Shown in pieces: positions 1 through 64,000 of a DNA stretch of 64,000 nucleotides. The position numbers and the translations under genes are program-made. The stretch lies in the NCBI RefSeq assembly GCF_003023845.1, contig NZ_PYFT01000001.1, positions 1,426,001 through 1,490,000 of the forward strand, read 5' to 3'. The DNA comes from Adhaeribacter arboris. Its GTDB lineage: Bacteria; Bacteroidota; Bacteroidia; Cytophagales; Hymenobacteraceae. Under the pieces are notes generated by a model. The model made no database searches, was not told where the DNA came from, and saw nothing but the letters and a program-made list of their open reading frames with translations. The first letter of the stretch is position 1. Each line of letters opens with the position of its first letter.

Positions 1-126
1 TTGTCCTCCCAAACCTTAGCGTCGCGTTACGAAAAACTGGCGGATTTTAAAAAATTAGTAGCTCAATTTGATCCCCAGGGCAAATTCCGCAACGAATTTC
101 TGAATACGACTATTTACAGCAGTTAA
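1..126 (+). CDS. C-terminal end of an FAD-linked sugar/lactone oxidase (partial)
   Basis: Only the last 41 codons lie in the window; the reading frame is open from base 1 to the TAA at 124-126. The tail contains the motif FDPQGKFRNEFL, which closes many proteins of the D-arabinono-1,4-lactone oxidase / alditol oxidase group (VAO-type FAD enzymes that oxidise a sugar alcohol or aldonolactone with oxygen). No catalytic part is visible, so the substrate cannot be stated. The gene ends 24 bases before a long inverted repeat at 150-213 that separates it from the next gene. Confidence 0.6.
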   Translation: MSSQTLASRYEKLADFKKLVAQFDPQGKFRNEFLNTTIYSS

Positions 127-149
127 TCAGGTGAAGGTTTTAGTTTTTC

Positions 150-213
150 TACCAACTGTAACCGGAAAGCAGCCGTTATAAACAAAATGGCTCTTTCCAG
201 GTTACAGTTGGTA
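150..213. repeat. Long intergenic inverted repeat (20-bp stem)
   Basis: Bases 150-169 (TACCAACTGTAACCGGAAAG) pair with 193-213 with a single bulged A, leaving a loop of about 23 bases. It sits between two co-oriented genes. There is no run of T directly after either arm, so it is not a textbook intrinsic terminator; it may still end transcription or protect a 3' end. Confidence 0.7.
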
Positions 214-245
214 CATTTATATCCTCTTGAAAGGATTTAGTCAGA

Positions 246-674
246 ATGATTGATTTTCACCTGGAAACCCTTTACGAAAACGATTTTACCCGAATTGAAT
301 GGAGTAAAGAGCTAGCTTTGATTCAATTAACCTTCCGGCAGCACCCGGAACCGGAGCGCTTTCGGAACAGCTACCATCTGGCTATTGATACCGCCCAAAG
401 AAAAGAAGCTAAGTATTGGTTAACGGATGCCCGGCAAATAAAAACCATGGAACCGGAAAATCAAAGCTGGTTGGTACAGAACATGATGCCTTTACTGAAG
501 TCAAATCAAATCCGGAAGTTTGCGATTGTCATGGACCCAAAGTGTTTTGTCATGACTAGTCCGACCAAAGTTTATGAACGCCCCAGCACCAGTACCGAAA
601 CCGCTCCCATGGGCACCATAAAAGTTCATTTTGATATAGAGGCGGCTTGTAATTGGCTTTTCGGAGAACTGTAA
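246..674 (+). CDS. Small STAS/SpoIIAA-like protein of unknown function
   Basis: A soluble 142-residue protein with no signal peptide or membrane segment. Its layout (N-terminal strands, a central 'W-L-T-D-A-R' strand end near residue 58, a late 'F-A-I-V-M-D' strand and a C-terminal 'A-A-C-N-W-L' helix) resembles the short STAS/SpoIIAA-like proteins common in Cytophagales. The 133-residue protein at 46001-46402 has the same overall plan, including a D-A-R/D-I-T strand end and a terminal A-x-x-W-L helix. In that fold such proteins are often partners in signalling, but no phosphorylatable serine motif is evident here. The family call is by pattern, not by a recognised signature. Confidence 0.5.
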   Translation: MIDFHLETLYENDFTRIEWSKELALIQLTFRQHPEPERFRNSYHLAIDTAQRKEAKYWLTDARQIKTMEPENQSWLVQNMMPLLKSNQIRKFAIVMDPKCFVMTSPTKVYERPSTSTETAPMGTIKVHFDIEAACNWLFGEL

Positions 675-1361
675 AACTTCTCTTATTCTATTATTTCCTT
701 CTGAAAAACTTTATTTATCTGTAACCCTCTTTGCAAGGTAAGTCCGATACATTCTGTTAAAAGCTTTATTTCTTAACCCTTTTACCAGAAGAGCCACCTT
801 ATTCTTTATTATTATTATGCGTTGTTTTGGGGAGTCGGTTCCCGTCTCCAGGCTGCGGAGCTATCTTGTTTGACAAGTACCCTGTTTGCCGCAAAGGCCG
901 GCGGGCCCCGTCGGAACACTCGGGCGGGCTGCTTTTCCTTTGCTCCTTGCGTCGCAATGGCTTGCGCCATCGGAAAACCAGCCCGCCGGCGGGCCCCGTC
1001 GGAACACTCGGGCGGGCTGCTTTTCCTTTGCTCCTTGCGTCGCAATGGCTTGCGCCATCGGAAAACCAGCAGGCCCTCGCTGTCCCGACTGCTGTCTATT
1101 ATTCTTAGCTACGGCTTACCAGATTTTAACAGATTTATATTTACTTATTCTTGTAATCTGCTACTTCTAGTGATACATACATTTTTATTTTTTCCCGATA
1201 GTAATTTGTTAGTTTACAAAAACAGCATTTTTAAAACCAAAATAGAGCAACTAATTTTTATTCTGATAGTAAGAAGCCTGAAGTGACTAAAATCTATCTT
1301 TGGGCGGGGAAAGCAGTTTTGGGGTAAAATCCAGTTTCGCTGGCATAAAGCCCCGAGATAA
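675..1361. other. Gene-free stretch holding a GC-rich repeat
   Basis: This 687-base gap contains the repeat copy at 831-1100. The several overlapping open frames between 815 and 1286 on both strands are produced by the GC-rich repeat: they include the same repeat unit twice, contain no recognisable domain, and none stands out as the real one. The AT-rich segment 1110-1361 shows nothing identifiable. Confidence 0.6.
831..1100 (+). repeat. GC-rich dispersed repeat, copy A, with internal tandem duplication
   Basis: The element opens with a hairpin (GGAG-T-CGG, loop TTC, CCG-T-CTCC at 831-849). It continues with the GGCCGGCGGGCC block shared with the copies at 11862, 17448 and 25244, and finishes near the shared AGGCCCTC and TTATTCTTAGCTACG blocks. 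Inside it a unit with period 88 is present twice (897-984 and 985-1070), identical over about 86 bases. This is the most diverged copy in the window. Confidence 0.7.
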
Positions 1362-2627
1362 ATGAAAACACAACAATTAAGGATTAACAGCAAGAATAGC
1401 AGGGTAAGCAAAGAAATGGTACAAGCGGTAGAAACAGAACCGATACAGAATTCAGTAATTGAAGAAACTTCCAAAAAATTCCAAATAGATCAAAAAGTTA
1501 AGCAGCGACTATTTCTCAGCTTATTTTTCTTTCTTTCGGGATTTAATTTTGCCAGTTGGGCTTCCCGGATTCCGACGATTAAAGCCGCGCTGGGTTTGAA
1601 CGAAGCCGAATTAGGTTCCGTTCTCCTGACCATGCCCATTAGTTCCATGATTGGGTTGCCCCTTTCGGGTTGGTTGGTTTCCCGCTACGATACGCGCGTT
1701 CCCTTAACTTTGGCTTTTCTCTTAAATGCCGTGAGTCTTTCGCTAATTGGTCTGGCTCATTCTACCTTTAATTTGGTGATTGCGCTGTTTTTGTTTTCGT
1801 TGAGTACGCGCATTTTTAACATTGCCATGAATACCCAAGCCATCACCTTGCAAAAGCTTTTCGACCGCAAAATAAACGGGTCTTTTCATGGGCTTTGGAG
1901 TACCGGTGGCATTGTGGGGGTGGGCGTAACTACTTTCATTATTTCCCAGGGTATTTCCATTACCCCTCACCTGGTAACCGTTGCCGTAATTACCATTTTA
2001 ATTACCTTGTTTGCATCTCGTTTTCTGCTGCGTAACGACCGCGCGGCGACTAAAACGAAACAAGCCTTCGCTAAACCGGATGCTTATATTTTGTATTTGG
2101 GTTTACTGGTATTTTTTGCCGCCATTTGCGAAGGAGGTATGTTCGACTGGAGCGGTATTTATTTTCAGAAAGTGGTAAAAGAAGATTTATTTACCATTGG
2201 CTACCTAACCTTCATGACCTTTATGGCTTTTTCCCGGTTTGTGTCGGACCGCATTATCGAGAAAATGGGCATGGCTCCTACTTACCTCATGAGTGCCTTG
2301 TGCATTTTCACGGGCATTAGCTTGGCTATCTCTTTTCCTAGTTTTTGGCCGGCATTAATTGGTTTTTCCTTTGTTGGGTTTGGCACTGCCGCCGTTATAC
2401 CTATGACTTACACCCTGGCCGGAGCATCAGAAAAATACTCCCCGGGAGTAGCTATTTCTTTAATTGCCTCGTTTGGGATTGTGGGCATGCTGCTCGGCCC
2501 GCCATTAATTGGATACATCGCGCACGCCTCAAATTTGAAAATGTCCTTTATTGCTTTTGCGGTATCTGGTATGATGCTGATTCCTATTTCCCGTTTGTTT
2601 TTTAAATTAACCAAGCTGAATAATTAA
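1362..2627 (+). CDS. Major facilitator superfamily permease (YbjJ-like)
   Basis: A 421-residue integral membrane protein with about 12 hydrophobic segments starting near residue 48, preceded by a polar N-terminal tail. The first helix region (SGFNFASWASRIP) and the glycine-rich loop 2-3 (GWLVSRYDTR) are typical of the MFS group that includes E. coli YbjJ. Substrate is unknown. The product at 12604-13731 is a paralogue with the same helix-1 pattern (NGFIYANWIARLP) but without the N-terminal tail, so the true start here could be the in-frame ATG at 1416. The gene is monocistronic, flanked by repeat-bearing gaps. Confidence 0.85.
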   Translation: MKTQQLRINSKNSRVSKEMVQAVETEPIQNSVIEETSKKFQIDQKVKQRLFLSLFFFLSGFNFASWASRIPTIKAALGLNEAELGSVLLTMPISSMIGLPLSGWLVSRYDTRVPLTLAFLLNAVSLSLIGLAHSTFNLVIALFLFSLSTRIFNIAMNTQAITLQKLFDRKINGSFHGLWSTGGIVGVGVTTFIISQGISITPHLVTVAVITILITLFASRFLLRNDRAATKTKQAFAKPDAYILYLGLLVFFAAICEGGMFDWSGIYFQKVVKEDLFTIGYLTFMTFMAFSRFVSDRIIEKMGMAPTYLMSALCIFTGISLAISFPSFWPALIGFSFVGFGTAAVIPMTYTLAGASEKYSPGVAISLIASFGIVGMLLGPPLIGYIAHASNLKMSFIAFAVSGMMLIPISRLFFKLTKLNN

Positions 2628-3013
2628 TTTTAATGTTGTAAGGTATCGTAACAAGTGAAGTTAGCAAATTAGCAGAAAAAATCCCCTTAGAAGGGGATCG
2701 GGGGAGGATAATCGTTAGTTGATTAAAACTTCTAAAAAATACCATTCCTTAACTTGATCCTATTGAGCGCGAGCGTCCACCTCTTGTCTCACCATTTGAG
2801 GCGACTCTAGTTTTGCAAACTAATATAAGTTCTTAAACAATCAGGTAAAATTCCTATTGGCCAGAGGCCGGACGATATTTCTCCCGAGCGGGACGCTCGC
2901 GATATAGCATGCTCAAAATTTTCCTACTTTTATAAAAGTAAAAGGGTGATGCTTTTTATAGCAATTTTAAAATATAAATGCAAAACAAGTCCCTATTTTT
3001 AAACAACCATTTA
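2628..3013. other. Gene-free stretch with hairpin and repeat fragments
   Basis: Downstream of the MFS gene lies a short perfect hairpin (ATCCCCTT-AG-AAGGGGAT, about 2680-2697) followed by G-rich sequence; related C/G blocks occur at 11770 and 12515. The region then holds the second repeat family (2769-2904). No open frame of interest is present. Confidence 0.55.
2769..2904. repeat. Second dispersed repeat family, copy 1
   Basis: The block from 2859 (GGCCAGAGGCCGGACGATAT) through the mini-hairpin CGAGCG-GGA-CGCTCG at about 2885-2899 recurs nearly unchanged at 21791-21837. An inverted fragment of its end (GCGAGCGTCC) lies at 2769-2778, so the unit is bounded by opposing copies of the same decamer. 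No coding capacity. Confidence 0.6.
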
Positions 3014-3673
3014 CTACTTAGCCAAAGCTTTAATATCTTTCACTTCGAGTACTGGTTTAGCATAGCCTCTTTCTACCGCGTGAATCATGGCTAAACCTAA
3101 TTCCCGTAAGGTCGACATGTAATTAAATAAAAAAGGTTTTACTAAGGGTACCATCCAACGAATATAAGAATACATTTTCAAGGTATTTTTTAAACCGGGC
3201 GTGGGTTCCAGGAAACCGGGCCGGAACATATAAGCTCGCTTAAAGGGCAGTTTTAATAAATCATTTTCCGTTTTGCCTTTTACCCGCGCCCAGTTCGACC
3301 GGCCTTTTTCGGAGCTATCCGTACCGGCACCCGATATATAACAGAAAACTAGATTAGGATTTTGCGCAACCAGGGTGCGGGCCACCCCCAAGGTAAGTTC
3401 GTAAGTAGCGCGGTAATATTCTTCTTTCGCCATCCCCACCGACGAAACTCCCAGGCAAAAGAAACAAGCATCGTAGGTCGAAAAATCAATCGTTAAATCG
3501 GAGAATTTAAAAAAATCCGGTTGAATAACTTCTTTTATTTTGGCGTGCGCTATACCACTGGGCCGGCGATTTATGAGTAGCACTTCCTCTATGTCGGGGT
3601 ATTGCAGACATTCGTGCAACACGCCCTCTCCTACCATGCCGGTGGCGCCCGTAATAATTACTTTTTTCATCAT
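3014..3673 (-). CDS. Atypical/extended SDR NAD(P)-binding protein
   Basis: A 219-residue Rossmann protein. The N-terminal GATGMVGEG loop (about residues 9-17) fits the GxxGxxG dinucleotide-binding motif of NmrA/HTATIP2-like atypical short-chain dehydrogenases. A YISGAGT strand end near the middle follows, and the canonical YxxxK pair is not evident. Such proteins often act as NAD(P)H sensors or reductases; the substrate is not predictable. It is transcribed alone, divergent from the aldo/keto reductase at 3864. Confidence 0.75.
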   Translation of the reverse strand: MMKKVIITGATGMVGEGVLHECLQYPDIEEVLLINRRPSGIAHAKIKEVIQPDFFKFSDLTIDFSTYDACFFCLGVSSVGMAKEEYYRATYELTLGVARTLVAQNPNLVFCYISGAGTDSSEKGRSNWARVKGKTENDLLKLPFKRAYMFRPGFLEPTPGLKNTLKMYSYIRWMVPLVKPFLFNYMSTLRELGLAMIHAVERGYAKPVLEVKDIKALAK

Positions 3674-3863
3674 AACCTACCCGAAGTTTAAAATTTAGCT
3701 GAAAACAGGTGCTTGATTAACCTTTTTTTAACCAATGCTTTACTTTTTTGCGTACCAGCAAAAGTGCAGGCAAACGTTATAGGCAACAATTAGCCTGTGT
3801 ATTTGTTTACCTAAAATTTATCTTAAACTGCATTTATTTAATCGCAAATACAACACACGAACT

Positions 3864-4907
3864 ATGGAATTCAGACAATTAGGTGCTTCTGGTTTATTTG
3901 TGCCGGTTTTAAGCTTTGGTACGGCTACTTTTGGCGGCAGCGGCGAATTTTTTAAAGCCTGGGGCAGCACCCAGGTAGAAGAAGCCACGCGGCTCATCGA
4001 TATTTGTATGGAAGCGGGCGTTAATTTTTTTGATACTGCCGATATTTATTCGCAGGGTTTATCGGAAGAAATTTTAGGTAAAGCCATTGTAGGAAAGCGG
4101 GATAAAACAATTATTTCGACGAAAGGTACTTTTCCCTTCGGGAAAGGGCCAAATAACCAAGGTTCTTCCCGCTTTCATTTAATAAAACAGGTGGAAGGCA
4201 GTTTAAAACGCCTGGGCACCGATTACATTGATCTTTACCACATGCACGGTTTCGATGGTAATACGCCCGTGGAAGAAACCCTGCACACCCTGGATACTTT
4301 AGTGAAAGCCGGTAAAATCCGGTACATTGCGGTTTCTAACTATTCGGGTTGGCATGTAATGAAATCTTTAGCGGTGTCGGAGAAATACGGCTGGACAAAG
4401 TACGTAGCGCACCAGGTTTATTATTCTTTAGCGAACCGCGATTACGAGTGGGAATTAATGCCCTTGGGTATTGACCAGAAAGTAAGCAGCCTGATTTGGT
4501 CGCCGCTGGCGGCCGGACTTTTGGGGGGCAAATACCGCCGCAACCAGCCTTTGCCGCCGAATAGCCGCATTGCCCAAGGAGGCAGCCCCGTACCGGAGGC
4601 GGTAGTGAACGAAGAAGTACTTAACAATACCATTGATGCCTTAGACGAAGTAGCCGCCGAAGTTGGTAAAAGCGTGGCCCAGGTAGCTTTAAATTGGCTG
4701 CTGCAACGCCCTACGGTGGCCAGCATTATTATTGGTGCCCGCAACGAAGAACAATTACGACAAAATTTAGCCGCCGTGGGCTGGAACCTGACCGTAGAAC
4801 AAGTAAAAAAACTAGACCAGGCCAGCGAAGTACCCGCTGTTTACCCTTATTGGCACCAACGCCAAAATACCCAATTAAACCCTCTGCCTAATTTTTATAA
4901 AAAGTAA
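3864..4907 (+). CDS. Aldo/keto reductase (Kv-beta-like)
   Basis: A cytosolic NADPH-dependent oxidoreductase of 347 residues, normal for the family. The full catalytic tetrad can be placed: Asp57 (DTADIY), Tyr62, Lys87 (ISTKG) and His128 (YHMHGFD). A late S-I-I-I-G-A-R strand matches the NADP-binding loop. The closest architecture is the bacterial group related to potassium-channel beta subunits and YghZ. The physiological carbonyl substrate is unknown. The gene ends in a strong hairpin at 4918-4945 and so is probably transcribed alone. Confidence 0.88.
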   Translation: MEFRQLGASGLFVPVLSFGTATFGGSGEFFKAWGSTQVEEATRLIDICMEAGVNFFDTADIYSQGLSEEILGKAIVGKRDKTIISTKGTFPFGKGPNNQGSSRFHLIKQVEGSLKRLGTDYIDLYHMHGFDGNTPVEETLHTLDTLVKAGKIRYIAVSNYSGWHVMKSLAVSEKYGWTKYVAHQVYYSLANRDYEWELMPLGIDQKVSSLIWSPLAAGLLGGKYRRNQPLPPNSRIAQGGSPVPEAVVNEEVLNNTIDALDEVAAEVGKSVAQVALNWLLQRPTVASIIIGARNEEQLRQNLAAVGWNLTVEQVKKLDQASEVPAVYPYWHQRQNTQLNPLPNFYKK

Positions 4908-4917
4908 TTTTTCTCGG

Positions 4918-4950
4918 GAAAGCTCTCCCGTTCCGGAGGGCTTTCTTTCC
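4918..4950 (+). terminator. Intrinsic terminator after the aldo/keto reductase gene
   Basis: An 11-bp stem (4918-4928 with 4935-4945, one G-T pair) around the loop CGTTCC is followed by a pyrimidine-rich TTTCC tail, 10 bases after the stop codon. Confidence 0.75.
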
Positions 4951-5032
4951 GAATGCCAATCCTCTTAAAATTCAACGCTTCCCTTAATGTACTGCTGAGG
5001 CTTCATGAAGAAAGTATAACAAAATCCGGAAC

Positions 5033-5509
5033 ATGAAAGAAGATCAAATCCTGCGCGATCAATTAACGAAACTGATGCAAGGCGGACAAGCCTTTAAACC
5101 TTTAGAGGAAATATTACAGGGTATTACCGTCGATGAAGCCGGCAAAACCGTACCCGACTTGCCCTACACGCTCTGGAAACTCATAGAACATCTGCGCCTT
5201 GCTTTGTACGATATCCTGGAATTTAGCCGCGACCCGAACTATGAATCACCGGAATGGCCTACCGGTTATTGGCCAACGGAAAATGCTCCCGCTGATCAGG
5301 AAGCTCTGGATGCCAGCATTAAAGCCATTCAAGAAGGATTAAATCAAATGATTCTACTGGTGCAAGACCCAGCCCGAAATCTTTTTACTCTTTTTCCCCA
5401 TGGTAACGGACAAAATTTGCTCCGGGAAGCCTTGTTGGTAGCGGAACATAATGCGTATCATTTAGGGGAAATTGTTGTGTTACGCCGGCTTTTAGGGCAT
5501 TGGCAGTAA
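5033..5509 (+). CDS. DinB-family protein
   Basis: A 158-residue helical protein. The histidines in 'L-W-K-L-I-E-H-L-R' (about residue 55) and 'A-E-H-N-A-Y-H-L-G-E' (about residues 140-146) are those used for metal binding in the DinB/YfiT four-helix family. Members include bacillithiol- and mycothiol-dependent transferases, many uncharacterised. It lies downstream of the aldo/keto reductase terminator and is followed by a hairpin relic at 5628. Biochemical role not predictable. Confidence 0.8.
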   Translation: MKEDQILRDQLTKLMQGGQAFKPLEEILQGITVDEAGKTVPDLPYTLWKLIEHLRLALYDILEFSRDPNYESPEWPTGYWPTENAPADQEALDASIKAIQEGLNQMILLVQDPARNLFTLFPHGNGQNLLREALLVAEHNAYHLGEIVVLRRLLGHWQ

Positions 5510-5627
5510 GTTCCGATTTTTTGTTTGTCATTTTTTTCTTCTTTTTACTGTGCTGATGCAGTTAAGGTAGTTTACCTTATAGGAGGGTCTTACATCTTCA
5601 ATTCTTTAATCAGTTTTATTCTGTTTG

Positions 5628-5658
5628 TTCCGTTGAGACTGGCACAATCTCAACGGAA
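5628..5658. repeat. Isolated terminal hairpin of the GC-rich repeat family
   Basis: TTCCGTTGAGA (5628-5638), a nine-base loop and TCTCAACGGAA (5648-5658) form a perfect 11-bp stem. The same hairpin, with variations, forms one end of the larger repeats at 11867, 12426 and 17631. Here it stands alone, so it may be a solo end left by deletion or an independent unit. Confidence 0.65.
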
Positions 5659-5690
5659 ATAAATAAAAATTGGAAGAAACAAGAAAAAAA

Positions 5691-5903
5691 TTATCCCGCT
5701 TCGCGGCCATTATCCTGATTATTCAGATTAAGATTATGCGGCGCGGCATTGCGGCTTAACAATATTTCCCGGATACGGTCCACGTGAACTTTCATTTCAT
5801 TAGCGCGTTCCTGTTGCATTTCGGCCCAGCGGGTTTGACCTTTACCCCGGTCTTGAGCCGCCATGGTCATCAGCATGGTGCGGCGTTCTTCCAGAATCCG
5901 CAT
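5691..5903 (-). CDS. Severed C-terminal region of the CheB protein (in-frame continuation after TAG)
   Basis: This 70-residue frame begins with ATG directly after the TAG that ends the CheB gene and lies in the same frame. Its content (RILEERRTMLMTMA, then Q-E-R-A-N-E-M and a closing I-R-E-I-L-L) is the helical tail that normally follows '...ALEETLWV' in CheB proteins of this type. It therefore looks like part of one protein cut by an amber codon rather than an independent gene. The adjacent TAG-ATG could allow re-initiation and split expression. Readthrough, nonsense mutation and sequencing error remain open. Confidence 0.65.
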   Translation of the reverse strand: MRILEERRTMLMTMAAQDRGKGQTRWAEMQQERANEMKVHVDRIREILLSRNAAPHNLNLNNQDNGREAG

Positions 5904-6749
5904 CTACACCCATAACGTTTCTTCCAGGGCCGAATTCATATTCTGCAGCAAACTTTCTTCGTTGTAAGCGTGACCGGAGTGGCACCGGAACCGGGTTACC
6001 TTACCTTGGTTTAATTCCCAAAGTCCGCCGCCACACTCCGGACAACTGTAACTGGCACGATTTCCTAACGCATCCATATTTTTAATACTACTCATGGTAC
6101 TGCTAGTCATTACCCGTTCAACCATTTGAGCTTCATCAATTATATCCTGCGGTACGGTAACACTATCAGCTGAAGGGGTACGGCTGAGTTGGTAAAGCAA
6201 AGTGCCCATTTCTCGTACAGGAACCACGTAGTCAATGCTTACATTACGAATAGCACTCCGGGGCATGTCCGGGTGCTCGGCGTCGTGAGGGTCTTGTACT
6301 ACGGTAAAACCGCCACTGCGTTTTATTGCTTCCATACCCACCGTGCCGTCGTTCATCATACCTGTTAAGATGACGCCAATTACCCGCGACCCGTGATAAG
6401 CTGCCGCCGACCGGAATAAAGGATCTATGGCCGGGCGGAATTGGTTTTCGCGGGGTCCCTTCACCACCAAAATGCGCTTTTTCGTGAGCAAGATGTGGCG
6501 ATCGGCCGGGGCCAGATACACGGTATGCGGTAGAATTATGTCGTCGTGTTCGGCTATTTTTACCTGTAATCCGGTATGCTTGGCCATGCGCTTCACCAGG
6601 TGCTGGCTAGAAGAGTCGATGCTTAAATGTTGCACGATAAAAATAGAAGCCGGTATTTCATCCGGCAGTTGTTCCAGCAGTTTACAAATAGCTTCCATAC
6701 CGCCGGCCGAGGTTCCTATTACCACAATATCATGAGCATCAGTAAACAT
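5904..6749 (-). CDS. cheB: CheB-type protein-glutamate methylesterase, truncated by an amber codon
   Basis: The protein carries only the CheB esterase domain, with no N-terminal receiver. The catalytic triad is visible: Ser14 (GTSAGG), His41 (VQHLS) and Asp134 (TGMMNDG). After the domain, at about residues 230-265, comes a small zinc-ribbon-like patch (CPECGGG and RCHSGHAY), as in stand-alone CheB proteins of bacteroidetes. The frame stops at TAG 5904-5906 in the middle of a conserved helical tail that continues in frame at 5691-5903. The gene is divergent from the CheB-CheR kinase at 6995, suggesting one regulatory locus. No classical chemotaxis genes are nearby. Confidence 0.85.
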   Translation of the reverse strand: MFTDAHDIVVIGTSAGGMEAICKLLEQLPDEIPASIFIVQHLSIDSSSQHLVKRMAKHTGLQVKIAEHDDIILPHTVYLAPADRHILLTKKRILVVKGPRENQFRPAIDPLFRSAAAYHGSRVIGVILTGMMNDGTVGMEAIKRSGGFTVVQDPHDAEHPDMPRSAIRNVSIDYVVPVREMGTLLYQLSRTPSADSVTVPQDIIDEAQMVERVMTSSTMSSIKNMDALGNRASYSCPECGGGLWELNQGKVTRFRCHSGHAYNEESLLQNMNSALEETLWV

Positions 6750-6994
6750 GCCGATTAGCTTTAATTTAAAAATGTAGATGTAAACCTAAAATTAGCTTCT
6801 AACTAAACGTTTTTAAACCGACTTCGGATAAGTAATTTACCAATAATGTGGGCGTATTCTTTAAAATTTTAATTTCTCCGTATAAATAGCTAGGCTTAAA
6901 ATGGCAGGGTCTGGTACATATACGTAAAACTACCGGAATATGTAAAACATCCGTTTGCAATCGCTATCTTAACCATTTCTTGCCTATTTAGATA

Positions 6995-9900
6995 ATGAGT
7001 AACTCCGAAGATAAAAATGCAAAGGATATTTTACCGGCAGACGCAAACGGTAAAATGCAGGATAAAAACCCGTATGTAATTGGCATTGGGGCCTCGGCCG
7101 GGGGATTGCAAGCCTTGCAAACTTTATTTGAGCATATTCCGCCGGATAGTGTATCGTACGTAGTGGTGCAGCATTTATTACCCGATCACCGCAGCATTTT
7201 AACCGAAATTCTCGCCCGGGAATCGGTATTAAAAATTCAGGATGCCGAGAATGGCATGCCTGTACAAGAGAACCAGGTATACATTATGCCCCCGGATAAG
7301 AAAATTACTATCCGGAACAATGTATTATACTTAAGTGAGCGGCCGGATAACACCGCTAATTACGGGTCTATAAACACTTTTTTTAAATCATTAGCCGCCG
7401 ATAAGGGAAACAAAGCCATTGGCATTGTATTATCGGGCACCGGTACCGATGGTACCGAAGGCATTGCCGCCATAAAAAAAGCCGGGGGTTTGGTGCTGGT
7501 GCAAGACCCGGAAACGGCTAAGTTCGATGGCATGCCCCGCAGTGCCATTCAATCCGGACACGTAGACTATATCTTGCCCCCCGAATTAATGCCCGACGAA
7601 ATTTTTAATTTCGTAAAAGTAGCGCCCCTTACCCAGGAAATAACCGAAATTGTTAATACCCAGCAGGAAGATACCTTAAACCACATTCTGAATATTGTCC
7701 ACGACCGTACCGGCTTAGATTTTGTCAATTACAAACGCCCTACCATTATCCGGCGGTTATCGCGCCGCATGGCCGTTACCCACATTAATAATCTTGTTGA
7801 TTATTTAGACTATTTACAGTTGCACCCCGAAGAAGTAGAAACCATCAGTAAAGAATTTTTAATTGGGGTAACTAAATTTTTTCGCGACGAAGAAGCTTTT
7901 GAGGTAATTAAACGCAAGGTAATTCCCACCCTGGTGGAAGAAAAAAACACCACCGAACAACTCCGGATTTGGGTGGCCGGCTGTTCTACCGGCGAAGAAG
8001 CTTATTCCCTGGCCATATTGGTGCGCGAATACCTGGAGAAAATACAAAAAGAATTAGAGGTTAAAATTTTTGCTTCGGATATAGACCGCGAAGCTCTGGA
8101 TTTTGGCCGCAAAGGATTGTATTCGTACAGCAGCTTAAACGACATATTGGAAGAAAGGCTTTTTAAACATTTTGTAAAAGAAGAGGGCAAGTTCCGGGTA
8201 GGCCAGCAAATCCGAAAAATGGTCATTTTTGCCCCGCATAACATTGTCAGCGACCCTCCTTTTAGCCGGGTAGATTTGGTGAGTTGCCGCAACATGCTCA
8301 TTTACCTTAACCCGCTGCTACAGAAAAAAATCATCACCAAGTTTCATTATGCCTTGCAAGAAGGCGGCTACCTGTTTCTGGGTTCCAGCGAAAGTGTGGG
8401 CACGATGAAAAACTTTGTGGAAGTAAACAAAAAATGGAAAATATTTCGCAACGTAGAAAAATCGCGTTCTCCGGGCCTCGAAAATTTTTCTTCGAACCTA
8501 AGCCGGACGGATTACCAGGTGGCAGTTCCAAAATCTACTCGCGACTTAGGTCCTAAACTCGCCTTTAATCACCACCTAGCCGAAGCCTTGAATGAAACCG
8601 TTTTAGAAGAATTTGGGTATGCGGCCGTTTACGTCGATTTAAATTTTGAGGTGATGCACGGTGCCGGCGATTATAACAAATACCTAACCCTACCTGATAA
8701 AGCCCTTACCCTGAACCTGCTTAAAATGGTTCCGCCGGATTTAGCGTTAAGTTTAGGTACGCTGCTGCGCCAAGCTTTGCGCGAAAAAGAAAAAATAAAT
8801 ATCAACAAGGTACCCGTTCGCGATAAAGAAATACTACGGCACATTAACCTGGTAATTAAACCGTACCTGGAAGATAAAAAATTATTGCAAAAGTTTATAT
8901 TAGTATTATTCTCCGAAGAAAAACCGGTTCCTTTAGTTATTGAAAACCCGGAAAAGTATTGGTACGAGCACCAAAACGAAGGCCGCTTAACCGAATTGGA
9001 AATGGAGCTGCAGCACACCAAAGACGATTTACAGGCGGTAGTAGAAGAACTCGAAACATCCAACGAAGAGCTGCAAAGCACCAACGAAGAGCTCCTCTCC
9101 TCTAACGAAGAATTGCAAAGTACCAACGAAGAACTGCAATCGTTAAACGAAGAATTGCACACGATTAACGCCGAGCATCAGTATAAAATTAAAATATTGA
9201 TGGAGCTCGACGATGATTTAAACAATTACTTCCGGAGTACGAACATCAGCCAGATTTTTGTGGACCGCAAGCTCGAAATCCGGAAATATACCCCGGCGGC
9301 CACCGCCCAGATTAACCTTATTGAAAGCGACATTGGCCGTTCTATTTACCAGATATCCAACAATTTAAAATACAGTCATTTAATTGAAGATATCCGGCAA
9401 GCCATTTCTAACTTTAAAACCACTGAAAAAGAAGTTCAGGATAAGGATAACGTTTGGTATCAGATGCGGGTGCAGCCTTATATTACCCAGGATGGTAAAA
9501 TAGACGGCGCCATTATTATTTTCATGAATATTCATGAAATAAAAACTTTGCATTTGCTGCAAGAGGGCATTCTGAATAGTTCGGTAAATTTTATTCAGGC
9601 GTTAAAAGCTGTTAGAAATAAATCTAACCGGATCGTAGACTTTGAATGGACTTTGATTAATGAACCCGCTCAGCAATTCTTAAATCGCTCCGAAGCCAAT
9701 TTAATTGGCCACCGGTACCGGCAGGAATTTCCAAATTTAATGCCGCTTGATTTGTTCACGCAACTGGTGCAAGTAGTAGAAACCGGACAATTGCTGGAGA
9801 CCGAAGTAGAGCTGGCCCACGACGATAGATGGTATTGGTTTTATATAATAGCCGTAAAATTAGACGATGGGCTGGTATTAACCTTAAACGACATTACCGA

Positions 9901-11035
9901 ACGGAAACAAGCCGAAGCACAGATTGACCGCCAAGCCGAAGAAATTCGGGAAAATGCCGAAAAATTCCGGCTCCTCTCCGAAGCTATACCGCAACTTATC
10001 TGGCTCAGCCGGCCGGATGGTTCTACGGTTTGGTTTAATCAAAACTGGTTAAATTTTACGGGTCTTTCCATGAAGGAATCAAGCGATTGGGGCTGGACCC
10101 AGGCCATTCACCCGGAACAAGCCGCTGACGTGCAGGCAGCGTATTTGGCGGCGGTTCGCTCGGGCCAGGTTTTTGAAAAAGAAGTACTTATCCGGCGGCA
10201 CGACGGAGCTTTCCGGTGGCATATCAACAATGCCGTTCCCATCCGTAACCCCGACGGCGAAGTTACTTCTTGGGTAGGCACCGCCACAAATATTCACGAG
10301 CAAAAAGAATTTATCCGGGAATTAGAAGAAAACCGGCATTTTATCCGGCAAGTGGCCGAAACTTCGCCCGATTTTATTTACGTGTTCGACCTGGTCGAGC
10401 AGAAAAACGTGTATTTAAACCAAAACCTCGCCGAAGCGCTGGGTTATACCCTGGACCAGGTTCTGGCCAGCAAAGAATTTGTTTTATTTAAATTTGTTCA
10501 CCCGGAAGATAAACCCCAGTTAGAAGAATTTTTATCTGGTTTTTCGGATGTAGCAACCGGAGAAATCCGGGAACTTTTGTACCGCGTTTTCGATGCGCAG
10601 GGCAAGATCCGGTGGTTCCGCGATCGTTCCACTATTTTTAAACGCGACGAAAGCGGCCACACGAACCAAATTGTGGGTATTGCCCAGGATGTTACCGCCT
10701 ACGTTACCGCCCAACAAACCTTAAAACGCGAAAAAGAATTTTCCGAAAACCTGCTCGATAACAGCATCGATGGTATTGTGGCCTTTGATAAAGATGCCTG
10801 CATTACCGCCTGGAACACCATGATGGAAGTGTATAATGGCATTTTAAAAGAAGAAGTACTGGGTAAAAATATATTTGATTTATTTCCGGAATACCATACC
10901 AACGAGGAAGGAAAAGCCGTGCATCAGGCGCTCCAAGGACAGAAAACGGTATTACACGATCATTCGTACGGTTTACGCGATGGCGCTATTATGAAACCAG
11001 TACGATTCCCCTTCAGAATGAAGCTGGTGAGGTAA
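6995..11035 (+). CDS. CheB-CheR-PAS sensor protein, N-terminal 1346 residues of a frameshifted kinase
   Basis: Domains in order: CheB esterase (about 27-215; [24 protein letters not shown]); CheR N-terminal and methyltransferase domains (about 230-480; [10 protein letters not shown] for [12 protein letters not shown]); a coiled coil of 'LQSTNEEL'-type repeats (about 680-750); then five PAS/PAC modules to the end. The last PAS is cut: the final residues after HSYGLRDG are out of frame. In the next frame the expected text ([19 protein letters not shown]) runs straight into the kinase at 11044. One extra base near 10981-10984 would restore a single 1584-residue protein. This architecture is known for large hybrid chemosensory-like kinases in Bacteroidota; ligand unknown. 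Confidence 0.85.
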
Positions 11036-11043
11036 TTGGCGGC

Positions 11044-11748
11044 TTGAGCATTGTGCATGATATTACCGAACGCAAGCGCATGGAAGATGAACGCATTAAC
11101 TCGAAATTAACGCAACAAAAAGCCATCTTAAATGCCATATTAGATACCCAGGAAGCAGAACGCAAACGCATCTCCGAAGCCTTGCACAACGGCCTGGGCC
11201 AATTGCTTTACGCCACTAAGTTACAACTCGGCGACATGCACCCGGAAAAACCGCTGGAGAAAGAACTGCAAACCAGCATTGATAACTTATTAAACGAAGC
11301 GATAAAAGAAACCCGCCAGCTTTCTTTTGAATTAATGCCTTCTATCCTGCGGGATTTTGGGCTGGAAGCCGCCATTGAAGAAATCTGTAAACGGGTATCG
11401 TCGTCTAAAATTCAGCTGCAGTGCGAAGTACTCGGTTTAAAAGACCGGCTCGATGAAATACTGGAAACGGCCATTTTCCGGATTTGCCAGGAATTGCTGA
11501 ATAACATAATCAAACATTCGCAAGCCACCGAGGCCAGCATACAGCTCTTAAATCAAAAAACGAAAATTGTGTTACGCGTAGAAGACAACGGTATTGGTTT
11601 TGACCCGGAAAAATTAGATCGCACCGGCCTGGGCCTGAGCAGTATCCGCAACCGGCTCCAACTCATCGACGGCACCCTCGACATTGAATCCGAACCCGGC
11701 CAAGGTAGTTTGTTTACGATTAAGATTAATAAGAATAAGCTGAAGTAA
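11044..11748 (+). CDS. Histidine kinase module, C-terminal part of the frameshifted CheB-CheR-PAS kinase
   Basis: The fragment starts with the end of a PAC motif (HDITERK), then a HisKA_3/LiaS-type dimerisation helix with the phospho-accepting His in ERKRISEALHNGL. A HATPase_c domain follows (N-box QELLNNIIKHS, G1 DNGIGFD, G2 GLGLSSI). The listed start is a TTG inside the conserved PAC motif, so it is not a natural start; the frame is open upstream to about 10980 and overlaps the preceding reading frame. Taken alone it could yield a kinase only by internal initiation. No response regulator is adjacent. Confidence 0.8.
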   Translation: MSIVHDITERKRMEDERINSKLTQQKAILNAILDTQEAERKRISEALHNGLGQLLYATKLQLGDMHPEKPLEKELQTSIDNLLNEAIKETRQLSFELMPSILRDFGLEAAIEEICKRVSSSKIQLQCEVLGLKDRLDEILETAIFRICQELLNNIIKHSQATEASIQLLNQKTKIVLRVEDNGIGFDPEKLDRTGLGLSSIRNRLQLIDGTLDIESEPGQGSLFTIKINKNKLK

Positions 11749-11861
11749 GGTTAAATTGAGAAGATTGTCCCCCTTGGAAGGGGGTAGTGGGATGATTTTT
11801 TATTTCACATCTTTACTTAGTTTACTCGTTGTTACACTTTTTTATTCGATTTATTCCGTTT

Positions 11862-12055
11862 TTCCGTTGAGACTGTACCAGTCTCAATAAGGCAGTGCGG
11901 ATGCGGTTCAACGGTCTGTGGTTGCCTCGTGGCCGGCGGGCCTCGTTTGACTCTCTCGGGCGGTTTAGCGAACCTTGGCTCACTGCGTTGCGCCCTGCTG
12001 CTGCGCAGCACCGGAACGCTAAAAGGCCCTCGATAGCCAAACTGGTATCAGTTGC
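11862..12055 (+). repeat. GC-rich dispersed repeat, copy B
   Basis: The copy opens with hairpin TTGAGACT-GTACC-AGTCTCAA (11867-11887). Shared blocks follow in order: CAGTGCGGATGCGGTTCAAC, GGCCGGCGGGCCTCGTTTG, GGGCGGTTTAGCGAACC, a GC-rich hairpin around GCTGCTGCGCAGC, and AAAAGGCCCTCG. It ends in GCCAAACTGGTATCAGTTGCC. An open frame on the minus strand (11822-12040) is a by-product. Confidence 0.75.
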
Positions 12056-12261
12056 CAGTAGTTGAAGCCTTTCTTATTTATGGCTTTCATATATTCATAA
12101 TTTGTATCCTAAAATCCACGACTTAATCTAAATTATTGTTTTTTACCACCCGTGCCCCTTCTAAAATAGGAGGGAAGCTTGTTTTATGAATTTTATAAGA
12201 TATTAAAATTAGAAGATACCGAGAAACTTTATCTCAATTACTAGTAATATCCGGAGTTATT

Positions 12262-12451
12262 AGCAACTGACACTAGTTTGGCTGTTGAGGGCCTTCTAAG
12301 GTTGTGGTGCTTTAGCATTCCGACGTAGGAGGAAAACAAGCTTAGACCGCCCGAGAGAGCCAAACGAGGCCTGCCGGCCATGAGGCATACAGGGTACGGT
12401 TTAAATTAGATAGCACCAATGCCTGGAGACTGGTACAGTCTCAACGGAAAA
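12262..12451 (-). repeat. GC-rich dispersed repeat, copy C (inverted relative to copy B)
   Basis: Read on the minus strand it has the same hairpin (GAGACT-GGTAC-AGTCTC at 12426-12442), the GGCCGGCAGGCCTCGTTTGG block, the GGGCGGT block and the GAAGGCCCTC block. Its central part is more diverged than in copies B, D and E. Confidence 0.7.
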
Positions 12452-12603
12452 ACGGAATAAATCGAATAAAAAAGTGTAACAACGAGTAAACTAAGTAAAG
12501 ATGTGAAATAAAAAATCATCCCCCTACCCCCTTCCCAGGAGGACAATCTTCAAAATCTATATCACCTTATCGACATTGCTCCAATTTGATTCCAAAAGAT
12601 AAA

Positions 12604-13731
12604 TTAAATCTTACTTCTAAACCCCAAAACCGTCATTAAAGCAAATAATAAAGCCACAAAAAGCAGCGCTAGTCGCAACGTCTGCCAATCCGCGAGAAAA
12701 CCAATAATGGGCGGCCCGAACAAAAAACCGGAGTACCCAACGGTGGTAACCATGGATAAACCCACTCCGGGTGGCAAACCGGGCGCATTACCGGCGGTAC
12801 TGTAAGCAATAGGAACTACCGTGGCCAAACCTAAACCCACAATAAAAAACCCGGCAATTACCAGCCAGGCAACGGGAAAAGCCAAAGACAAAGCTAAACC
12901 CAGAAAAGCGATACTCCCACTGTAAATTAACAAACGCCGGTCGCCCAACATCGCGCGGGCCCGGTCGCCCAACAAGCGGCCAATGGTCATGGCCAGCGAA
13001 AATGCGGCTAAAGCCATAGGGGCTAAGGCTTGGGAAGAACGGGCAATATTTTCCATGTAGTTCGAGCTCCAGTCCGACATGGCCCCTTCCCCGGTCATGC
13101 CGCAAAAAGCAATAATACCAATGTTTAGAATAGCTTTGGTTGGTAAGCGAAACCCACTCCCTTCTTCTCCGGCCTGCGCCTGCGGCGTATCCCGAATTAA
13201 ATGCTGAGAAGCCCAGCCAACGAGTAAAAGACTAATCAGTACTACGCTTAAAAAATGCGCGAACAAGCCCACACTGAACTTGGCGAACAAAGCCCCGCAG
13301 CCGGCCCCTATCATCATACCCACGCTAAACAAAGCATGAAACGACGACATAATGGGCTTTTGGTATTTTTGCTCCACCAACACCGCCTGCGCATTCATCG
13401 AAACATCCAGCAAACCCGCCGACACGCCCAGAAAATAAAATAAAATTCTTACCTGCCACACTTCCGGCAGCAAAGGAATAGGCGGCACCAACACACAAAA
13501 AATAATGGCTCCGAGTAAGGTAATAAAACGGCTGCTTTTTTTATGAATTAACCAACCGGTAAAGGGCATAGAACTAATAGCTCCCACCGAGACGAAGAGC
13601 AATACCAGCCCCAAAGATTTATTATTTAATTGGTAGAGTTCCTGAATACGCGGTAAACGGGCAATCCAATTCGCGTAAATAAAGCCGTTTATCAGAAAAA
13701 TAATATTAACGGCCAGCCGATCTAATTTCAT
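12604..13731 (-). CDS. Major facilitator superfamily permease (YbjJ-like)
   Basis: A 375-residue, roughly 12-helix inner-membrane transporter. The helix-1 motif NGFIYANWIARLP and the loop after helix 2 (GWLIHKKSSR) match the MFS permease at 1362-2627, making them paralogues. The 'FHALFSVGMMIGAG' segment in helix 5 is also shared (FHGLWSTGGIVGVG in the other). Substrate is unknown; YbjJ relatives are often listed as sugar or drug transporters without proof. Only 14 bases separate it from thyA on the same strand, so the two are probably co-transcribed with thyA first. Confidence 0.85.
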   Translation of the reverse strand: MKLDRLAVNIIFLINGFIYANWIARLPRIQELYQLNNKSLGLVLLFVSVGAISSMPFTGWLIHKKSSRFITLLGAIIFCVLVPPIPLLPEVWQVRILFYFLGVSAGLLDVSMNAQAVLVEQKYQKPIMSSFHALFSVGMMIGAGCGALFAKFSVGLFAHFLSVVLISLLLVGWASQHLIRDTPQAQAGEEGSGFRLPTKAILNIGIIAFCGMTGEGAMSDWSSNYMENIARSSQALAPMALAAFSLAMTIGRLLGDRARAMLGDRRLLIYSGSIAFLGLALSLAFPVAWLVIAGFFIVGLGLATVVPIAYSTAGNAPGLPPGVGLSMVTTVGYSGFLFGPPIIGFLADWQTLRLALLFVALLFALMTVLGFRSKI

Positions 13732-13745
13732 ACTTTACCGGCGGC

Positions 13746-14540
13746 TTATACGGCTACCGGCGCTTTTATAGCCGGATGCGGATTATAATTTTCGAGTTTA
13801 AAATCATCGTAAGTAAAATCGAAGATAGAAGTAACCGCCGGATTTATAAGCATTTGCGGCAAAGAGCGGGGCTCGCGGCTGAGTTGCAGTTGGGCTTGTT
13901 CTAAATGGTTGAGGTACAAATGCGTATCGCCCCCGGTCCAGATAAATTCACCGGCTTGCAATCCGCATACCTGGGCCACCAGTAAAGTAAGCAAAGCGTA
14001 AGAAGCAATGTTAAACGGAACGCCTAAAAACACGTCGGCGCTGCGCTGGTACAATTGGCAGGATAATTTACCCTCGGCCACGTAAAACTGGAAGAACGCG
14101 TGGCAAGGCGGCAGTTTCATTTTATTGATTTCCGCTACGTTCCAGGCGCTCACTATCAACCGGCGCGAATCCGGGTTAACTTTAATCTGGTTAATTACTT
14201 GCGTAATTTGGTCGATGTGGCCGCCGTCGGGCGTAGGCCAGCACCGCCACTGCGAACCGTACACCGGACCTAAATTACCGTTTTCATCGGCCCATTCATC
14301 CCAAATGGATACGCCATTATCTTTTAAGTATTTTATATTAGTCTCCCCTTTTAAAAACCACAACAGCTCGTGAATAATCGATTTTAAATGCACTTTTTTG
14401 GTAGTTACCAACGGAAAGCCTTCCGCCAGATCAAAGCGCATCTGATAACCAAAAACGCTAAGAGTACCCGTGCCGGTCCGGTCGTCTTTCCGGGTTCCTT
14501 TTTGTATTATATGATCAATCAGGTCAAGATATTGCCGCAT
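13746..14540 (-). CDS. thyA: Thymidylate synthase
   Basis: Converts dUMP to dTMP using methylene-tetrahydrofolate. The 264-residue length equals the E. coli enzyme. Catalytic Cys146 sits in [10 protein letters not shown], and the dUMP-binding arginines are in [11 protein letters not shown] and [13 protein letters not shown]. The N-terminal 'DRTGTGT' folate/phosphate loop and the closing 'IKAPVAV' are typical. It is followed at 14 bases by the MFS gene. A folate reductase gene is not next to it. Confidence 0.97.
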
Positions 14541-14676
14541 AGTTTTCTTTCTGGTAATTAAAATTTGGAATTAATTAAAAAATAAATAATCTCTTCGCCT
14601 CTCCATAACCCGGTTTCTCTTTTATTGTTTACCGACTAATTAATAGAAAACGATGACTGCTTAAAGCCAAAAATAA

Positions 14677-14704
14677 AAAAGTCTGCCGATAGTAGCAGAC
14701 TTTT
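14677..14704 (-). terminator. Intrinsic terminator for the small secreted protein gene
   Basis: AAAAGTCTGC (14677-14686), an 8-base loop and GCAGACTTTT (14695-14704) form a 10-bp stem with A/T tails. It lies 22 bases beyond the stop of the minus-strand gene at 14727. Confidence 0.75.
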
Positions 14705-14726
14705 ACCAAGCATATATTTTTAAATC

Positions 14727-14987
14727 TTAATTCAGCAGCGACACCTTAGGACAGGTCATGGTTTTGGCTACCATTACCCGGGCATTGACACCCGGACAAG
14801 CTTTTACTCTAACCGTACAAGTAGCCGCCGGAGTAACTTTAGTTAATTTTTTAGCGGTAATAATTTTAGTGGTTTTAACCTTAGCCGGTAAATCGGCAAA
14901 CGAGATGGTATTTACCAGGATAGTGCCTTCTGAGGCAACATTGCCCGCATAAGCCAGAAAAGAAAGCAACAGGGCAAATTTTTTCAT
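14727..14987 (-). CDS. Small secreted protein of unknown function
   Basis: An 86-residue product with a clear signal peptide (MKKFALLLSFLAYAGNVAS, cleavage near residue 19). A short threonine/lysine/valine-rich mature part follows, with three cysteines (CTVRVKACPG and MTCPK). It has its own downstream terminator. No domain was recognised. The composition is plausible for a small periplasmic or surface protein; it could be genus-restricted. Confidence 0.6.
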   Translation of the reverse strand: MKKFALLLSFLAYAGNVASEGTILVNTISFADLPAKVKTTKIITAKKLTKVTPAATCTVRVKACPGVNARVMVAKTMTCPKVSLLN

Positions 14988-15094
14988 GATAAAAACCGTT
15001 TATAGTCAAACAATGAGGGTTATAATCGGGTTAATTACCTTAAATAAGGTTACTTATCTTTTTTGAAACGCCGCGTAGCGCGTAATATTTTAAA

Positions 15095-17389
15095 ATGTTC
15101 TATAAAAAACTTAGTTATTGCGTACTCCTCTTTATATTTCTATTTACCTGCCTCAGTTTATTTTCTATTTCCCGGCTTCGGTTTGATTACAACTTCGATC
15201 ATTTCTTCCCGAAACACGATCCGGAGCTGAGTTTTTACTTGAAGTACCGCGAAAAATTTGGCAACGACAACGATTACCTGTTACTGGCTTTATCGCACCC
15301 CAAGAGCATATTCGACCCGGTTTTCTTAAAAAAAGTAGATTCGGTAACGCAAATAATTTCCCGGCTTCGCCACGTAGAACGGGTGCAGTCCCCTACTACC
15401 CTCAGCAGCCCGATAATTGAAGCCTTTGGGGTGTTTGAAGTACCGTATCTGCACGTAAACGAGCCGGAGCGTTACCAACAGGATAGCTCTACTATTTACC
15501 AATCACCCGGCCTGGTGGGCACCTTTTTTTCGGCGGATGCCCGTTCTGTAGCCCTCGTTATTCAGACTTCGCCGAACCTAACCAAATTACCCAGCGATAC
15601 GCTGCTTATCAACCTAAAAGGAAAGCTGCACCTAGTAGGTTTGAACGATTATCATATTGCCGGCAAAGCCGTGGCCCAGTCTATTTTTGTGGACCGCATG
15701 CAATACGAACTGGCTTTATTTATGTCCATTTCCATCGTGATGGTTATTATTTTCCTTTACTTTACCTTCCGGACCTGGTGGGGCGTGGTAATGCCTTTAA
15801 TGGTAGTATTAATTTCTATTTGCTGGTCGATGGGTTTAATGGGGCTTACCGGAACCAACATCGATGTTATGACCATGCTTTTACCCACCATTATGTTTGT
15901 GGTCGGCATGTCGGATTCGGTGCATATTTTAACCCAGTACGTTACCGAAGTGGCCGAAGGCAAACCTAAAACCCAGGCTATTATTACTACCCTTAAAGAC
16001 GTAGGCTTAGCTACTTTTATTACCGCCATTACCACCGCCATTGGTTTTTTAACTTTATTAACCGCCGATATCGGACCCATCCGCAACTTTGGGGTGTACA
16101 CGGGTATTGCCGTAGTAGTAGCCTACCTTTTATCCATGACCATGCTGCCGGCCATGATGCTGCTGATGCCTTTGCCCCCGCGCACCGCCCCTAAGAAAGA
16201 AGCTTTTACCTGGCCCATGCTGCTGCGCCGCCTGCTTTTATTTGTATTTAAATACCGCACCCGCATTCTGGTAGCTACTACGGGTATTATTCTGGCTTCT
16301 ATTTATTGCATTAGTCTTATCCGGATGGATACCACTTTACTGGATGATTTATCGGACAACGATCCCGTGAAGCTGGATTTTAAATATTTCGAGCAAAATT
16401 TTGCGGGAGTTCGCCCCTTTGAATTGTATTTAAAAGCCGCTCCCGGTCACACGCTCTACGATTTGCCGGTACTGCGCGAAGTAGAAGAAATAGAACATTA
16501 CCTGACTACCCAATACGGATTAAAATTTATTATCTCCCCGCTAACTGTCGTTAAAACCTTAAACCGGGCCATTAATGGTGGTTCCGCAGAAAGTTTCCAG
16601 CTTCCCCAAACCGAGGCGCAATGGCGAAAAGTACAAGCAAAATTAAAATTATTCCGGAAGCGACCCGAACTAAACTCCTTGGTAAGCGCTAACCAAACCG
16701 AGGGACGATTAAGTGGTAAAATGGGCGATATTGGCAGCGCCCGGGCTACCCAACTAACTGATCAATTCCGGGAATTTATGCGAAAGCAAACAAATTCTAC
16801 CTTGTTACTAACTCACGTAACCGGCAGTTCCTTGCTCTTAGATAAAAACAACGACACTCTCACCCGCGATTTAATGGAAGGTTTGCTGCTGGATATTCTA
16901 TTTATTGGGGCAATTGTGGGATTAATGTTCCGGTCTTTTAAAATGATTGTGATTACCCTATTGCCGAACATTCTCCCGATAGTTCTTATCGGGGCATTTA
17001 TGGGAATAACAGCTATTAACCTCAAAGTATCTACCTCCATCATTTTTACCATTGCCCTGGGAATTGCCATCGACGATACCATCCATTTTATCAGTAAATT
17101 AAAATTAGAACTAATGAGTGGCAAACCCTTGTATTACGCCGTTAAACGCACTTATTTAACCACCGGTAAAGCCGTAATTATTACCAGTTGTATTTTAATG
17201 GCCGGATTCTGCACGCTCATATTTTCTACTTTCGAAGGTACTTTTTACGTTGGCCTGCTCATTAGCTTAACCTTACTGTTTGCCGTTTTATCCGACTTAT
17301 TGCTGCTACCCATTTTAGTCGTCTACTTTTTCCGACCAAAAAATAAGGTTCCCAGCAAACAACCGCAAAAGCAAATTCAGGTTCAGTAA
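15095..17389 (+). CDS. MMPL/RND-family exporter with sterol-sensing-like domain
   Basis: A 764-residue inner-membrane protein with the RND duplication: TM1, a large periplasmic loop, then TM2-6 (about residues 205-355). This is repeated by a TM near 390, a second loop and a TM block from about 610. Motifs are GMSDSVHILTQY after TM4 of the first half and GIAIDDTIHFISK in the second half, the proton-relay region of MMPL proteins. It resembles the hopanoid/lipid exporters (HpnN-like) and 'predicted RND superfamily exporter' proteins. No membrane-fusion or outer-membrane partner is adjacent. Cargo unknown, perhaps lipid. Confidence 0.85.
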   Translation: MFYKKLSYCVLLFIFLFTCLSLFSISRLRFDYNFDHFFPKHDPELSFYLKYREKFGNDNDYLLLALSHPKSIFDPVFLKKVDSVTQIISRLRHVERVQSPTTLSSPIIEAFGVFEVPYLHVNEPERYQQDSSTIYQSPGLVGTFFSADARSVALVIQTSPNLTKLPSDTLLINLKGKLHLVGLNDYHIAGKAVAQSIFVDRMQYELALFMSISIVMVIIFLYFTFRTWWGVVMPLMVVLISICWSMGLMGLTGTNIDVMTMLLPTIMFVVGMSDSVHILTQYVTEVAEGKPKTQAIITTLKDVGLATFITAITTAIGFLTLLTADIGPIRNFGVYTGIAVVVAYLLSMTMLPAMMLLMPLPPRTAPKKEAFTWPMLLRRLLLFVFKYRTRILVATTGIILASIYCISLIRMDTTLLDDLSDNDPVKLDFKYFEQNFAGVRPFELYLKAAPGHTLYDLPVLREVEEIEHYLTTQYGLKFIISPLTVVKTLNRAINGGSAESFQLPQTEAQWRKVQAKLKLFRKRPELNSLVSANQTEGRLSGKMGDIGSARATQLTDQFREFMRKQTNSTLLLTHVTGSSLLLDKNNDTLTRDLMEGLLLDILFIGAIVGLMFRSFKMIVITLLPNILPIVLIGAFMGITAINLKVSTSIIFTIALGIAIDDTIHFISKLKLELMSGKPLYYAVKRTYLTTGKAVIITSCILMAGFCTLIFSTFEGTFYVGLLISLTLLFAVLSDLLLLPILVVYFFRPKNKVPSKQPQKQIQVQ

Positions 17390-17907
17390 ATAGATAAATA
17401 TCCAGAAGTGGTATTTGCAATTTTTACTACCTCCGAAATTGTAGACCCAAGCAGCAAAGAATAAACGACACCCGTTTGGCTGTGGAGGGCCTTTTAGCGT
17501 TCCGGTGCTGCGCGGCAGCAGGGCGCAACACAGTGAGCCAAGGTTCGCTAAACCGCCCGAGAGCGCCAAACGAGGCCCGCCGGCCCCGAGTCAAACAAGG
17601 ATCGTTGAAGCCCGTCAGTACCGTAATATGGAGACTGGTACAGTCTCAACGGAATAATTTAATAACCTTCACCTACGCTTTCGTTTTATAAATAAGTATA
17701 AATTTTAGCCTATTCTTCGATCAGAATTATCATAAAGAAAAGAATTTATAGATAAGTGAAGAAGGTTACGCTTAAAAGCCACAGTCAATTTCTAAAGTTA
17801 ACTTGCTTTCATAATTATTTTTATAGTGAGAGTATTCAAATGCAGGACTTGAAAAATCCCTATCTTTCCAATCTTAAATATTGGTTTAATTTATTGTTAC
17901 AATACCC
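17390..17907. other. Gene-free stretch holding repeat copy D
   Basis: Beyond the repeat at 17448-17655 the region is AT-rich with no recognisable gene or RNA. The open frame at 17476-17691 is read through the repeat and matches the spurious frame of copy B on the opposite strand. Confidence 0.55.
17448..17655 (-). repeat. GC-rich dispersed repeat, copy D
   Basis: On the minus strand it begins with hairpin GAGACT-GGTAC-AGTCTC (17631-17647, flanked by CAACGGAA) and passes through the GGCCGGCGGGCCTCGTTTGG and GGTTTAGCGAACCTTGGCTC blocks. It ends in CCACAGCCAAACGGGTGTCG and TTTATTCTT, the same end as copy E. Confidence 0.75.
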
Positions 17908-18465
17908 ATGAAAATTTTAGTTTTTGTGTTATTATTCACTATACTCTCTTACCATTCTTTCGCTGCCGTACAAGACGATAGTTTACGCCTATTGTTAACG
18001 CAACGCGAGCAATTAGTAAAAGATTACCAGTATTTTAACGCCCAAAATAGCAATTTCTGGGGCAAGAAATCGAAGAAAGATTTACTGAAGATTATCGACA
18101 CGCTAAAAGGTATCATCCGGAAAGACAGTGAAATTATCAACACCATAAAAACCAGTACCCTCCGGAAAGCCGTAACTTTAACCGTCGAGCAAAACAAAAT
18201 TGCCGAACAGGTAAAAGACGACCGGGTAGCCGTAACAAATACCATTTACGCCTTAAAAACCCAGGTGGCAAACCTGGATAACTTACAAAAATCGCGGCAG
18301 CGGAAAATCAACGAACTTACCGAAGAAGCAAATCAGGAACGGGCCAAACGCAGCGACCGCGATAAAATTATTGCTGTAGCCGCTATGTTCATCATTGGAT
18401 TAATATTGTACATTTTCAATTTGCGCCGGAAATTAAGTCTGTCCGCCGGAAAAATCCGTAAGTAA
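17908..18465 (+). CDS. Membrane-anchored coiled-coil protein of unknown function
   Basis: A 185-residue protein with a signal peptide (cleavage after about residue 19, SFA-AVQDD). A long charged helical region (about 25-150, rich in K/E/Q with heptad-like leucines) follows, then one membrane segment (about 153-171, IIAVAAMFIIGLILYIF) and a short basic cytosolic tail. Topology would place the coiled coil in the periplasm. No family was recognised. It precedes the helicase gene by 177 bases. Confidence 0.6.
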   Translation: MKILVFVLLFTILSYHSFAAVQDDSLRLLLTQREQLVKDYQYFNAQNSNFWGKKSKKDLLKIIDTLKGIIRKDSEIINTIKTSTLRKAVTLTVEQNKIAEQVKDDRVAVTNTIYALKTQVANLDNLQKSRQRKINELTEEANQERAKRSDRDKIIAVAAMFIIGLILYIFNLRRKLSLSAGKIRK

Positions 18466-18642
18466 TATCCTATTTTTTCTACGGATTAACCCCGGCATTT
18501 CATTGGTTTAGATAGCACAAATCCAGGAATTTCGAAACCTTTTCGGTTTAAATAGGATTATATACTATTGCATAAAAACGCTAAATTTAAAAATTATAAG
18601 CTGCTGATTTCTAAAAAGTAAAAGCAGTTATTTACTACCTAA

Positions 18643-20604
18643 ATGATAGATATCACCGAAGAATTAAGGCGTACCCAAGCCTTACTTAAATTAGAACAAG
18701 AAGAAGACTTAAACCAGTATAAGTTAAAAAGTACCCGCAGCCCCATTACCGAAAGAAAAGAAAACGGTTTGTGTTGGTACCCCATTGTTATTACGAAAAC
18801 CGAAATCGGGTTTGGCAGCAAAGTAGTGGTGGAACTGGAGCGTACCCAGGGAAAAGACCAATTGCATTTATTTCAAACGGGTAAAGCCGCCCAGATTTTT
18901 TCCAATGCCTCGGGTAGCCAAGGCCACGATGGCCAGGTTTTAACCGGCGTTATTACCAGTTTAAAACGCAACAAATTGACGCTGGCCACCACCAAAGAAG
19001 ACTTGCCCGACTGGATTGAAGACGGTAAACTGGGCATTGACCTGACCTTCGACGAGATGAGTTACCGGGAAATGGAAATTGCTCTGCGTAAGGTAATCGA
19101 AGCCGAAAAAAGTCGTTTGGCCCAATTACGCGATGTTTTATTAGGTATAGAACCTGCCCGGTTTAAAGAAAAGGTACTGTATAATCCTATTCCGGAATTA
19201 AACAATTCGCAGAACGATGCGGTACAAAATATTCAGCAGGCGCAGGATGTAGCCATTATCCACGGTCCGCCGGGTACAGGTAAAACTACTACCCTGGTGC
19301 AGGCCATTCTGCGCACCTTAGAAAACGAGCGCCGTTTGTTGGTTTGCGCTCCCAGTAATACCGCGGTGGATTTGCTCACCGAAAAATTAGCGGCCCAAGG
19401 CATTAACGTTATCCGGATTGGGAATCCTTCGCGCGTATCGGATTTGCTGTTGGAACACACTTTAGACGCCCAGATTATGGCGCACCGCGATTACAAAGAC
19501 ATTAAACTGTTGCGCAAGAATGCGGAGGAGTACAAGGCTATGGCCTTCCAGTTTAAACGCAAATTTGGCTGGGAAGAGCGCGAACAGCGCCGTTTAATGA
19601 AAGAAGAAAGCCGCCGCCTGCTCGCCGAAGCCGAAAACCTGGAACGGTATATTATTGACGACTTACTCGACCGGGTGCAGGTAATTACGTGTACTTTGGT
19701 GGGCTCGGCCAACCGGGTAATCCGGCATTTAACTTACGATACAGTTTTTATTGACGAAGCGGCGCAAGCTCTGGAACCCGCCTGTTGGATTCCGATTACG
19801 CGGGCCAACCGGGTGATTTTAGCCGGCGACCATTGCCAGTTGCCACCCACGATTAAATCCATTGATGCGGAAAAGAAAGGATTGAGTACTACTTTGTTCG
19901 AGAAATGTATGGAACGTCAGTCGCGGGTTGCCGTAATGCTGAAAACCCAATACCGGATGCACGAACACATCATGAACTTCTCGAACCACCAATTTTACGG
20001 CGGCGAATTAGAGGCGCACGATAGCGTAGCAGCCGCGGATTTAGAAGCTTTTCACGAGATTTTTGCCGGCAATTTGGCGTTAGAATTTATAGATACGGCG
20101 GGCTGCGGTTACAACGAAAGAGCCTTTTCCGAAAGCTCCAGTGTGGCGAATCCCGAAGAAGCAGATTTAGTGTTGCAGCACCTTCAAAACTTGCTAAAAG
20201 ATTACGATGCCGGCCAAATAGAGGAAAACCCTTTAAAAATTGGCATTATTTCGCCGTACCGGGCGCAAATTAATTATTTAAAAGACGAACTAGAACACAA
20301 CGTTCAGCTAACTGATTTGCAGAACCGTCGCTTATTAAGCGTCGGAACCGTTGATTCTTTTCAGGGCCAGGAGCGCGATATTATTTATATCAGCCTGGTG
20401 CGCAGCAACAGTGCCGGAGAAATTGGCTTTTTATCGGATATTCGCCGGATGAACGTAGCCATGACCCGGGCCCGTAAAAAGTTGGTGATTATTGGCGACA
20501 GTGCTACCCTCACCCGGCATCCGTTTTACACCGAATTTTTAACTTACACCGAAAGTATCGGGGCATATAAAAGTGCCTGGGAGTTGACCAATATCTTAGA
20601 ATAG
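18643..20604 (+). CDS. Superfamily 1 (UPF1/IGHMBP2-like) DNA/RNA helicase
   Basis: A 653-residue ATP-dependent helicase. The N-terminal 180 residues contain a beta-barrel-like 1B insertion. Motif I (GPPGTGKT, residues 208-215), Ia (CAPSNTAVD), II (FIDEAAQALE), III (GDHCQLPPT), IV (QYRMHEHIM), V (GTVDSFQGQERD) and VI (RMNVAMTRARKKL) are all intact. The DEAA/QYRMH pattern is that of SF1B Upf1-like enzymes, which translocate 5'-3' on single-stranded nucleic acid. The bacterial role is poorly known, probably nucleic-acid repair or RNA handling. Confidence 0.9.
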   Translation: MIDITEELRRTQALLKLEQEEDLNQYKLKSTRSPITERKENGLCWYPIVITKTEIGFGSKVVVELERTQGKDQLHLFQTGKAAQIFSNASGSQGHDGQVLTGVITSLKRNKLTLATTKEDLPDWIEDGKLGIDLTFDEMSYREMEIALRKVIEAEKSRLAQLRDVLLGIEPARFKEKVLYNPIPELNNSQNDAVQNIQQAQDVAIIHGPPGTGKTTTLVQAILRTLENERRLLVCAPSNTAVDLLTEKLAAQGINVIRIGNPSRVSDLLLEHTLDAQIMAHRDYKDIKLLRKNAEEYKAMAFQFKRKFGWEEREQRRLMKEESRRLLAEAENLERYIIDDLLDRVQVITCTLVGSANRVIRHLTYDTVFIDEAAQALEPACWIPITRANRVILAGDHCQLPPTIKSIDAEKKGLSTTLFEKCMERQSRVAVMLKTQYRMHEHIMNFSNHQFYGGELEAHDSVAAADLEAFHEIFAGNLALEFIDTAGCGYNERAFSESSSVANPEEADLVLQHLQNLLKDYDAGQIEENPLKIGIISPYRAQINYLKDELEHNVQLTDLQNRRLLSVGTVDSFQGQERDIIYISLVRSNSAGEIGFLSDIRRMNVAMTRARKKLVIIGDSATLTRHPFYTEFLTYTESIGAYKSAWELTNILE

Positions 20605-20645
20605 CCGTATACCGAAAATAAATTACGGGAACGTAGATATATCCT

Positions 20646-20653
20646 TAACTTTG
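20646..20653 (+). promoter_or_regulatory. Bacteroidete -7 element (TAACTTTG) before the SlyD-like gene
   Basis: TAACTTTG matches the TAnnTTTG consensus of the primary sigma factor of Bacteroidota and lies 24 bases before the ATG. A clear -33 TTTG was not found at the usual distance. Confidence 0.4.
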
Positions 20654-20676
20654 CCAAATAAAAATTAAAAGTCTTT

Positions 20677-21189
20677 ATGAAAATTAGCAATAATTCCGTG
20701 GTGTCGCTGACGTATGATCTAAGCGTATTAGATGAAAACGGGGAAAAAAGCCACGTAGAAACCGCTGGTTCCGATAATCCAATGGTTTTTCTGTACGGGG
20801 CAAGTGGTTTACCAGACAAATTTGAGGAACACTTAAACGGATTGGAAGAAGGCGCTACTTTTTCGTTCTCTTTAGAATCGGAAGAAGGTTACGGCGATTA
20901 CGACGAAAATGCGTTGGTTAGTATTCCGAAGAATGTTTTTGAAGTAGATGGGGCTATTCCGGATGGCATGCTGGAACCCGGCAACTTTATACCCATGGCC
21001 GACAGCGAAGGCAACCAAATGCAAGGCCAGGTGGTTGACGTAAACGACCAGGAAGTACAGATGGATTTTAATCATCCTTTAGCCGGCCGAACCATGCACT
21101 TCGACGGGAAAGTAGTGAGCGTACGCGAAGCTACCAAAGAAGAATTAGCCCACGGCCACGTTCACGGCGAGCACGGGCATCATCATTAA
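20677..21189 (+). CDS. FKBP-type peptidyl-prolyl isomerase, SlyD-like
   Basis: A 170-residue cytosolic folding enzyme. The N-terminal FKBP strands (about residues 1-65, 'G-A-S-G-L-P-D-K-F-E-E-H-L-N-G-L') surround an inserted chaperone flap (about 70-125). The segment 'V-D-F-N-H-P-L-A-G' typical of SlyD is present as MDFNHPLAGRTMHF. The tail is histidine-rich (HGHVHGEHGHHH), as in nickel-binding SlyD proteins. Known SlyD combines prolyl isomerase and chaperone activity and can deliver Ni; no hydrogenase or urease gene lies nearby. Confidence 0.9.
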   Translation: MKISNNSVVSLTYDLSVLDENGEKSHVETAGSDNPMVFLYGASGLPDKFEEHLNGLEEGATFSFSLESEEGYGDYDENALVSIPKNVFEVDGAIPDGMLEPGNFIPMADSEGNQMQGQVVDVNDQEVQMDFNHPLAGRTMHFDGKVVSVREATKEELAHGHVHGEHGHHH

Positions 21190-21210
21190 TTTTGTTCTAT
21201 TTAAAATTGA

Positions 21211-21237
21211 AAAGCGGGAAATATTTCCCGCTTTTTT
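21211..21237 (+). terminator. Strong intrinsic terminator after the SlyD-like gene
   Basis: AAAGCGGGAAAT followed by ATTTCCCGCTTT is a perfect palindrome (21211-21234) running into a T-run, 22 bases after the stop codon. It also faces the convergent GIY-YIG gene and may serve both. Confidence 0.85.
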
Positions 21238-21272
21238 TATGATTTATTTATCTTAAGGAAAATTAATTTTAT

Positions 21273-21960
<688 letters not shown>

Positions 21961-22542
21961 TTAACCGATTAAAACCTGTTTAACATAATTCTGCAACTCA
22001 GGAAAAAATTGCTGGAAATCTTGTTGATAAATGAAATAATTTTCTTCTAGGGCCTGGGTGGCGGTACTCATATTGGAACGGAAGGAACTACGGCGGCTCA
22101 TGCCGTTTAGAGAGGCCTGAATACCCGCGACTTGAGCATACCGGTAAAGCCAATTTTGTTTAATCATGTAAGGCAAAAAATAATGAACCCGTTCGGGTAA
22201 TAAGTAAGAGTAATTTTGCACGGTTTGGTACACGTACAAGGAGTAATCAAGCAAAGTCATTGAGGCATACTGTTCAAAATTCGCCGCTAGAAAATGGTCG
22301 TAAAACATATCCGTGACCACGCCGGCAAATTTGCCCTGTTCGGGCCGGAGCCGCTCTTTGCTTTGGTGTACCATGGGGTGGGCATCGGTGAAGGTATCAA
22401 TAAGCCGGTGTAATTCTATGCCCCGCCGAACTCCATCGGGATATATCTCTTTTTGTCGGCCTTTTACAGAATCCGCGATAAAATTACCCACCAGCAACTC
22501 TTCGTCGGAGCCGGATAAAAAAGTATGCGCTAAAAAATTCAA
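21961..22542 (-). CDS. Acyl-carrier-protein phosphodiesterase (AcpH/DUF479 family)
   Basis: A 193-residue helical protein of the AcpH family, which removes the 4'-phosphopantetheine arm from holo-ACP. The start MNFLAHTFLSG, the 'L-V-G-N-F-I-A-D-S-V-K-G' segment, 'G-I-E-L-H-R-L-I-D-T-F-T-D-A-H-P' and 'D-M-F-Y-D-H-F' supply the conserved His/Asp metal ligands (HD-domain relatives). The length is right for the family. Transcribed alone. Confidence 0.85.
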   Translation of the reverse strand: MNFLAHTFLSGSDEELLVGNFIADSVKGRQKEIYPDGVRRGIELHRLIDTFTDAHPMVHQSKERLRPEQGKFAGVVTDMFYDHFLAANFEQYASMTLLDYSLYVYQTVQNYSYLLPERVHYFLPYMIKQNWLYRYAQVAGIQASLNGMSRRSSFRSNMSTATQALEENYFIYQQDFQQFFPELQNYVKQVLIG

Positions 22543-22715
22543 AATGCTTTTATTTATTCCTACAAGCTAAAACCAAATACCGGCTTTTTGGTTAAATCTA
22601 CAGAAATTATATTATCCCGTATAAACAATTAGTCCGGCTATGACTGATTCGGCGAAAAGAACTTTTCAATTACGCATTCGTACTGGAATTAACGAAAAAT
22701 TAAACGATTAAAACT

Positions 22716-23210
22716 ATGGAAAATACCCCTAACCAGGATCTGGAGAAACTGATAGATTTAGTAAAAGATATTAAAACGGCCATGTTTACCACCGCCGAAG
22801 TGGATGGTACTTTACGCAGCCGGCCCATGCGGACCCAACAAATAAAGCCCGATGGCATTCTCTGGTTTTTCACCGGTCAGGATTCTGCCAAAACCTACGA
22901 AATAAAGCAAGACTCCCGGGTAAACGTAAGTTTTATGGATGATGCCAAGAATACTTACGTGTCGATATCGGGCAAGGCGCGGACCATCCGCAATAAGGAA
23001 AAAATAGACGAATTATGGCAAGAACCTTTGAAAGCTTGGTTTCCGGAAGGTAAAGATGATCCGAATATTGGGTTAATCCGGGTAACCATTGACCAGGCGG
23101 AGTACTGGGATGCTCCTTCCAGCACTTTAGTCCATTTATATGGCATGGCGAAAGCAGCTATTACCGGCGAACCGGCGAACCCTGGCGAAAACAAAAAAAT
23201 CAATTTATAA
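22716..23210 (+). CDS. Pyridoxamine-5'-phosphate-oxidase-fold protein (general stress protein 26-like)
   Basis: A 164-residue split-barrel flavin-binding protein. 'A-M-F-T-T', 'R-S-R-P-M' (about residues 35-39) and 'W-F-F-T' are the core strands of the PPOX/stress-protein-26 group, and 'I-S-G-K-A' marks the dimer strand. Members bind FMN, FAD or F420; in most bacteria the substrate is unknown. It is followed by an intrinsic terminator at 23230-23255. Confidence 0.82.
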   Translation: MENTPNQDLEKLIDLVKDIKTAMFTTAEVDGTLRSRPMRTQQIKPDGILWFFTGQDSAKTYEIKQDSRVNVSFMDDAKNTYVSISGKARTIRNKEKIDELWQEPLKAWFPEGKDDPNIGLIRVTIDQAEYWDAPSSTLVHLYGMAKAAITGEPANPGENKKINL

Positions 23211-23229
23211 TCTTTTATCCGAATGGTAC

Positions 23230-23255
23230 AAAAAGGAGCTGGACGGCTCCTTTTT
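23230..23255 (+). terminator. Intrinsic terminator after the PPOX-fold gene
   Basis: AAAAAGGAGC (23230-23239) and GCTCCTTTTT (23246-23255) form a 10-bp stem with a 6-base loop and terminal T-run, 19 bases after the stop. Confidence 0.8.
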
Positions 23256-23305
23256 GCTTTTGCTCTGGTAAATTTATTACTCAATCAATAATTTTTATTT
23301 AACTC

Positions 23306-24034
23306 TTGCTTTCACCTGGCATTGCCCCCACCTTTACTACGCTTACTTTATTTGGCTTAAAACCGAACCGCATCCGGTGGGGATTAGCCCAGATGGGAAC
23401 CTCTCCTCCCCTGTTGCAAAAGGTAGTTGGTTTACAATTTTTTAAATTACTGGGCAGCGGCAAAGGCCGGGTATTTTCTTTAAAGCCCGATTTTAACCGG
23501 TACGGTTTGTTTGCCACCTGGCAAACAGAAGCCGACGCAAATGCTTTTTTTTCGCATTCAGGGGTAATGAAGATGTATTATGAAAACTGCCAGGAGGTGT
23601 GGACCATTAAACTTTTACCTTATAAAGCGCATGGTCTTTGGGATGGTCAGAATCCTTTGCCGGGTTTAACTACTGAACCTTCTTCGGAACAGCCCATTGC
23701 CGTTTTAACTCGGGCCGCCATTAATTGGCGGTCTTTACCTGCTTTCTGGAAAAATGGAACGCTTACCAGTCAGGCTTTGGAAAGCGCCCCGGGCGTACTT
23801 GCCTCCATTGGCTTAGGTGAATTGCCCTTTGTTCGGCAGGCCACTTTTAGTATCTGGAGCAGCCAGGAACAAATGCGAAATTACGCGTATCAGAACCAGG
23901 CGCACCGAGCCGTGGTGCAACGCACCCGCGCCGAAAAATGGTACAAGGAAGAATTATTTGCTCGTTTCCAAGTCTTATCCACCCAAGGTACCTGGCAGGG
24001 CAAAAACCCGGTACCTTTTGTAAAAACAGTTTAG
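23306..24034 (+). CDS. CrtA-like (spheroidene monooxygenase family) protein
   Basis: A 242-residue soluble protein. The late block ATFSIWSSQEQMRNYAY, then HRAVVQRTR and WYKEELFARF, is characteristic of CrtA, the haem-linked carotenoid 2-monooxygenase of phototrophs, and its relatives. No carotenoid gene is adjacent, and many bacteroidete homologues occur outside pigment clusters, so the substrate here is uncertain. In frame, a TAA lies two codons before the TTG at 23306, so the start is that TTG or a later codon such as ATG 23392. Confidence 0.65.
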   Translation: MLSPGIAPTFTTLTLFGLKPNRIRWGLAQMGTSPPLLQKVVGLQFFKLLGSGKGRVFSLKPDFNRYGLFATWQTEADANAFFSHSGVMKMYYENCQEVWTIKLLPYKAHGLWDGQNPLPGLTTEPSSEQPIAVLTRAAINWRSLPAFWKNGTLTSQALESAPGVLASIGLGELPFVRQATFSIWSSQEQMRNYAYQNQAHRAVVQRTRAEKWYKEELFARFQVLSTQGTWQGKNPVPFVKTV

Positions 24035-24110
24035 TGGTTGGGGACTATTGTTTCTCGTCTACCAATTAATTTTATTTAAAAAACTTTTCCTCAACTCGTC
24101 TTCCAAAAAC

Positions 24111-25196
24111 ATGAGAAAATTAAAAAGTACCCGTAGCTTAGTTTTAGGCTCTTTAATTTGTTGTTGCTTTTTTCTCTTTCAGCCGGTTTTGGGACAGAAT
24201 ACGCCAATGAAACAAGGCACCGTCGAACGCATTAAAGTACACGGGAAAGGTTTAGAAGGTAATTTATCCGGCGACTCTCCCGACCGTGAAGTTTCCATTT
24301 ATTTGCCGCCTAGTTATAAAACCAACCCGAAGCGCCGGTACCCAGTGGTGTATTTACTGCATGGTTTTACCGACAACGATGCCCAATGGTACGGTTTTCA
24401 AACGCATTGGATTAACCTGCCGAACGTTGTAAATAAAGCTTTAGCCAGTGGCCAGTTGCACGAAATGATTTTGGTTACGCCTAACGCGTACACCCGTTTT
24501 CAGGGCAGTTTTTATTCAAATTCAGTTACTACCGGCAATTGGGAAGATTATGTTGCCAAAGAACTGGTGGCGAATATCGATAAAAATTACCGGACCATTC
24601 CGCAGGCATCCAGCCGGGGAATAGCGGGTCACTCAATGGGTGGTTACGGCGCATTCCGGATTGGGCAGAAGTACCCGGAAATTTTTTCGAGCGTGTATTT
24701 ATTAAGTCCTTGTTGCCTCAGTCCTTCGGAGAATGAACTGCAAAACCTAAATAACTTATCGCGGCTGGAAAATATTCATACTCCGGAAGAAGTGAATAAA
24801 GCTGATTTTCTAACCCGAGCCGCTTTTGCTACCGGCGCCGCCTGGGCTCCCAACCCTAAAAAGCCGCCATTTTATTTGGATTTACCTACCGATAAAGGGC
24901 AAGTACAACCTTTAATAGTGGCCAAAAGAATGGCTAATATGCCTATTGCTACTCTCGACCAGAATATTACTAATGTTAAAAAACTTACCGCTATCGGCTT
25001 TGATGCCGGCACCCAAGATACGAACATAGCGGCTAGCATTCAGGTTTTAGATCAGCAATTAAATAAGTACGGCATTAAACATTCTTTTGAAATTTACGAA
25101 GGCGACCATGTAAACCGGGTGGCTGAAAGGATTGAAACCAAAATGCTGGGTTTCTTTTCTGACAATTTGTCTTTTGAAGCGAAAAAGGTTAAATAA
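24111..25196 (+). CDS. Secreted esterase (EstD/tributyrin esterase-like alpha/beta hydrolase)
   Basis: The start at ATG 24111 is preferred over an upstream TTG at 24048 because it gives a proper signal peptide (MRKLKSTRS, then L-V-L-G-S-L-I-C-C-C-F-F-L-F, cleaved near LGQN). The 361-residue product has the esterase/feruloyl-esterase D fold: YPVVYLLHGF oxyanion strand, nucleophile Ser in GHSMGG, Asp near DAGTQD and His in YEGDHVN. An acid-rich DSPDREVSIYLPPSY opening is typical of this group. It probably acts in the periplasm or outside on acylated carbohydrate; substrate unproven. Confidence 0.85.
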   Translation: MRKLKSTRSLVLGSLICCCFFLFQPVLGQNTPMKQGTVERIKVHGKGLEGNLSGDSPDREVSIYLPPSYKTNPKRRYPVVYLLHGFTDNDAQWYGFQTHWINLPNVVNKALASGQLHEMILVTPNAYTRFQGSFYSNSVTTGNWEDYVAKELVANIDKNYRTIPQASSRGIAGHSMGGYGAFRIGQKYPEIFSSVYLLSPCCLSPSENELQNLNNLSRLENIHTPEEVNKADFLTRAAFATGAAWAPNPKKPPFYLDLPTDKGQVQPLIVAKRMANMPIATLDQNITNVKKLTAIGFDAGTQDTNIAASIQVLDQQLNKYGIKHSFEIYEGDHVNRVAERIETKMLGFFSDNLSFEAKKVK

Positions 25197-25243
25197 TAAT
25201 TAACGGATTTATAATTTATAAGTATTCTTATTGACGAGTCTAT

Positions 25244-25447
25244 CCGCTGAGCCTTTTCAAGGCTCAGTATAACAGTGCGGATGCGGTTCAACGGTTCGTG
25301 TTTAGCCTCGGGGCCGGCGGGCCTCGTTTGGCTTTTCCGGGCGGTTTAGCGAACCTTGGCTCACTGCGTTGCGCCCTGCTGCTTCGCAGCACCGGAACGC
25401 TAAAAGGCCCTCCACAGCCAAACGGGTGTCGTTTATTCTTAGCTACG
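25244..25447 (+). repeat. GC-rich dispersed repeat, copy E, with covariant hairpin
   Basis: The opening hairpin is CTGAGCCTT-TTC-AAGGCTCAG (25247-25267), different in sequence from the GAGACT hairpin of copies B-D but equally paired. It is followed by the same CAGTGCGGATGCGGTTCAAC, GGCCGGCGGGCCTCGTTTGG, GGTTTAGCGAACCTTGGCTC and AAAAGGCCCTCCACAGCC blocks, ending in TTTATTCTTAGCTACG. It fills the 316-base gap 25197-25512, which holds no gene. Confidence 0.78.
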
Positions 25448-25512
25448 TGGTTCTGCTATTTAGCGGTAATAGAAATAGTAAAAACGATTTTCTTATATTA
25501 AGTTAATATCAA

Positions 25513-26229
25513 TTAGACTTTGGGTTGTGGCAGCAGATTTAAAGTACTGTGTTCTTCTTTTAACAAAATCGGGATGTCCTGCAGTAGTTTATTCACCTGG
25601 GTTTCGTCGGTGCCGTCGTAAATACCGCGAACGTGGCGATTTTTATCTACTAGTACAAAAGCTCCGCTATGGATTACATTCACGCTCTCATTAACTTTTA
25701 CTTCTTTAATGGGGGCTACCAAGTATTTTTGGGCTACGGCGTAAATACTGTCTTTCTCGCCGGTTACAAAATGCCATTTAGCCGTATTCACGCCTAAAAG
25801 TTGCGCGTATTCATTTAATACTCTTATGGAATCATGTTTGGGATCAATGGTGTGCGATAAAATCAGCACCTGGGTACTATCTTTAAACCTCTCGTAAACC
25901 CGCAGCATTTGGGTCCGCATTTTTGGGCAAATGGTGGGGCAGGTGGTAAAGAAAAAATCGGAAATGTATATTTTACCGGCAAAAGTCTGATTGGTAACTT
26001 GTTGGCTATCCTGGTCCACAAATTTAAAATCCGGAATTCGGGCATAGATGGTATCGTTTATCTTTTGCCCATTTACCTCTCGCTGAACTATTTGATCAAT
26101 ACCTAATTTTGGCAATTTTGGCTGTTTTACCTGGGGAGCGCTTTCACAACTGCTCAGCAAAATTCCCCCCCACCAAGCAGCGCAAACATTTACAACTACC
26201 AGAAATTTAAATTTTTTATTTATTCTCAT
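25513..26229 (-). CDS. SCO1/SenC/PrrC-family copper chaperone lipoprotein
   Basis: A 238-residue thioredoxin-fold protein. Copper/redox cysteines Cys97 and Cys101 (CPTIC) and His187 (IHSG) are all present. The N-terminus is a lipoprotein signal with lipobox LLSSC (Cys28), so it is membrane-anchored on the periplasmic side. Sco proteins deliver copper to the CuA site of cytochrome oxidase or act as thiol reductants. Here no oxidase gene is adjacent. The upstream functional gene on the same strand encodes a copper-dependent amine oxidase, so a role in its metalation is a reasonable inference. Confidence 0.9.
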   Translation of the reverse strand: MRINKKFKFLVVVNVCAAWWGGILLSSCESAPQVKQPKLPKLGIDQIVQREVNGQKINDTIYARIPDFKFVDQDSQQVTNQTFAGKIYISDFFFTTCPTICPKMRTQMLRVYERFKDSTQVLILSHTIDPKHDSIRVLNEYAQLLGVNTAKWHFVTGEKDSIYAVAQKYLVAPIKEVKVNESVNVIHSGAFVLVDKNRHVRGIYDGTDETQVNKLLQDIPILLKEEHSTLNLLPQPKV

Positions 26230-26272
26230 ATGGCTGATAAGTTTTTGGGGTTGTTTCCAACGCCAAGTTCAT

Positions 26273-26640
26273 TTAGTTTTTTACCCGGTTAATTTGGATG
26301 AGCTGGTTTTGCAGATAAATAATGGCTTGCTGCGGCGTTAAGGTTTCGGGTAATTTAACTGGATGCATTCGTCCATCATGGATTCTTCGGCCTGGTTTAA
26401 CAAATTAGATTGGTTACTTACCAAGAGGATTACCAATGAATTAATAGATTTTTGAGTTAATTTTTGATTTAGCTTTTTGCAGATTCATTCGTAATTGATA
26501 AGCCGCGTCCATTTTGCTCCTGGTTTCGTCGTGAATTTTTAAGACCTTTTCCTCTAAAACTTGCTTGCGTTCCATATCCGATAGGCCATTGCAGCTGCCC
26601 AGAAATAAATAAAATAAAAAAATTACCGAATAGCTTTCAT
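26273..26640 (-). pseudogene. Decayed small lipoprotein gene ('viral A-type inclusion protein' family)
   Basis: Three consecutive frames join into one recognisable protein. From ATG 26640: MKAIR, then after a lost base VIFLFYLFLGSCNG (lipobox) and VLKIHDETRSKMDAAYQL. After one extra A near 26472-26478 it continues LNQKLTQKSINSLV and LLNQAEESMMDE. After another lost base near 26366-26370 it ends MHPVKLPETLTPQQAI and IQINRVKN-stop. Net restoration of one base gives 122 residues. The 'KIHDE', 'MMDxMH' and 'PETL' signatures are those of short bacteroidete lipoproteins automatically named viral A-type inclusion protein. It lies between the amine oxidase and sco. Confidence 0.7.
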
Positions 26641-26769
26641 CCTGTAAAACGGAAAGAGTAATATTTTCTTCACCTTCTACCATCTCTAATATTTTATAAT
26701 AACTCCGGCTACCTGTTCATTAGGCAGCCGGAGAGGTTTAAGAGAGAAGGACTAATTGTTCAACTTAAA

Positions 26770-28875
26770 TTAATTTATTCCTTTAACGGGAGTGGCACAT
26801 TGTACCGATTTGTCGTAGGCTATACCCCCAGCTAAATTTTTACCTGCCGCACTGGCAATTGGCTTAGGTGCAGTCTTTAGTTTAGGCATGCGTACTACCG
26901 GGTTTTGCGAGAAGAAACCATTGGGCATTAAGGTAAATTTCACTACGTGCGGCGTCATAATTGGCCATTCTTCGGGGCGAACAATGTGGGTTACTCCGGC
27001 TACGTACCACATAACCAAGTCCTTATTTTCGATATTACGGTTGGCAGCGGTCCAGGTAGGTAAACCGGCATTCTTTAACTTAGATTCGGGATATTCGCCG
27101 GCCGGGTATATTTCTTTTTCATGTAAAGGCGTTATCCATAAATGATTTTTTAAGAAGCCGGCCCGGTTCATGAGTGAGGAACCTTCCATGGCAAATGGCT
27201 TCACGCCGGGGCTTGGCATCAGCATGTAAGACGAATGGTGCCCCCATTTATCCTGTACCTGTTCGTTCATTATTTTCCAATGGCGGGCACTAGCAATATT
27301 ATTAGAACGTTGGGCCTCTTTCTCATTTTTAAGGTGCGTCATTTGAGCAACCATGGTACTTTTTAAGGGATTCAGCTCTTTTTCAAGAACAGAAACGGTA
27401 TTCATTTCAGCTACGGAATTAATCGGGCCATCCACATCCATATCCATGCGGTACACAAAGAAATGCTGGTGGTTTACCGCTTCTACGTGCTCGCTTACCA
27501 GGGTACCGTAATAATTACCTTTGTAGGTATCGTCCGGCGCTCCCGGTAAATCATTCACCCGTTGTACACCCCGAATATGCACAATACCGTTTAATTCCGT
27601 AACAACATCAATATTGCCGTCTTGCTTAAATACCCATTTAAAACCATAATCATAATTCCCAATAGTAGTAAAATACTTAAGGGCCAAATTGGTAGATTTA
27701 CGACCTTTTTCATTGTGGCGCCAAAGTGGTCCATCAAATTCTTCGTAAACCGCAATAGCTCTTTCAAAGGGTTTAATCTTTCCTTGTTCGTCGTGCAGGG
27801 TGGTGGTTAAGTAAACGGCATTTTCCGGGGCATCTACGCCGGGCGTCATGGGCCGGGCTTTATCTTGGGCTAAGCGGTAGGTACCTACGTCAAAATAATT
27901 ATTGGAAGCATTTAAAATATCCGGAGAACCATAATTTACCACCATTTCGGGCATTGAACCGCGGTACATAACGGACCGCCATTTGCCGTTATCTTTATAA
28001 GAAGCTTGGTAAATAATCAATCCTTCGCGGTTACTGATGCCATACCGGAATTTCCAGTTATTCCAGGTTATTTCGTGGCCTTTAATAGTAAAAGTAGCGC
28101 CATCGGGTTGCGTAATTTTCAAAGGTTTAGTATCCGGAATAGTAGCAATCGCCGAATCTTCCTTGAAGTAATTCACATCTATTGGTTCAGAAAAACCCTG
28201 ACCCTGGTCCACAATTTTTAAAACTTTATGATCCGTTAAATCCACAAAGGCATACAAGCCCATAATAGGCAAGCGGCCGTGTTTTTTGTTTTTGTAATGC
28301 GCCGCAATAATTTTCTCTCGGTGACCAATGGGTCCCATACTTAAATCGGAAGCATCGTTGCCGTGGTGGATAACCGAATCAATGGAAATACCCCGTTTTT
28401 TCAGAGCAGAAACCCACTCGGCATTTTTAATCATGGTAGAATTTAAAGCTACGGAGTCGGCTTTAAATTGTCCTACGGGCTGCATTTTATCCAGTGTATC
28501 AATCCCTAATACCTTCCGGTTTTTTAAATCGAGGGTTACTTCGGAGAGAATATTTTTTTTATAATGATAAATACTGGCAATGGCTTCGCGCCGGAAGGGT
28601 TGACCGGGCTTAAAGGAAAGCACTTCGGCTTTGGAAGGTTCGTTTAATTTAATAAAGGAAAAGAAATGCTCTTTATCAAAGATTTTATTTTTAATTAATA
28701 TTTCCTTAACCAGCTTAATTTCTGTAGAATCCAGCGGATCAAGCGGGTGAGCCAACATAACATTATTGGCCTGACTGGCATTGGTTTCAGCTTTACCCGA
28801 CTGGGAGCACCGGCTAAAAGCCACCGTTATGAACGAAGCACTGCAGGCAATAGCTAGTAAACGTAAGTTTTTCAT
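26770..28875 (-). CDS. Copper/TPQ amine oxidase (primary-amine oxidase), secreted
   Basis: A 701-residue quinoenzyme that oxidatively deaminates primary amines to aldehyde, ammonia and hydrogen peroxide. The topaquinone precursor is Tyr408 in T-x-G-N-Y-D-Y; catalytic base Asp329 (YFDVGTY); copper ligands His469 and His471 (HQH), with a third His later. The N-terminus is a lipoprotein-like signal (FSRC near residue 23). Length is normal. It follows susD by about 210 bases on the same strand and precedes the decayed lipoprotein gene and sco. The placement suggests use of amines or amino sugars gathered by the SusCD system. Confidence 0.92.
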   Translation of the reverse strand: MKNLRLLAIACSASFITVAFSRCSQSGKAETNASQANNVMLAHPLDPLDSTEIKLVKEILIKNKIFDKEHFFSFIKLNEPSKAEVLSFKPGQPFRREAIASIYHYKKNILSEVTLDLKNRKVLGIDTLDKMQPVGQFKADSVALNSTMIKNAEWVSALKKRGISIDSVIHHGNDASDLSMGPIGHREKIIAAHYKNKKHGRLPIMGLYAFVDLTDHKVLKIVDQGQGFSEPIDVNYFKEDSAIATIPDTKPLKITQPDGATFTIKGHEITWNNWKFRYGISNREGLIIYQASYKDNGKWRSVMYRGSMPEMVVNYGSPDILNASNNYFDVGTYRLAQDKARPMTPGVDAPENAVYLTTTLHDEQGKIKPFERAIAVYEEFDGPLWRHNEKGRKSTNLALKYFTTIGNYDYGFKWVFKQDGNIDVVTELNGIVHIRGVQRVNDLPGAPDDTYKGNYYGTLVSEHVEAVNHQHFFVYRMDMDVDGPINSVAEMNTVSVLEKELNPLKSTMVAQMTHLKNEKEAQRSNNIASARHWKIMNEQVQDKWGHHSSYMLMPSPGVKPFAMEGSSLMNRAGFLKNHLWITPLHEKEIYPAGEYPESKLKNAGLPTWTAANRNIENKDLVMWYVAGVTHIVRPEEWPIMTPHVVKFTLMPNGFFSQNPVVRMPKLKTAPKPIASAAGKNLAGGIAYDKSVQCATPVKGIN

Positions 28876-29084
28876 CTGTTTTTGGGATTTAGTGGTATAA
28901 GAGATATTCTTAAAAAATGGTGGGTATACAGAACTATTAAGGAGAGTTTTTTTCGTTTTTATAAATGGAAATTTAAATAATCGGATGTCTGGGAGAATTC
29001 TTTCCCTGCCCCTCCGAAGGGTACCTTGTAACTTAAAGAAAAAGCTTTATGGTAATGAAGTTTTAATTTGTCAGGTAGTTATGT

Positions 29085-30545
29085 TTATTTATCCCACCAA
29101 ACCCGGGTATCCATAACATCGGGTCCCTGACGGGCTACGGCCGCTTCGTAGCTGGCTTTGTTCAAACTAATTTCCTGCAAGGGATAACCCCGCCGCCGGG
29201 GAATTTCTCTGCCCTGAGCGGCATCCGGAGCCGGCAGTAAAGCAGGATAATCTAACCGGCGCCACTCCGACCACGCTTCTATGCCTTGCAAGTACAACGC
29301 GAGCCATTTTTGTTCGCCGATGGATTTGCGGTAATTAGCCAAATCGAAAGCAATACTGGGTTGCGCCAGGTACGTATCTATTTGCGCCTGGGGCACGTCC
29401 CAGTATTGCATGGAAGCCGTAATAGCCGCCTTATACAACTCATCCGGATTCCCGTTGGCCCAGCCGCGAGCAGCCGCTTCGGCTTGCAGGAATAGAATTT
29501 CGGCGTAAGATTGTAAGACCAGTTTTACATCGGCAGCTAAAACCCGCGAACTTTGAAAAGAAACGTTTTTATTGTTGACGCTACCAGCAATGGCGGCGCT
29601 AACGCCATAAGGCATCCCCACAAATCCGCCCCCGTTTTCTTTTTCCTGGGCATACGCCGAAATCCGGGGATCTTGTAATGCCAGCATTTTATTAATTAAA
29701 GTATTGGCAACCGCAATGGTAGGCGTACCGATGTAATAAGCATTGTATAACGGACTATAATAAGGAGCCGCTGCCATGTACTGAAACGTAGCCATTTGAT
29801 CGTTGCTCGCGAAAACACCGGCACTTAATGCTTCCTGCACCGTTTTAGCCGCTTTATCCGGATCTACTTCGGACAGCCGCATGCCCATCCGCAGTTTTAA
29901 AGATTGGGCGAATAGCTTCCATTTGGTCATGTTGCCGTTGTAAAATAAATCGCCCTGAATATCACCGGCAGTTACATCTATTTGGGCGGTGGCTTCGTCG
30001 AGTTCTTTAATTAAATCGGTGTAAATAGCGGATTGCGGATCGTAGGCCGGAGTAGTATTAGCTAATCCCCGCAAGGCTTCGCTGTAAGGAATATCGCCCC
30101 AGATATCGGTAATAATCTGAAAAGTCCAGGCTTTCAGAATGCGAGCGACGGCCACCTGGTTTTGATTTGGGCCGGAGGCAACCACGATTGCTTTGGTTTT
30201 TTCATCGGTATTCAACCGGATAATTTCCGTTAAATCCGTCAGACCGCCTTTGTAGAATTCGGTAAAATCAGCTTCCCGGATGGCATACCGGTCGTCGTCG
30301 GTGTACAAGGTGGAAGTCCACATTTGCATGTAGCGCATCCCAATGGCATCCCAATTGGTGGTGCGGTTCATGCCAAAAGCTTCCTGAATAATGCTTCGTT
30401 GCGCACTGCTCAGTAAAAATGCGGTAGGTACGGTGGTAGGATTGTTCGGGTCGGTGTTAATTTCCTCGAAATCAGATTCACAAGCCCCAACGCTGAACAG
30501 CAGTACAATTAGTAAAACCAGTTTCGTTATATAGTTCGTTTTCAT
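29085..30545 (-). CDS. SusD/RagB-like nutrient-binding outer-membrane lipoprotein
   Basis: A 486-residue lipoprotein; lipobox V-G-A-C at about residue 22, then ESDFEEINTDPNNPTTVP, the typical SusD-like opening. The rest has the helical TPR-type SusD fold, including R-I-L-K-A-W-T-F-Q-I-I-T-D near residue 130. It acts as the lid that captures ligand for the SusC channel. It starts 33 bases after the susC stop, so the two form one transcription unit. Ligand is not deducible; it could be a glycan, peptide or amine-bearing polymer. Confidence 0.92.
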   Translation of the reverse strand: MKTNYITKLVLLIVLLFSVGACESDFEEINTDPNNPTTVPTAFLLSSAQRSIIQEAFGMNRTTNWDAIGMRYMQMWTSTLYTDDDRYAIREADFTEFYKGGLTDLTEIIRLNTDEKTKAIVVASGPNQNQVAVARILKAWTFQIITDIWGDIPYSEALRGLANTTPAYDPQSAIYTDLIKELDEATAQIDVTAGDIQGDLFYNGNMTKWKLFAQSLKLRMGMRLSEVDPDKAAKTVQEALSAGVFASNDQMATFQYMAAAPYYSPLYNAYYIGTPTIAVANTLINKMLALQDPRISAYAQEKENGGGFVGMPYGVSAAIAGSVNNKNVSFQSSRVLAADVKLVLQSYAEILFLQAEAAARGWANGNPDELYKAAITASMQYWDVPQAQIDTYLAQPSIAFDLANYRKSIGEQKWLALYLQGIEAWSEWRRLDYPALLPAPDAAQGREIPRRRGYPLQEISLNKASYEAAVARQGPDVMDTRVWWDK

Positions 30546-30578
30546 GCGGATATACTTAAGGGAGATTTAGAAATAGAA

Positions 30579-33500
30579 TTAGAAGGAAGCATTCAGGTTA
30601 AAGCCGAAGGAGCGAACACTGGGTAATTGCGCTGATTCGATACCCTGCACGTTACCGGAACCAAGCGTAGTTTCCGGATCAAAATGAGGGGTTTTACGCA
30701 ACAAAACCGCTAAGTTCCGGCCAACCAGGGAGAACGAAAGATTTTGCAGCGGCAGTTTGGCGTAAAACTTTTTCGGGAAAGTGTAGCCGAAACGAATTTC
30801 TCTTAGCTTGATAAAGGAAGCATCAAAAATGTGCATTTCATCGATGTTCGAGTCTTTCCAATACGAAGCCGCGTTAATGTAAATGTTATTTTGTTCGCCA
30901 CTTTCATTTACTCCTTCCAGTCGAATACCGCCCCCATCGGCCACGGCATCTCTTACCGGATTTCCTTTATCGTTCAAGCCCGTAGTTTCTTGTAATAAGC
31001 CAGCGTAGGTTCCGGTTTCGCTGGTAATAGAGTACACTTTACCACCTTTCCGGAAATCAAATAAGGTACTTAAACTTAAATTTTTATAGGTAAAAGTGTT
31101 GTTCCAGCCACCGGTATAATCGGGCAAGGTGCTGCCCAAAACTTTGCCGGGTTCCGGAATGTAAAATCCTTTGCTGTCAATTAAGCGTTGGCCTTGGGCG
31201 TTCACCGCAAAACCGGTTCCTACCAAAGTACCGTAAGGCTGGCCCACCCGGGCATTTACACTCACGTCCGAGGTATTGGTGATACCTAACTGGTAATTTT
31301 CCTGGCCTTCGGCTAAAGCAACGACCAAACTCTTATTCCGAGCCCAGTTAAAAGTTACATCCCAGTTAAAGCCGTTTTCAGATGTGATTGGGGTTCCGGT
31401 TAACACTAACTCTAATCCTTTATTCGTGATTTTACCGGCATTTACAATGGCAAAACCGTAACCGGTAGTTCCGGAGATAGGCAAGTCTAAAATTTGATCC
31501 GTAGTAGCTTTGTAATAATAAGTTGCATCTATTCCTACCCGGCCGGTTAAAAACCGCAAGTCGCCGCCAAATTCATAAGAAGCCGTTCTTTCGGGTTTTA
31601 AAACGGGGTTATTCCGGATATCGGGTACATTGTATATCTGATAAGTACCAAATGGGTTATTTGGCGAATAAGTTATTCCCAAACGATACGGATCGGTATC
31701 ATTCCCTACCCGCGCCCAACCGGCTCGTACCTTACCAAAAGAAAGGAAATGGCGGGAAGGAAGCAGTTCGGTAAAAACTAAACTGGCCGAAGCCGCCGGA
31801 TACAAGTAAGAATTATTATCAATGGGCAGCGTAGACGACCAATCGTTGCGTAAGGAGCCATCCAGGTAAAAAATATCTTTAAAGCCCAAAGTAGCACTAC
31901 CGTACACGCTGTTTACCGAACGTTCCCGCGAATAATCTATTATATCCGGCCGGTCCACGGATGCTTGCAGACTGTAGAAATTCGGGACACTTAATCCACC
32001 GTTGGTGCGGCCATAATTCTGGGTGTAATTTTCCCGGCGGGCATTGGCTCCCAGGTTAACGGCCACCGAAAAATCGGTCCCTAAATCGCGGTTATACTGC
32101 GCTAAGAACTCGTAGTTATTTTCTTTTACGTGCCGAATGTCCTTTAAAAACATACTGCCGTTTACATGGTCCGTCGGCGCCCGGTCGGTAATCCGGAAAT
32201 CGTAAAAATCGGTGCGGGCAAAGCCAGTTACAGTTAGGTGGGGGTTGATGGCGTAAGAAAGCGATACATTACCGAATACTCTCTCCCGCTGGTCGTCGCT
32301 GTAAGCTTCGTATAATTCAAAGTAAGGATTATCCCAGTAAAAAGGCTTTAAATCTTCCGGCCCGGAAAGGTTCCAGACTCTTTGGGTACCATCCGGATTC
32401 CGGTAATTTTTCAAAGCTTTTAAATCCAGTTGTCTTTCAAACCAAGTATTAAAAGACGATACGACACTCATGGGTCCGTTACCCACGTAATCGCCGGTTA
32501 CGGGCCGGCCATGTACTTTGGTATTAACATAATTAACTTTGGCCGAAGCGGTTAACTTATCGGTTAACTTTCCGGAAATGTTCATGCTTAAGGTGTTCCG
32601 GTCCATCTTACTGTTAGGCATGGTGCCCTGCTGGTTCAGATTGGTGTAGGATAACCGAATATTGGTCTTATCGTTCCCGGCGGAAAAAGCAATATTATTG
32701 GTGAAGGTTTTACCGGTTTCATAAAAATCTTTTACGTTATCGGGGTGGGCTACCCAGGGAGTAAGTTTGCCAAAATTCTCGCCGGGCACAAAGCTATCCC
32801 ACTGCCGGACCAGGCGGCCGTCTAACTTAGGCCCCCAACTTTCATCGGCCGAAAAGTTAACGATGGGTTCGCCCTGGTATAAATCAAAAGTTTGTTTAAA
32901 CCCGCCGCCGTACTCATTCTGGTATTTGGGCAGCATGTACACCTGGTCGAAGGTAGCGCTGGAGTTAAAAGAAATGCCAATACCTTCGGTGTTTTTACCG
33001 CTTTTGGTTGTTACCAGCACTACCCCGTTAGCCGCCCGGGAGCCATAGAGCGCGGCCGCGCTGGGCCCTTTTAAAACCGAAATAGATTCAATGTCATCCG
33101 GGTTTATATCCTGCCCCGCATTTCCGTAATCGCGACCGCCGTTGCCGGTTTGGGTATCTTGGGAGTTAAAGCTGGAATTATCAATTGGGGTGCCGTCAAC
33201 AATAAACAGTGGTTGATTATTACCCGATACCGAGCCTGATCCCCGGATAACAATGCGCGAAGAGCCACCGATATTCCCCCCCGCACCCGTAATTTGAACC
33301 CCGGATAGTTTGCCTTGCAAGGCATTTACAAAGTTAGTTTCCCGGGCCTGGGTCATGCTGCGGGAATCGATTTTTTGCACTGAATAGCCCAATGATTTCT
33401 CTTGGCGGGCAATTCCTAAAGCCGTTACTACTACTTCCGAAAGTGCTTGTACATCCGGAGCTAAGGCTATGTCATACACATTGGTTGTACCAAGAGGCAT

Positions 33501-34109
33501 TTCCTGGCTAACGTAACCAATAAAAGAAAATACTAAGAATCCGCTGCTTACGTTCGAGGCAACTTCTAATTGGTAGGTACCATCCACGTTGGTAATAGTA
33601 CCCGTAGAAGTACCTTTTAGCAAGATATTAACTCCCGGTATGCCCTCCCCGCTGTCTTTATCCGTTACTTTGCCCGTTAATTTTAGTACCGCTTTTCCTG
33701 GTTCTTTAGAAGCGCGACTTTCTACTTTGTGGAATTCCGTTTTCTGCGCTTCTTCTTTAAACAATAGATAAAAACCTTTCCGCGGTTTGTGGTACTTAAT
33801 TTTTAAATCTTTTAATACTTTGTTTAAACTCGATTCCAGGGCATTTTCTTCCTGCGAAGCAGCGGCCACTTTTGAATCAATTTCCACTTTTTCAATTAAG
33901 CTGGTTTGATAAGCAATAGAGACCTTGTATTTCTTTTCAAGCTCTTTTAATACTTCTTTCAGGAGAATTTTCTCCTGGTTATTATCCGCCGGCAAAACCC
34001 GCGCGGAAGAATGATACGCTACTGTAGCTACCGTTTGCGATAAGGTGGGCAGTTGCATTCCTGCGGTAGCTAACATAATACCTAATATAGTTTGAGTAGA
34101 TTTATTCAT
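30579..34109 (-). CDS. SusC/RagA TonB-dependent outer-membrane transporter with STN signalling domain
   Basis: An 1176-residue transporter. Domains: signal peptide (1-25), STN domain (about 45-130, KYKVSIAYQ...), a carboxypeptidase-like beta-sandwich (about 142-230, KLTGKVTDKDSGEGIPGVNI), plug (about 245-370 with LKGPSAAALYGSRAANGVV, the SusC hallmark) and a 22-strand barrel ending in aromatic FNLNASF. The STN domain lets substrate binding signal to the FecR/sigma pair encoded just upstream at 34532-36237, giving trans-envelope auto-induction. Pairs with SusD downstream. Confidence 0.95.
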   Translation of the reverse strand: MNKSTQTILGIMLATAGMQLPTLSQTVATVAYHSSARVLPADNNQEKILLKEVLKELEKKYKVSIAYQTSLIEKVEIDSKVAAASQEENALESSLNKVLKDLKIKYHKPRKGFYLLFKEEAQKTEFHKVESRASKEPGKAVLKLTGKVTDKDSGEGIPGVNILLKGTSTGTITNVDGTYQLEVASNVSSGFLVFSFIGYVSQEMPLGTTNVYDIALAPDVQALSEVVVTALGIARQEKSLGYSVQKIDSRSMTQARETNFVNALQGKLSGVQITGAGGNIGGSSRIVIRGSGSVSGNNQPLFIVDGTPIDNSSFNSQDTQTGNGGRDYGNAGQDINPDDIESISVLKGPSAAALYGSRAANGVVLVTTKSGKNTEGIGISFNSSATFDQVYMLPKYQNEYGGGFKQTFDLYQGEPIVNFSADESWGPKLDGRLVRQWDSFVPGENFGKLTPWVAHPDNVKDFYETGKTFTNNIAFSAGNDKTNIRLSYTNLNQQGTMPNSKMDRNTLSMNISGKLTDKLTASAKVNYVNTKVHGRPVTGDYVGNGPMSVVSSFNTWFERQLDLKALKNYRNPDGTQRVWNLSGPEDLKPFYWDNPYFELYEAYSDDQRERVFGNVSLSYAINPHLTVTGFARTDFYDFRITDRAPTDHVNGSMFLKDIRHVKENNYEFLAQYNRDLGTDFSVAVNLGANARRENYTQNYGRTNGGLSVPNFYSLQASVDRPDIIDYSRERSVNSVYGSATLGFKDIFYLDGSLRNDWSSTLPIDNNSYLYPAASASLVFTELLPSRHFLSFGKVRAGWARVGNDTDPYRLGITYSPNNPFGTYQIYNVPDIRNNPVLKPERTASYEFGGDLRFLTGRVGIDATYYYKATTDQILDLPISGTTGYGFAIVNAGKITNKGLELVLTGTPITSENGFNWDVTFNWARNKSLVVALAEGQENYQLGITNTSDVSVNARVGQPYGTLVGTGFAVNAQGQRLIDSKGFYIPEPGKVLGSTLPDYTGGWNNTFTYKNLSLSTLFDFRKGGKVYSITSETGTYAGLLQETTGLNDKGNPVRDAVADGGGIRLEGVNESGEQNNIYINAASYWKDSNIDEMHIFDASFIKLREIRFGYTFPKKFYAKLPLQNLSFSLVGRNLAVLLRKTPHFDPETTLGSGNVQGIESAQLPSVRSFGFNLNASF

Positions 34110-34531
34110 ATGGCCGGAAAAATTTAAATTTTAGTGGAATAATTTAAATGAGACAAAGAGATTCCCAGTTTAAGCAGGTTGTAACCCGTTAAATTTTTAG
34201 CGTTTTGGCAATAAAGTTCTATTTAGCTATCCCTGCAAGAAATAACAAATATTAATATTGTTCTATTTTTAATTTACTTCCGGAAAGAAAACCCGAGAAT
34301 GAAAAAAGTTTAAAGGTTATTTACTTAGTTGGTATTTCTTTAAATTTAAAACTGTAAAAGGCGTAAATATTCAGGCATACTTTTTCCTTACGTCCGTAAT
34401 CAGGTATCCGGCTCGTGTGGTAGAATCTGGATTTATTTATACTTATGAAATAGATTTATAGAAATTGAGTGGATTTAAAGTTGCTTTCACTCACTGCTGC
34501 AGCCGAGTTTTATTGTATTCTAATTTACAAT
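34110..34531. other. Upstream region of the susC operon
   Basis: A 422-base AT-rich gap between fecR and susC on the same strand, expected to hold the ECF-dependent promoter. No TAnnTTTG -7 box was found near the susC start, consistent with use of an alternative sigma factor, but no specific promoter motif can be defined from one example. Confidence 0.4.
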
Positions 34532-35563
34532 TCACCGAATATCCTCCAGGTAAATAATATTATTTACTTTATTAACTTTGAGTTGAAACAAAGCAGTAAT
34601 ATCGCTTAACAATAAGTTGGCATCTCCTTTAGGCAAAGGGATAGAACCCGATGCCCGACGATTAAGTAAATTTTTATTTTTAACTTTTGTGTTCACTCCG
34701 TAAGTATCGTGCAATTTCTGCAACATTTCTCGCAACGAAGTGCCTTCGAGTAACCATTTATCATACGTCCAGGAATAATACTGTTCGGGGCTTACCCTAA
34801 CCTGGCGAATAATAGCTGAGGCATGATTTTGCTTTCTAACTTCTATCAAATCGCCCGGACGCAGATAAATACTTTTCTTATTGACGTTATTATTTAAATT
34901 CAGCTTTATTTTTCCTGTTTTTAATACAATATCACTAATAGTATTCCTATCGGAAATATTAAATTCGGTACCTAAAACTTCTACCTCTACTTGGTTGGAG
35001 AGATGAACTAAAAATTTCTTATTGTTTTTTAGGTGGGTTACTTTAAAAAAAGCTTCTCCATTTAGCCAAACTTCCCGCTCCCGGTTCCACCAATTACGGT
35101 TATAAGTGAAAGAGCTGTTACCATTTAAATACACCACTGAATTATCAGGTAAGGTTAACTGCTTCGTTTGGCCAAATGCTACTTTAACATTTATTTTCTG
35201 ATTTTGCCAGGTCAACCATCCTCCGAGAGCAATTACCATTATCCCGCTAATGGCTGCTGCAACTTTTAAAATTTGGTAAGTCTCTTTTTTAGAACTTTCC
35301 CGCAAAAAGATTTGCTTGCTCTTATTACTAAAATCTTTATTCGGTAATTCCAGAACTGTTTTTCTCCAAACTTCTTTTTCTGCTTTTAAAACCTGGGCAA
35401 GCACTTGGTCATTCTCAAAGGTAAATTCTTCCTGCCATTGCAGCGCTTGATCTACATGAGCCGGGTTTTCGTTTAACCAATTTTCTACCCGAGCTTCTTC
35501 TTCCTTGGAGCAATCACCCGAATAATATCGTCTGATTAAATCAGGAGTTACTCTATCTTTCAT
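34532..35563 (-). CDS. FecR-family anti-sigma factor / sigma regulator
   Basis: A 343-residue single-pass inner-membrane protein. The N-terminal cytosolic anti-sigma part (about 1-95, starting with D-L-I-R-R-Y-Y-S-G-D) is followed by a membrane helix near 103-121 (ISGIMVIALGGWLTW) and the periplasmic FecR domain (about 128-220, FGQTKQLTLPDNSVVYLNG, WLNGEAFFKV). It ends in a DUF4974 domain (about 265-340). It relays the signal from the STN domain of SusC to the ECF sigma factor encoded 116 bases upstream. Confidence 0.93.
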   Translation of the reverse strand: MKDRVTPDLIRRYYSGDCSKEEEARVENWLNENPAHVDQALQWQEEFTFENDQVLAQVLKAEKEVWRKTVLELPNKDFSNKSKQIFLRESSKKETYQILKVAAAISGIMVIALGGWLTWQNQKINVKVAFGQTKQLTLPDNSVVYLNGNSSFTYNRNWWNREREVWLNGEAFFKVTHLKNNKKFLVHLSNQVEVEVLGTEFNISDRNTISDIVLKTGKIKLNLNNNVNKKSIYLRPGDLIEVRKQNHASAIIRQVRVSPEQYYSWTYDKWLLEGTSLREMLQKLHDTYGVNTKVKNKNLLNRRASGSIPLPKGDANLLLSDITALFQLKVNKVNNIIYLEDIR

Positions 35564-35679
35564 TTGGTGAGTTGCTTGATCCGCTTTTTACGTTTTTGCC
35601 CTTCTATTTATACCGATTCACTTTTTATCGATCTACCCTTACTGTAAAATTAAATTATTTTAAAATAAGTATAATTTTA

Positions 35680-36237
35680 TCAAAAAAAGCTGATTAACTG
35701 GCGTCTTAGGCTGGAAATAGCACTGGAAATTTGCGCTTCTACCGTTTTTACGGAAGTACCCATTTTTTCGGCTACTTTGCTATAGGTCATACCGTGTTCC
35801 CGGTTCAGATAAAAAGCATCCCGGGTGCGGGGAGGTAAATTAGCCAAAGCCGCGGCGTAGCCTTTTATTAATTCCAGATGGGCAAATTTTTCTTCTAATT
35901 GGTTATCGGCGATATCTGCTTCGTTTAACTCATCGCGGGAAATAAATTTAATCTGCTTCTTTTTACTCGTTTCCCGCAACACAAAATTACGAGCGACGAT
36001 AATAATATAGGCCTTTACGTTTTTAATACCGGCTAAGTGCAAGGTTGCTCTTTGATCCCACAATTTAAGAGAGATCTCCTGAATCCAATCTTTGATTTGC
36101 TCCGGATCGCGCGAGTAGCGTAACAGAGATCGCGCTAAAGATTCGTAGTAAAGATGAAACAACTCTTGGAAAGCATCTTTATTATCCTGAGCAATTAATT
36201 CTAACAATTCTTTATCCGTGTAAATTGGCTTCTTCAT
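35680..36237 (-). CDS. ECF-type RNA polymerase sigma factor
   Basis: A 185-residue sigma-70 factor of the FecI-like group. Region 2 (about 22-92: FQELFHLYYESLARSLLRY, then W-I-Q-E-I-S-L-K-L-W) binds the -10 element. Region 4 (about 130-180: LPPRTRDAFYLNREHGMTY, S-V-K-T-V-E-A-Q-I) is the helix-turn-helix for the -35. It is the first gene of the sigma-fecR-susC-susD series and probably controls that series. Held inactive by FecR until substrate binds SusC. Confidence 0.93.
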   Translation of the reverse strand: MKKPIYTDKELLELIAQDNKDAFQELFHLYYESLARSLLRYSRDPEQIKDWIQEISLKLWDQRATLHLAGIKNVKAYIIIVARNFVLRETSKKKQIKFISRDELNEADIADNQLEEKFAHLELIKGYAAALANLPPRTRDAFYLNREHGMTYSKVAEKMGTSVKTVEAQISSAISSLRRQLISFF

Positions 36238-36852
36238 ACTATCTGGTAAATAAAATGGAACAATGCAGTATAGCCGGTCAAAAAAGAATCAATCGCCTGC
36301 CTCGCGTTACTAAGACTTTTTAACTTAGGTTTTAATTTTTTCTTAATAACAAAAGCTTGTTTTTGTAAATTATTCAAGGGTATACTGCATAGTTACAAAT
36401 ATTTACTTTAAAGGCCAATACTCGTTAAAAAAATCGAAATCGTGTAAAAGCACCTTTGTTTTAAATCAGTTTTTATTAAAAATTATAATTAATTAAGCAA
36501 CCTACCTATAATTTATAACCGTTTAAACGAAAATTTAAATTTGTAATCCTGTTGAATCAAGGTTGATAAGCAAGCCTTTATAGAAAATAATCAAGCTTTA
36601 ATTCCTCTAATTCCTTCTTTCCAGATGAACTTTATTTGGCAACTATAATTTTGAATTATTGAATAAGTGCGTAAAATAGTGATCGTTTTTCCAGACTATT
36701 GCTGAAAAGGTAAGCTTATAAATGACTCTATTAAAAGCTTAGAAAGATTAATTGGATGTTTTTTTTTACTATGAAAGCAATACTTAACAAAAAGAAACCC
36801 ACTTCATTTAAAAAAAACAAAGTGGGTAAGATAAGCTTGTAAATAAACCTGA
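36238..36852. other. Long intergenic region before the ECF sigma gene
   Basis: 615 AT-rich bases separate the alginate-lyase-family gene from the sigma factor. Apart from the hairpin at 36797-36837 nothing was recognised. A 23-codon plus-strand frame at about 36772-36843 (MKAILNKKK...) overlaps that hairpin and is not called. Confidence 0.4.
36797..36837 (-). terminator. Hairpin terminator of the alginate-lyase-family gene
   Basis: ACCCACTT (36797-36804) pairs with AAGTGGGT (36830-36837) across an A-rich loop. On the minus strand it is followed by TTTCTTTTTG, giving a weak intrinsic terminator 15 bases after the stop at 36853. Confidence 0.5.
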
Positions 36853-38514
36853 TTAGAAAGTGTAGCCTAACTTGTGTACCAATATTTGCCAGTCTAAACC
36901 TTGCCGGTAAGAGGCCTCGGAGTAACCAGAACCTGCTCCTAAAAGGGTGTCTAGCTGGGTTAAATATCCTTGAATACTTTTTTGCAATTTCTCGTCTTTA
37001 GGCCAGGCTCCACTTGCCCGACGCATCGACTGCCGGAAAATACGGTAGACGGCTGGATTACTAATATCTTCGTGTTCAGTGCATGGCCATTCTTTGGGGT
37101 TAGCCGCCAAGTACAAAATGGCTTCTATGGCCTTTTTAATCGAAACTCCTTCCAGAGTAACGTAATTCCACAGATCTACTCCGGCATTTTCAGCCAGGCT
37201 ACCTAAACGCAATAAAAAATCCAGGTTTTTTTGGCAATAAGTGGCGGGTTTGGTTCGCCTCAACTCTTCGGGCATCGCGCCTGCTGGTACCGGAATTTCT
37301 TTACTAGCTCCTGTTTGGTCTTTTACCTCTATCTTGCCTGCTTGGGGTAAAATTTGGTTAGATAGTAAACCTTTAGAAGTTTCAGTATCTTTGATTACAG
37401 TATTAATTTCATTCACCACCCAGGCATCTTCGCCGATAAATTGAGCATAGGTTAATACTTGTAGTTCGTAAGCACTCCGGATATTATTCTGCGCATTTTT
37501 AATCCCGAGCATCATTTCGTAATGATAATAATCCTCAGTACCTTCCTTAGGAACCTCTTTATAAGTCGTCGTCATCCACTCCCATAAACTCCGGAACCAA
37601 TCTTTTAACCCTGAATCTACGTCAGAAGCCGCTTCAAATGCCTTTGATTCTCCCAACAACTGGTAGCCATCTAATAATATCGTTAATACTTCCGCATCTA
37701 CAAACCCGGTAGCCCGGCCAAATCCGTTGTTCATGCCCTGAATAATTTGCGCGTATTTAAAATGAGGATTCATCCGGGTGGTTTTGTCCAGAAAAAAAGC
37801 CTGCAATAATTTCAAAGCTTGTTCGGCGTACGCTTCCTTCCTGGTAAAAAAATAACCTAAACCTAAAAACTGAATATCTTCACAAATATTCCGTAATAAG
37901 GTTTGGTCCGGAATGGCATTGGATTCGGGATTAGTTTTTCCGTCACTAGCCAGGTAGGGTAATCCGTTTTCCGTGGTTGGATCCGGCCACCAATAAGTAG
38001 CTAAACTTACGTAATCGTTGGGCGATCCGGTAGCTACCATAGGTTTGGTAATAGTGGCACCACTTTCATCCTGAAAACGATAAGTATCCGGTTTGGGAGC
38101 AATGCCGTAAGGAGTTTTAGCCAAGATGGTCCGGCTCTTAATGTAGCTTTTAAGCTTATTAACTGCAGTTTTTAAAACAATCCGGTCAGAGGCTCCGGCC
38201 AATACTGCCTTATACGTCTCGACATTCGTTTGCAACGCGGTAAATGACCAAGTAAATGTTCCTCTTATGGGATTAGCTCCTAAATTAAAATCAGGTAGAT
38301 GGAAGTCATCATCTTGGTCACTAGTACTATTTTCCCCCGGCTCAAGTTCCCCATAGTCAAAGTTGAGGTATTCGTCCTCCGATAAGGGTTGTGTAGTAAC
38401 AGATTCAGGTTCATCTAATGTAATTGTTGGTACTCCATCCGTCAGAATGGATGCCTTTAGCGGCGCGTGCTCACTAATTTGCTTATTTAAATTGTCGATA
38501 GTATTGGTTTCCAT
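36853..38514 (-). CDS. Alginate-lyase-family protein without a signal peptide
   Basis: A 553-residue protein. The core (about 165-520) contains N-D-Y-V-S-L-A-T-Y-W-W-P-D-P near residue 170, then Y-A-Q-I-I-Q-G and a YHYEMMLGIKNAQNN segment. This is the (alpha/alpha) toroid of the Pfam 'Alginate_lyase' family seen in bacteroidete polysaccharide loci. The first 90 residues are acidic, low-complexity and begin METNTIDNLN; there is no export signal, unusual for a lyase. It lies upstream of the ECF/FecR/SusCD genes on the same strand, 615 bases away. Polysaccharide lyase activity is inferred; substrate unproven. Confidence 0.8.
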   Translation of the reverse strand: METNTIDNLNKQISEHAPLKASILTDGVPTITLDEPESVTTQPLSEDEYLNFDYGELEPGENSTSDQDDDFHLPDFNLGANPIRGTFTWSFTALQTNVETYKAVLAGASDRIVLKTAVNKLKSYIKSRTILAKTPYGIAPKPDTYRFQDESGATITKPMVATGSPNDYVSLATYWWPDPTTENGLPYLASDGKTNPESNAIPDQTLLRNICEDIQFLGLGYFFTRKEAYAEQALKLLQAFFLDKTTRMNPHFKYAQIIQGMNNGFGRATGFVDAEVLTILLDGYQLLGESKAFEAASDVDSGLKDWFRSLWEWMTTTYKEVPKEGTEDYYHYEMMLGIKNAQNNIRSAYELQVLTYAQFIGEDAWVVNEINTVIKDTETSKGLLSNQILPQAGKIEVKDQTGASKEIPVPAGAMPEELRRTKPATYCQKNLDFLLRLGSLAENAGVDLWNYVTLEGVSIKKAIEAILYLAANPKEWPCTEHEDISNPAVYRIFRQSMRRASGAWPKDEKLQKSIQGYLTQLDTLLGAGSGYSEASYRQGLDWQILVHKLGYTF

Positions 38515-38917
38515 TTTTACCGCGTAAAAAATTACTTCATACTCTGTTCTAATTAAAAAGGGTGGCTGTAGGAAAGGCTTAGATTAGGAAGTTTTTGAAT
38601 ACGCTAATGGTAAAAAATAACTCTAGTGTGCCTAATAATCAAAATTATCAGGCTTAAGGGAGCCTTTTTCTAAGTAAATTTTTATTAAATATAAGTTTAT
38701 TTTTAAATGATACCAGTAAGAGCCCGTTTAAAATTAGGAAATCTCCCGTTTAGTAGGTGCTGATTTTATAAACTCGCAATTAAATCAAGTTCTTTTTATA
38801 ATAACTGCAAGGTTTTTAGCTAAATAATGACATAGTTAGTAAAAAAAAGTATTTTTGTTTTTATCTCGTTTTTAGAGCGGATAAAAATTGGCGAATTTAT
38901 AGAAAGAAAGCACCGAA
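38515..38917. other. Divergent intergenic region before leuS
   Basis: 403 AT-rich bases between divergent genes. TATTTTTG at 38850-38857 fits the -7 consensus TAnnTTTG for leuS, 60 bases before its ATG, but no convincing -33 was found. No T-box or other structured leader was recognised. Confidence 0.4.
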
Positions 38918-41686
38918 ATGTCAGACTACAACTTTAACCAGATTGAGAAAAAGTGGCAACTATATTGGAATCAAAAACAAACTTTTAGCGTAAGTATTGA
39001 CCCTAACCGTCCCAAATACTACGTACTCGATATGTTTCCGTATCCGTCCGGAGCCGGATTACACGTAGGTCACCCGTTGGGTTATATTGCTTCTGATATT
39101 GTGGCGCGTTATAAGCGCATTAAAGGATTTAATGTTTTGCATCCCATGGGCTTCGATGCCTTTGGCTTACCCGCCGAACAGTATGCTATCCAAACGGGTC
39201 AGCACCCGGCCGAAACTACCGAACAAAATATTGCCCGCTATAAAGAGCAATTAGCTAATATGGGGTTTTCTTTTGACTGGAACCGGGAAGTTCGCACCTC
39301 TGACCCTGATTATTACAAATGGACCCAATGGATTTTCCTGAAATTGTTCGAATCTTGGTATAACCAGGAAACGAATAAAGCCGAACCCATTGCCACTCTC
39401 GTGCAAAAATTTAAAACTTCGGGTAATACCCAGGTGAAAGCTGCCTGTAACGAAGAAGCCATTCCGGATTTCACGGCGGAACAATGGCAGCATTACAAGG
39501 AAAAACAGCAGCAAGAAATATTATTAAGCTATCGTTTGGCTTTTTTGTCGGATGCTACCGTTAACTGGTGCCCGGCTTTAGGTACCGTTTTAGCCAACGA
39601 CGAAGTTAAAGACGGCGTATCGGAACGGGGTGGTTATCCGGTAATTCGCCAAAAAATGAAGCAGTGGAGTTTGCGCATTTCGGCCTATGCCGAGCGGTTA
39701 CTGAATGACCTTGACCACGTTGACTGGACCGACCCCATTAAAGAAATGCAGCGCAACTGGATTGGCAAATCTATTGGCGCGGAACTTAATTTTAAAATTA
39801 AAAATTCAGAACATCAGCTGAAAGTATTTACTACCCGGGCGGATACCATTTATGGCGTTTCTTTCCTGGTTATCGCGCCGGAGCACGAATGGGTACCCGA
39901 ATTAACTTCTCCCGAACAGAAAAAAGCCGTAGAAGAATACGTAAATACGGCCAAAAACCGTTCCGAACGCGACCGCATGAGCGATGTGAAACACATAAGT
40001 GGTGTGTTTACCGGTTCTTATGTGATTAATCCTATCAACGGCGTGGAGATTCCCTTATGGATTGCCGATTACGTATTAGCCGGTTACGGCACGGGGGTGG
40101 TTATGGCGGTACCTGCCAGCGACAGTCGCGATTTTAACTTTGCGAAGCACTTTAACTTGCCTATTATTCCGGTAATTGAAGGCTCTACCCCCGATGAAGT
40201 TTACGAAGCAAAAGAAGGCATCATGATGAATTCGGGTTTTCTGAATGGTTTAACGGTAAAAGAAGCCATGAAAGCCGCAGTAGCCAAATTTGAAGAAATG
40301 GGTGTTGGTAAAGGTAAGGTACAATATCGGATTCACGATGCGGTGTTTGGCCGGCAACGTTACTGGGGGGAACCTATTCCTATTTATTATAAAAATGATA
40401 TTCCCTACCCTTTACCGGAAAGCGAACTGCCGTTGATCTTACCGGAAATTGATGCTTTTTTACCCACCGAAACCGGCGAACCACCCTTAGGCAGGGCCAA
40501 AGATTGGAAATATAAAGGTCAATATCATTATGAGTTAACAACTATGCCCGGTTGGGCAGGTTCAAGTTGGTATTATTTGCGGTACATGTCCCCGGAAAAT
40601 AACGAGCAGTTTGTTAGCCCAGAAGCCGAAAAATATTGGGGCAACGTCGATTTGTACATTGGCGGCTCCGAACATGCGACCGGTCACCTGTTATACGCCC
40701 GGTTTTGGTATAAATTTTTAAATGACTTAGGATTTGTTTCGCAGGTAGAGCCGTTTAAGAAACTCATTAATCAAGGCATGATTCAGGGTCGTTCTAATTT
40801 TATATATCGGGTAAATGGCACCAATAAATTTGTTTCCCATAATTTACGCCATCAATACGATTTTACCCCATTGCACGTGGATGTAAATATTGTTGAGAAT
40901 GATATTTTAAATATTGAAGCCTTTAAGTTATGGCGCACAGACTTAGCTGACGCAGAGTTTATTCTGGAAGACGGAAAATACATTTGCGGCTGGGAAATTG
41001 AAAAAATGTCGAAGTCGAAGTACAACGTGGTAAATCCGGATGACTTGGTGCATAAAGTTGGGGCCGATACGTTACGAATGTACGAGATGTTCTTGGGTCC
41101 CTTAGAACAGTTTAAACCCTGGAATACCAACGGCATCGACGGCGTGCATAAATTTTTAAAGCGTTACTGGAAGTTGTTTTTTGCTCCGAGCGGTAATTTT
41201 TACGTATCCGACGAAGACCCGACTTCAGCCGAACTTAAAACCCTACATAAAACCATAAAAAAGGTAGAAGAAGATATTGAGCGGTTTTCGTTTAATACTT
41301 CGGTAAGTACGTTTATGATATGCGTGAACGAATTGACAACTCTTAAATGTAATAAACGGGCTATATTAGAACCTCTTACTATTATTTTATCGCCGTACGC
41401 GCCGCACCTAGCCGAAGAAATATGGCAAATGTTGGGTCACGTGGATAGTATTTCATATGCCCGGTTCCCGCAATGGGAAGAAAAGTTCTTAACGGAAAAT
41501 TCGTTTGAATACCCAATATCCGTTAACGGCAAAATGCGCGGTAAGCTTACCTTCCCGACGACTATGCCAAAAGAACTTATTGAAAAAGAAGTGGTAAGTT
41601 CGGGTTTAATTGATAAATACCTGGAAGGTAAAACTCCAAAAAAAGTGATTGTAGTACCGAATAAAATTGTAAACGTAGTGGTGTAA
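38918..41686 (+). CDS. leuS: Leucyl-tRNA synthetase
   Basis: A 922-residue class I synthetase that charges tRNA-Leu. The HIGH-type motif is present as HVGH in [16 protein letters not shown] (about residues 43-58), the editing CP1 domain spans about 235-430 ([12 protein letters not shown] near its active site), and KMSKS is at about residue 698. Length is slightly above the E. coli enzyme because of insertions around residues 140-200 and 610-680, seen in bacteroidete LeuRS. It ends 8 bases before a bidirectional terminator. Confidence 0.98.
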
Positions 41687-41694
41687 AAATTAAA

Positions 41695-41731
41695 AGGCCG
41701 GTAAGTTATAGTTACTTACCGGCCTCTTTTA
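41695..41731. terminator. Bidirectional terminator between leuS and the hybrid kinase
   Basis: AGGCCGGTAAG (41695-41705) and CTTACCGGCCT (41715-41725) form a perfect 11-bp stem with a 9-base loop, with A-run on the left and CTTTT on the right. It serves the two convergent genes. Confidence 0.85.
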
Positions 41732-41747
41732 AGGTGTTTAATTTTAA

Positions 41748-43487
41748 TTATACCGGAAAACTATATTTAACAATACGTTTGTATAACTCATCCGGGTTAA
41801 AAGGCTTACTTAAATAATCATTCATGCCCACTTGGAAAGCTCTGTCCTGGATATCTAACATAGCCGAAGCGGTTAAAGCAATAATTGGCAATTTTTGGTA
41901 CTTCTCCCCTTCTAACCGCCGTATCGCTAAAGTTGTATCGTAACCATCTTGTTCCGGCATTTGCAAGTCCATCAAAACTAGGTTATAATCTTTGCTCTTT
42001 ACAAGATCCAATGCAATTAACCCGTTTTCCGCAATATCAAACTCAATTTCCCATTGGTTTAAAAATTGTTTTACCAGAAAAATATTAATCTGATTATCTT
42101 CCGCAATTAAGAGCCGGATTCCTTTTAAACTTTTTGGAGCAGAAACTAGGAGTTCCTTAGAGTCCGGAGAAAGTTGTTGGTTACTGTTTTCGAAGGTTAA
42201 GCTAAAGTAAAAAGTAGATCCTTTGCCTACCTGACTTTCTACAAAAATTTCGCTGCCTTGTAATTTAAGCAAGTGCTTGATAATCGTAAGCCCTAAACCA
42301 GAGCCACCAAATTCACGGGTGGTATCGGATTTAGCTTGCGTAAAACTTTCAAAAATAAGATCCAGTTTATCCGCTGGAATACCGATCCCCGTATCGTTAA
42401 CCCGAAAATCAATGGTAGTATGCGTTTCATTTTGGTCCTTAACCGCCGCCGAAATAGTAACACGACCTGTTTTTGTAAACTTTACCGCATTGCTGATGAG
42501 GTTGGTTAAAATCTGGCTCAACCGGACCGGGTCTCCCACTAAGGAAGAAGGTAAGTCCTGATCTAACAATAACTTTAGTTGTAAACCTTTTTCAATGGCT
42601 ATTTGCTGAAGTGGACCGCTAATCTTGGTAATAAGTTTTTTTAGGTCAAAGTCAATTTTCTCAAATTCGATTTTTCCGGCTTCTATTTTACTAAAGTCTA
42701 AAATATCATTTATTAACGTTAGTAAGTTATCCGCCGAAAACTTGAGTACTTTTAAATATTCCTGCTGATCTGGCCGGGGATCGTTGTTGAGCAATAAACT
42801 GGTAAAACCAATAACAGCATTCATAGGCGTCCGAATTTCGTGACTCATGGTCGACAAGAAATTGCTTTTAGCCTCGTTCGCTGCTTCCGCTTTATTTTTT
42901 GCTTCGATTAACTCTTTTTCGGTTTGCTTAAGCTTGGAGATATCTTTGGCAATAATTAAAATACCTTCTACTTCTTTAGCATTATTCTTTAAAAAGGAGA
43001 AAGAACAGGAAGCAGGAATCTTAATATCCTGCTTCGTGGTAAACATTAATTCCTCATTTAAAACCTTACCCTGATGTTTAAACTTTTCCATTAAAACGGG
43101 CAAAGAGGAATTATCGCTGTGCTGAACAAATGAAGAAAAAGGAATTCCTGTTAATTCTGCTTCGCTATAACCAAGTAATTCCTCTACCGCTTCGTTTACA
43201 TTCCGAATGGTGAAATCCGTGTTCAGAATCAGGAGCATATCTACTACTCCCTGATAAATGCTCTGCATAAAATCTCGGGAAACAGTAGAGTTTTTAAGCT
43301 CCTGTCCTAGCATACTTACCCCAGCAATAACAGCATCTAATTCATCGCCGGTTTCGGAAGCATCCATTTTGTAATCAAAATTTCCGTTTGCTACTTCCGC
43401 AATCAGGGTAGTTATTTCCTCAATTCTATCGTTCAGAACTTTCACGTAATTGATTTTAAACTGTAATTCAATCTTTTTCAACAGCAA
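41748..43487 (-). CDS. Cytosolic hybrid histidine kinase (HAMP-PAS-HisKA-HATPase-REC)
   Basis: A 579-residue protein without any membrane segment. Order: HAMP-like helices (about 15-65, VANGNFDYKMDASETGDEL), PAS (about 70-185), HisKA with His216 (MSHEIRTPMN), HATPase_c (about 325-440, DTGIGIP, GGSGLGLTI) and a C-terminal receiver with Asp507 (VLMDLQMPEQDG). It starts with TTG at 43487 inside the end of the PLP-acyltransferase gene, overlapping by 20 bases. This argues for translational coupling and a shared task. There is no separate output domain. Confidence 0.88.
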   Translation of the reverse strand: MLLKKIELQFKINYVKVLNDRIEEITTLIAEVANGNFDYKMDASETGDELDAVIAGVSMLGQELKNSTVSRDFMQSIYQGVVDMLLILNTDFTIRNVNEAVEELLGYSEAELTGIPFSSFVQHSDNSSLPVLMEKFKHQGKVLNEELMFTTKQDIKIPASCSFSFLKNNAKEVEGILIIAKDISKLKQTEKELIEAKNKAEAANEAKSNFLSTMSHEIRTPMNAVIGFTSLLLNNDPRPDQQEYLKVLKFSADNLLTLINDILDFSKIEAGKIEFEKIDFDLKKLITKISGPLQQIAIEKGLQLKLLLDQDLPSSLVGDPVRLSQILTNLISNAVKFTKTGRVTISAAVKDQNETHTTIDFRVNDTGIGIPADKLDLIFESFTQAKSDTTREFGGSGLGLTIIKHLLKLQGSEIFVESQVGKGSTFYFSLTFENSNQQLSPDSKELLVSAPKSLKGIRLLIAEDNQINIFLVKQFLNQWEIEFDIAENGLIALDLVKSKDYNLVLMDLQMPEQDGYDTTLAIRRLEGEKYQKLPIIALTASAMLDIQDRAFQVGMNDYLSKPFNPDELYKRIVKYSFPV

Positions 43488-45912
43488 TGGTAGCTTCTAT
43501 TAACTCCATTGCATAGTTGTCTTTGGCCTGGTAATAACCTACTTTAGGGTATAAAGTAGCTCCTACTCTTTTCTTTTCGATAGTGGCTGATATGCCAAAA
43601 TTTATTTTTTGGCAACCTAGAGCATTGGCTCTTTTAATTACCTGATAAAGAGTTTGGCGGTAAATGCCGTACTCTATTAAATAATCATAATCCATACCAA
43701 TTAACATAGGACTGTAGATTTCCGCGTTGTTTTTATGGCAAAAGCACACAGAAACCGGTTTTTTGTTATGCGAGTGTTCTTCTTTCAGGTATAATACCAC
43801 AAATTCCCATGCCGGATCAGCGTTCATCTCGTAAAAAAGTTTATCCGGAAAAAGAAAGTTATTTATGGCAACATTATTATCTTTTACGTTTTTAAACAAG
43901 GTTATCGCATATTCTAGTTCCTCAACTGGCAACTGGTTTTTAACTTTAACCTCAAAGAAATGCTCATTTCTTTTAATTTTTTGGGCAAAATGCCTTCTAC
44001 TTTTCCGAGAAATGCTTTCTAAGTAACCTTCTTCAGAGGCCCAGTTTAAATTCTCCAGCACACACGATTCCGGCATATCTACTTTCACGAAGCCTTGACC
44101 AACCATAAATTCGTCCATTTCGGTGTCATTGGCAGCAAAATCCCGTAAGATTATATTACTCGCATTAACATTTTCTTGCTCCTTAAAGAGTTCATCCATT
44201 ACGGCTTTGAACGCTTTTTTCCAATAAGGACTTTCTCTATCCAGGTAAATATGTTCGCCTTCTGTGAACAAGCTACCCATAATAATACCCGTTGAGGTTA
44301 GATAATAAGGATTGAGTTCTCTTTCTTTCTCTATTACCTTAGATACGGAACTTTGAGAGAACATATCTTCTTTGTGCAGACCCACCACTAAAAATGTAAT
44401 TAAAACAATTTTACCTTGGTTGTCTTCTACTACATAATATTTAAAATCCCAATTGTTTTCTGGTTCTTCGTTGTTGCGGAAAGTGGTTTCTAAAAATTTC
44501 AACCCATTCCAATCAATCATGCCGGTATTTCCTAAGTATTTATTCCAAATAGCAGGATCAATTTTTTCGATGGAGGAATAGCGCTTAATGTTAAGCTGAT
44601 TTTCAATAACCAGCTTAAGAGTAGTAGAAGTTGAAACGTGCGTTGAAGGAGCCATTTTAAAAGCTTTCCGGATTTTCTCATCGGTCTGGTTGGTTTCCTT
44701 TAAGGCTCTAGTGAAATGATGTTTCAGTTTATCTACCAATATCTCAATATGCTCCAGTGAATTGTTGAGGGAAATGGTAATCCGGATACCAATATTCTTT
44801 GCCGGAACAGCCGGGAAGGTGGCCAGATTAACGTAAATACCATCGTTTAACAATTCATGAACCAGGTAATTACCCATTTCCATGGTTCCCGTGCCAATAA
44901 AGAATATCGGACTATTGTTCTCGTGAACTAAAGGCAGGTTTGTTTGTTTCAGTAAGGTATTAAAATAAGTTATTTTTTGCTGTAATTCTTCTTGGTATTC
45001 ATAAATCTCATTACTTAAATGGATGCGGGCAGAGGCAATAGCAGCACCCAAAGTAGCCGGTTCTATTTGCACGGAAAAAGTAAGTGGCCCCCCAAAGTTA
45101 TTCACTTTATTGTACCATTCTTCGTTCGGGAAAAGCGATAAACCACCACAGGCTCCAAATCCTTTACCAAGATTAGCGGTAAGAATCATTTTACGGTACA
45201 ATCCTTCGGGCATTTGGCTCATAACATAACCGGTACCGTGTTTGCCGGCCCAGCTCATACCATGCGCATCATCTACGTATAAATATAGTGGTTCGTACTT
45301 CTCGGCTAAAGCAATCAGCTCTTTCACAGGAGCGTAGTCTCCGTACATGGAGTAAACCCCATCGGCCATGTACCAGATTTTATCATATTTATTTCGTTGC
45401 TTTTTAATCCGGTCTTCGAGCATTTCCAGATTATTATGCCGGATCATTTCTACGGCTACTCCTTGGCTTAATAATTTTTTTACCGCTTCCTGCACACTAG
45501 CGTGTACCTGGTGATCCAGAATTACTAAATCATTGGAACGTATAATGCTAGGGATAGTAGTTAAATGCGAAAGGGTACAATTTTTAGAAATAACAACCGG
45601 AGCATTGTACATTTTTTGAATCATACTTTCCAGTTCGCTGTATAAAGGATTGGAAATATACGTGCGCGACATGGGAAACTGAGTTCCGAAACGCTGAATG
45701 GCATCAATGGCACTTGCTTTAATTTCAGGATGATGTTCTAATCCCAGATAGCCGCACGTACCAAAATGAAGAACTTGATGACCATTTAAGGTTAGAGACT
45801 GTCCGTTTAAAGAATGATCTTGCGCGTGCAGGTGAATAATTCCTTTCTTTTTGGACACTGACAAAACAGAATCTACAGTATCTAAAATATTATTGTGTCT
45901 AATCTTTGCCAT
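43468..45912 (-). CDS. Fusion of BioF/KBL-like PLP synthase and GNAT-fold acyltransferase
   Basis: An 814-residue two-part enzyme. Residues 1-400 are an alpha-oxoamine-synthase-type fold type I PLP domain: His137 in the D-H-Q-V-H-A-S loop, D214-D-A-H-G, and the PLP lysine Lys250 in ANLGKGFGACGG. Such enzymes condense an acyl thioester with an amino acid (BioF, KBL, Spt, CqsA, LqsA). Residues about 430-814 look like a tandem GNAT/FemAB-type acyltransferase (S-R-K-S-R-R-H-F-A-Q-K-I-K-R-N; V-G-Y-Y near the end). No biotin genes are nearby. It overlaps the hybrid kinase gene. Product unknown; signal synthesis and sphingoid-type lipid synthesis are both possible. Confidence 0.8.
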   Translation of the reverse strand: MAKIRHNNILDTVDSVLSVSKKKGIIHLHAQDHSLNGQSLTLNGHQVLHFGTCGYLGLEHHPEIKASAIDAIQRFGTQFPMSRTYISNPLYSELESMIQKMYNAPVVISKNCTLSHLTTIPSIIRSNDLVILDHQVHASVQEAVKKLLSQGVAVEMIRHNNLEMLEDRIKKQRNKYDKIWYMADGVYSMYGDYAPVKELIALAEKYEPLYLYVDDAHGMSWAGKHGTGYVMSQMPEGLYRKMILTANLGKGFGACGGLSLFPNEEWYNKVNNFGGPLTFSVQIEPATLGAAIASARIHLSNEIYEYQEELQQKITYFNTLLKQTNLPLVHENNSPIFFIGTGTMEMGNYLVHELLNDGIYVNLATFPAVPAKNIGIRITISLNNSLEHIEILVDKLKHHFTRALKETNQTDEKIRKAFKMAPSTHVSTSTTLKLVIENQLNIKRYSSIEKIDPAIWNKYLGNTGMIDWNGLKFLETTFRNNEEPENNWDFKYYVVEDNQGKIVLITFLVVGLHKEDMFSQSSVSKVIEKERELNPYYLTSTGIIMGSLFTEGEHIYLDRESPYWKKAFKAVMDELFKEQENVNASNIILRDFAANDTEMDEFMVGQGFVKVDMPESCVLENLNWASEEGYLESISRKSRRHFAQKIKRNEHFFEVKVKNQLPVEELEYAITLFKNVKDNNVAINNFLFPDKLFYEMNADPAWEFVVLYLKEEHSHNKKPVSVCFCHKNNAEIYSPMLIGMDYDYLIEYGIYRQTLYQVIKRANALGCQKINFGISATIEKKRVGATLYPKVGYYQAKDNYAMELIEATIAVEKD

Positions 45913-46000
45913 TTAATCTTTAATTTTGTAGAGTTGATTTTCCTAATTTTTGTATCATAAAATTGGACAACACTAATATTGCACTTTATATTCAATTTAA

Positions 46001-46402
46001 ATGGCACAATTCCAAGAAGGTAGTAGAACCAAGAAGCAAGAAACCAAATATGTTAATATGTATATTCAAGAAGGCATCTTTCAATGCTATTTTAAAGCGA
46101 TGGATATTATGGATATAAATGTGGCGGAAGCGACTGTGCGAGACCGCTTGCAATTTTTTGAGAATACCGCTTACCCTTGCTTGTTTGATATAACGCAAGT
46201 AAAAGAAACTACTAAAGATGCCCGCGATTTTATGGCGAATGAGGGTAATAATTTAGTTTTAGCCAGTGCCATGGTGGTAAACTCTCCCATGCTTAAAATG
46301 ATGGCCAACTTTTATATAATGGTTAACAAGCCGAAAAATCCTACTCGTTTATTTACAGATCGCGAAAGTGCCTTAGAGTGGTTAGAGCAATTTAAAAGTT
46401 AG
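46001..46402 (+). CDS. Small STAS/SpoIIAA-like protein
   Basis: A 133-residue soluble protein divergent from the PLP-acyltransferase gene, with 88 bases between starts. An alternating strand/helix pattern, 'P-C-L-F-D-I-T-Q-V-K' strand, 'A-R-D-F-M-A-N-E-G-N' helix and a closing 'S-A-L-E-W-L-E-Q-F' helix suggest a STAS-like fold. It resembles the protein at 246-674. Proximity to a PAS/HAMP kinase suggests a signalling part, but no motif proves it. Confidence 0.55.
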   Translation: MAQFQEGSRTKKQETKYVNMYIQEGIFQCYFKAMDIMDINVAEATVRDRLQFFENTAYPCLFDITQVKETTKDARDFMANEGNNLVLASAMVVNSPMLKMMANFYIMVNKPKNPTRLFTDRESALEWLEQFKS

Positions 46403-46658
46403 TACGAAGAAAACAATTGTACTTATATTGTATTGCTTCTCCTTATTACCTTTAAATTTAAACATTTGACTTTTATGATTTTCTAAGAAATAGATTTTTA
46501 GAATTTTAAATTTTTATATAAACCATTTTAGAAGCATCCTCTAAGGAAGCACGTTAAATCTCACAAAATTTATAGCTTTTACGCTATTTTATTAAATGAG
46601 TGAAATTAAAAAAAAAGCAAAGTAGTAATAAAGAATTACCCTATTTATGCTCTTTAAT

Positions 46659-47039
46659 TTAGGAAAGAAAGCCAATTGGCGGCTCATCTTGAATATTGAT
46701 ATTTAATTTTAGGGCCCGGGTAAGTTTCGCGTAAACAAGCAGGTAAGATTGGTCGATCCATTCTTTTAATACTAAATCGGGCAAGCTGCCCTTAGTACTA
46801 ATAGTGTTCCAATGCTTTTTATCCATGTGGTAACCGGGCTTTACCTCATCAAATTGTTCCCGAAGTTCAACTGCTTTTAAAGGATCACACTTCAGGTTAA
46901 TGCTGGCAAACTCATTAATATCGGTAAGAGCAAAAATTTTACCCCCTACTTTAAATACCAACGTATTGTCTCCAAATGGAAGCTCTTCAGTAACACCAGC
47001 TTTGGAAAGGCAATATTCCCGAAAATCTTCGATGTTCAT
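46659..47039 (-). CDS. MmcQ/YjbR-family protein
   Basis: A 126-residue protein with the double-wing YjbR fold, often listed as DNA-binding. Landmarks: F-R-E-Y-C-L-S-K-A-G-V-T-E-E-L-P-F-G near the N-terminus, then V-F-K-V-G-G-K-I-F-A-L, and P-G-Y-H-M-D-K-K-H-W-N-T-I. The start ATG at 47039 overlaps the stop of the upstream 54-residue gene (TAATG), which indicates translational coupling. Function remains poorly known. Confidence 0.85.
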   Translation of the reverse strand: MNIEDFREYCLSKAGVTEELPFGDNTLVFKVGGKIFALTDINEFASINLKCDPLKAVELREQFDEVKPGYHMDKKHWNTISTKGSLPDLVLKEWIDQSYLLVYAKLTRALKLNINIQDEPPIGFLS

Positions 47040-47203
47040 TAAAACAAATATTTGAATGCCATGTAAATTAAACCAGCCAGAAACATGCTCATAGATAATT
47101 TATTAATGAAATGCATGGTCCGCAGGTTGAAATTAGATTTACGATTCGGATCTTTTTTGCGAAAAAAATAAGTAGCTACTTCCGAAAAATCAAATAATCC
47201 CAT
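47039..47203 (-). CDS. Small membrane protein, DUF6728-type (54 residues)
   Basis: The frame from ATG 47203 to TAA 47039 encodes 54 residues: an N-terminal amphipathic part (M-G-L-F-D-F-S-E-V-A-T-Y), the conserved core F-F-R-K-K-D-P-N-R-x-S-N-F-N-L-R-x-M-H, and one membrane helix (M-S-M-F-L-A-G-L-I-Y-M-A-F). The FFRKKDPNR...NFNLR pattern is widely conserved in Bacteroidota (DUF6728-like). It is coupled to the MmcQ-type gene by a TAATG overlap. Function unknown. Confidence 0.75.
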   Translation of the reverse strand: MGLFDFSEVATYFFRKKDPNRKSNFNLRTMHFINKLSMSMFLAGLIYMAFKYLF

Positions 47204-47293
47204 TGTATAAAAATTTTAAAGGTACAGGTAAATACTCTACTTATAAACAAATTATAGGCAAAAAGAATTTAGTATAAAGTACTTTTTGCCTTA

Positions 47294-47605
47294 TTATTTT
47301 CGGGAAAAAATTGGTACTCCTACTCGGTTGATGTGATTAACTAATTCAGGCTCTTTAATCTTATCGTAAATAACTAAATCGAAGGTATTAGGCAAATTTA
47401 AATCTTCTAATTGATGGAATAGCATTAATAAATAATCAAAGTTTAAATCTTTGCCCATTAAGGCAATGTCAATATCGGAACCAGGCTTATAATTTCCTTT
47501 CGCTCGCGAGCCAAATAGTATAGCTTGATTCACGGCAGAAGCAGCAGCAAATATACCCTGAATGGAGCTAATTTGATTTGGTTTCAATCCGTAAGTCATA
47601 GTCAT
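47294..47605 (-). CDS. Minimal nucleotidyltransferase (MNT, HI0073-like)
   Basis: A 103-residue protein with the pol-beta-type motif G-S-R-A-K-G (from Gly31) and catalytic Asp43/Asp45 in G-S-D-I-D-I-A-L. Proteins of this kind pair with a HEPN partner, and in known MNT-HEPN toxin-antitoxin systems the MNT neutralises the HEPN RNase by adding nucleotides to a tyrosine. The HEPN gene directly upstream (47641-48026) is broken, so this may be an orphan antitoxin. An ATG six bases further in (47599) is an alternative start. Confidence 0.85.
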   Translation of the reverse strand: MTMTYGLKPNQISSIQGIFAAASAVNQAILFGSRAKGNYKPGSDIDIALMGKDLNFDYLLMLFHQLEDLNLPNTFDLVIYDKIKEPELVNHINRVGVPIFSRK

Positions 47606-47640
47606 CAGAATAAGGGAGATTGTTTTCCGTTGCTTTCTTC

Positions 47641-48026
47641 TTACAGTTTAATTAAAAGCTCTTGAAAAACTTCAAAGTATCTACTTGTAATTGCTTCTGC
47701 AATCTCTTCTGCTATATCCTTATCATAGGTATGTGAAGTTGCTTCCCGGCTTTTTTTATCGCTATCCAAGTTACACCATCTGTAATATATCCATCTTTAA
47801 AAACTTGTTCAATTACCGGACGTAGCCCTTTTACATCAGAGTAACCTTTATATTCGAGTAAATCCTGCAGCGTTTTCCAACTTAATTCATAAGTATACTC
47901 AATGCGCTGAATAAGTCCTTCGCGTTCTAAATCAGAATAGCTTTTTAGCGCCACTGCTTTTTGCAATTACTCAAAAGCCTTTTGTAAACTAGAACGGCGT
48001 TGTTGCTACCGAATAGCTGGTTGCAT
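47641..48026 (-). pseudogene. Broken HEPN-type partner of the nucleotidyltransferase (HI0074-like)
   Basis: From ATG 48026 the frame reads MQPAIR-stop(TAG)-QQRRSSLQKAFE-stop(TAA)-LQKAVALKSYSDLE and so on. It then needs one more A in the run of seven at 47751-47757 (T on the plus strand) to continue K-K-S-R-E-A-T-S-H-T-Y-D-K-D-I to a TAA at 47641. The restored 128-residue protein has every landmark of the nucleotidyltransferase-substrate-binding family, including E-G-L-I-Q-R-x-E-Y-T-Y-E-L-x-W-K-T-L and S-H-T-Y-D. Two nonsense codons plus one frameshift argue for true inactivation. An 84-residue intact middle portion (47712-47966) is still open. Confidence 0.75.
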
Positions 48027-48062
48027 AGATTAAAGTTTCAGATGAAATAAAACTTTACAAAT

Positions 48063-50042
48063 TTAAACGTGACTAAGCTCGGGTACAACTGGTTCTACCC
48101 AACGATTATCTTCTTTTATTAAATTAATTAATTCCTCTACGGCCGCTTCTTCCGGTACCGATTTTTTAATTACACTTTGCCCGCGGTATAAAGCAATTTT
48201 CCCTTTTCCTACTCCCACATAACCATAATCCGCATCCGCCATTTCGCCGGGACCATTTACAATACAACCCATTATACCAATTTTTACTCCTTTTAAATGA
48301 TCGGTCCGCTTCCGAATCATAGCGGTAGTTTCCTGAAGATCAAATAAGGTACGGCCACAACTCGGACACGAAATATATTCTGTCTTACTCATGCGGGTAC
48401 GAGCAGCTTGCAAAATACCGAAAGATAAACGGTTTAACTGATCAATTTGCTCCAGCCAAGCTAATTTTGCTCTATTCGCTAAATCTTGAGTGCTTAAATA
48501 AACACCATCTCCTAAACCATCTATCAGCAGCCCCCCAATATCCGTGGAAGCATATAGCTGGGTTTGTTCTGCCGATATATCCGGGTAACTTCTTTTAATA
48601 ATTACCGGGTTCTTTACTCCCTTATTCATTAACCGGAAAAAACATTTACGTAATTCGGCCATGGCATGCTCGTTAGCCGTTTGCGCGATTAATACCACCG
48701 AGTAATCCGTCTTTAAACTTTGAATAATAGTATCACTTAAATCCTCAATAGTTATACTGAGAAAGTTTACTTCGGCATGTTTCTCCGCAGAGCTTAAATA
48801 TTCTTCGGGAGTAAGCAGCGGATATCGTTCCGTGCGGTTTTCGGAATTTAACCAAGCCGGATAATCTACTATCTCTTTTAAACCGTTAGGCAACATAAAC
48901 GAAATAGGCTGCGAGCCGGTGTAAATATAATCCGCCCCTAAGTCGTTCATATTAAATTTATCCAGTAGCATGGAGTATAAATGCCCCACACATTTTAAAT
49001 CCGCATACTGTATTTGGCTTAACCGACTTAAATCGGCAATTACGCGCGGTACATTTTGAGCTCCTATATTACTTACTTCCTGGGTTTCCCGCCGGAAATA
49101 TTGAAAAGGGTTGATAGGTACATTACAAATTGGTTTTATAGATTTGTGCCCAGCCCGGTGCGTATAACGATCAATAAGCATAAGAGCAACGGGTGCTTCA
49201 TATTCCGGCGCCTCGGTTAAAGAAACGCGTACCGTATCGCCAATACCATCTTCCAGTAAAGTACCTATACCTACCGCAGATTTAATTCTTCCGTCTTCGC
49301 CCTCGCCGGCTTCGGTTACGCCTAAATGAAAAGGGTAAGGTTGTAATCCTTCTTCTTCTAATTTTTGCGCCAATAACCGGTAGGCCTGCACCATTACCTG
49401 CGTGTTACTAGCCTTCATGGAAAGAACAATATCGTAATAGTTCAGGTCTTCGCAGATGCGCAAAAATTCTAATGCGCTTTCTACCATTCCTAGCGGCGTA
49501 TCTCCGTAACGACTCAGAATACGGTCGGACAGTGAACCGTGATTAGTTCCGATGCGCATTGCCGTGCCGTATTCTTTACATATTTTAACTAAAGGAATAA
49601 AACGCTCCCGGATACGGTCCAGTTCTGCCTGGTAGGTGCTGTCCGTATAATCAATTACTTCAAATTTCTTTTTGTCGGCGTAATTACCTGGGTTAATACG
49701 AACTTTTTCTACAATCCGGGCCGCCAATTCGGCAGCATTAGGGGTAAAATGAATGTCGGCGATTAAGGGAACCTGATAACCCCGACGGCGAAGTTCCGCT
49801 TTTATATTTCTTAGATTTTCGGCTTCTTTTACGCTGGGAGCAGTAATACGCACGTATTCGCAGCCCGCATCTACCATCCGAATGGTTTGTTCCACTGAAC
49901 CAAGAGTATCCATGGTATCCACGGTGGTCATGGATTGCACCCGAATGGGATTATTTCCTCCTAGTGGTAAATCACCAATATACACTTCGCGCGTTTGGCG
50001 GCGCAGGTATTCAGTCAGGCTACGGCAATACATTACATTCAT
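48063..50042 (-). CDS. ispG: 4-hydroxy-3-methylbut-2-enyl-diphosphate synthase
   Basis: The penultimate-step enzyme of the MEP isoprenoid pathway, an iron-sulfur reductase converting MEcPP to HMBPP. At 659 residues it is the long form with an inserted domain (about 290-530) found in bacteroidetes, chlamydiae and plants. TIM-barrel motifs (QSMTTVDT, I-A-D-I-H-F near residue 97, K-V-R-I-N-P-G-N) are followed by the C-terminal cluster cysteines in CPSCGRT and M-G-C-I-V-N-G-P-G-E. First gene of a minus-strand run to 46659. Confidence 0.97.
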   Translation of the reverse strand: MNVMYCRSLTEYLRRQTREVYIGDLPLGGNNPIRVQSMTTVDTMDTLGSVEQTIRMVDAGCEYVRITAPSVKEAENLRNIKAELRRRGYQVPLIADIHFTPNAAELAARIVEKVRINPGNYADKKKFEVIDYTDSTYQAELDRIRERFIPLVKICKEYGTAMRIGTNHGSLSDRILSRYGDTPLGMVESALEFLRICEDLNYYDIVLSMKASNTQVMVQAYRLLAQKLEEEGLQPYPFHLGVTEAGEGEDGRIKSAVGIGTLLEDGIGDTVRVSLTEAPEYEAPVALMLIDRYTHRAGHKSIKPICNVPINPFQYFRRETQEVSNIGAQNVPRVIADLSRLSQIQYADLKCVGHLYSMLLDKFNMNDLGADYIYTGSQPISFMLPNGLKEIVDYPAWLNSENRTERYPLLTPEEYLSSAEKHAEVNFLSITIEDLSDTIIQSLKTDYSVVLIAQTANEHAMAELRKCFFRLMNKGVKNPVIIKRSYPDISAEQTQLYASTDIGGLLIDGLGDGVYLSTQDLANRAKLAWLEQIDQLNRLSFGILQAARTRMSKTEYISCPSCGRTLFDLQETTAMIRKRTDHLKGVKIGIMGCIVNGPGEMADADYGYVGVGKGKIALYRGQSVIKKSVPEEAAVEELINLIKEDNRWVEPVVPELSHV

Positions 50043-50261
50043 ACTAAACAGTTGTTGTTACTTTCTACAACAAACAAGTCGGGGGGTTAGTGTCCGGCCC
50101 GGTAAAATTACTAGGTTATAATGAAAACACCATTATCCAAAGATTGTTTTGCTTTAAAAGGAATACCGAATAGCCATAATTTCCGTTATATATAGGGTAT
50201 AATAAAAATAGTACTCAGCTCTATATAATATTAGTATAGACAAACAATTAACATAGATAGT

Positions 50262-50720
50262 ATGTCACCATTAAATATACACAGCGATTGGCGAGGGAAA
50301 GTATTCCGGCAGGCTGCCGCCTTTGGCATTAAAGGACAGCAAATTTTGGATGTAATATCATTAACCAGAAATGTAATTAAAGAAGAATTACACACCGAAG
50401 TAAAAAAGGGTCAGAACAAACCGGTTTTGCAGTTTCTCCTTAATCAATCCATTCAACACGGTAAAAATATTTTGTTTGATAAAATCATCCAGAGAGTAGC
50501 CGGGCGGTTAATTCTTCGATTAGGTATACCGGGTGGGTTAGCCGTGAGTATTGCCACTTTAATAGTACCAATTTTACTCAAAGGATTAACAAAGAAGGCA
50601 ATGAAGAATGTCAATGTGCAGAATTTAATTGCTCGGCTGGATGCCCGGGACCAGCTACCAGACTTATCGGCACTAAAAACTATGTTTCGCCGGCAAGATC
50701 CAGATTCGGCTGCCGCATAA
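50262..50720 (+). CDS. Small protein with hydrophobic segment, unknown function
   Basis: A 152-residue protein without a signal peptide. An alpha-helical N-terminal half is followed by a hydrophobic stretch (about 84-112, L-R-L-G-I-P-G-G-L-A-V-S-I-A-T-L-I-V-P-I-L-L) and a basic tail. It could be membrane-associated. No family recognised. The gene is divergent from ispG and convergent with glnN, separated from the latter by a shared hairpin terminator. Confidence 0.6.
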   Translation: MSPLNIHSDWRGKVFRQAAAFGIKGQQILDVISLTRNVIKEELHTEVKKGQNKPVLQFLLNQSIQHGKNILFDKIIQRVAGRLILRLGIPGGLAVSIATLIVPILLKGLTKKAMKNVNVQNLIARLDARDQLPDLSALKTMFRRQDPDSAAA

Positions 50721-50750
50721 TTTAAATTTTTTAACCATTCCCTCAACAAT

Positions 50751-50782
50751 AAAAAAGGCACTCTAAATAGAGCGCCTTTTTT
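50751..50782. terminator. Bidirectional terminator before glnN end
   Basis: AAAAAAGGC-A-CTCT, loop AAAT, AGAG-C-GCCTTTTTT forms a 13-bp stem with one A-C mismatch and A/T runs on both sides. It sits between convergent genes. Confidence 0.8.
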
Positions 50783-50802
50783 ATTAATAACAATTTATAA
50801 TA

Positions 50803-52995
50803 TTAGTGTCTAAATAACATTTCGCGGTATTTAACTAAAGGCCAATCTTCGTCATCTACCATTAATTCTAATTTATCTACGCTATAACGAATAACATCGA
50901 AGTACGGACGAACTACATCGCAGTAATTGATGGCGCGTTCCCGGGCATCTTCAATCTTATTAGCTACTTTACGGGCTTCAATCATTTCTTCCACGTTGCG
51001 CTTAATAATGTTTACGTGTTTAGAAATAAACTTGATCGACTCAATAGTTTCTTCGGTGTATTCACCTTGATCCAGACCTAACTCGCGCAAACCTTTAATG
51101 TTATGAATTAATTTATTCTGGTAGGCTATGGCCGTAGGAATAACGTGATTATTGGCTAAATCACCTAAAACGCGGGATTCAATTTGAATTTTCTTCGTGT
51201 ATTCTTCGAGTAGAATTTCGTGCCGGGCATGTAATTCTACTTTCGAGAAAATACTATTACGAATGAATAAGTCTTCTGAGGTGGAGCTTACTAAGAAATC
51301 TAAGGCTTGCGGAGTAGTACGTACGTTAGACAAACCCCGGCTAGCTGCTTCGTCTTCCCATTCTTGGGAGTAACCATTGCCTTCGAAACGGATCGCCTTG
51401 GAAGCTTTAATGTATTCGCGGATAATTTCTACAATCGCTACTTCTTTCTTCTTGCCTTTATCAATTAAAACGTCCACTTTTTGCTTAAAGTCGATTAACT
51501 GATCGGCCACAATGGCGTTGAGGATGGTCATGGCCGAAGAACTGTTGGCGGAAGAACCTACTGCCCGGAATTCAAATTTATTACCGGTAAAGGCAAACGG
51601 AGAAGTACGGTTACGGTCAGTGTTATCCAATAAAATTTCCGGAATTTTATCGATACCTAATTTTAAATACAGATTATCTCCTTTATCAATCGCAATCTGA
51701 GAATTGTTTTCCAATTCGTTTAGAACGGCATCGAGCTGCGAACCTATAAATACCGACATAATAGCGGGCGGGGCTTCGTTAGCTCCTAAACGGTGATCGT
51801 TATTAGCCGACGCAATAGAGGCCCGCAACAAATCGGCGTGCTTATAAACGGCCATAATGGTAGAAGCAAAGAACGCCAAAAATTGAAGGTTTTCCTTTGG
51901 TCGTTTGCCCGGGCTTAGTAAATTAACCCCGGTATCGGTAGAGATGGCCCAGTTGTTATGCTTACCGCTGCCATTTACTCCTTTAAATGGTTTTTCGTGT
52001 AATAAAGCTTTAAAATTATGACGTTCCGCTACTTTATTCATTAAATCCATCAACAACTGGTTGTGGTCAACGGCTAAGTTTGCATCTTCGAAAGTTGGCG
52101 CACATTCAAATTGATTAGGCGCCACTTCGTTGTGGCGGGTACGCAACGGAATACCTAATTTTAAAGCTTCTTGCTCAAAATCCAGCATAAAAGCGTGTAC
52201 CCGCGGCGGAATAGAGCCAAAATAATGATCTTCTAATTGCTGCCCTTTCGCCGGAGCATGCCCAAATAAAGTACGACCCGTCATTATTAAATCCGGGCGA
52301 GCATCGAAAAGGGCTTTATCCACCAAAAAGTATTCTTGCTCAATACCTAAAGTAGCGGTTACTCGGGTTACATCTTTATCAAAATATTGGCACACCTCTA
52401 CCGCAGCGCGGTCCAGGAAAGATAAAGTTTTAAGCAAAGGAGTTTTATAATCTAGCGCTTCACCCGTATAAGCTACAAAAACAGTAGGAATACACAAGGT
52501 TTTAGCACCGTAAGAATCCATGATAAAAGCCGGAGAAGTAGGATCCCAGGCGGTGTAACCCCGGGCTTCAAAAGTATTGCGGATACCGCCGTTCGGGAAA
52601 GAAGAAGCATCCGGTTCTTGCTGCACCAGGGCCGAACCTTTAAAATTTTCGATGGCTTGACCATCAGCGTTCAAATCAAAGAACGAATCGTGTTTTTCGG
52701 CGGTAGCTCCGGTTAGAGGTTGAAACCAGTGGGTATAATGCGTAGCACCTTTCGATAGAGCCCAGGTTTTCATTGCAGCAGCCACTGCATCGGCCACAGC
52801 CCGGTCTACTTTAGTACCATGTTTAATAGAAGTAACTAACTTTTTGAAATACTCCCCCGACATGGTGGTACGCATAGCCTCTAAGCCAAATACGTTTTTT
52901 CCGTAGTATTCAGATATTTTTTGGGAGGTTTGAGGTACATCAACTGGTTTACGGTGGTCTACCAGCTCAAGCGCTTTAAAACGAAGTACGGCCAT
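50803..52995 (-). CDS. glnN: Glutamine synthetase type III
   Basis: ATP-dependent ammonia assimilation (glutamate to glutamine). The 730-residue length is that of GSIII, the main form in Bacteroidota. Signature segments: VNGSGKHNNWAIST (about residues 350-363), N-D-H-R-L-G-A-N-E-A-P-P-A and a latch helix region near the C-terminus. It has its own promoter (-33 at 53054-53058, -7 at 53028-53035). In other bacteria GSIII is nitrogen-regulated; no regulator site is evident here. Confidence 0.97.
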   Translation of the reverse strand: MAVLRFKALELVDHRKPVDVPQTSQKISEYYGKNVFGLEAMRTTMSGEYFKKLVTSIKHGTKVDRAVADAVAAAMKTWALSKGATHYTHWFQPLTGATAEKHDSFFDLNADGQAIENFKGSALVQQEPDASSFPNGGIRNTFEARGYTAWDPTSPAFIMDSYGAKTLCIPTVFVAYTGEALDYKTPLLKTLSFLDRAAVEVCQYFDKDVTRVTATLGIEQEYFLVDKALFDARPDLIMTGRTLFGHAPAKGQQLEDHYFGSIPPRVHAFMLDFEQEALKLGIPLRTRHNEVAPNQFECAPTFEDANLAVDHNQLLMDLMNKVAERHNFKALLHEKPFKGVNGSGKHNNWAISTDTGVNLLSPGKRPKENLQFLAFFASTIMAVYKHADLLRASIASANNDHRLGANEAPPAIMSVFIGSQLDAVLNELENNSQIAIDKGDNLYLKLGIDKIPEILLDNTDRNRTSPFAFTGNKFEFRAVGSSANSSSAMTILNAIVADQLIDFKQKVDVLIDKGKKKEVAIVEIIREYIKASKAIRFEGNGYSQEWEDEAASRGLSNVRTTPQALDFLVSSTSEDLFIRNSIFSKVELHARHEILLEEYTKKIQIESRVLGDLANNHVIPTAIAYQNKLIHNIKGLRELGLDQGEYTEETIESIKFISKHVNIIKRNVEEMIEARKVANKIEDARERAINYCDVVRPYFDVIRYSVDKLELMVDDEDWPLVKYREMLFRH

Positions 52996-53027
52996 AGTGT
53001 GATTAAGTGTTTATTTAATAAGATAGC

Positions 53028-53058
53028 CAAAGGTAATCATTAATCTTTTTCATCAAAA
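53028..53058 (-). promoter_or_regulatory. Primary-sigma promoter of glnN
   Basis: On the minus strand TTTTG (53058-53054) and TACCTTTG (53035-53028) are 18 bases apart, matching the Bacteroidota -33 TTTG / -7 TAnnTTTG consensus. The ATG follows 32 bases downstream. Confidence 0.6.
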
Positions 53059-53217
53059 TGCTAAGATTAAAATTTTAAACATTTTTTTAAAATTTATAAA
53101 AATATCCTAACATCTACCTTTCAATCCGGACTGTTTTTTTCAAAAAAGCATCTTTTTAGAGTAAAATGATTAATTTTTATTGGCCAAATTTTAAAACCTG
53201 TTTTAATGCCCTTTAAG

Positions 53218-53245
53218 TTGCAAATTTAAAATAAAATTATATTTG
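53218..53245 (+). promoter_or_regulatory. Promoter directly abutting the LTA-synthase-like gene
   Basis: TTG (53218-53220), 17 bases, then TATATTTG (53238-53245) fits -33/-7. The GTG start lies only four bases further, so transcription would begin at about the start codon (leaderless mRNA), unless a downstream start is used. Confidence 0.45.
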
Positions 53246-53249
53246 CCGG

Positions 53250-55103
53250 GTGAAACCAGCTTATCTCCGACCTCTCGTTTACTTTCTTTTTTGGCTTCTG
53301 GTAGGAGTCCTTATTAAGGCCCTTTTTTTGGGGTACCATTATTCTAAAACCGACGGGCTTACCTATATCGAAATTGTTAAGGTATTTCTTTATGGGTTGC
53401 GGATGGATGCCTCTTTTGCGGCTTACTTGTGTGCGTTTCCTTTTATTTGCTTTCTGCTAGAAGGGTTGTTAAAGAATTTACGATTATCCAGCCTGGTAAA
53501 TGGCTACACTTTCCTGTTAATTCCGGTGGTTGCCGCACTAGTTACCGCTGATTTGGAAATGTATAATGCCTGGGGCTACCGGCTCGATGCAACCCCGCTG
53601 CAATATTTAAATACTCCTCGAGAAATGGTAGCCTCTGTTTCGGCCGCTCCTGTTTTTTTGTTAACCTTAGTATTTTTATTCCTGATTCTTTTTTTAGGAT
53701 TTGTTTACCAAAGAATTTTTAGACCCGTTCTGGAAAAAAAAGTAAATACTACCTTCACTATGGGGGGCAAAATTGTGGCTTTTTGCTTTTTGGTAATTCT
53801 TATTATTCCCATGCGCGGCGGGCTCCAGCATATTCCTATTAACCAAAGCGACGTTTATTTTTCGAATAAACTATATGCGAATCACGCTGCTGTTAATTTA
53901 CCCTGGAATGTATTGTACTCTTTAAACCGAAGAAATTATGCCCCCAAAAATCCGTATAAATATATGGCAATGGCACAGGCGCAAAAATACGTGGACTCGC
54001 TGTATACTTCGCCTGAATTACCGGCTAACGGCAGTAATTCTATTTTAAAATCTACCCGCCCTAATATTTTATTTATTATTCTGGAAAGCAATACCGCCAA
54101 ATTGGTGGGCTGTTTAGGAGGAGAACCCGGGGTTACACCGCACCTGGACCAACTGGCCCGCGATGGAATAATTTTTACTAATATTTATGCCGGTGGCGAC
54201 CGTAGCGAAAAAGGCTTAGTGGCTTTGCTAAGCGGCTATCCGGTACAAACTACCACTTCCATCATAAAACTACCTCGAAAAACGGAGCATCTTCCGCACC
54301 TAAATCAAATATTAAAATCGCAAGGTTACCAAACCAGCTATTATTACGGAGGCGAATTAGCCTTTGCCAACATAAAATCGTACTTACTTAATGCCGGCTA
54401 TGATCGGCTAATAAGTAAATTCGATTTTCCGGCGAATACTTATAATTCCAAATGGGGTGTGCACGATCATGTTTTATTAAACCGCTGGTTAGCCGACCTA
54501 AAAACGGAAAAGCAACCTTTTTTTTCAACTCTGTTTACTCTTAGTAGCCACGAGCCCTACGATGTGCCTATTCCAGCAAAATTTGCCGGTACCGACGAAG
54601 CCACCAAGTTTAAGAATTCCATGTATTATACCGATCAGTCAATCGGTAATTTTATCCTGGCAGCTAAGAAACAAGCTTGGTGGAAGAATACTTTAATTAT
54701 TATGGCCGCCGATCACGGGCACCGGTTCCCCGGCGATGACCCTAATTTTAAACCCAGTAAATTCCGGATACCGTTTTTGCTTACAGGTGGGGCATTAAAG
54801 CAAGCGTACCCACCCGTAAATACAATTGGTTCCCAAACGGATATTGTACCAACTGTGCTCCACCAATTACATTTACCCACCGAACCATTTAAATGGGGAA
54901 AAGACCTCTTAAACCCGGCGGTGAAGCCTTTCGCTTTTTATGTGTTTAACGATGGCTTTGGTTTTGTAACTCCTTCCGGTACCATTACTTTCGATAATAT
55001 TTCGAAACAAGTAATTTCCAGCGACCCTGCCGTTCCGAAACAACAATTAAATTACGGAAAAGCCTATATGGAGCTTTCGTTTGAAGATTATCTGAATAAA
55101 TAG
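53250..55103 (+). CDS. LTA-synthase/sulfatase-family membrane phosphatase or transferase
   Basis: A 617-residue protein with five N-terminal membrane helices (within about 1-190) and an extracytoplasmic alkaline-phosphatase-fold domain (about 270-590). Metal and active-site landmarks: F-I-I-L-E-S-N (metal Glu), the nucleophile region G-G-D-R-S-E-K-G where a Ser stands in the usual Thr/Ser position, and A-A-D-H-G-H. Gram-negative members add phosphoglycerol or phosphoethanolamine to envelope glycans, or hydrolyse sulfate or phosphate esters; which applies is unknown. The start is GTG because no earlier ATG exists in frame. Confidence 0.87.
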   Translation: MKPAYLRPLVYFLFWLLVGVLIKALFLGYHYSKTDGLTYIEIVKVFLYGLRMDASFAAYLCAFPFICFLLEGLLKNLRLSSLVNGYTFLLIPVVAALVTADLEMYNAWGYRLDATPLQYLNTPREMVASVSAAPVFLLTLVFLFLILFLGFVYQRIFRPVLEKKVNTTFTMGGKIVAFCFLVILIIPMRGGLQHIPINQSDVYFSNKLYANHAAVNLPWNVLYSLNRRNYAPKNPYKYMAMAQAQKYVDSLYTSPELPANGSNSILKSTRPNILFIILESNTAKLVGCLGGEPGVTPHLDQLARDGIIFTNIYAGGDRSEKGLVALLSGYPVQTTTSIIKLPRKTEHLPHLNQILKSQGYQTSYYYGGELAFANIKSYLLNAGYDRLISKFDFPANTYNSKWGVHDHVLLNRWLADLKTEKQPFFSTLFTLSSHEPYDVPIPAKFAGTDEATKFKNSMYYTDQSIGNFILAAKKQAWWKNTLIIMAADHGHRFPGDDPNFKPSKFRIPFLLTGGALKQAYPPVNTIGSQTDIVPTVLHQLHLPTEPFKWGKDLLNPAVKPFAFYVFNDGFGFVTPSGTITFDNISKQVISSDPAVPKQQLNYGKAYMELSFEDYLNK

Positions 55104-55330
55104 TTGTTAGTTGTTGATTGTTGGTTGATAGTTCACAGACCACAGTTGGTTTATTAGATTATAAATTATTATTCCATTCAATTCTGAAACGGTAAATCTT
55201 TCAACTTTCATAAGAACAAAGGAGCACTTATTTATAAAGCAACAAAACAGTAAATCTATAAACTGTTATATAATTAAAACCTATGGTCTGTGGACCATGG
55301 ATTGTGGACTATCAACTAACAACCAACAAC
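55103..55330. repeat. Imperfect inverted repeat flanking about 135 bases
   Basis: The left arm (55103-55145) and the reverse complement of the right arm (55281-55330) share C-T-G/A-T-G-G-T-C-T-G-T-G and ACTATCAAC(C/T)AACAA blocks. The right arm has a 13-base extra piece that repeats GGACCATGGATTGTG-like text. No gene between the arms; it separates two co-oriented genes. Confidence 0.6.
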
Positions 55331-55346
55331 TTTCAACTATTTTTAC

Positions 55347-55354
55347 TATTTTTG
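55347..55354 (+). promoter_or_regulatory. -7 element (TATTTTTG) before mtaB
   Basis: TATTTTTG fits TAnnTTTG and ends 7 bases before the ATG at 55362, implying a very short or absent leader. The -33 element is not clear. Confidence 0.35.
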
Positions 55355-55361
55355 CGGCGCA

Positions 55362-56687
55362 ATGAAAAAGGTGGCTTTTTATACGTTGGGTTGTAAACTG
55401 AATTTTTCGGAAACTTCTTCTATTTCCCGGATTTTTCAGGAACGGGGTTTTGAAAAAGTAAATTTTGAAGAACAGGCAGATATTTACGTAATTAATACGT
55501 GCTCGGTAACCGATAACGCCGATAAAAAATGCCGGAAAGTGGTAAAAGAAGCTCTGAAACATTCGCCGAATGCCTTTATCACCATAGTGGGCTGTTACGC
55601 CCAATTAAAACCACAGGAAATTGCAACTATTCCGGGGGTAGATGCCGTACTGGGCGCCGCCGAAAAATTCAGGTTAGTAGATATTCTGGAGGATTTTGTA
55701 AAGAAAGAAAAAACTCAGATACACGCCAGCGCTATTTCGGAAGTTAATACTTTTCATAATGCCTATTCGTTTGGCGACCGGACACGTACTTTCTTAAAAG
55801 TGCAGGATGGTTGTGATTATTCTTGCACTTTTTGTACGATACCACTGGCGCGAGGCAAAAGCCGCAGCCATACTGTAGCCTCGGTAGTAGCTTCGGCCAA
55901 CGAAATTGCCCAAAGTGGGGTGAAAGAAATTGTGCTTACCGGCGTAAACCTGGGCGATTTTGGTATTGTTCCGGGAGTAGGCCGTCAGGAAACTTTTTTT
56001 GATTTAATTAAACAACTCGACCAGGAAGTAAGCAACATTGATCGGTTTCGAATTTCTTCGATTGAACCGAACTTGTTAACGAACGAAATAATCCGGTTTG
56101 TAGCAAGTTCCCAGAAGTTTGTCCCGCATTTCCATATTCCGCTGCAATCCGGCTCCGATAAAATTTTAAAATTAATGCGTCGGCGCTATTTGCGCGAGTT
56201 ATACGCTGAGCGGGTAACGGCCATTAAAGCCTTAATGCCGCATTGCTGCATTGGCGTAGATGTAATTGTTGGTTTTCCCGGCGAAACCGAAGCAGATTTT
56301 CTACAAACGTATACTTTCCTGAACGAATTAGATATTAGCTATCTGCACGTTTTCCCGTATTCAGAACGCCAAAATACCAAAGCTATTGAAATGCCGGGCA
56401 GCGTACCCCTTGCCGAAAGAAATCGTCGGGCCAATATGCTTCGCATTTTATCGGAGAAGAAAAAACGTAACTTCTACGAGCAACACGTTGGTTATGAAAC
56501 TACCGTGCTTTTTGAAGCCGATATCACCAATGGATTGATGGAAGGATTTACGGATAATTACATCCGGGTACAAGCGAAATACGATCCTATTTTAGTAAAC
56601 GAACTTAAGAAAGTACGCTTAACGAAAGTAAATGCAGTAGGCTTAATGGAAGCCGAAGAAGTATTTGCCGAAGTTTTCCAGCACTAA
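55362..56687 (+). CDS. mtaB: tRNA t6A37 methylthiotransferase
   Basis: A radical-SAM enzyme that converts N6-threonylcarbamoyladenosine at tRNA position 37 to its 2-methylthio form. The 441 residues comprise the MTTase domain with cluster cysteines Cys11, Cys47 and Cys78, the radical-SAM motif C151-x3-C155-x2-C158 (GCDYSCTFC) and a C-terminal TRAM-like part. 'T-L-G-C-K-L-N' near the start separates MtaB from MiaB and RimO. It is convergent with the outer-membrane protein gene at 56697. Confidence 0.95.
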   Translation: MKKVAFYTLGCKLNFSETSSISRIFQERGFEKVNFEEQADIYVINTCSVTDNADKKCRKVVKEALKHSPNAFITIVGCYAQLKPQEIATIPGVDAVLGAAEKFRLVDILEDFVKKEKTQIHASAISEVNTFHNAYSFGDRTRTFLKVQDGCDYSCTFCTIPLARGKSRSHTVASVVASANEIAQSGVKEIVLTGVNLGDFGIVPGVGRQETFFDLIKQLDQEVSNIDRFRISSIEPNLLTNEIIRFVASSQKFVPHFHIPLQSGSDKILKLMRRRYLRELYAERVTAIKALMPHCCIGVDVIVGFPGETEADFLQTYTFLNELDISYLHVFPYSERQNTKAIEMPGSVPLAERNRRANMLRILSEKKKRNFYEQHVGYETTVLFEADITNGLMEGFTDNYIRVQAKYDPILVNELKKVRLTKVNAVGLMEAEEVFAEVFQH

Positions 56688-56696
56688 ACATTTTCT

Positions 56697-57353
56697 TTAA
56701 TAAGGTATTTTCGAAATAGGAGTTTCTGGCTCTATCACTCTTTTGTTAAAACCCTTATCTAACCGGAACCGCAAACCAAAAGATAAACTTATCAGGCTCG
56801 GGTATCCGGGCACAAAGGTGGTAGAGAAATCTATGGTATCGGTTAATTGGTAATTATACTCTAACTCGCCGGCGTACGGAATAAATTTATATTGCCAAAA
56901 AGATTGGGTAGTGCCATTAAAAAAACCGGAATCCTGATAATCAGGTAATCGGTACCAGTTACGCCGGTAGATGAAGGTTGGTCCAAGTCCGCCGTTAAGT
57001 GAATGCCGTCTATTTTGGAAAATAATGGCTCTAAGTCCGATGTGCGTAAAACCACCTAACTGCGCGGCACAATCGGTGTAAATTGCCTGTATCCCTTTAA
57101 CCGAAAATTTTTGCGGTTTCCAAAATTGCTCATAAGAAACCATGCCCCCCAAATTAAAAACCAAATACCCTTTTTTATCCGGATTAAGCGGCATAAGCGG
57201 AGCATTAGGATCTCCTTTCGGATGTAGACTAAGCCCAAAATATTTGATACCCCAGTATTGTTGTGCCCAGGTGTTTTTATATATTCCTAAGCATAAAATC
57301 ACCAGCGTATAACAAAACTGCTTTTTGAAATTTTTTAGAAATTTTTCCATCAA
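56697..57353 (-). CDS. Secreted/outer-membrane beta-barrel-like protein, unknown function
   Basis: A 218-residue product with a signal peptide (cleavage near TWA-QQYW, residue 30). The mature part has alternating aromatic and glycine-rich strands (GLGPTFIYRRNWYR; SLISLSFGLRFRLD), as in small outer-membrane barrels of Bacteroidota. No family name can be given. The stop is 9 bases from the end of mtaB on the opposite strand. Confidence 0.65.
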   Translation of the reverse strand: MMEKFLKNFKKQFCYTLVILCLGIYKNTWAQQYWGIKYFGLSLHPKGDPNAPLMPLNPDKKGYLVFNLGGMVSYEQFWKPQKFSVKGIQAIYTDCAAQLGGFTHIGLRAIIFQNRRHSLNGGLGPTFIYRRNWYRLPDYQDSGFFNGTTQSFWQYKFIPYAGELEYNYQLTDTIDFSTTFVPGYPSLISLSFGLRFRLDKGFNKRVIEPETPISKIPY

Positions 57354-57763
57354 ACAAATAAGCTTTGAGGCTTTTGATGCCAGGCTTTGATCTCTCTAAA
57401 AGGCTCCATTATTTTCTAAATTTCTCTACTAAGATTAAAAAGAGCAACCATATACTAAAGGCTGTTCAACTTTTAAGAACAAAATAAAGCTATACTTAAC
57501 TGCTTTCTTTTTTTGCTTAAGTATAACCGCCATTTAACGCAAAAGTTCTGTTTAGTGATTTTTAAACAACAAAAAAAACGAAAGGTAATTTATTTGCCTA
57601 CGCGATGGTGTTAGTTTTTTAAGTTAAATAGAAGACTGGACAATGGCATTTCTCGTCAAAGATTTAGGTTTAATACTTTCTCTAATATGTTAGGTATTAA
57701 CCAAGGTACTATTTTCTTTCGCCAATCATTCAAAAATCATTTTACTTCCAGGAGCAGTATAAC
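57354..57763. other. Intergenic stretch, nothing recognised
   Basis: 410 AT-rich bases between the divergent outer-membrane protein gene and the decayed hydrolase. No repeat, RNA or promoter box stood out. Confidence 0.4.
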
Positions 57764-58299
57764 TTGGGTAAACTAAAGTATGAGGTTGGAAAAATGGCGA
57801 GGTCGGGAGATTATAATTTAGAATTATGGACTATTATTCCGGAAGGTGTAGATAAAGGTGCGGAGGCTTTGCGCATTCAGAGAAACCGTGGGGAAATTAT
57901 AGCGCGGCTGCATGTAGCAGTTTCTGAAAAAGCGGTTTGGTCGTAATTAGCGCCGGCACCTTTAGCAGCCAAACATACCATACTAATTTGGTGAGCGCAC
58001 TACGCCCTTTTCTGCTCTTGCACGGCTCCGCGGATGAAATTCTGCCGAATACTTGCTTCCGGGATATTTACGCGTGGGCCAAGGATTCTAAAGAAATAAA
58101 ATTATACCTAATAGTATGGATTACCTTCCATAAGGTTGATTTAAAAAATTGCGCAAACCCGGTGGGTTTTATTTTATTCGGTAGGGCAGTTACTGACAGC
58201 GATTTAGTATTATACCCTGGCTGCCGGCGTGGTTTAGACGACTGCCAGGCAGAGGTAGATCAAGATTTATTAGTTTGGCTGCGGAAGACCCTAGGTTAA
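57764..58299 (+). pseudogene. Decayed alpha/beta hydrolase gene with a 108-bp in-frame insertion
   Basis: Two frames hold remnants. The first (57764-57946) has S-G-D-Y-N-L-E-x-W-x-I-I-P-E-G and Q-R-N-R, recalling the start of small dienelactone-hydrolase-like enzymes. The second (57937-58299) has the end of an alpha/beta hydrolase: P-F-L-L-L-H-G-S-A-D-E-I-L-P, then E-I-K-L-Y, and L-Y-P-G-C-R-R-G-L-D-D-C with the catalytic His replaced by Arg. Between Y and L-Y-P-G about 36 extra residues are inserted, bounded by ATTATACC at 58101-58108 and 58209-58216. The middle of the enzyme is missing. Its stop overlaps the convergent ABC gene by four bases. Confidence 0.6.
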
Positions 58300-59828
58300 T
58301 TGGTAATTCTGCTTTTTACCCGCCCCTGTTCCAGATACAGGTAATTGGGCACAAAATCAGGGATTTCGTGGGCGTAATGCGAAACCAGAATCAAAGTTGT
58401 AGCATTGGCGCAGTACATACGCAATAAATCAGTTATCTGAGCTATATATTCTGGGCTCAAACCTTGAAAAGGTTCGTCCCAGATAATTAATTCCGGATTT
58501 TTAACCAGTGACCGTAGCAACAAAACCAAGCGTTGTTCACCCGCCGAAAGTTGCAGAAAAGGTTTAGGTAATAAATCTGTGCGGTCGAAGAACGAAAAAT
58601 GTTCCTGAATCAGGTGGGATTGTTCGTCGGTTATTGGCCTTGTCCGAACAAGCGTATCGGTAAAACCGGTGGCGACTACTTCCCGGCTGGTTAATGGTTG
58701 CCGGAAATATAAATGCAATTCCGGTGATACAAATCCAATCTTTTTTTTGATATCCCAGATGCTCTCGCCGGAACCTTTACGTCGGTCGAACAAAATAATT
58801 TTATTCGCAAATGCTTGGGGGTTATCGGCGTAGATTAAAGATAGCAGCGTGGTTTTACCCGAACCATTTGGCCCTACCAACGCCCATTTTTCACCCTTTT
58901 TTACCGTCCAGGAAATATCATCCAGAATTACTTTCTGCTGGTATTGTACCCGTACGTTGTCCATTTGAACGGCCACCTGGTAATCTTTCCCGGATTTTGG
59001 AAATTTACTGAAGTTAAGAGATGCTAAATTGTTTTCGGTTACATTATTAGCGGATACATTCTCCTGTAAGACTTCGTAAAATTCAGTTCGGGAAAAAAAA
59101 CCTTTTATTTTAAAATCTTCCAGCCACAAAACATGCGTTATTTCTGCGGGCAAATCCGGTTGATTGGTAGCCAATAAAATCTGCGTACCTTTTTGGATTA
59201 ACTCATCGATAATTTCTTTTAAATGTTGGCGCGACTCGGCGTCCAAGCCGGAAAAAGGATTATCTAGAATCAGTAATTTAGGTTTCTGCAGTAAAGCGCG
59301 GGCTATTTGTAATTTACGGGTTTGCCCGTTAGATAATTTAATAAGTTCAACCGGCAATAGCTCCTTTAGCTGCAACAAATTCGCCATTTGTTCTATTTCG
59401 GCCGGCGAACTATCGGTAGCCGCCGAGGTTAATAGCTCTTGAACAGTAGGGATAGCTATTTCGTTTTCCAGACTTTGGTAGCGTTGCTGGTAAAAAGACC
59501 GGCCATAATTAAAAAAGGAATGCTGTTGCTGAAAAGTAACTAAAGCGGTTTGGCTGCGGTAAGCAGACCGGTCTATCACCTGAAAAGGAGCCTCTGCTGT
59601 TGGCCGGATTAGTAACTCAAATTTTCCGGAACGTAAAGGCAATTGCCCCGCTAAAGCCGCCAGAAAAGTAGTTTTTCCGGAACCTACCGGTCCGTAAATA
59701 GCCCATTGTTCATCGGGTTGCAAGTGCCAGGATATACCGGAAAAAACAATTTGGTTTTGCCTATTAAAAGTGGCCTGTTCTAAATGTAACTGCAGCGACC
59801 CGGTTGAGGTCTTATTTAATGAATCCAT
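58296..59828 (-). CDS. Twin-domain ABC ATPase (ModF-like)
   Basis: A 510-residue soluble protein with two ABC nucleotide-binding domains and no membrane part. Walker A motifs GPVGSGKTT (about residue 46) and GPNGSGKTT (about 318); signatures LSNGQTRK and LSAGEQRL; Walker B LLILDNPFSGLD and LIIWDEPFQGLS. The layout matches E. coli ModF/PhrA, once linked to molybdate transport or photorepair but of unclear role. No molybdate permease is nearby. Confidence 0.85.
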   Translation of the reverse strand: MDSLNKTSTGSLQLHLEQATFNRQNQIVFSGISWHLQPDEQWAIYGPVGSGKTTFLAALAGQLPLRSGKFELLIRPTAEAPFQVIDRSAYRSQTALVTFQQQHSFFNYGRSFYQQRYQSLENEIAIPTVQELLTSAATDSSPAEIEQMANLLQLKELLPVELIKLSNGQTRKLQIARALLQKPKLLILDNPFSGLDAESRQHLKEIIDELIQKGTQILLATNQPDLPAEITHVLWLEDFKIKGFFSRTEFYEVLQENVSANNVTENNLASLNFSKFPKSGKDYQVAVQMDNVRVQYQQKVILDDISWTVKKGEKWALVGPNGSGKTTLLSLIYADNPQAFANKIILFDRRKGSGESIWDIKKKIGFVSPELHLYFRQPLTSREVVATGFTDTLVRTRPITDEQSHLIQEHFSFFDRTDLLPKPFLQLSAGEQRLVLLLRSLVKNPELIIWDEPFQGLSPEYIAQITDLLRMYCANATTLILVSHYAHEIPDFVPNYLYLEQGRVKSRITN

Positions 59829-59839
59829 TTAGTAATAAA

Positions 59840-59880
59840 AAATTGCGGAATTAAGGGCTAAAACAGTAAAACCGCAATTT
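59840..59880 (-). terminator. Possible terminator between two minus-strand genes
   Basis: AAATTGCGG (59840-59848) pairs with CCGCAATTT (59872-59880), loop 23 bases, followed on the minus strand by TTTTATTACT. It lies between the stop of the 59924 gene and the start of the ABC gene. Confidence 0.45.
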
Positions 59881-59923
59881 AAAAAGTTTACGGATAACTC
59901 AGCAGAGCACTTTAAAATTGGAT

Positions 59924-60787
59924 TTACTTGCGCCGGTAAAAATTTAAGTTTACTGATTGCGTAAATCCTTTCTCGCTCAAAGTAAAAAAACCAGAATTAT
60001 CGGCAGCAAAAGTTACTGCTTCGCCCTGTGGCTCTAATTGGTATGGTATATTGATGAAATCTTTTAGCAGTGCATCTAACAAGGATTCACTGCCCTCCCG
60101 GCTAGTATAATACATGCTGGTATAAGTTTTTAATAACACTTCCTTTCCATCCGCGGAAGTAGCCGCGCTCACAATACCCGTATACTTGGTGGAGCCTTCC
60201 AAGGAAACGGCATTTATTCCGTTGTAATTATAAGGAAAAGCCAGTTTGTAAATGCGGGAAGGATTATCTTGTTTGGTTATTATATAAATGTCTTTGGTTT
60301 CCGGATCAACCACAAAAGCTTCCGCATCGTGGGAACCATCCGGGTACTTAAACCGGATGGTTTTTATATTTCGAATAGTATCTTCCGTAAGAGTTGGTTC
60401 GGTAAAGTGGTAAAAAGCATATTCCGGGTACACCTTGTTATTATCGCCGATATCGCCCATGTACAATTCATTGCCCAACCGGGCCATATCTTCCCAGTCG
60501 CGGTTTACCACTCCTTTTAGGTAAATTTGCCTAGCTACAATTCCATTGTGGTTTAATAAAAATAATTGCGTCGGCCGGCCGCTGTCTTCGTGGACCCACA
60601 GGTATCCGGGATTAACTTTACTATCGGCAATCCCCGAAGTTTCTTCTATCAAAGGCTTTACGGCGTGTGATTCCGGAGATTGTTCAAATTCAGCTGTTTT
60701 AGTAATGGGTGACTCGGGCAAATTATCGCAGGCAGAAAGAACACCCGTAAAAAGGAAAGAAACAGAATAAAAAAAGTACTTTATCAT
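59924..60787 (-). CDS. Lipoprotein with beta-propeller-like domain, unknown function
   Basis: A 287-residue lipoprotein (lipobox V-L-S-A-C, Cys20). The mature part has E-T-S-G-I-A-D-S, H-E-D-S-G near residue 67, D-W-E-D-M-A, Y-M-G-D-I-G-D-N and P-D-G-S-H-D-A-E-A-F, features of the propeller-like 'esterase-like activity of phytase'/SdiA-regulated type proteins. No catalytic residues can be assigned. Transcribed with or after the 60900 gene on the same strand, 112 bases apart. Confidence 0.6.
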   Translation of the reverse strand: MIKYFFYSVSFLFTGVLSACDNLPESPITKTAEFEQSPESHAVKPLIEETSGIADSKVNPGYLWVHEDSGRPTQLFLLNHNGIVARQIYLKGVVNRDWEDMARLGNELYMGDIGDNNKVYPEYAFYHFTEPTLTEDTIRNIKTIRFKYPDGSHDAEAFVVDPETKDIYIITKQDNPSRIYKLAFPYNYNGINAVSLEGSTKYTGIVSAATSADGKEVLLKTYTSMYYTSREGSESLLDALLKDFINIPYQLEPQGEAVTFAADNSGFFTLSEKGFTQSVNLNFYRRK

Positions 60788-60899
60788 TTTCCGGTAATTA
60801 AAACAACCAAATGGATTCGCGGCTTTTACCTATTATATCAGCATCTGTAATAAAATTAATAGAATACATTTTTACATAGCTGAGTAATCTGCCTACATA

Positions 60900-62471
60900 C
60901 TATTCCGGGTTAAAATCTTTGAAGGTTTTAGCAATATTTTCGTTGGTAGCCTTGTTTTTATTTTGCCAGCTGGAATCCAGTTCTAAGGCCACCAAGCCTC
61001 GCAAGCTCAGTAAGGCTACCAATTCATCCCGATCGTTAATAAACTCTGGCCGTCTTCGCGAAGATTTAAGGCCGTATTTTCGGGCAAAAATATCTCCTTT
61101 GGTTTGCAGCTCATTACGCTTCTCCATTATATAATTTAGGCGTTCTACCAGGTCTTTGGTCGAGCGGCCAATTACTTCGGTGGCTTCCAGAGTGCCAATG
61201 GTCATGACCAGGGTACCGCCAATAGTAGTAATTTTTTCGGTAGTATTTGGTACTTCTATTACTAAAGGCGAAATACCGGTGCCCGCTCCCAAAGTAGCAC
61301 TGGTAAGCGAACGGGCTTTCTTGCCTTTCCGGGCTTTGTTGTATTTACGTTTTAAATCGTTTTCGGCCACCTTCAACTGCTCTATTAAATCCCAGGTTCT
61401 TACCAACGAGGAGCGGTATTCCTGATAGAGTTTCCGGTCACTTTCTGCTTCGTTTACCGCGTTTAAAATAGAAAAAGTTACGGTGCGTTCCTGCTGTTTA
61501 TTGGCTTTATCAATGGCAAAAAAAGTAAGGTTAAAAGAAATAGAATCCAGCGGATCTTTCACAAAATCGTAACCGGGCCGCCAGATAAATTCATATTGCG
61601 AAGGAGAGTTTTTCACCAAGGCACTATTAGGTACCAGGGAGCTCTCGGAACGGAAACTAAAGGTAGTAATATCGCCTTCGCCGTTCGGGTCATTTAATTG
61701 CAGTTTTAGGTTAAGGGTGGCATCTTCTTTAAACCGAAATCTTTTTTCCGATGGAATTACCAGAATACTGGGCGGTAAATCTTGTTGGGTCACTTCCATC
61801 CGGAACTGACCTTTCGTACGCGCTTTTCCCGGTTGATCTTCTACGTAAAATTCTATAACTAAAGGATTAGAGCGCAATCTGTTAAACTGGTTAGTGGAAG
61901 GTTTCCAGGTAAACTCTCCTTGCGCCGATAACTTAGCTCCTTCCGGCATACTACTTTCTATTGGCACAAAAACTACTGGATCATTATCACCGTCCTTAAT
62001 AGCGGATGATTCGATTGTATACGTGTTGGTAACATCGTATTTCACGTAAAAAGGTTTTAATTCTCCCATACTGGGAGGCTGGTTTACGTGCTCCACTTTT
62101 AAATCAATTACTTGCTTTACCCGCTCGTCTTTTTCGTTTCTTGCCTCAAAAAGTAACTGCACCGTGCGGTCCTTGGCCAGGCGATCAACAAAATCAAAGC
62201 TTGGAGTCCAGGAAAAATGACCTAGAGTGTCAAAATACATTTCTTCCATCCTACCTGAAGTAAGAGAATAGAGAAAGCGAGTACCGGTGCCGCCAACTGC
62301 TTTTACCTCAAATTGTAAACTTTGGCCTTCTTTTACTACATTCCATCCCGGCTGATTTGGAAAAATAAGCTGAAGCGGGCTAAGGCTTGCCGTTTGAGTA
62401 GATCCTTGTTGGGCGTATGTATGTGTTAAGAGAAAGAAAACGGTAGAAAAAAGAAGAATACTCTTTTTCAT
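60900..62471 (-). CDS. Secreted protein with Ig/cadherin-like repeats, unknown function
   Basis: A 523-residue protein with a signal peptide ending T-Y-A-QQG. Three or so Ig-like (He_PIG/cadherin-like) repeats span about 30-340; each has a 'H/E-F-S/T-W-x-P' strand (GHFSWTPS, GEFTWKPS, YEFIWRPG). The C-terminal third is helical and charged (K-V-A-E-N-D-L-K-R-K-Y) with a glycine/threonine hydrophobic patch (about 398-425). Likely periplasmic or surface-exposed; no gliding or type IX sorting domain was seen. Confidence 0.65.
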   Translation of the reverse strand: MKKSILLFSTVFFLLTHTYAQQGSTQTASLSPLQLIFPNQPGWNVVKEGQSLQFEVKAVGGTGTRFLYSLTSGRMEEMYFDTLGHFSWTPSFDFVDRLAKDRTVQLLFEARNEKDERVKQVIDLKVEHVNQPPSMGELKPFYVKYDVTNTYTIESSAIKDGDNDPVVFVPIESSMPEGAKLSAQGEFTWKPSTNQFNRLRSNPLVIEFYVEDQPGKARTKGQFRMEVTQQDLPPSILVIPSEKRFRFKEDATLNLKLQLNDPNGEGDITTFSFRSESSLVPNSALVKNSPSQYEFIWRPGYDFVKDPLDSISFNLTFFAIDKANKQQERTVTFSILNAVNEAESDRKLYQEYRSSLVRTWDLIEQLKVAENDLKRKYNKARKGKKARSLTSATLGAGTGISPLVIEVPNTTEKITTIGGTLVMTIGTLEATEVIGRSTKDLVERLNYIMEKRNELQTKGDIFARKYGLKSSRRRPEFINDRDELVALLSLRGLVALELDSSWQNKNKATNENIAKTFKDFNPE

Positions 62472-63067
62472 GAAAGGTTAACTGATTTATCGGTTTTAAA
62501 GGTAACAAAGACTTTAAAGGTAAAAAAGCAATCGACTGAATATTGCATCTCCGCTCATCATTAATCCATATTTAGTTTAGCAAAATGCAAAAACCTAAAC
62601 CAGTTTATTATTTGTACAGTAGAAAAGCTTCAAATTATGTTGTCGGGCAAAACGAATTTTTAATAACTGCCAGGCTTACCTTTGAATCACAATCGGGTTT
62701 TAGTTTATAATTTACCTAATGTTATGGTTTAGTAAATTTTGTTAGCCAACAACCTGTCAATCATCTATTTTAACTAAACACCTCTAACAAACACTTATTT
62801 TTAAGCCACCTTACCGGTTGTAAGTAAAAATCGACGTGTATTCAACGCTTAACATTTAAATGAATAAACGGCATACCCGTTTAAAAATAAACTGGCTACC
62901 AGATCCGCGCCCCTGTCCTTACGTTCTAAAAATCAGAAACTTTAGGAATTAATATTTAACTGACTGCGGCGGCAATCAAATTACTTTATCTATATTTATC
63001 TTTTCACTAGAATACCTTTTGGTAAAAAAATTGTCCAACTTAATTAGTTATTACTAAATAGAAATTT
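62472..63067. other. Divergent intergenic region, nothing recognised
   Basis: 596 AT-rich bases between divergent starts. CTTTAAAGGTAA occurs twice with small changes near 62497-62525. No riboswitch, RNA gene or repeat of the families above was found. Confidence 0.4.
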
Positions 63068-64000
63068 ATGAAATTCTCTGACCTACAGCCATCCCCTACT
63101 TACGATAACGCCTATAAAACCCGGGTGGCTTATTTTTCGATGGAGTTCGCTATTCATCAGCCTTTAAAAATATACTCCGGAGGCTTAGGCTTTTTAGCTG
63201 GTTCGCACATGCGCAGTGCTTATGAATTAAAACAGAACTTAGTTGGTATTGGCATCTTATGGAAATACGGCTACTACGATCAAATCCGGAAAGACGATCA
63301 ATCCATGAACGTACTTTTTCAAGAAAAGCTTTACTACTTTGTGAAAGATATTGGCCTGCGGTTTCAAATTGATATAAATAACACACCGGTAACGGTAGCA
63401 GCTTATTACTTGGCGCCGGAAGTCTTTGACACGGTTCCCATGTTTTTCTTGTCCACGGACCTACCCGAAAACGATTATCTGGCCCGCACTACCTCGCATC
63501 ATTTATACAACGCTGATACCGCCGGAAAGGTGGGCGCCAGCATTTTACTGGGCGTAGGTGGGGCTAAACTACTAGACTTACTGGAATATAACGCCGACAT
63601 ATACCACTTTAACGAAGCGCACCCCTTACCGGCCGCCTTTTACCTGTACAATAAATTTAAAAACCTTGCCGAAGTAAAAAAACGAGTAGTATTTACCACG
63701 CACACTCCCGAAGAAGCCGGGAACGAAAAAACGGACATTCATTTATTAAACAAAATGAGTTTCTTCTGCAACACCCCGCTCGAAGAAGTGCGCCAAATAT
63801 CGGGGGAATGGGGTAATATTTTTAATCATACTTTAGTCGCTCTCCGGATGGCGAAAATTGCCAATGGCGTATCTAAAATGCACGGGGAGGTAGCCCGCCA
63901 GATGTGGAATTCTTATCCGGATATTTGTCCGATTTTACACGTTACTAATGCTCAAAATTGGTGCTATTGGGCAGACGCCCGCTTATACCAGGCTCTGAAA
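63068..64000 (+). CDS. Alpha-glucan phosphorylase family protein (partial, N-terminal 311 residues)
   Basis: The frame runs from ATG 63068 to the window edge without a stop. Y-F-S-M-E-F-A-I-H near residue 22 and I-Y-S-G-G-L-G-F-L-A-G-S-H near residue 36 are the opening of the short alpha-glucan phosphorylase group (GT35; glgP-like), which releases glucose-1-phosphate from glycogen. F-N-E-A-H-P near residue 181 and F-T-T-H-T-P-E-E-A-G-N-E are also typical. The pyridoxal-phosphate lysine lies outside the window. Confidence 0.9.
   Translation, partial: MKFSDLQPSPTYDNAYKTRVAYFSMEFAIHQPLKIYSGGLGFLAGSHMRSAYELKQNLVGIGILWKYGYYDQIRKDDQSMNVLFQEKLYYFVKDIGLRFQIDINNTPVTVAAYYLAPEVFDTVPMFFLSTDLPENDYLARTTSHHLYNADTAGKVGASILLGVGGAKLLDLLEYNADIYHFNEAHPLPAAFYLYNKFKNLAEVKKRVVFTTHTPEEAGNEKTDIHLLNKMSFFCNTPLEEVRQISGEWGNIFNHTLVALRMAKIANGVSKMHGEVARQMWNSYPDICPILHVTNAQNWCYWADARLYQALK

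Follow-up and report, generated by a model that had tools for sequence, protein, structure and literature searches.

The window, a stretch of 64,000 nucleotides, contains a compact locus in which a gene for a fusion synthase lies between a hybrid kinase gene on the same strand and a divergent gene for a STAS-like protein. Family f25, a second family that carries the fusion, serves as a comparison throughout; we infer that it corresponds to Flavobacteriaceae and the family of the window, f1, to Hymenobacteraceae. The locus comprises the following features.

41748..43445, minus strand: cytosolic hybrid kinase with HAMP-like, PAS, HisKA, HATPase and REC domains, likely GTG start
42936..43436, minus strand: conserved sensor half of the kinase (HAMP-like plus PAS), common to the AraC-type regulators of f25
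43471..45912, minus strand: fusion synthase, 814 aa, stop codon at 43468-43470
43471..44700, minus strand: tandem-GNAT (FemX-like) C-terminal domain of the fusion, residues 405-814
44713..45912, minus strand: alpha-oxoamine-synthase-like PLP domain of the fusion, residues 1-400, from NCBIfam and PDB matches to residues 9-402 and from the tree
45163..45165, minus strand: Lys250, the predicted Schiff-base lysine, invariant in 59 fusions
45262..45273, minus strand: PLP-binding motif D214-D-A-H217, with D214, D215 and H217 invariant in 59 fusions
45913..46000, no strand assigned: divergent promoter region of 88 bp, without the direct repeat of f25
46001..46402, plus strand: divergent STAS/SpoIIAA-like protein, DUF7793 (PF25056), 133 aa

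A first-pass annotation of this DNA had reported these three genes together with a 20-base overlap between the fusion and the kinase. The genes are real, but the overlap is a start-codon artefact, as it requires the TTG at 43487 from which the longest open reading frame begins. In all 14 relatives with the same gene order, the kinase reading frame starts at the position corresponding to codon 15, 9 to 207 bp past the fusion stop, which rules out translational coupling by overlap. By this comparison of sequences, the window kinase likely starts at the GTG at 43443-43445, leaving a 22-bp gap after the fusion; co-transcription of the two genes is plausible. The PLP-synthase signature that had been read from Lys250 and DDAHG holds, given the invariance of D214, D215, H217 and K250 across 59 fusions, and the STAS-like protein matches DUF7793 with 141 bits at a cut-off of 26. 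Elsewhere in the window, the minus strand at 36853-38514 encodes a 553-aa protein that by eye resembles an enzyme of alginate-lyase type, and a gene that looks like one for a sigma-70-family factor lies near it at 35680-36237.

To which enzyme family does the fusion belong? Its N-terminal part has the hallmarks of the alpha-oxoamine synthase superfamily, namely a fold-type-I PLP domain, a DxxH motif and the Schiff-base lysine, and matches PDB sequences with E-values down to 9.7e-38. The best family model for the window protein is NF005697 (PRK07505-type), at 297.5 bits and under the cut-off of 342; the PRK07505 model is matched at 1e-10 by 51 of 51 members, with a best E-value of 7.1e-91 as against 2.3e-26 for the CqsA-type model NF005526 over the same members. 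Kinship with the autoinducer synthases CqsA and LqsA, put forward in the first-pass annotation, did not survive this comparison: the CqsA-type model gives the window protein 86.9 bits against a cut-off of 428, less than the models for BioF (176 bits, cut-off 426), KBL (149 bits, cut-off 460) and serine palmitoyltransferase, Spt (NF047600, 149 bits, cut-off 640; NF047599, 150 and 500; NF047603, 128 and 670). These sub-cut-off scores exclude membership in all four groups, the exclusion from CqsA/LqsA being one of model scores, as the tree contains no CqsA sequence. That tree, which is midpoint-rooted and has long branches (L020 and L024 were left out), unites the fusion PLP domains and their PLP-only relatives in one branch (99/99), adjoining rhizobial and Pantoea proteins and separate from KBL, BioF and fatty acyltransferase (100/100). 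The window domain is placed outside BioF and KBL, where the first annotation had allowed that it might fall. Within the branch, support is lacking for a clade of the 12 fusion rows that leaves out the PLP-only relatives; monophyly of these rows is not rejected (p 0.31). When the fusion was searched against plasmids, 437 records matched, none covering more than 80% of the query; the 30 matches listed share 28-35% identity over the PLP part, and the three neighbourhoods read, on S. meliloti, Rhizobium and Pantoea plasmids, show no STAS or kinase gene in their annotation, which is incomplete. A role in anti-phage defence was discarded: PADLOC models gave no match at 1e-3 to the fusion, to the STAS protein or to one AraC-type sensor.

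The genome of the window has a separate KBL gene scoring above the KBL cut-off, a gene flanked by bioA- and bioB-like ones, with BioF as its best model (342 bits, short of the 426 required), and a separate gene of the cysteate-C-fatty-acyltransferase type, with 605.6 bits to the solved enzyme 28eh. The fusion is therefore an additional oxoamine synthase. It is found in 31 of 204 genomes of the window family, spread over 2 of 6 genera, and in 34 of 299 genomes (30 of 236 genera) of f25, with two copies in some genomes. In a phylum-wide sample 9 of 395 genomes pass 1e-60 with the fusion as query: that of the window, seven of f25 and one with a PLP-only relative. This distribution is patchy, as expected for an accessory trait, and together with the three separate genes it weakens the sphingolipid-type pathway that had been offered as one precedent for the locus.

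Conservation of the neighbourhood is strong. STAS and sensor genes adjoin the fusion in all 31 fusion-bearing genomes of the window family (30 of 30 loci by tblastn, the 31st from further locus evidence). Our wider survey took in more flanking sequence at 66 loci, of which 61 have both fusion halves, including L087 and L126, in which the fusion is interrupted, and 5 are PLP-only; STAS is present at 57 of the 61 (L076 included) and a sensor at 56, in a set of loci that are not independent, several coming from one genome or genus. The link between synthase, kinase and STAS, initially only conjectured, thus gains from a neighbourhood that is conserved throughout the family and occurs, in rearranged form, in a second family of that class. 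The f25 sensor gene is located on the STAS side, and at 31 loci the fusion is succeeded within 300 bp by an RteC-family gene. Past the sensor, the f25 loci that were read encode a MauE-like membrane protein and two further proteins, a small one of the DUF6520 type and one of about 350-370 residues that is sometimes joined to MauE; of five small proteins scanned for DUF6520 four scored above the cut-off and others were named by eye, as was the MauE of L185 and L186. The MauE, peptide and RteC genes were seen in f25 only, the kinase-type loci having had no profile search for MauE or the peptide.

The association has its exceptions. One f25 locus, L132, has no adjacent sensor, and around four divergent fusions (L078, L079, L147 and L148; 35-41% identity to the window protein) the sequence retrieved contains neither a STAS gene nor a HAMP-PAS sensor; no DUF7793 match occurs anywhere in the genomes of L147 and L148. 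Both genes are likewise missing from the sequence retrieved around the 5 PLP-only loci; other two-component genes lie near four of them, a response regulator at L033-L035 and a kinase at L088. At L088 (G262; 0..2922 relative to the PLP gene), a 479-aa kinase-like protein, with an N-terminus that looks membrane-spanning by eye, is encoded after the PLP-only relative on the same strand, an arrangement nearer to CqsA/CqsS.

The window kinase scores above the cut-offs for HisKA, HATPase_c and Response_reg. No strongly hydrophobic stretch occurs in any of the 57 sensors examined, which agrees with the original description of a sensor without membrane segments and sets the adjoining sensors apart from the six-transmembrane CqsS/LqsS type. 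Their outputs differ: 38 loci have an AraC domain, 16 a hybrid kinase-REC output, one a plain kinase (L031) and one another arrangement (L032, by eye a kinase plus a separate response regulator), these classes coming from small purpose-built profiles, with Pfam applied to one AraC type, L031 and the front part of L077. Hybrid kinases are the output in the window family, and in f25 an AraC DNA-binding domain is joined to the same sensor half; hence the kinase expected beside the synthase is kept across the window family, but elsewhere the output is not always a kinase. A sensor profile built from 15 kinase N-termini of the window family and searched against 9 whole genomes had the STAS-adjoining sensor as its top match in 8 of the 8 genomes other than the window's, seven of these being AraC-type and one a hybrid kinase; the matches span HAMP and PAS, with five weaker ones lying mostly in PAS. 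In G560 the matched sensor is an orphan without a synthase, and a second sensor in G365 missed the 1e-6 limit. These matches support homology between the sensor halves of the f1 kinases and the f25 AraC-type regulators. As judged from sequence, the constant unit is synthase, STAS and sensor half, with a replaceable output.

Distances among synthases, STAS proteins and sensors are correlated (r 0.82-0.95 over 29 f25 and 16 kinase-type loci), although such correlations also track species descent. Sensors diverge fastest, with a mean identity of 29% versus 60% for the enzyme over the 29 f25 loci, and in one paralogous pair the enzymes are 90% identical and the sensors 52%.

A 17-bp element (about TTGYCTNNAAGGGATTA) occurs twice, as a direct repeat, in the STAS-fusion intergenic region of f25; its copies are spaced 21 bp apart in 31 of the 32 regions. 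A direct repeat is the form expected of AraC-family sites. In a held-out test, in which a matrix from half of the loci was applied to the other half and compared with dinucleotide shuffles (leaving out L077, L031, L032 and f25 regions outside 120-420 bp), 29 of 32 regions reached p<=0.005, the exceptions being L144 (0.015), L121 (0.020) and L133 (0.070). A regular-expression form of the element matches in only 2 of 35 regions. At a score of 18 the full matrix finds the STAS-fusion site in 34 of the 38 AraC-type loci, a second site starting 0-58 nt before MauE, outside the training regions, in 22 of the 34 AraC-type loci in which MauE was identified, a single site (that of L132) among 28 loci without an AraC-type sensor, and none in 1.07 million positions of mononucleotide-shuffled sequence. 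Since there is overlap between the training regions and these 38 loci, only the held-out test and the MauE sites are independent of training. Kinase-type loci, the window included, have no direct-repeat site by the matrix, as expected for the window given that its sensor is a kinase, and their aligned promoter regions show no clear common site.

A strict pattern of the repeat, applied to 24 genomes, gave 57 matches versus 9 in the reversed control: 49 versus 7 in 16 f25 genomes with the module, 5 versus 2 in six without it, and 3 versus 0 in G000 together with G040. Part of these matches is surely due to chance. G856 has none by the strict pattern and two sites by the matrix. In G848 a MauE-DUF6520 pair (L226) about 3 Mb from the module, on the same 5.7-Mb contig, has a site 45 nt ahead of it. 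Taken together, these sequence patterns mark the synthase promoter and the peptide operons as probable targets of the AraC outputs of f25.

Parts of the module also occur away from an intact synthase. L186, in a genome (G560) without a fusion at 1e-60, keeps the STAS, sensor, MauE-like and peptide genes; L185 keeps the same genes with a remnant of the first ~100 residues of the fusion, in a genome (G292) that has an intact module elsewhere; both loci retain the peptide-operon site. In the distant genomes of L187 and L188, STAS directly precedes a HAMP-PAS kinase and there is no synthase. DUF7793 is more widespread than the fusion, scoring above its cut-off in 19 of 395 genomes, 8 of which have the fusion; in G051, 18 DUF7793 genes are scattered away from the two fusions, with no sensor in the 14 stretches read (L205-L218), in one of which the gene finder returned no STAS. 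From the L187/L188 pairs and the 18 genes of G051 it follows that STAS and sensor need not sense the product of the fusion. The window genome itself has two further DUF7793 genes, L183 (G000:C1:820480) and L184 (1394828), with no synthase or sensor nearby, the former matching DUF7793 with 143.8 bits versus 140.8 for the STAS protein of the module.

What might such a module do? We propose, at a probability of roughly 0.58, that it is a small-molecule signalling module whose aminoketone-type product is read by the HAMP-PAS sensor and the STAS protein. By the chemistry its domains suggest, the PLP domain would form an alpha-aminoketone by condensation of an amino acid and an acyl thioester; the FemX-like domain would then acylate (or aminoacylate) the amino group, and the fusion of the two would prevent escape of the reactive aminoketone. 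The small, probably lipophilic product, or its level, may be read in the cytosol by the sensor together with STAS, and the signal would reach transcription through a phosphorelay in the organism of the window and directly through the AraC domain in f25; the circuit would feed back on the synthase/STAS promoter and govern the MauE-like/DUF6520-peptide operons. A constant synthase, STAS and sensor half, with probable sites at the synthase promoter and the peptide operons, has the layout of a feedback signalling circuit, and of the two precedents named at the outset it is the signalling one that is strengthened, by an output domain that can be exchanged and by direct repeats of the AraC type. More tentatively, and at somewhat less than even odds, we suggest an undescribed family of chemical communication in Bacteroidota, comprising an N-acylated aminoketone, a HAMP-PAS/STAS receptor, swapped outputs, autoregulation, regulons of small, secreted peptides that contain cysteine, and orphan receivers.

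The nature of the second reaction bears on the product. The GNAT-fold transferase noted at the C-terminus proved to be a FemX-like tandem GNAT, of the FemABX kind with two GNAT-like halves, and its profile found no meaningful match in a PDB sequence search. Since folds of this type also take aminoacyl-tRNA as donor, the domain could be aminoacyl-tRNA-dependent and the product an aminoacyl, peptide-like aminoketone instead of a ceramide-like one; we regard this as rather unlikely, and it would be in keeping with the signalling reading. It is also rather unlikely that the product of the fusion is a structural lipid or a secondary metabolite without a signalling role, the sensor merely setting the level of its synthesis. 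Regulators beside enzymes are common, and lipid bases are often made by alpha-oxoamine synthases; the same two-step logic appears in the bacterial ceramide pathway, in which bCerS is proposed to acylate 3-ketosphinganine, the ketone thus being acylated ahead of its reduction (PMC11087976). Yet self-regulation of this kind does not account readily for predicted sites in front of MauE-like/DUF6520 peptide operons, including one distant from the module, for a receiver without any synthase (L186), for the cysteate-C-fatty-acyltransferase-type gene in the same genome, or for a fusion present in only 31 of 204 genomes. That the sensor reads another cue (redox, light or membrane state) and that the product is one of its outputs, a metabolite for defence or adhesion produced alongside the secreted peptides, is improbable: many cues are bound by PAS domains, STAS-sensor kinase pairs exist without a synthase and the sensors diverge faster than the enzymes, but across two families with different outputs the synthase stays constant as the companion of STAS and sensor, and the MauE, peptide and RteC genes were seen in f25 only, within the searches described above.

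How does the proposed signalling module compare with known systems? As in LuxI/LuxR, a cytosolic sensor-transcription factor of f25 is encoded beside the synthase, whose promoter has a predicted site, and as with LuxR solos there is a receiver without a synthase (L186); the proteins are unrelated, however, and the module has a HAMP-PAS-AraC receptor, a STAS protein and alpha-oxoamine chemistry. Cysteate-C-fatty acyltransferase, of sulfonolipid synthesis, belongs to the same enzyme superfamily and is encoded in the same genome, but the fusion is a separate gene on another branch of the tree. To our knowledge there is no established native synthase-receptor pair of this kind in environmental Bacteroidota, and the part of the open-licence literature consulted agrees; a paper from 2025 (PMC12503165) reportedly deals with autoinducer-2 in gut bacteria. 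The nearest functional parallel, by analogy, is CqsA/CqsS and LqsA/LqsS, in which a PLP synthase of the alpha-oxoamine superfamily is encoded next to a six-transmembrane histidine kinase receptor (PMC3376566), just as the window synthase adjoins a histidine kinase. Unlike CqsA/LqsA, the PLP domain of the module is far under the CqsA-type cut-off and has a fused acyltransferase; unlike CqsS/LqsS, the sensor is cytosolic, has a STAS partner and carries an exchangeable output. With Spt and bCerS the module would share a synthase step followed by N-acylation of the aminoketone (PMC11087976), but it is a single polypeptide with regulatory neighbours, no gene resembling a ceramide reductase was noticed next to it, and its PLP domain reaches only 128-150 bits with three Spt models whose cut-offs are 500-670.

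The module supplies a concrete enzyme, receptor, predicted DNA site and reporter genes, which makes the question of signalling testable. If the proposal is correct, a receptor half would have shifted between two-component and one-component outputs beside a constant synthase, and DUF7793 and DUF6520 would be offered a role.

Further copies of the repeat were noted in other settings. At L223 and L224 (G632 and G848), arrays of DUF6520-like proteins, small and secreted-looking by eye, occur with MauE and a companion of ~370 aa, and these arrays hold many copies of the direct repeat with its 21-bp spacing. In G840 (L221, 5153) and G630 (L222, 8050), conjugation-type genes neighbour the repeat, some 20-26 kb away from the synthase; at L221 they include a T4SS coupling protein and DUF5712 by Pfam. 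Taken with the RteC gene next to the synthase, this is a hint that some copies are carried by a mobile element or control one. Both paralogous modules of G365 have a further site ~12 kb away (L219, 10891; L220, 10710) before a gene cassette, one of which is headed by a protein that resembles, by eye, a restriction endonuclease.
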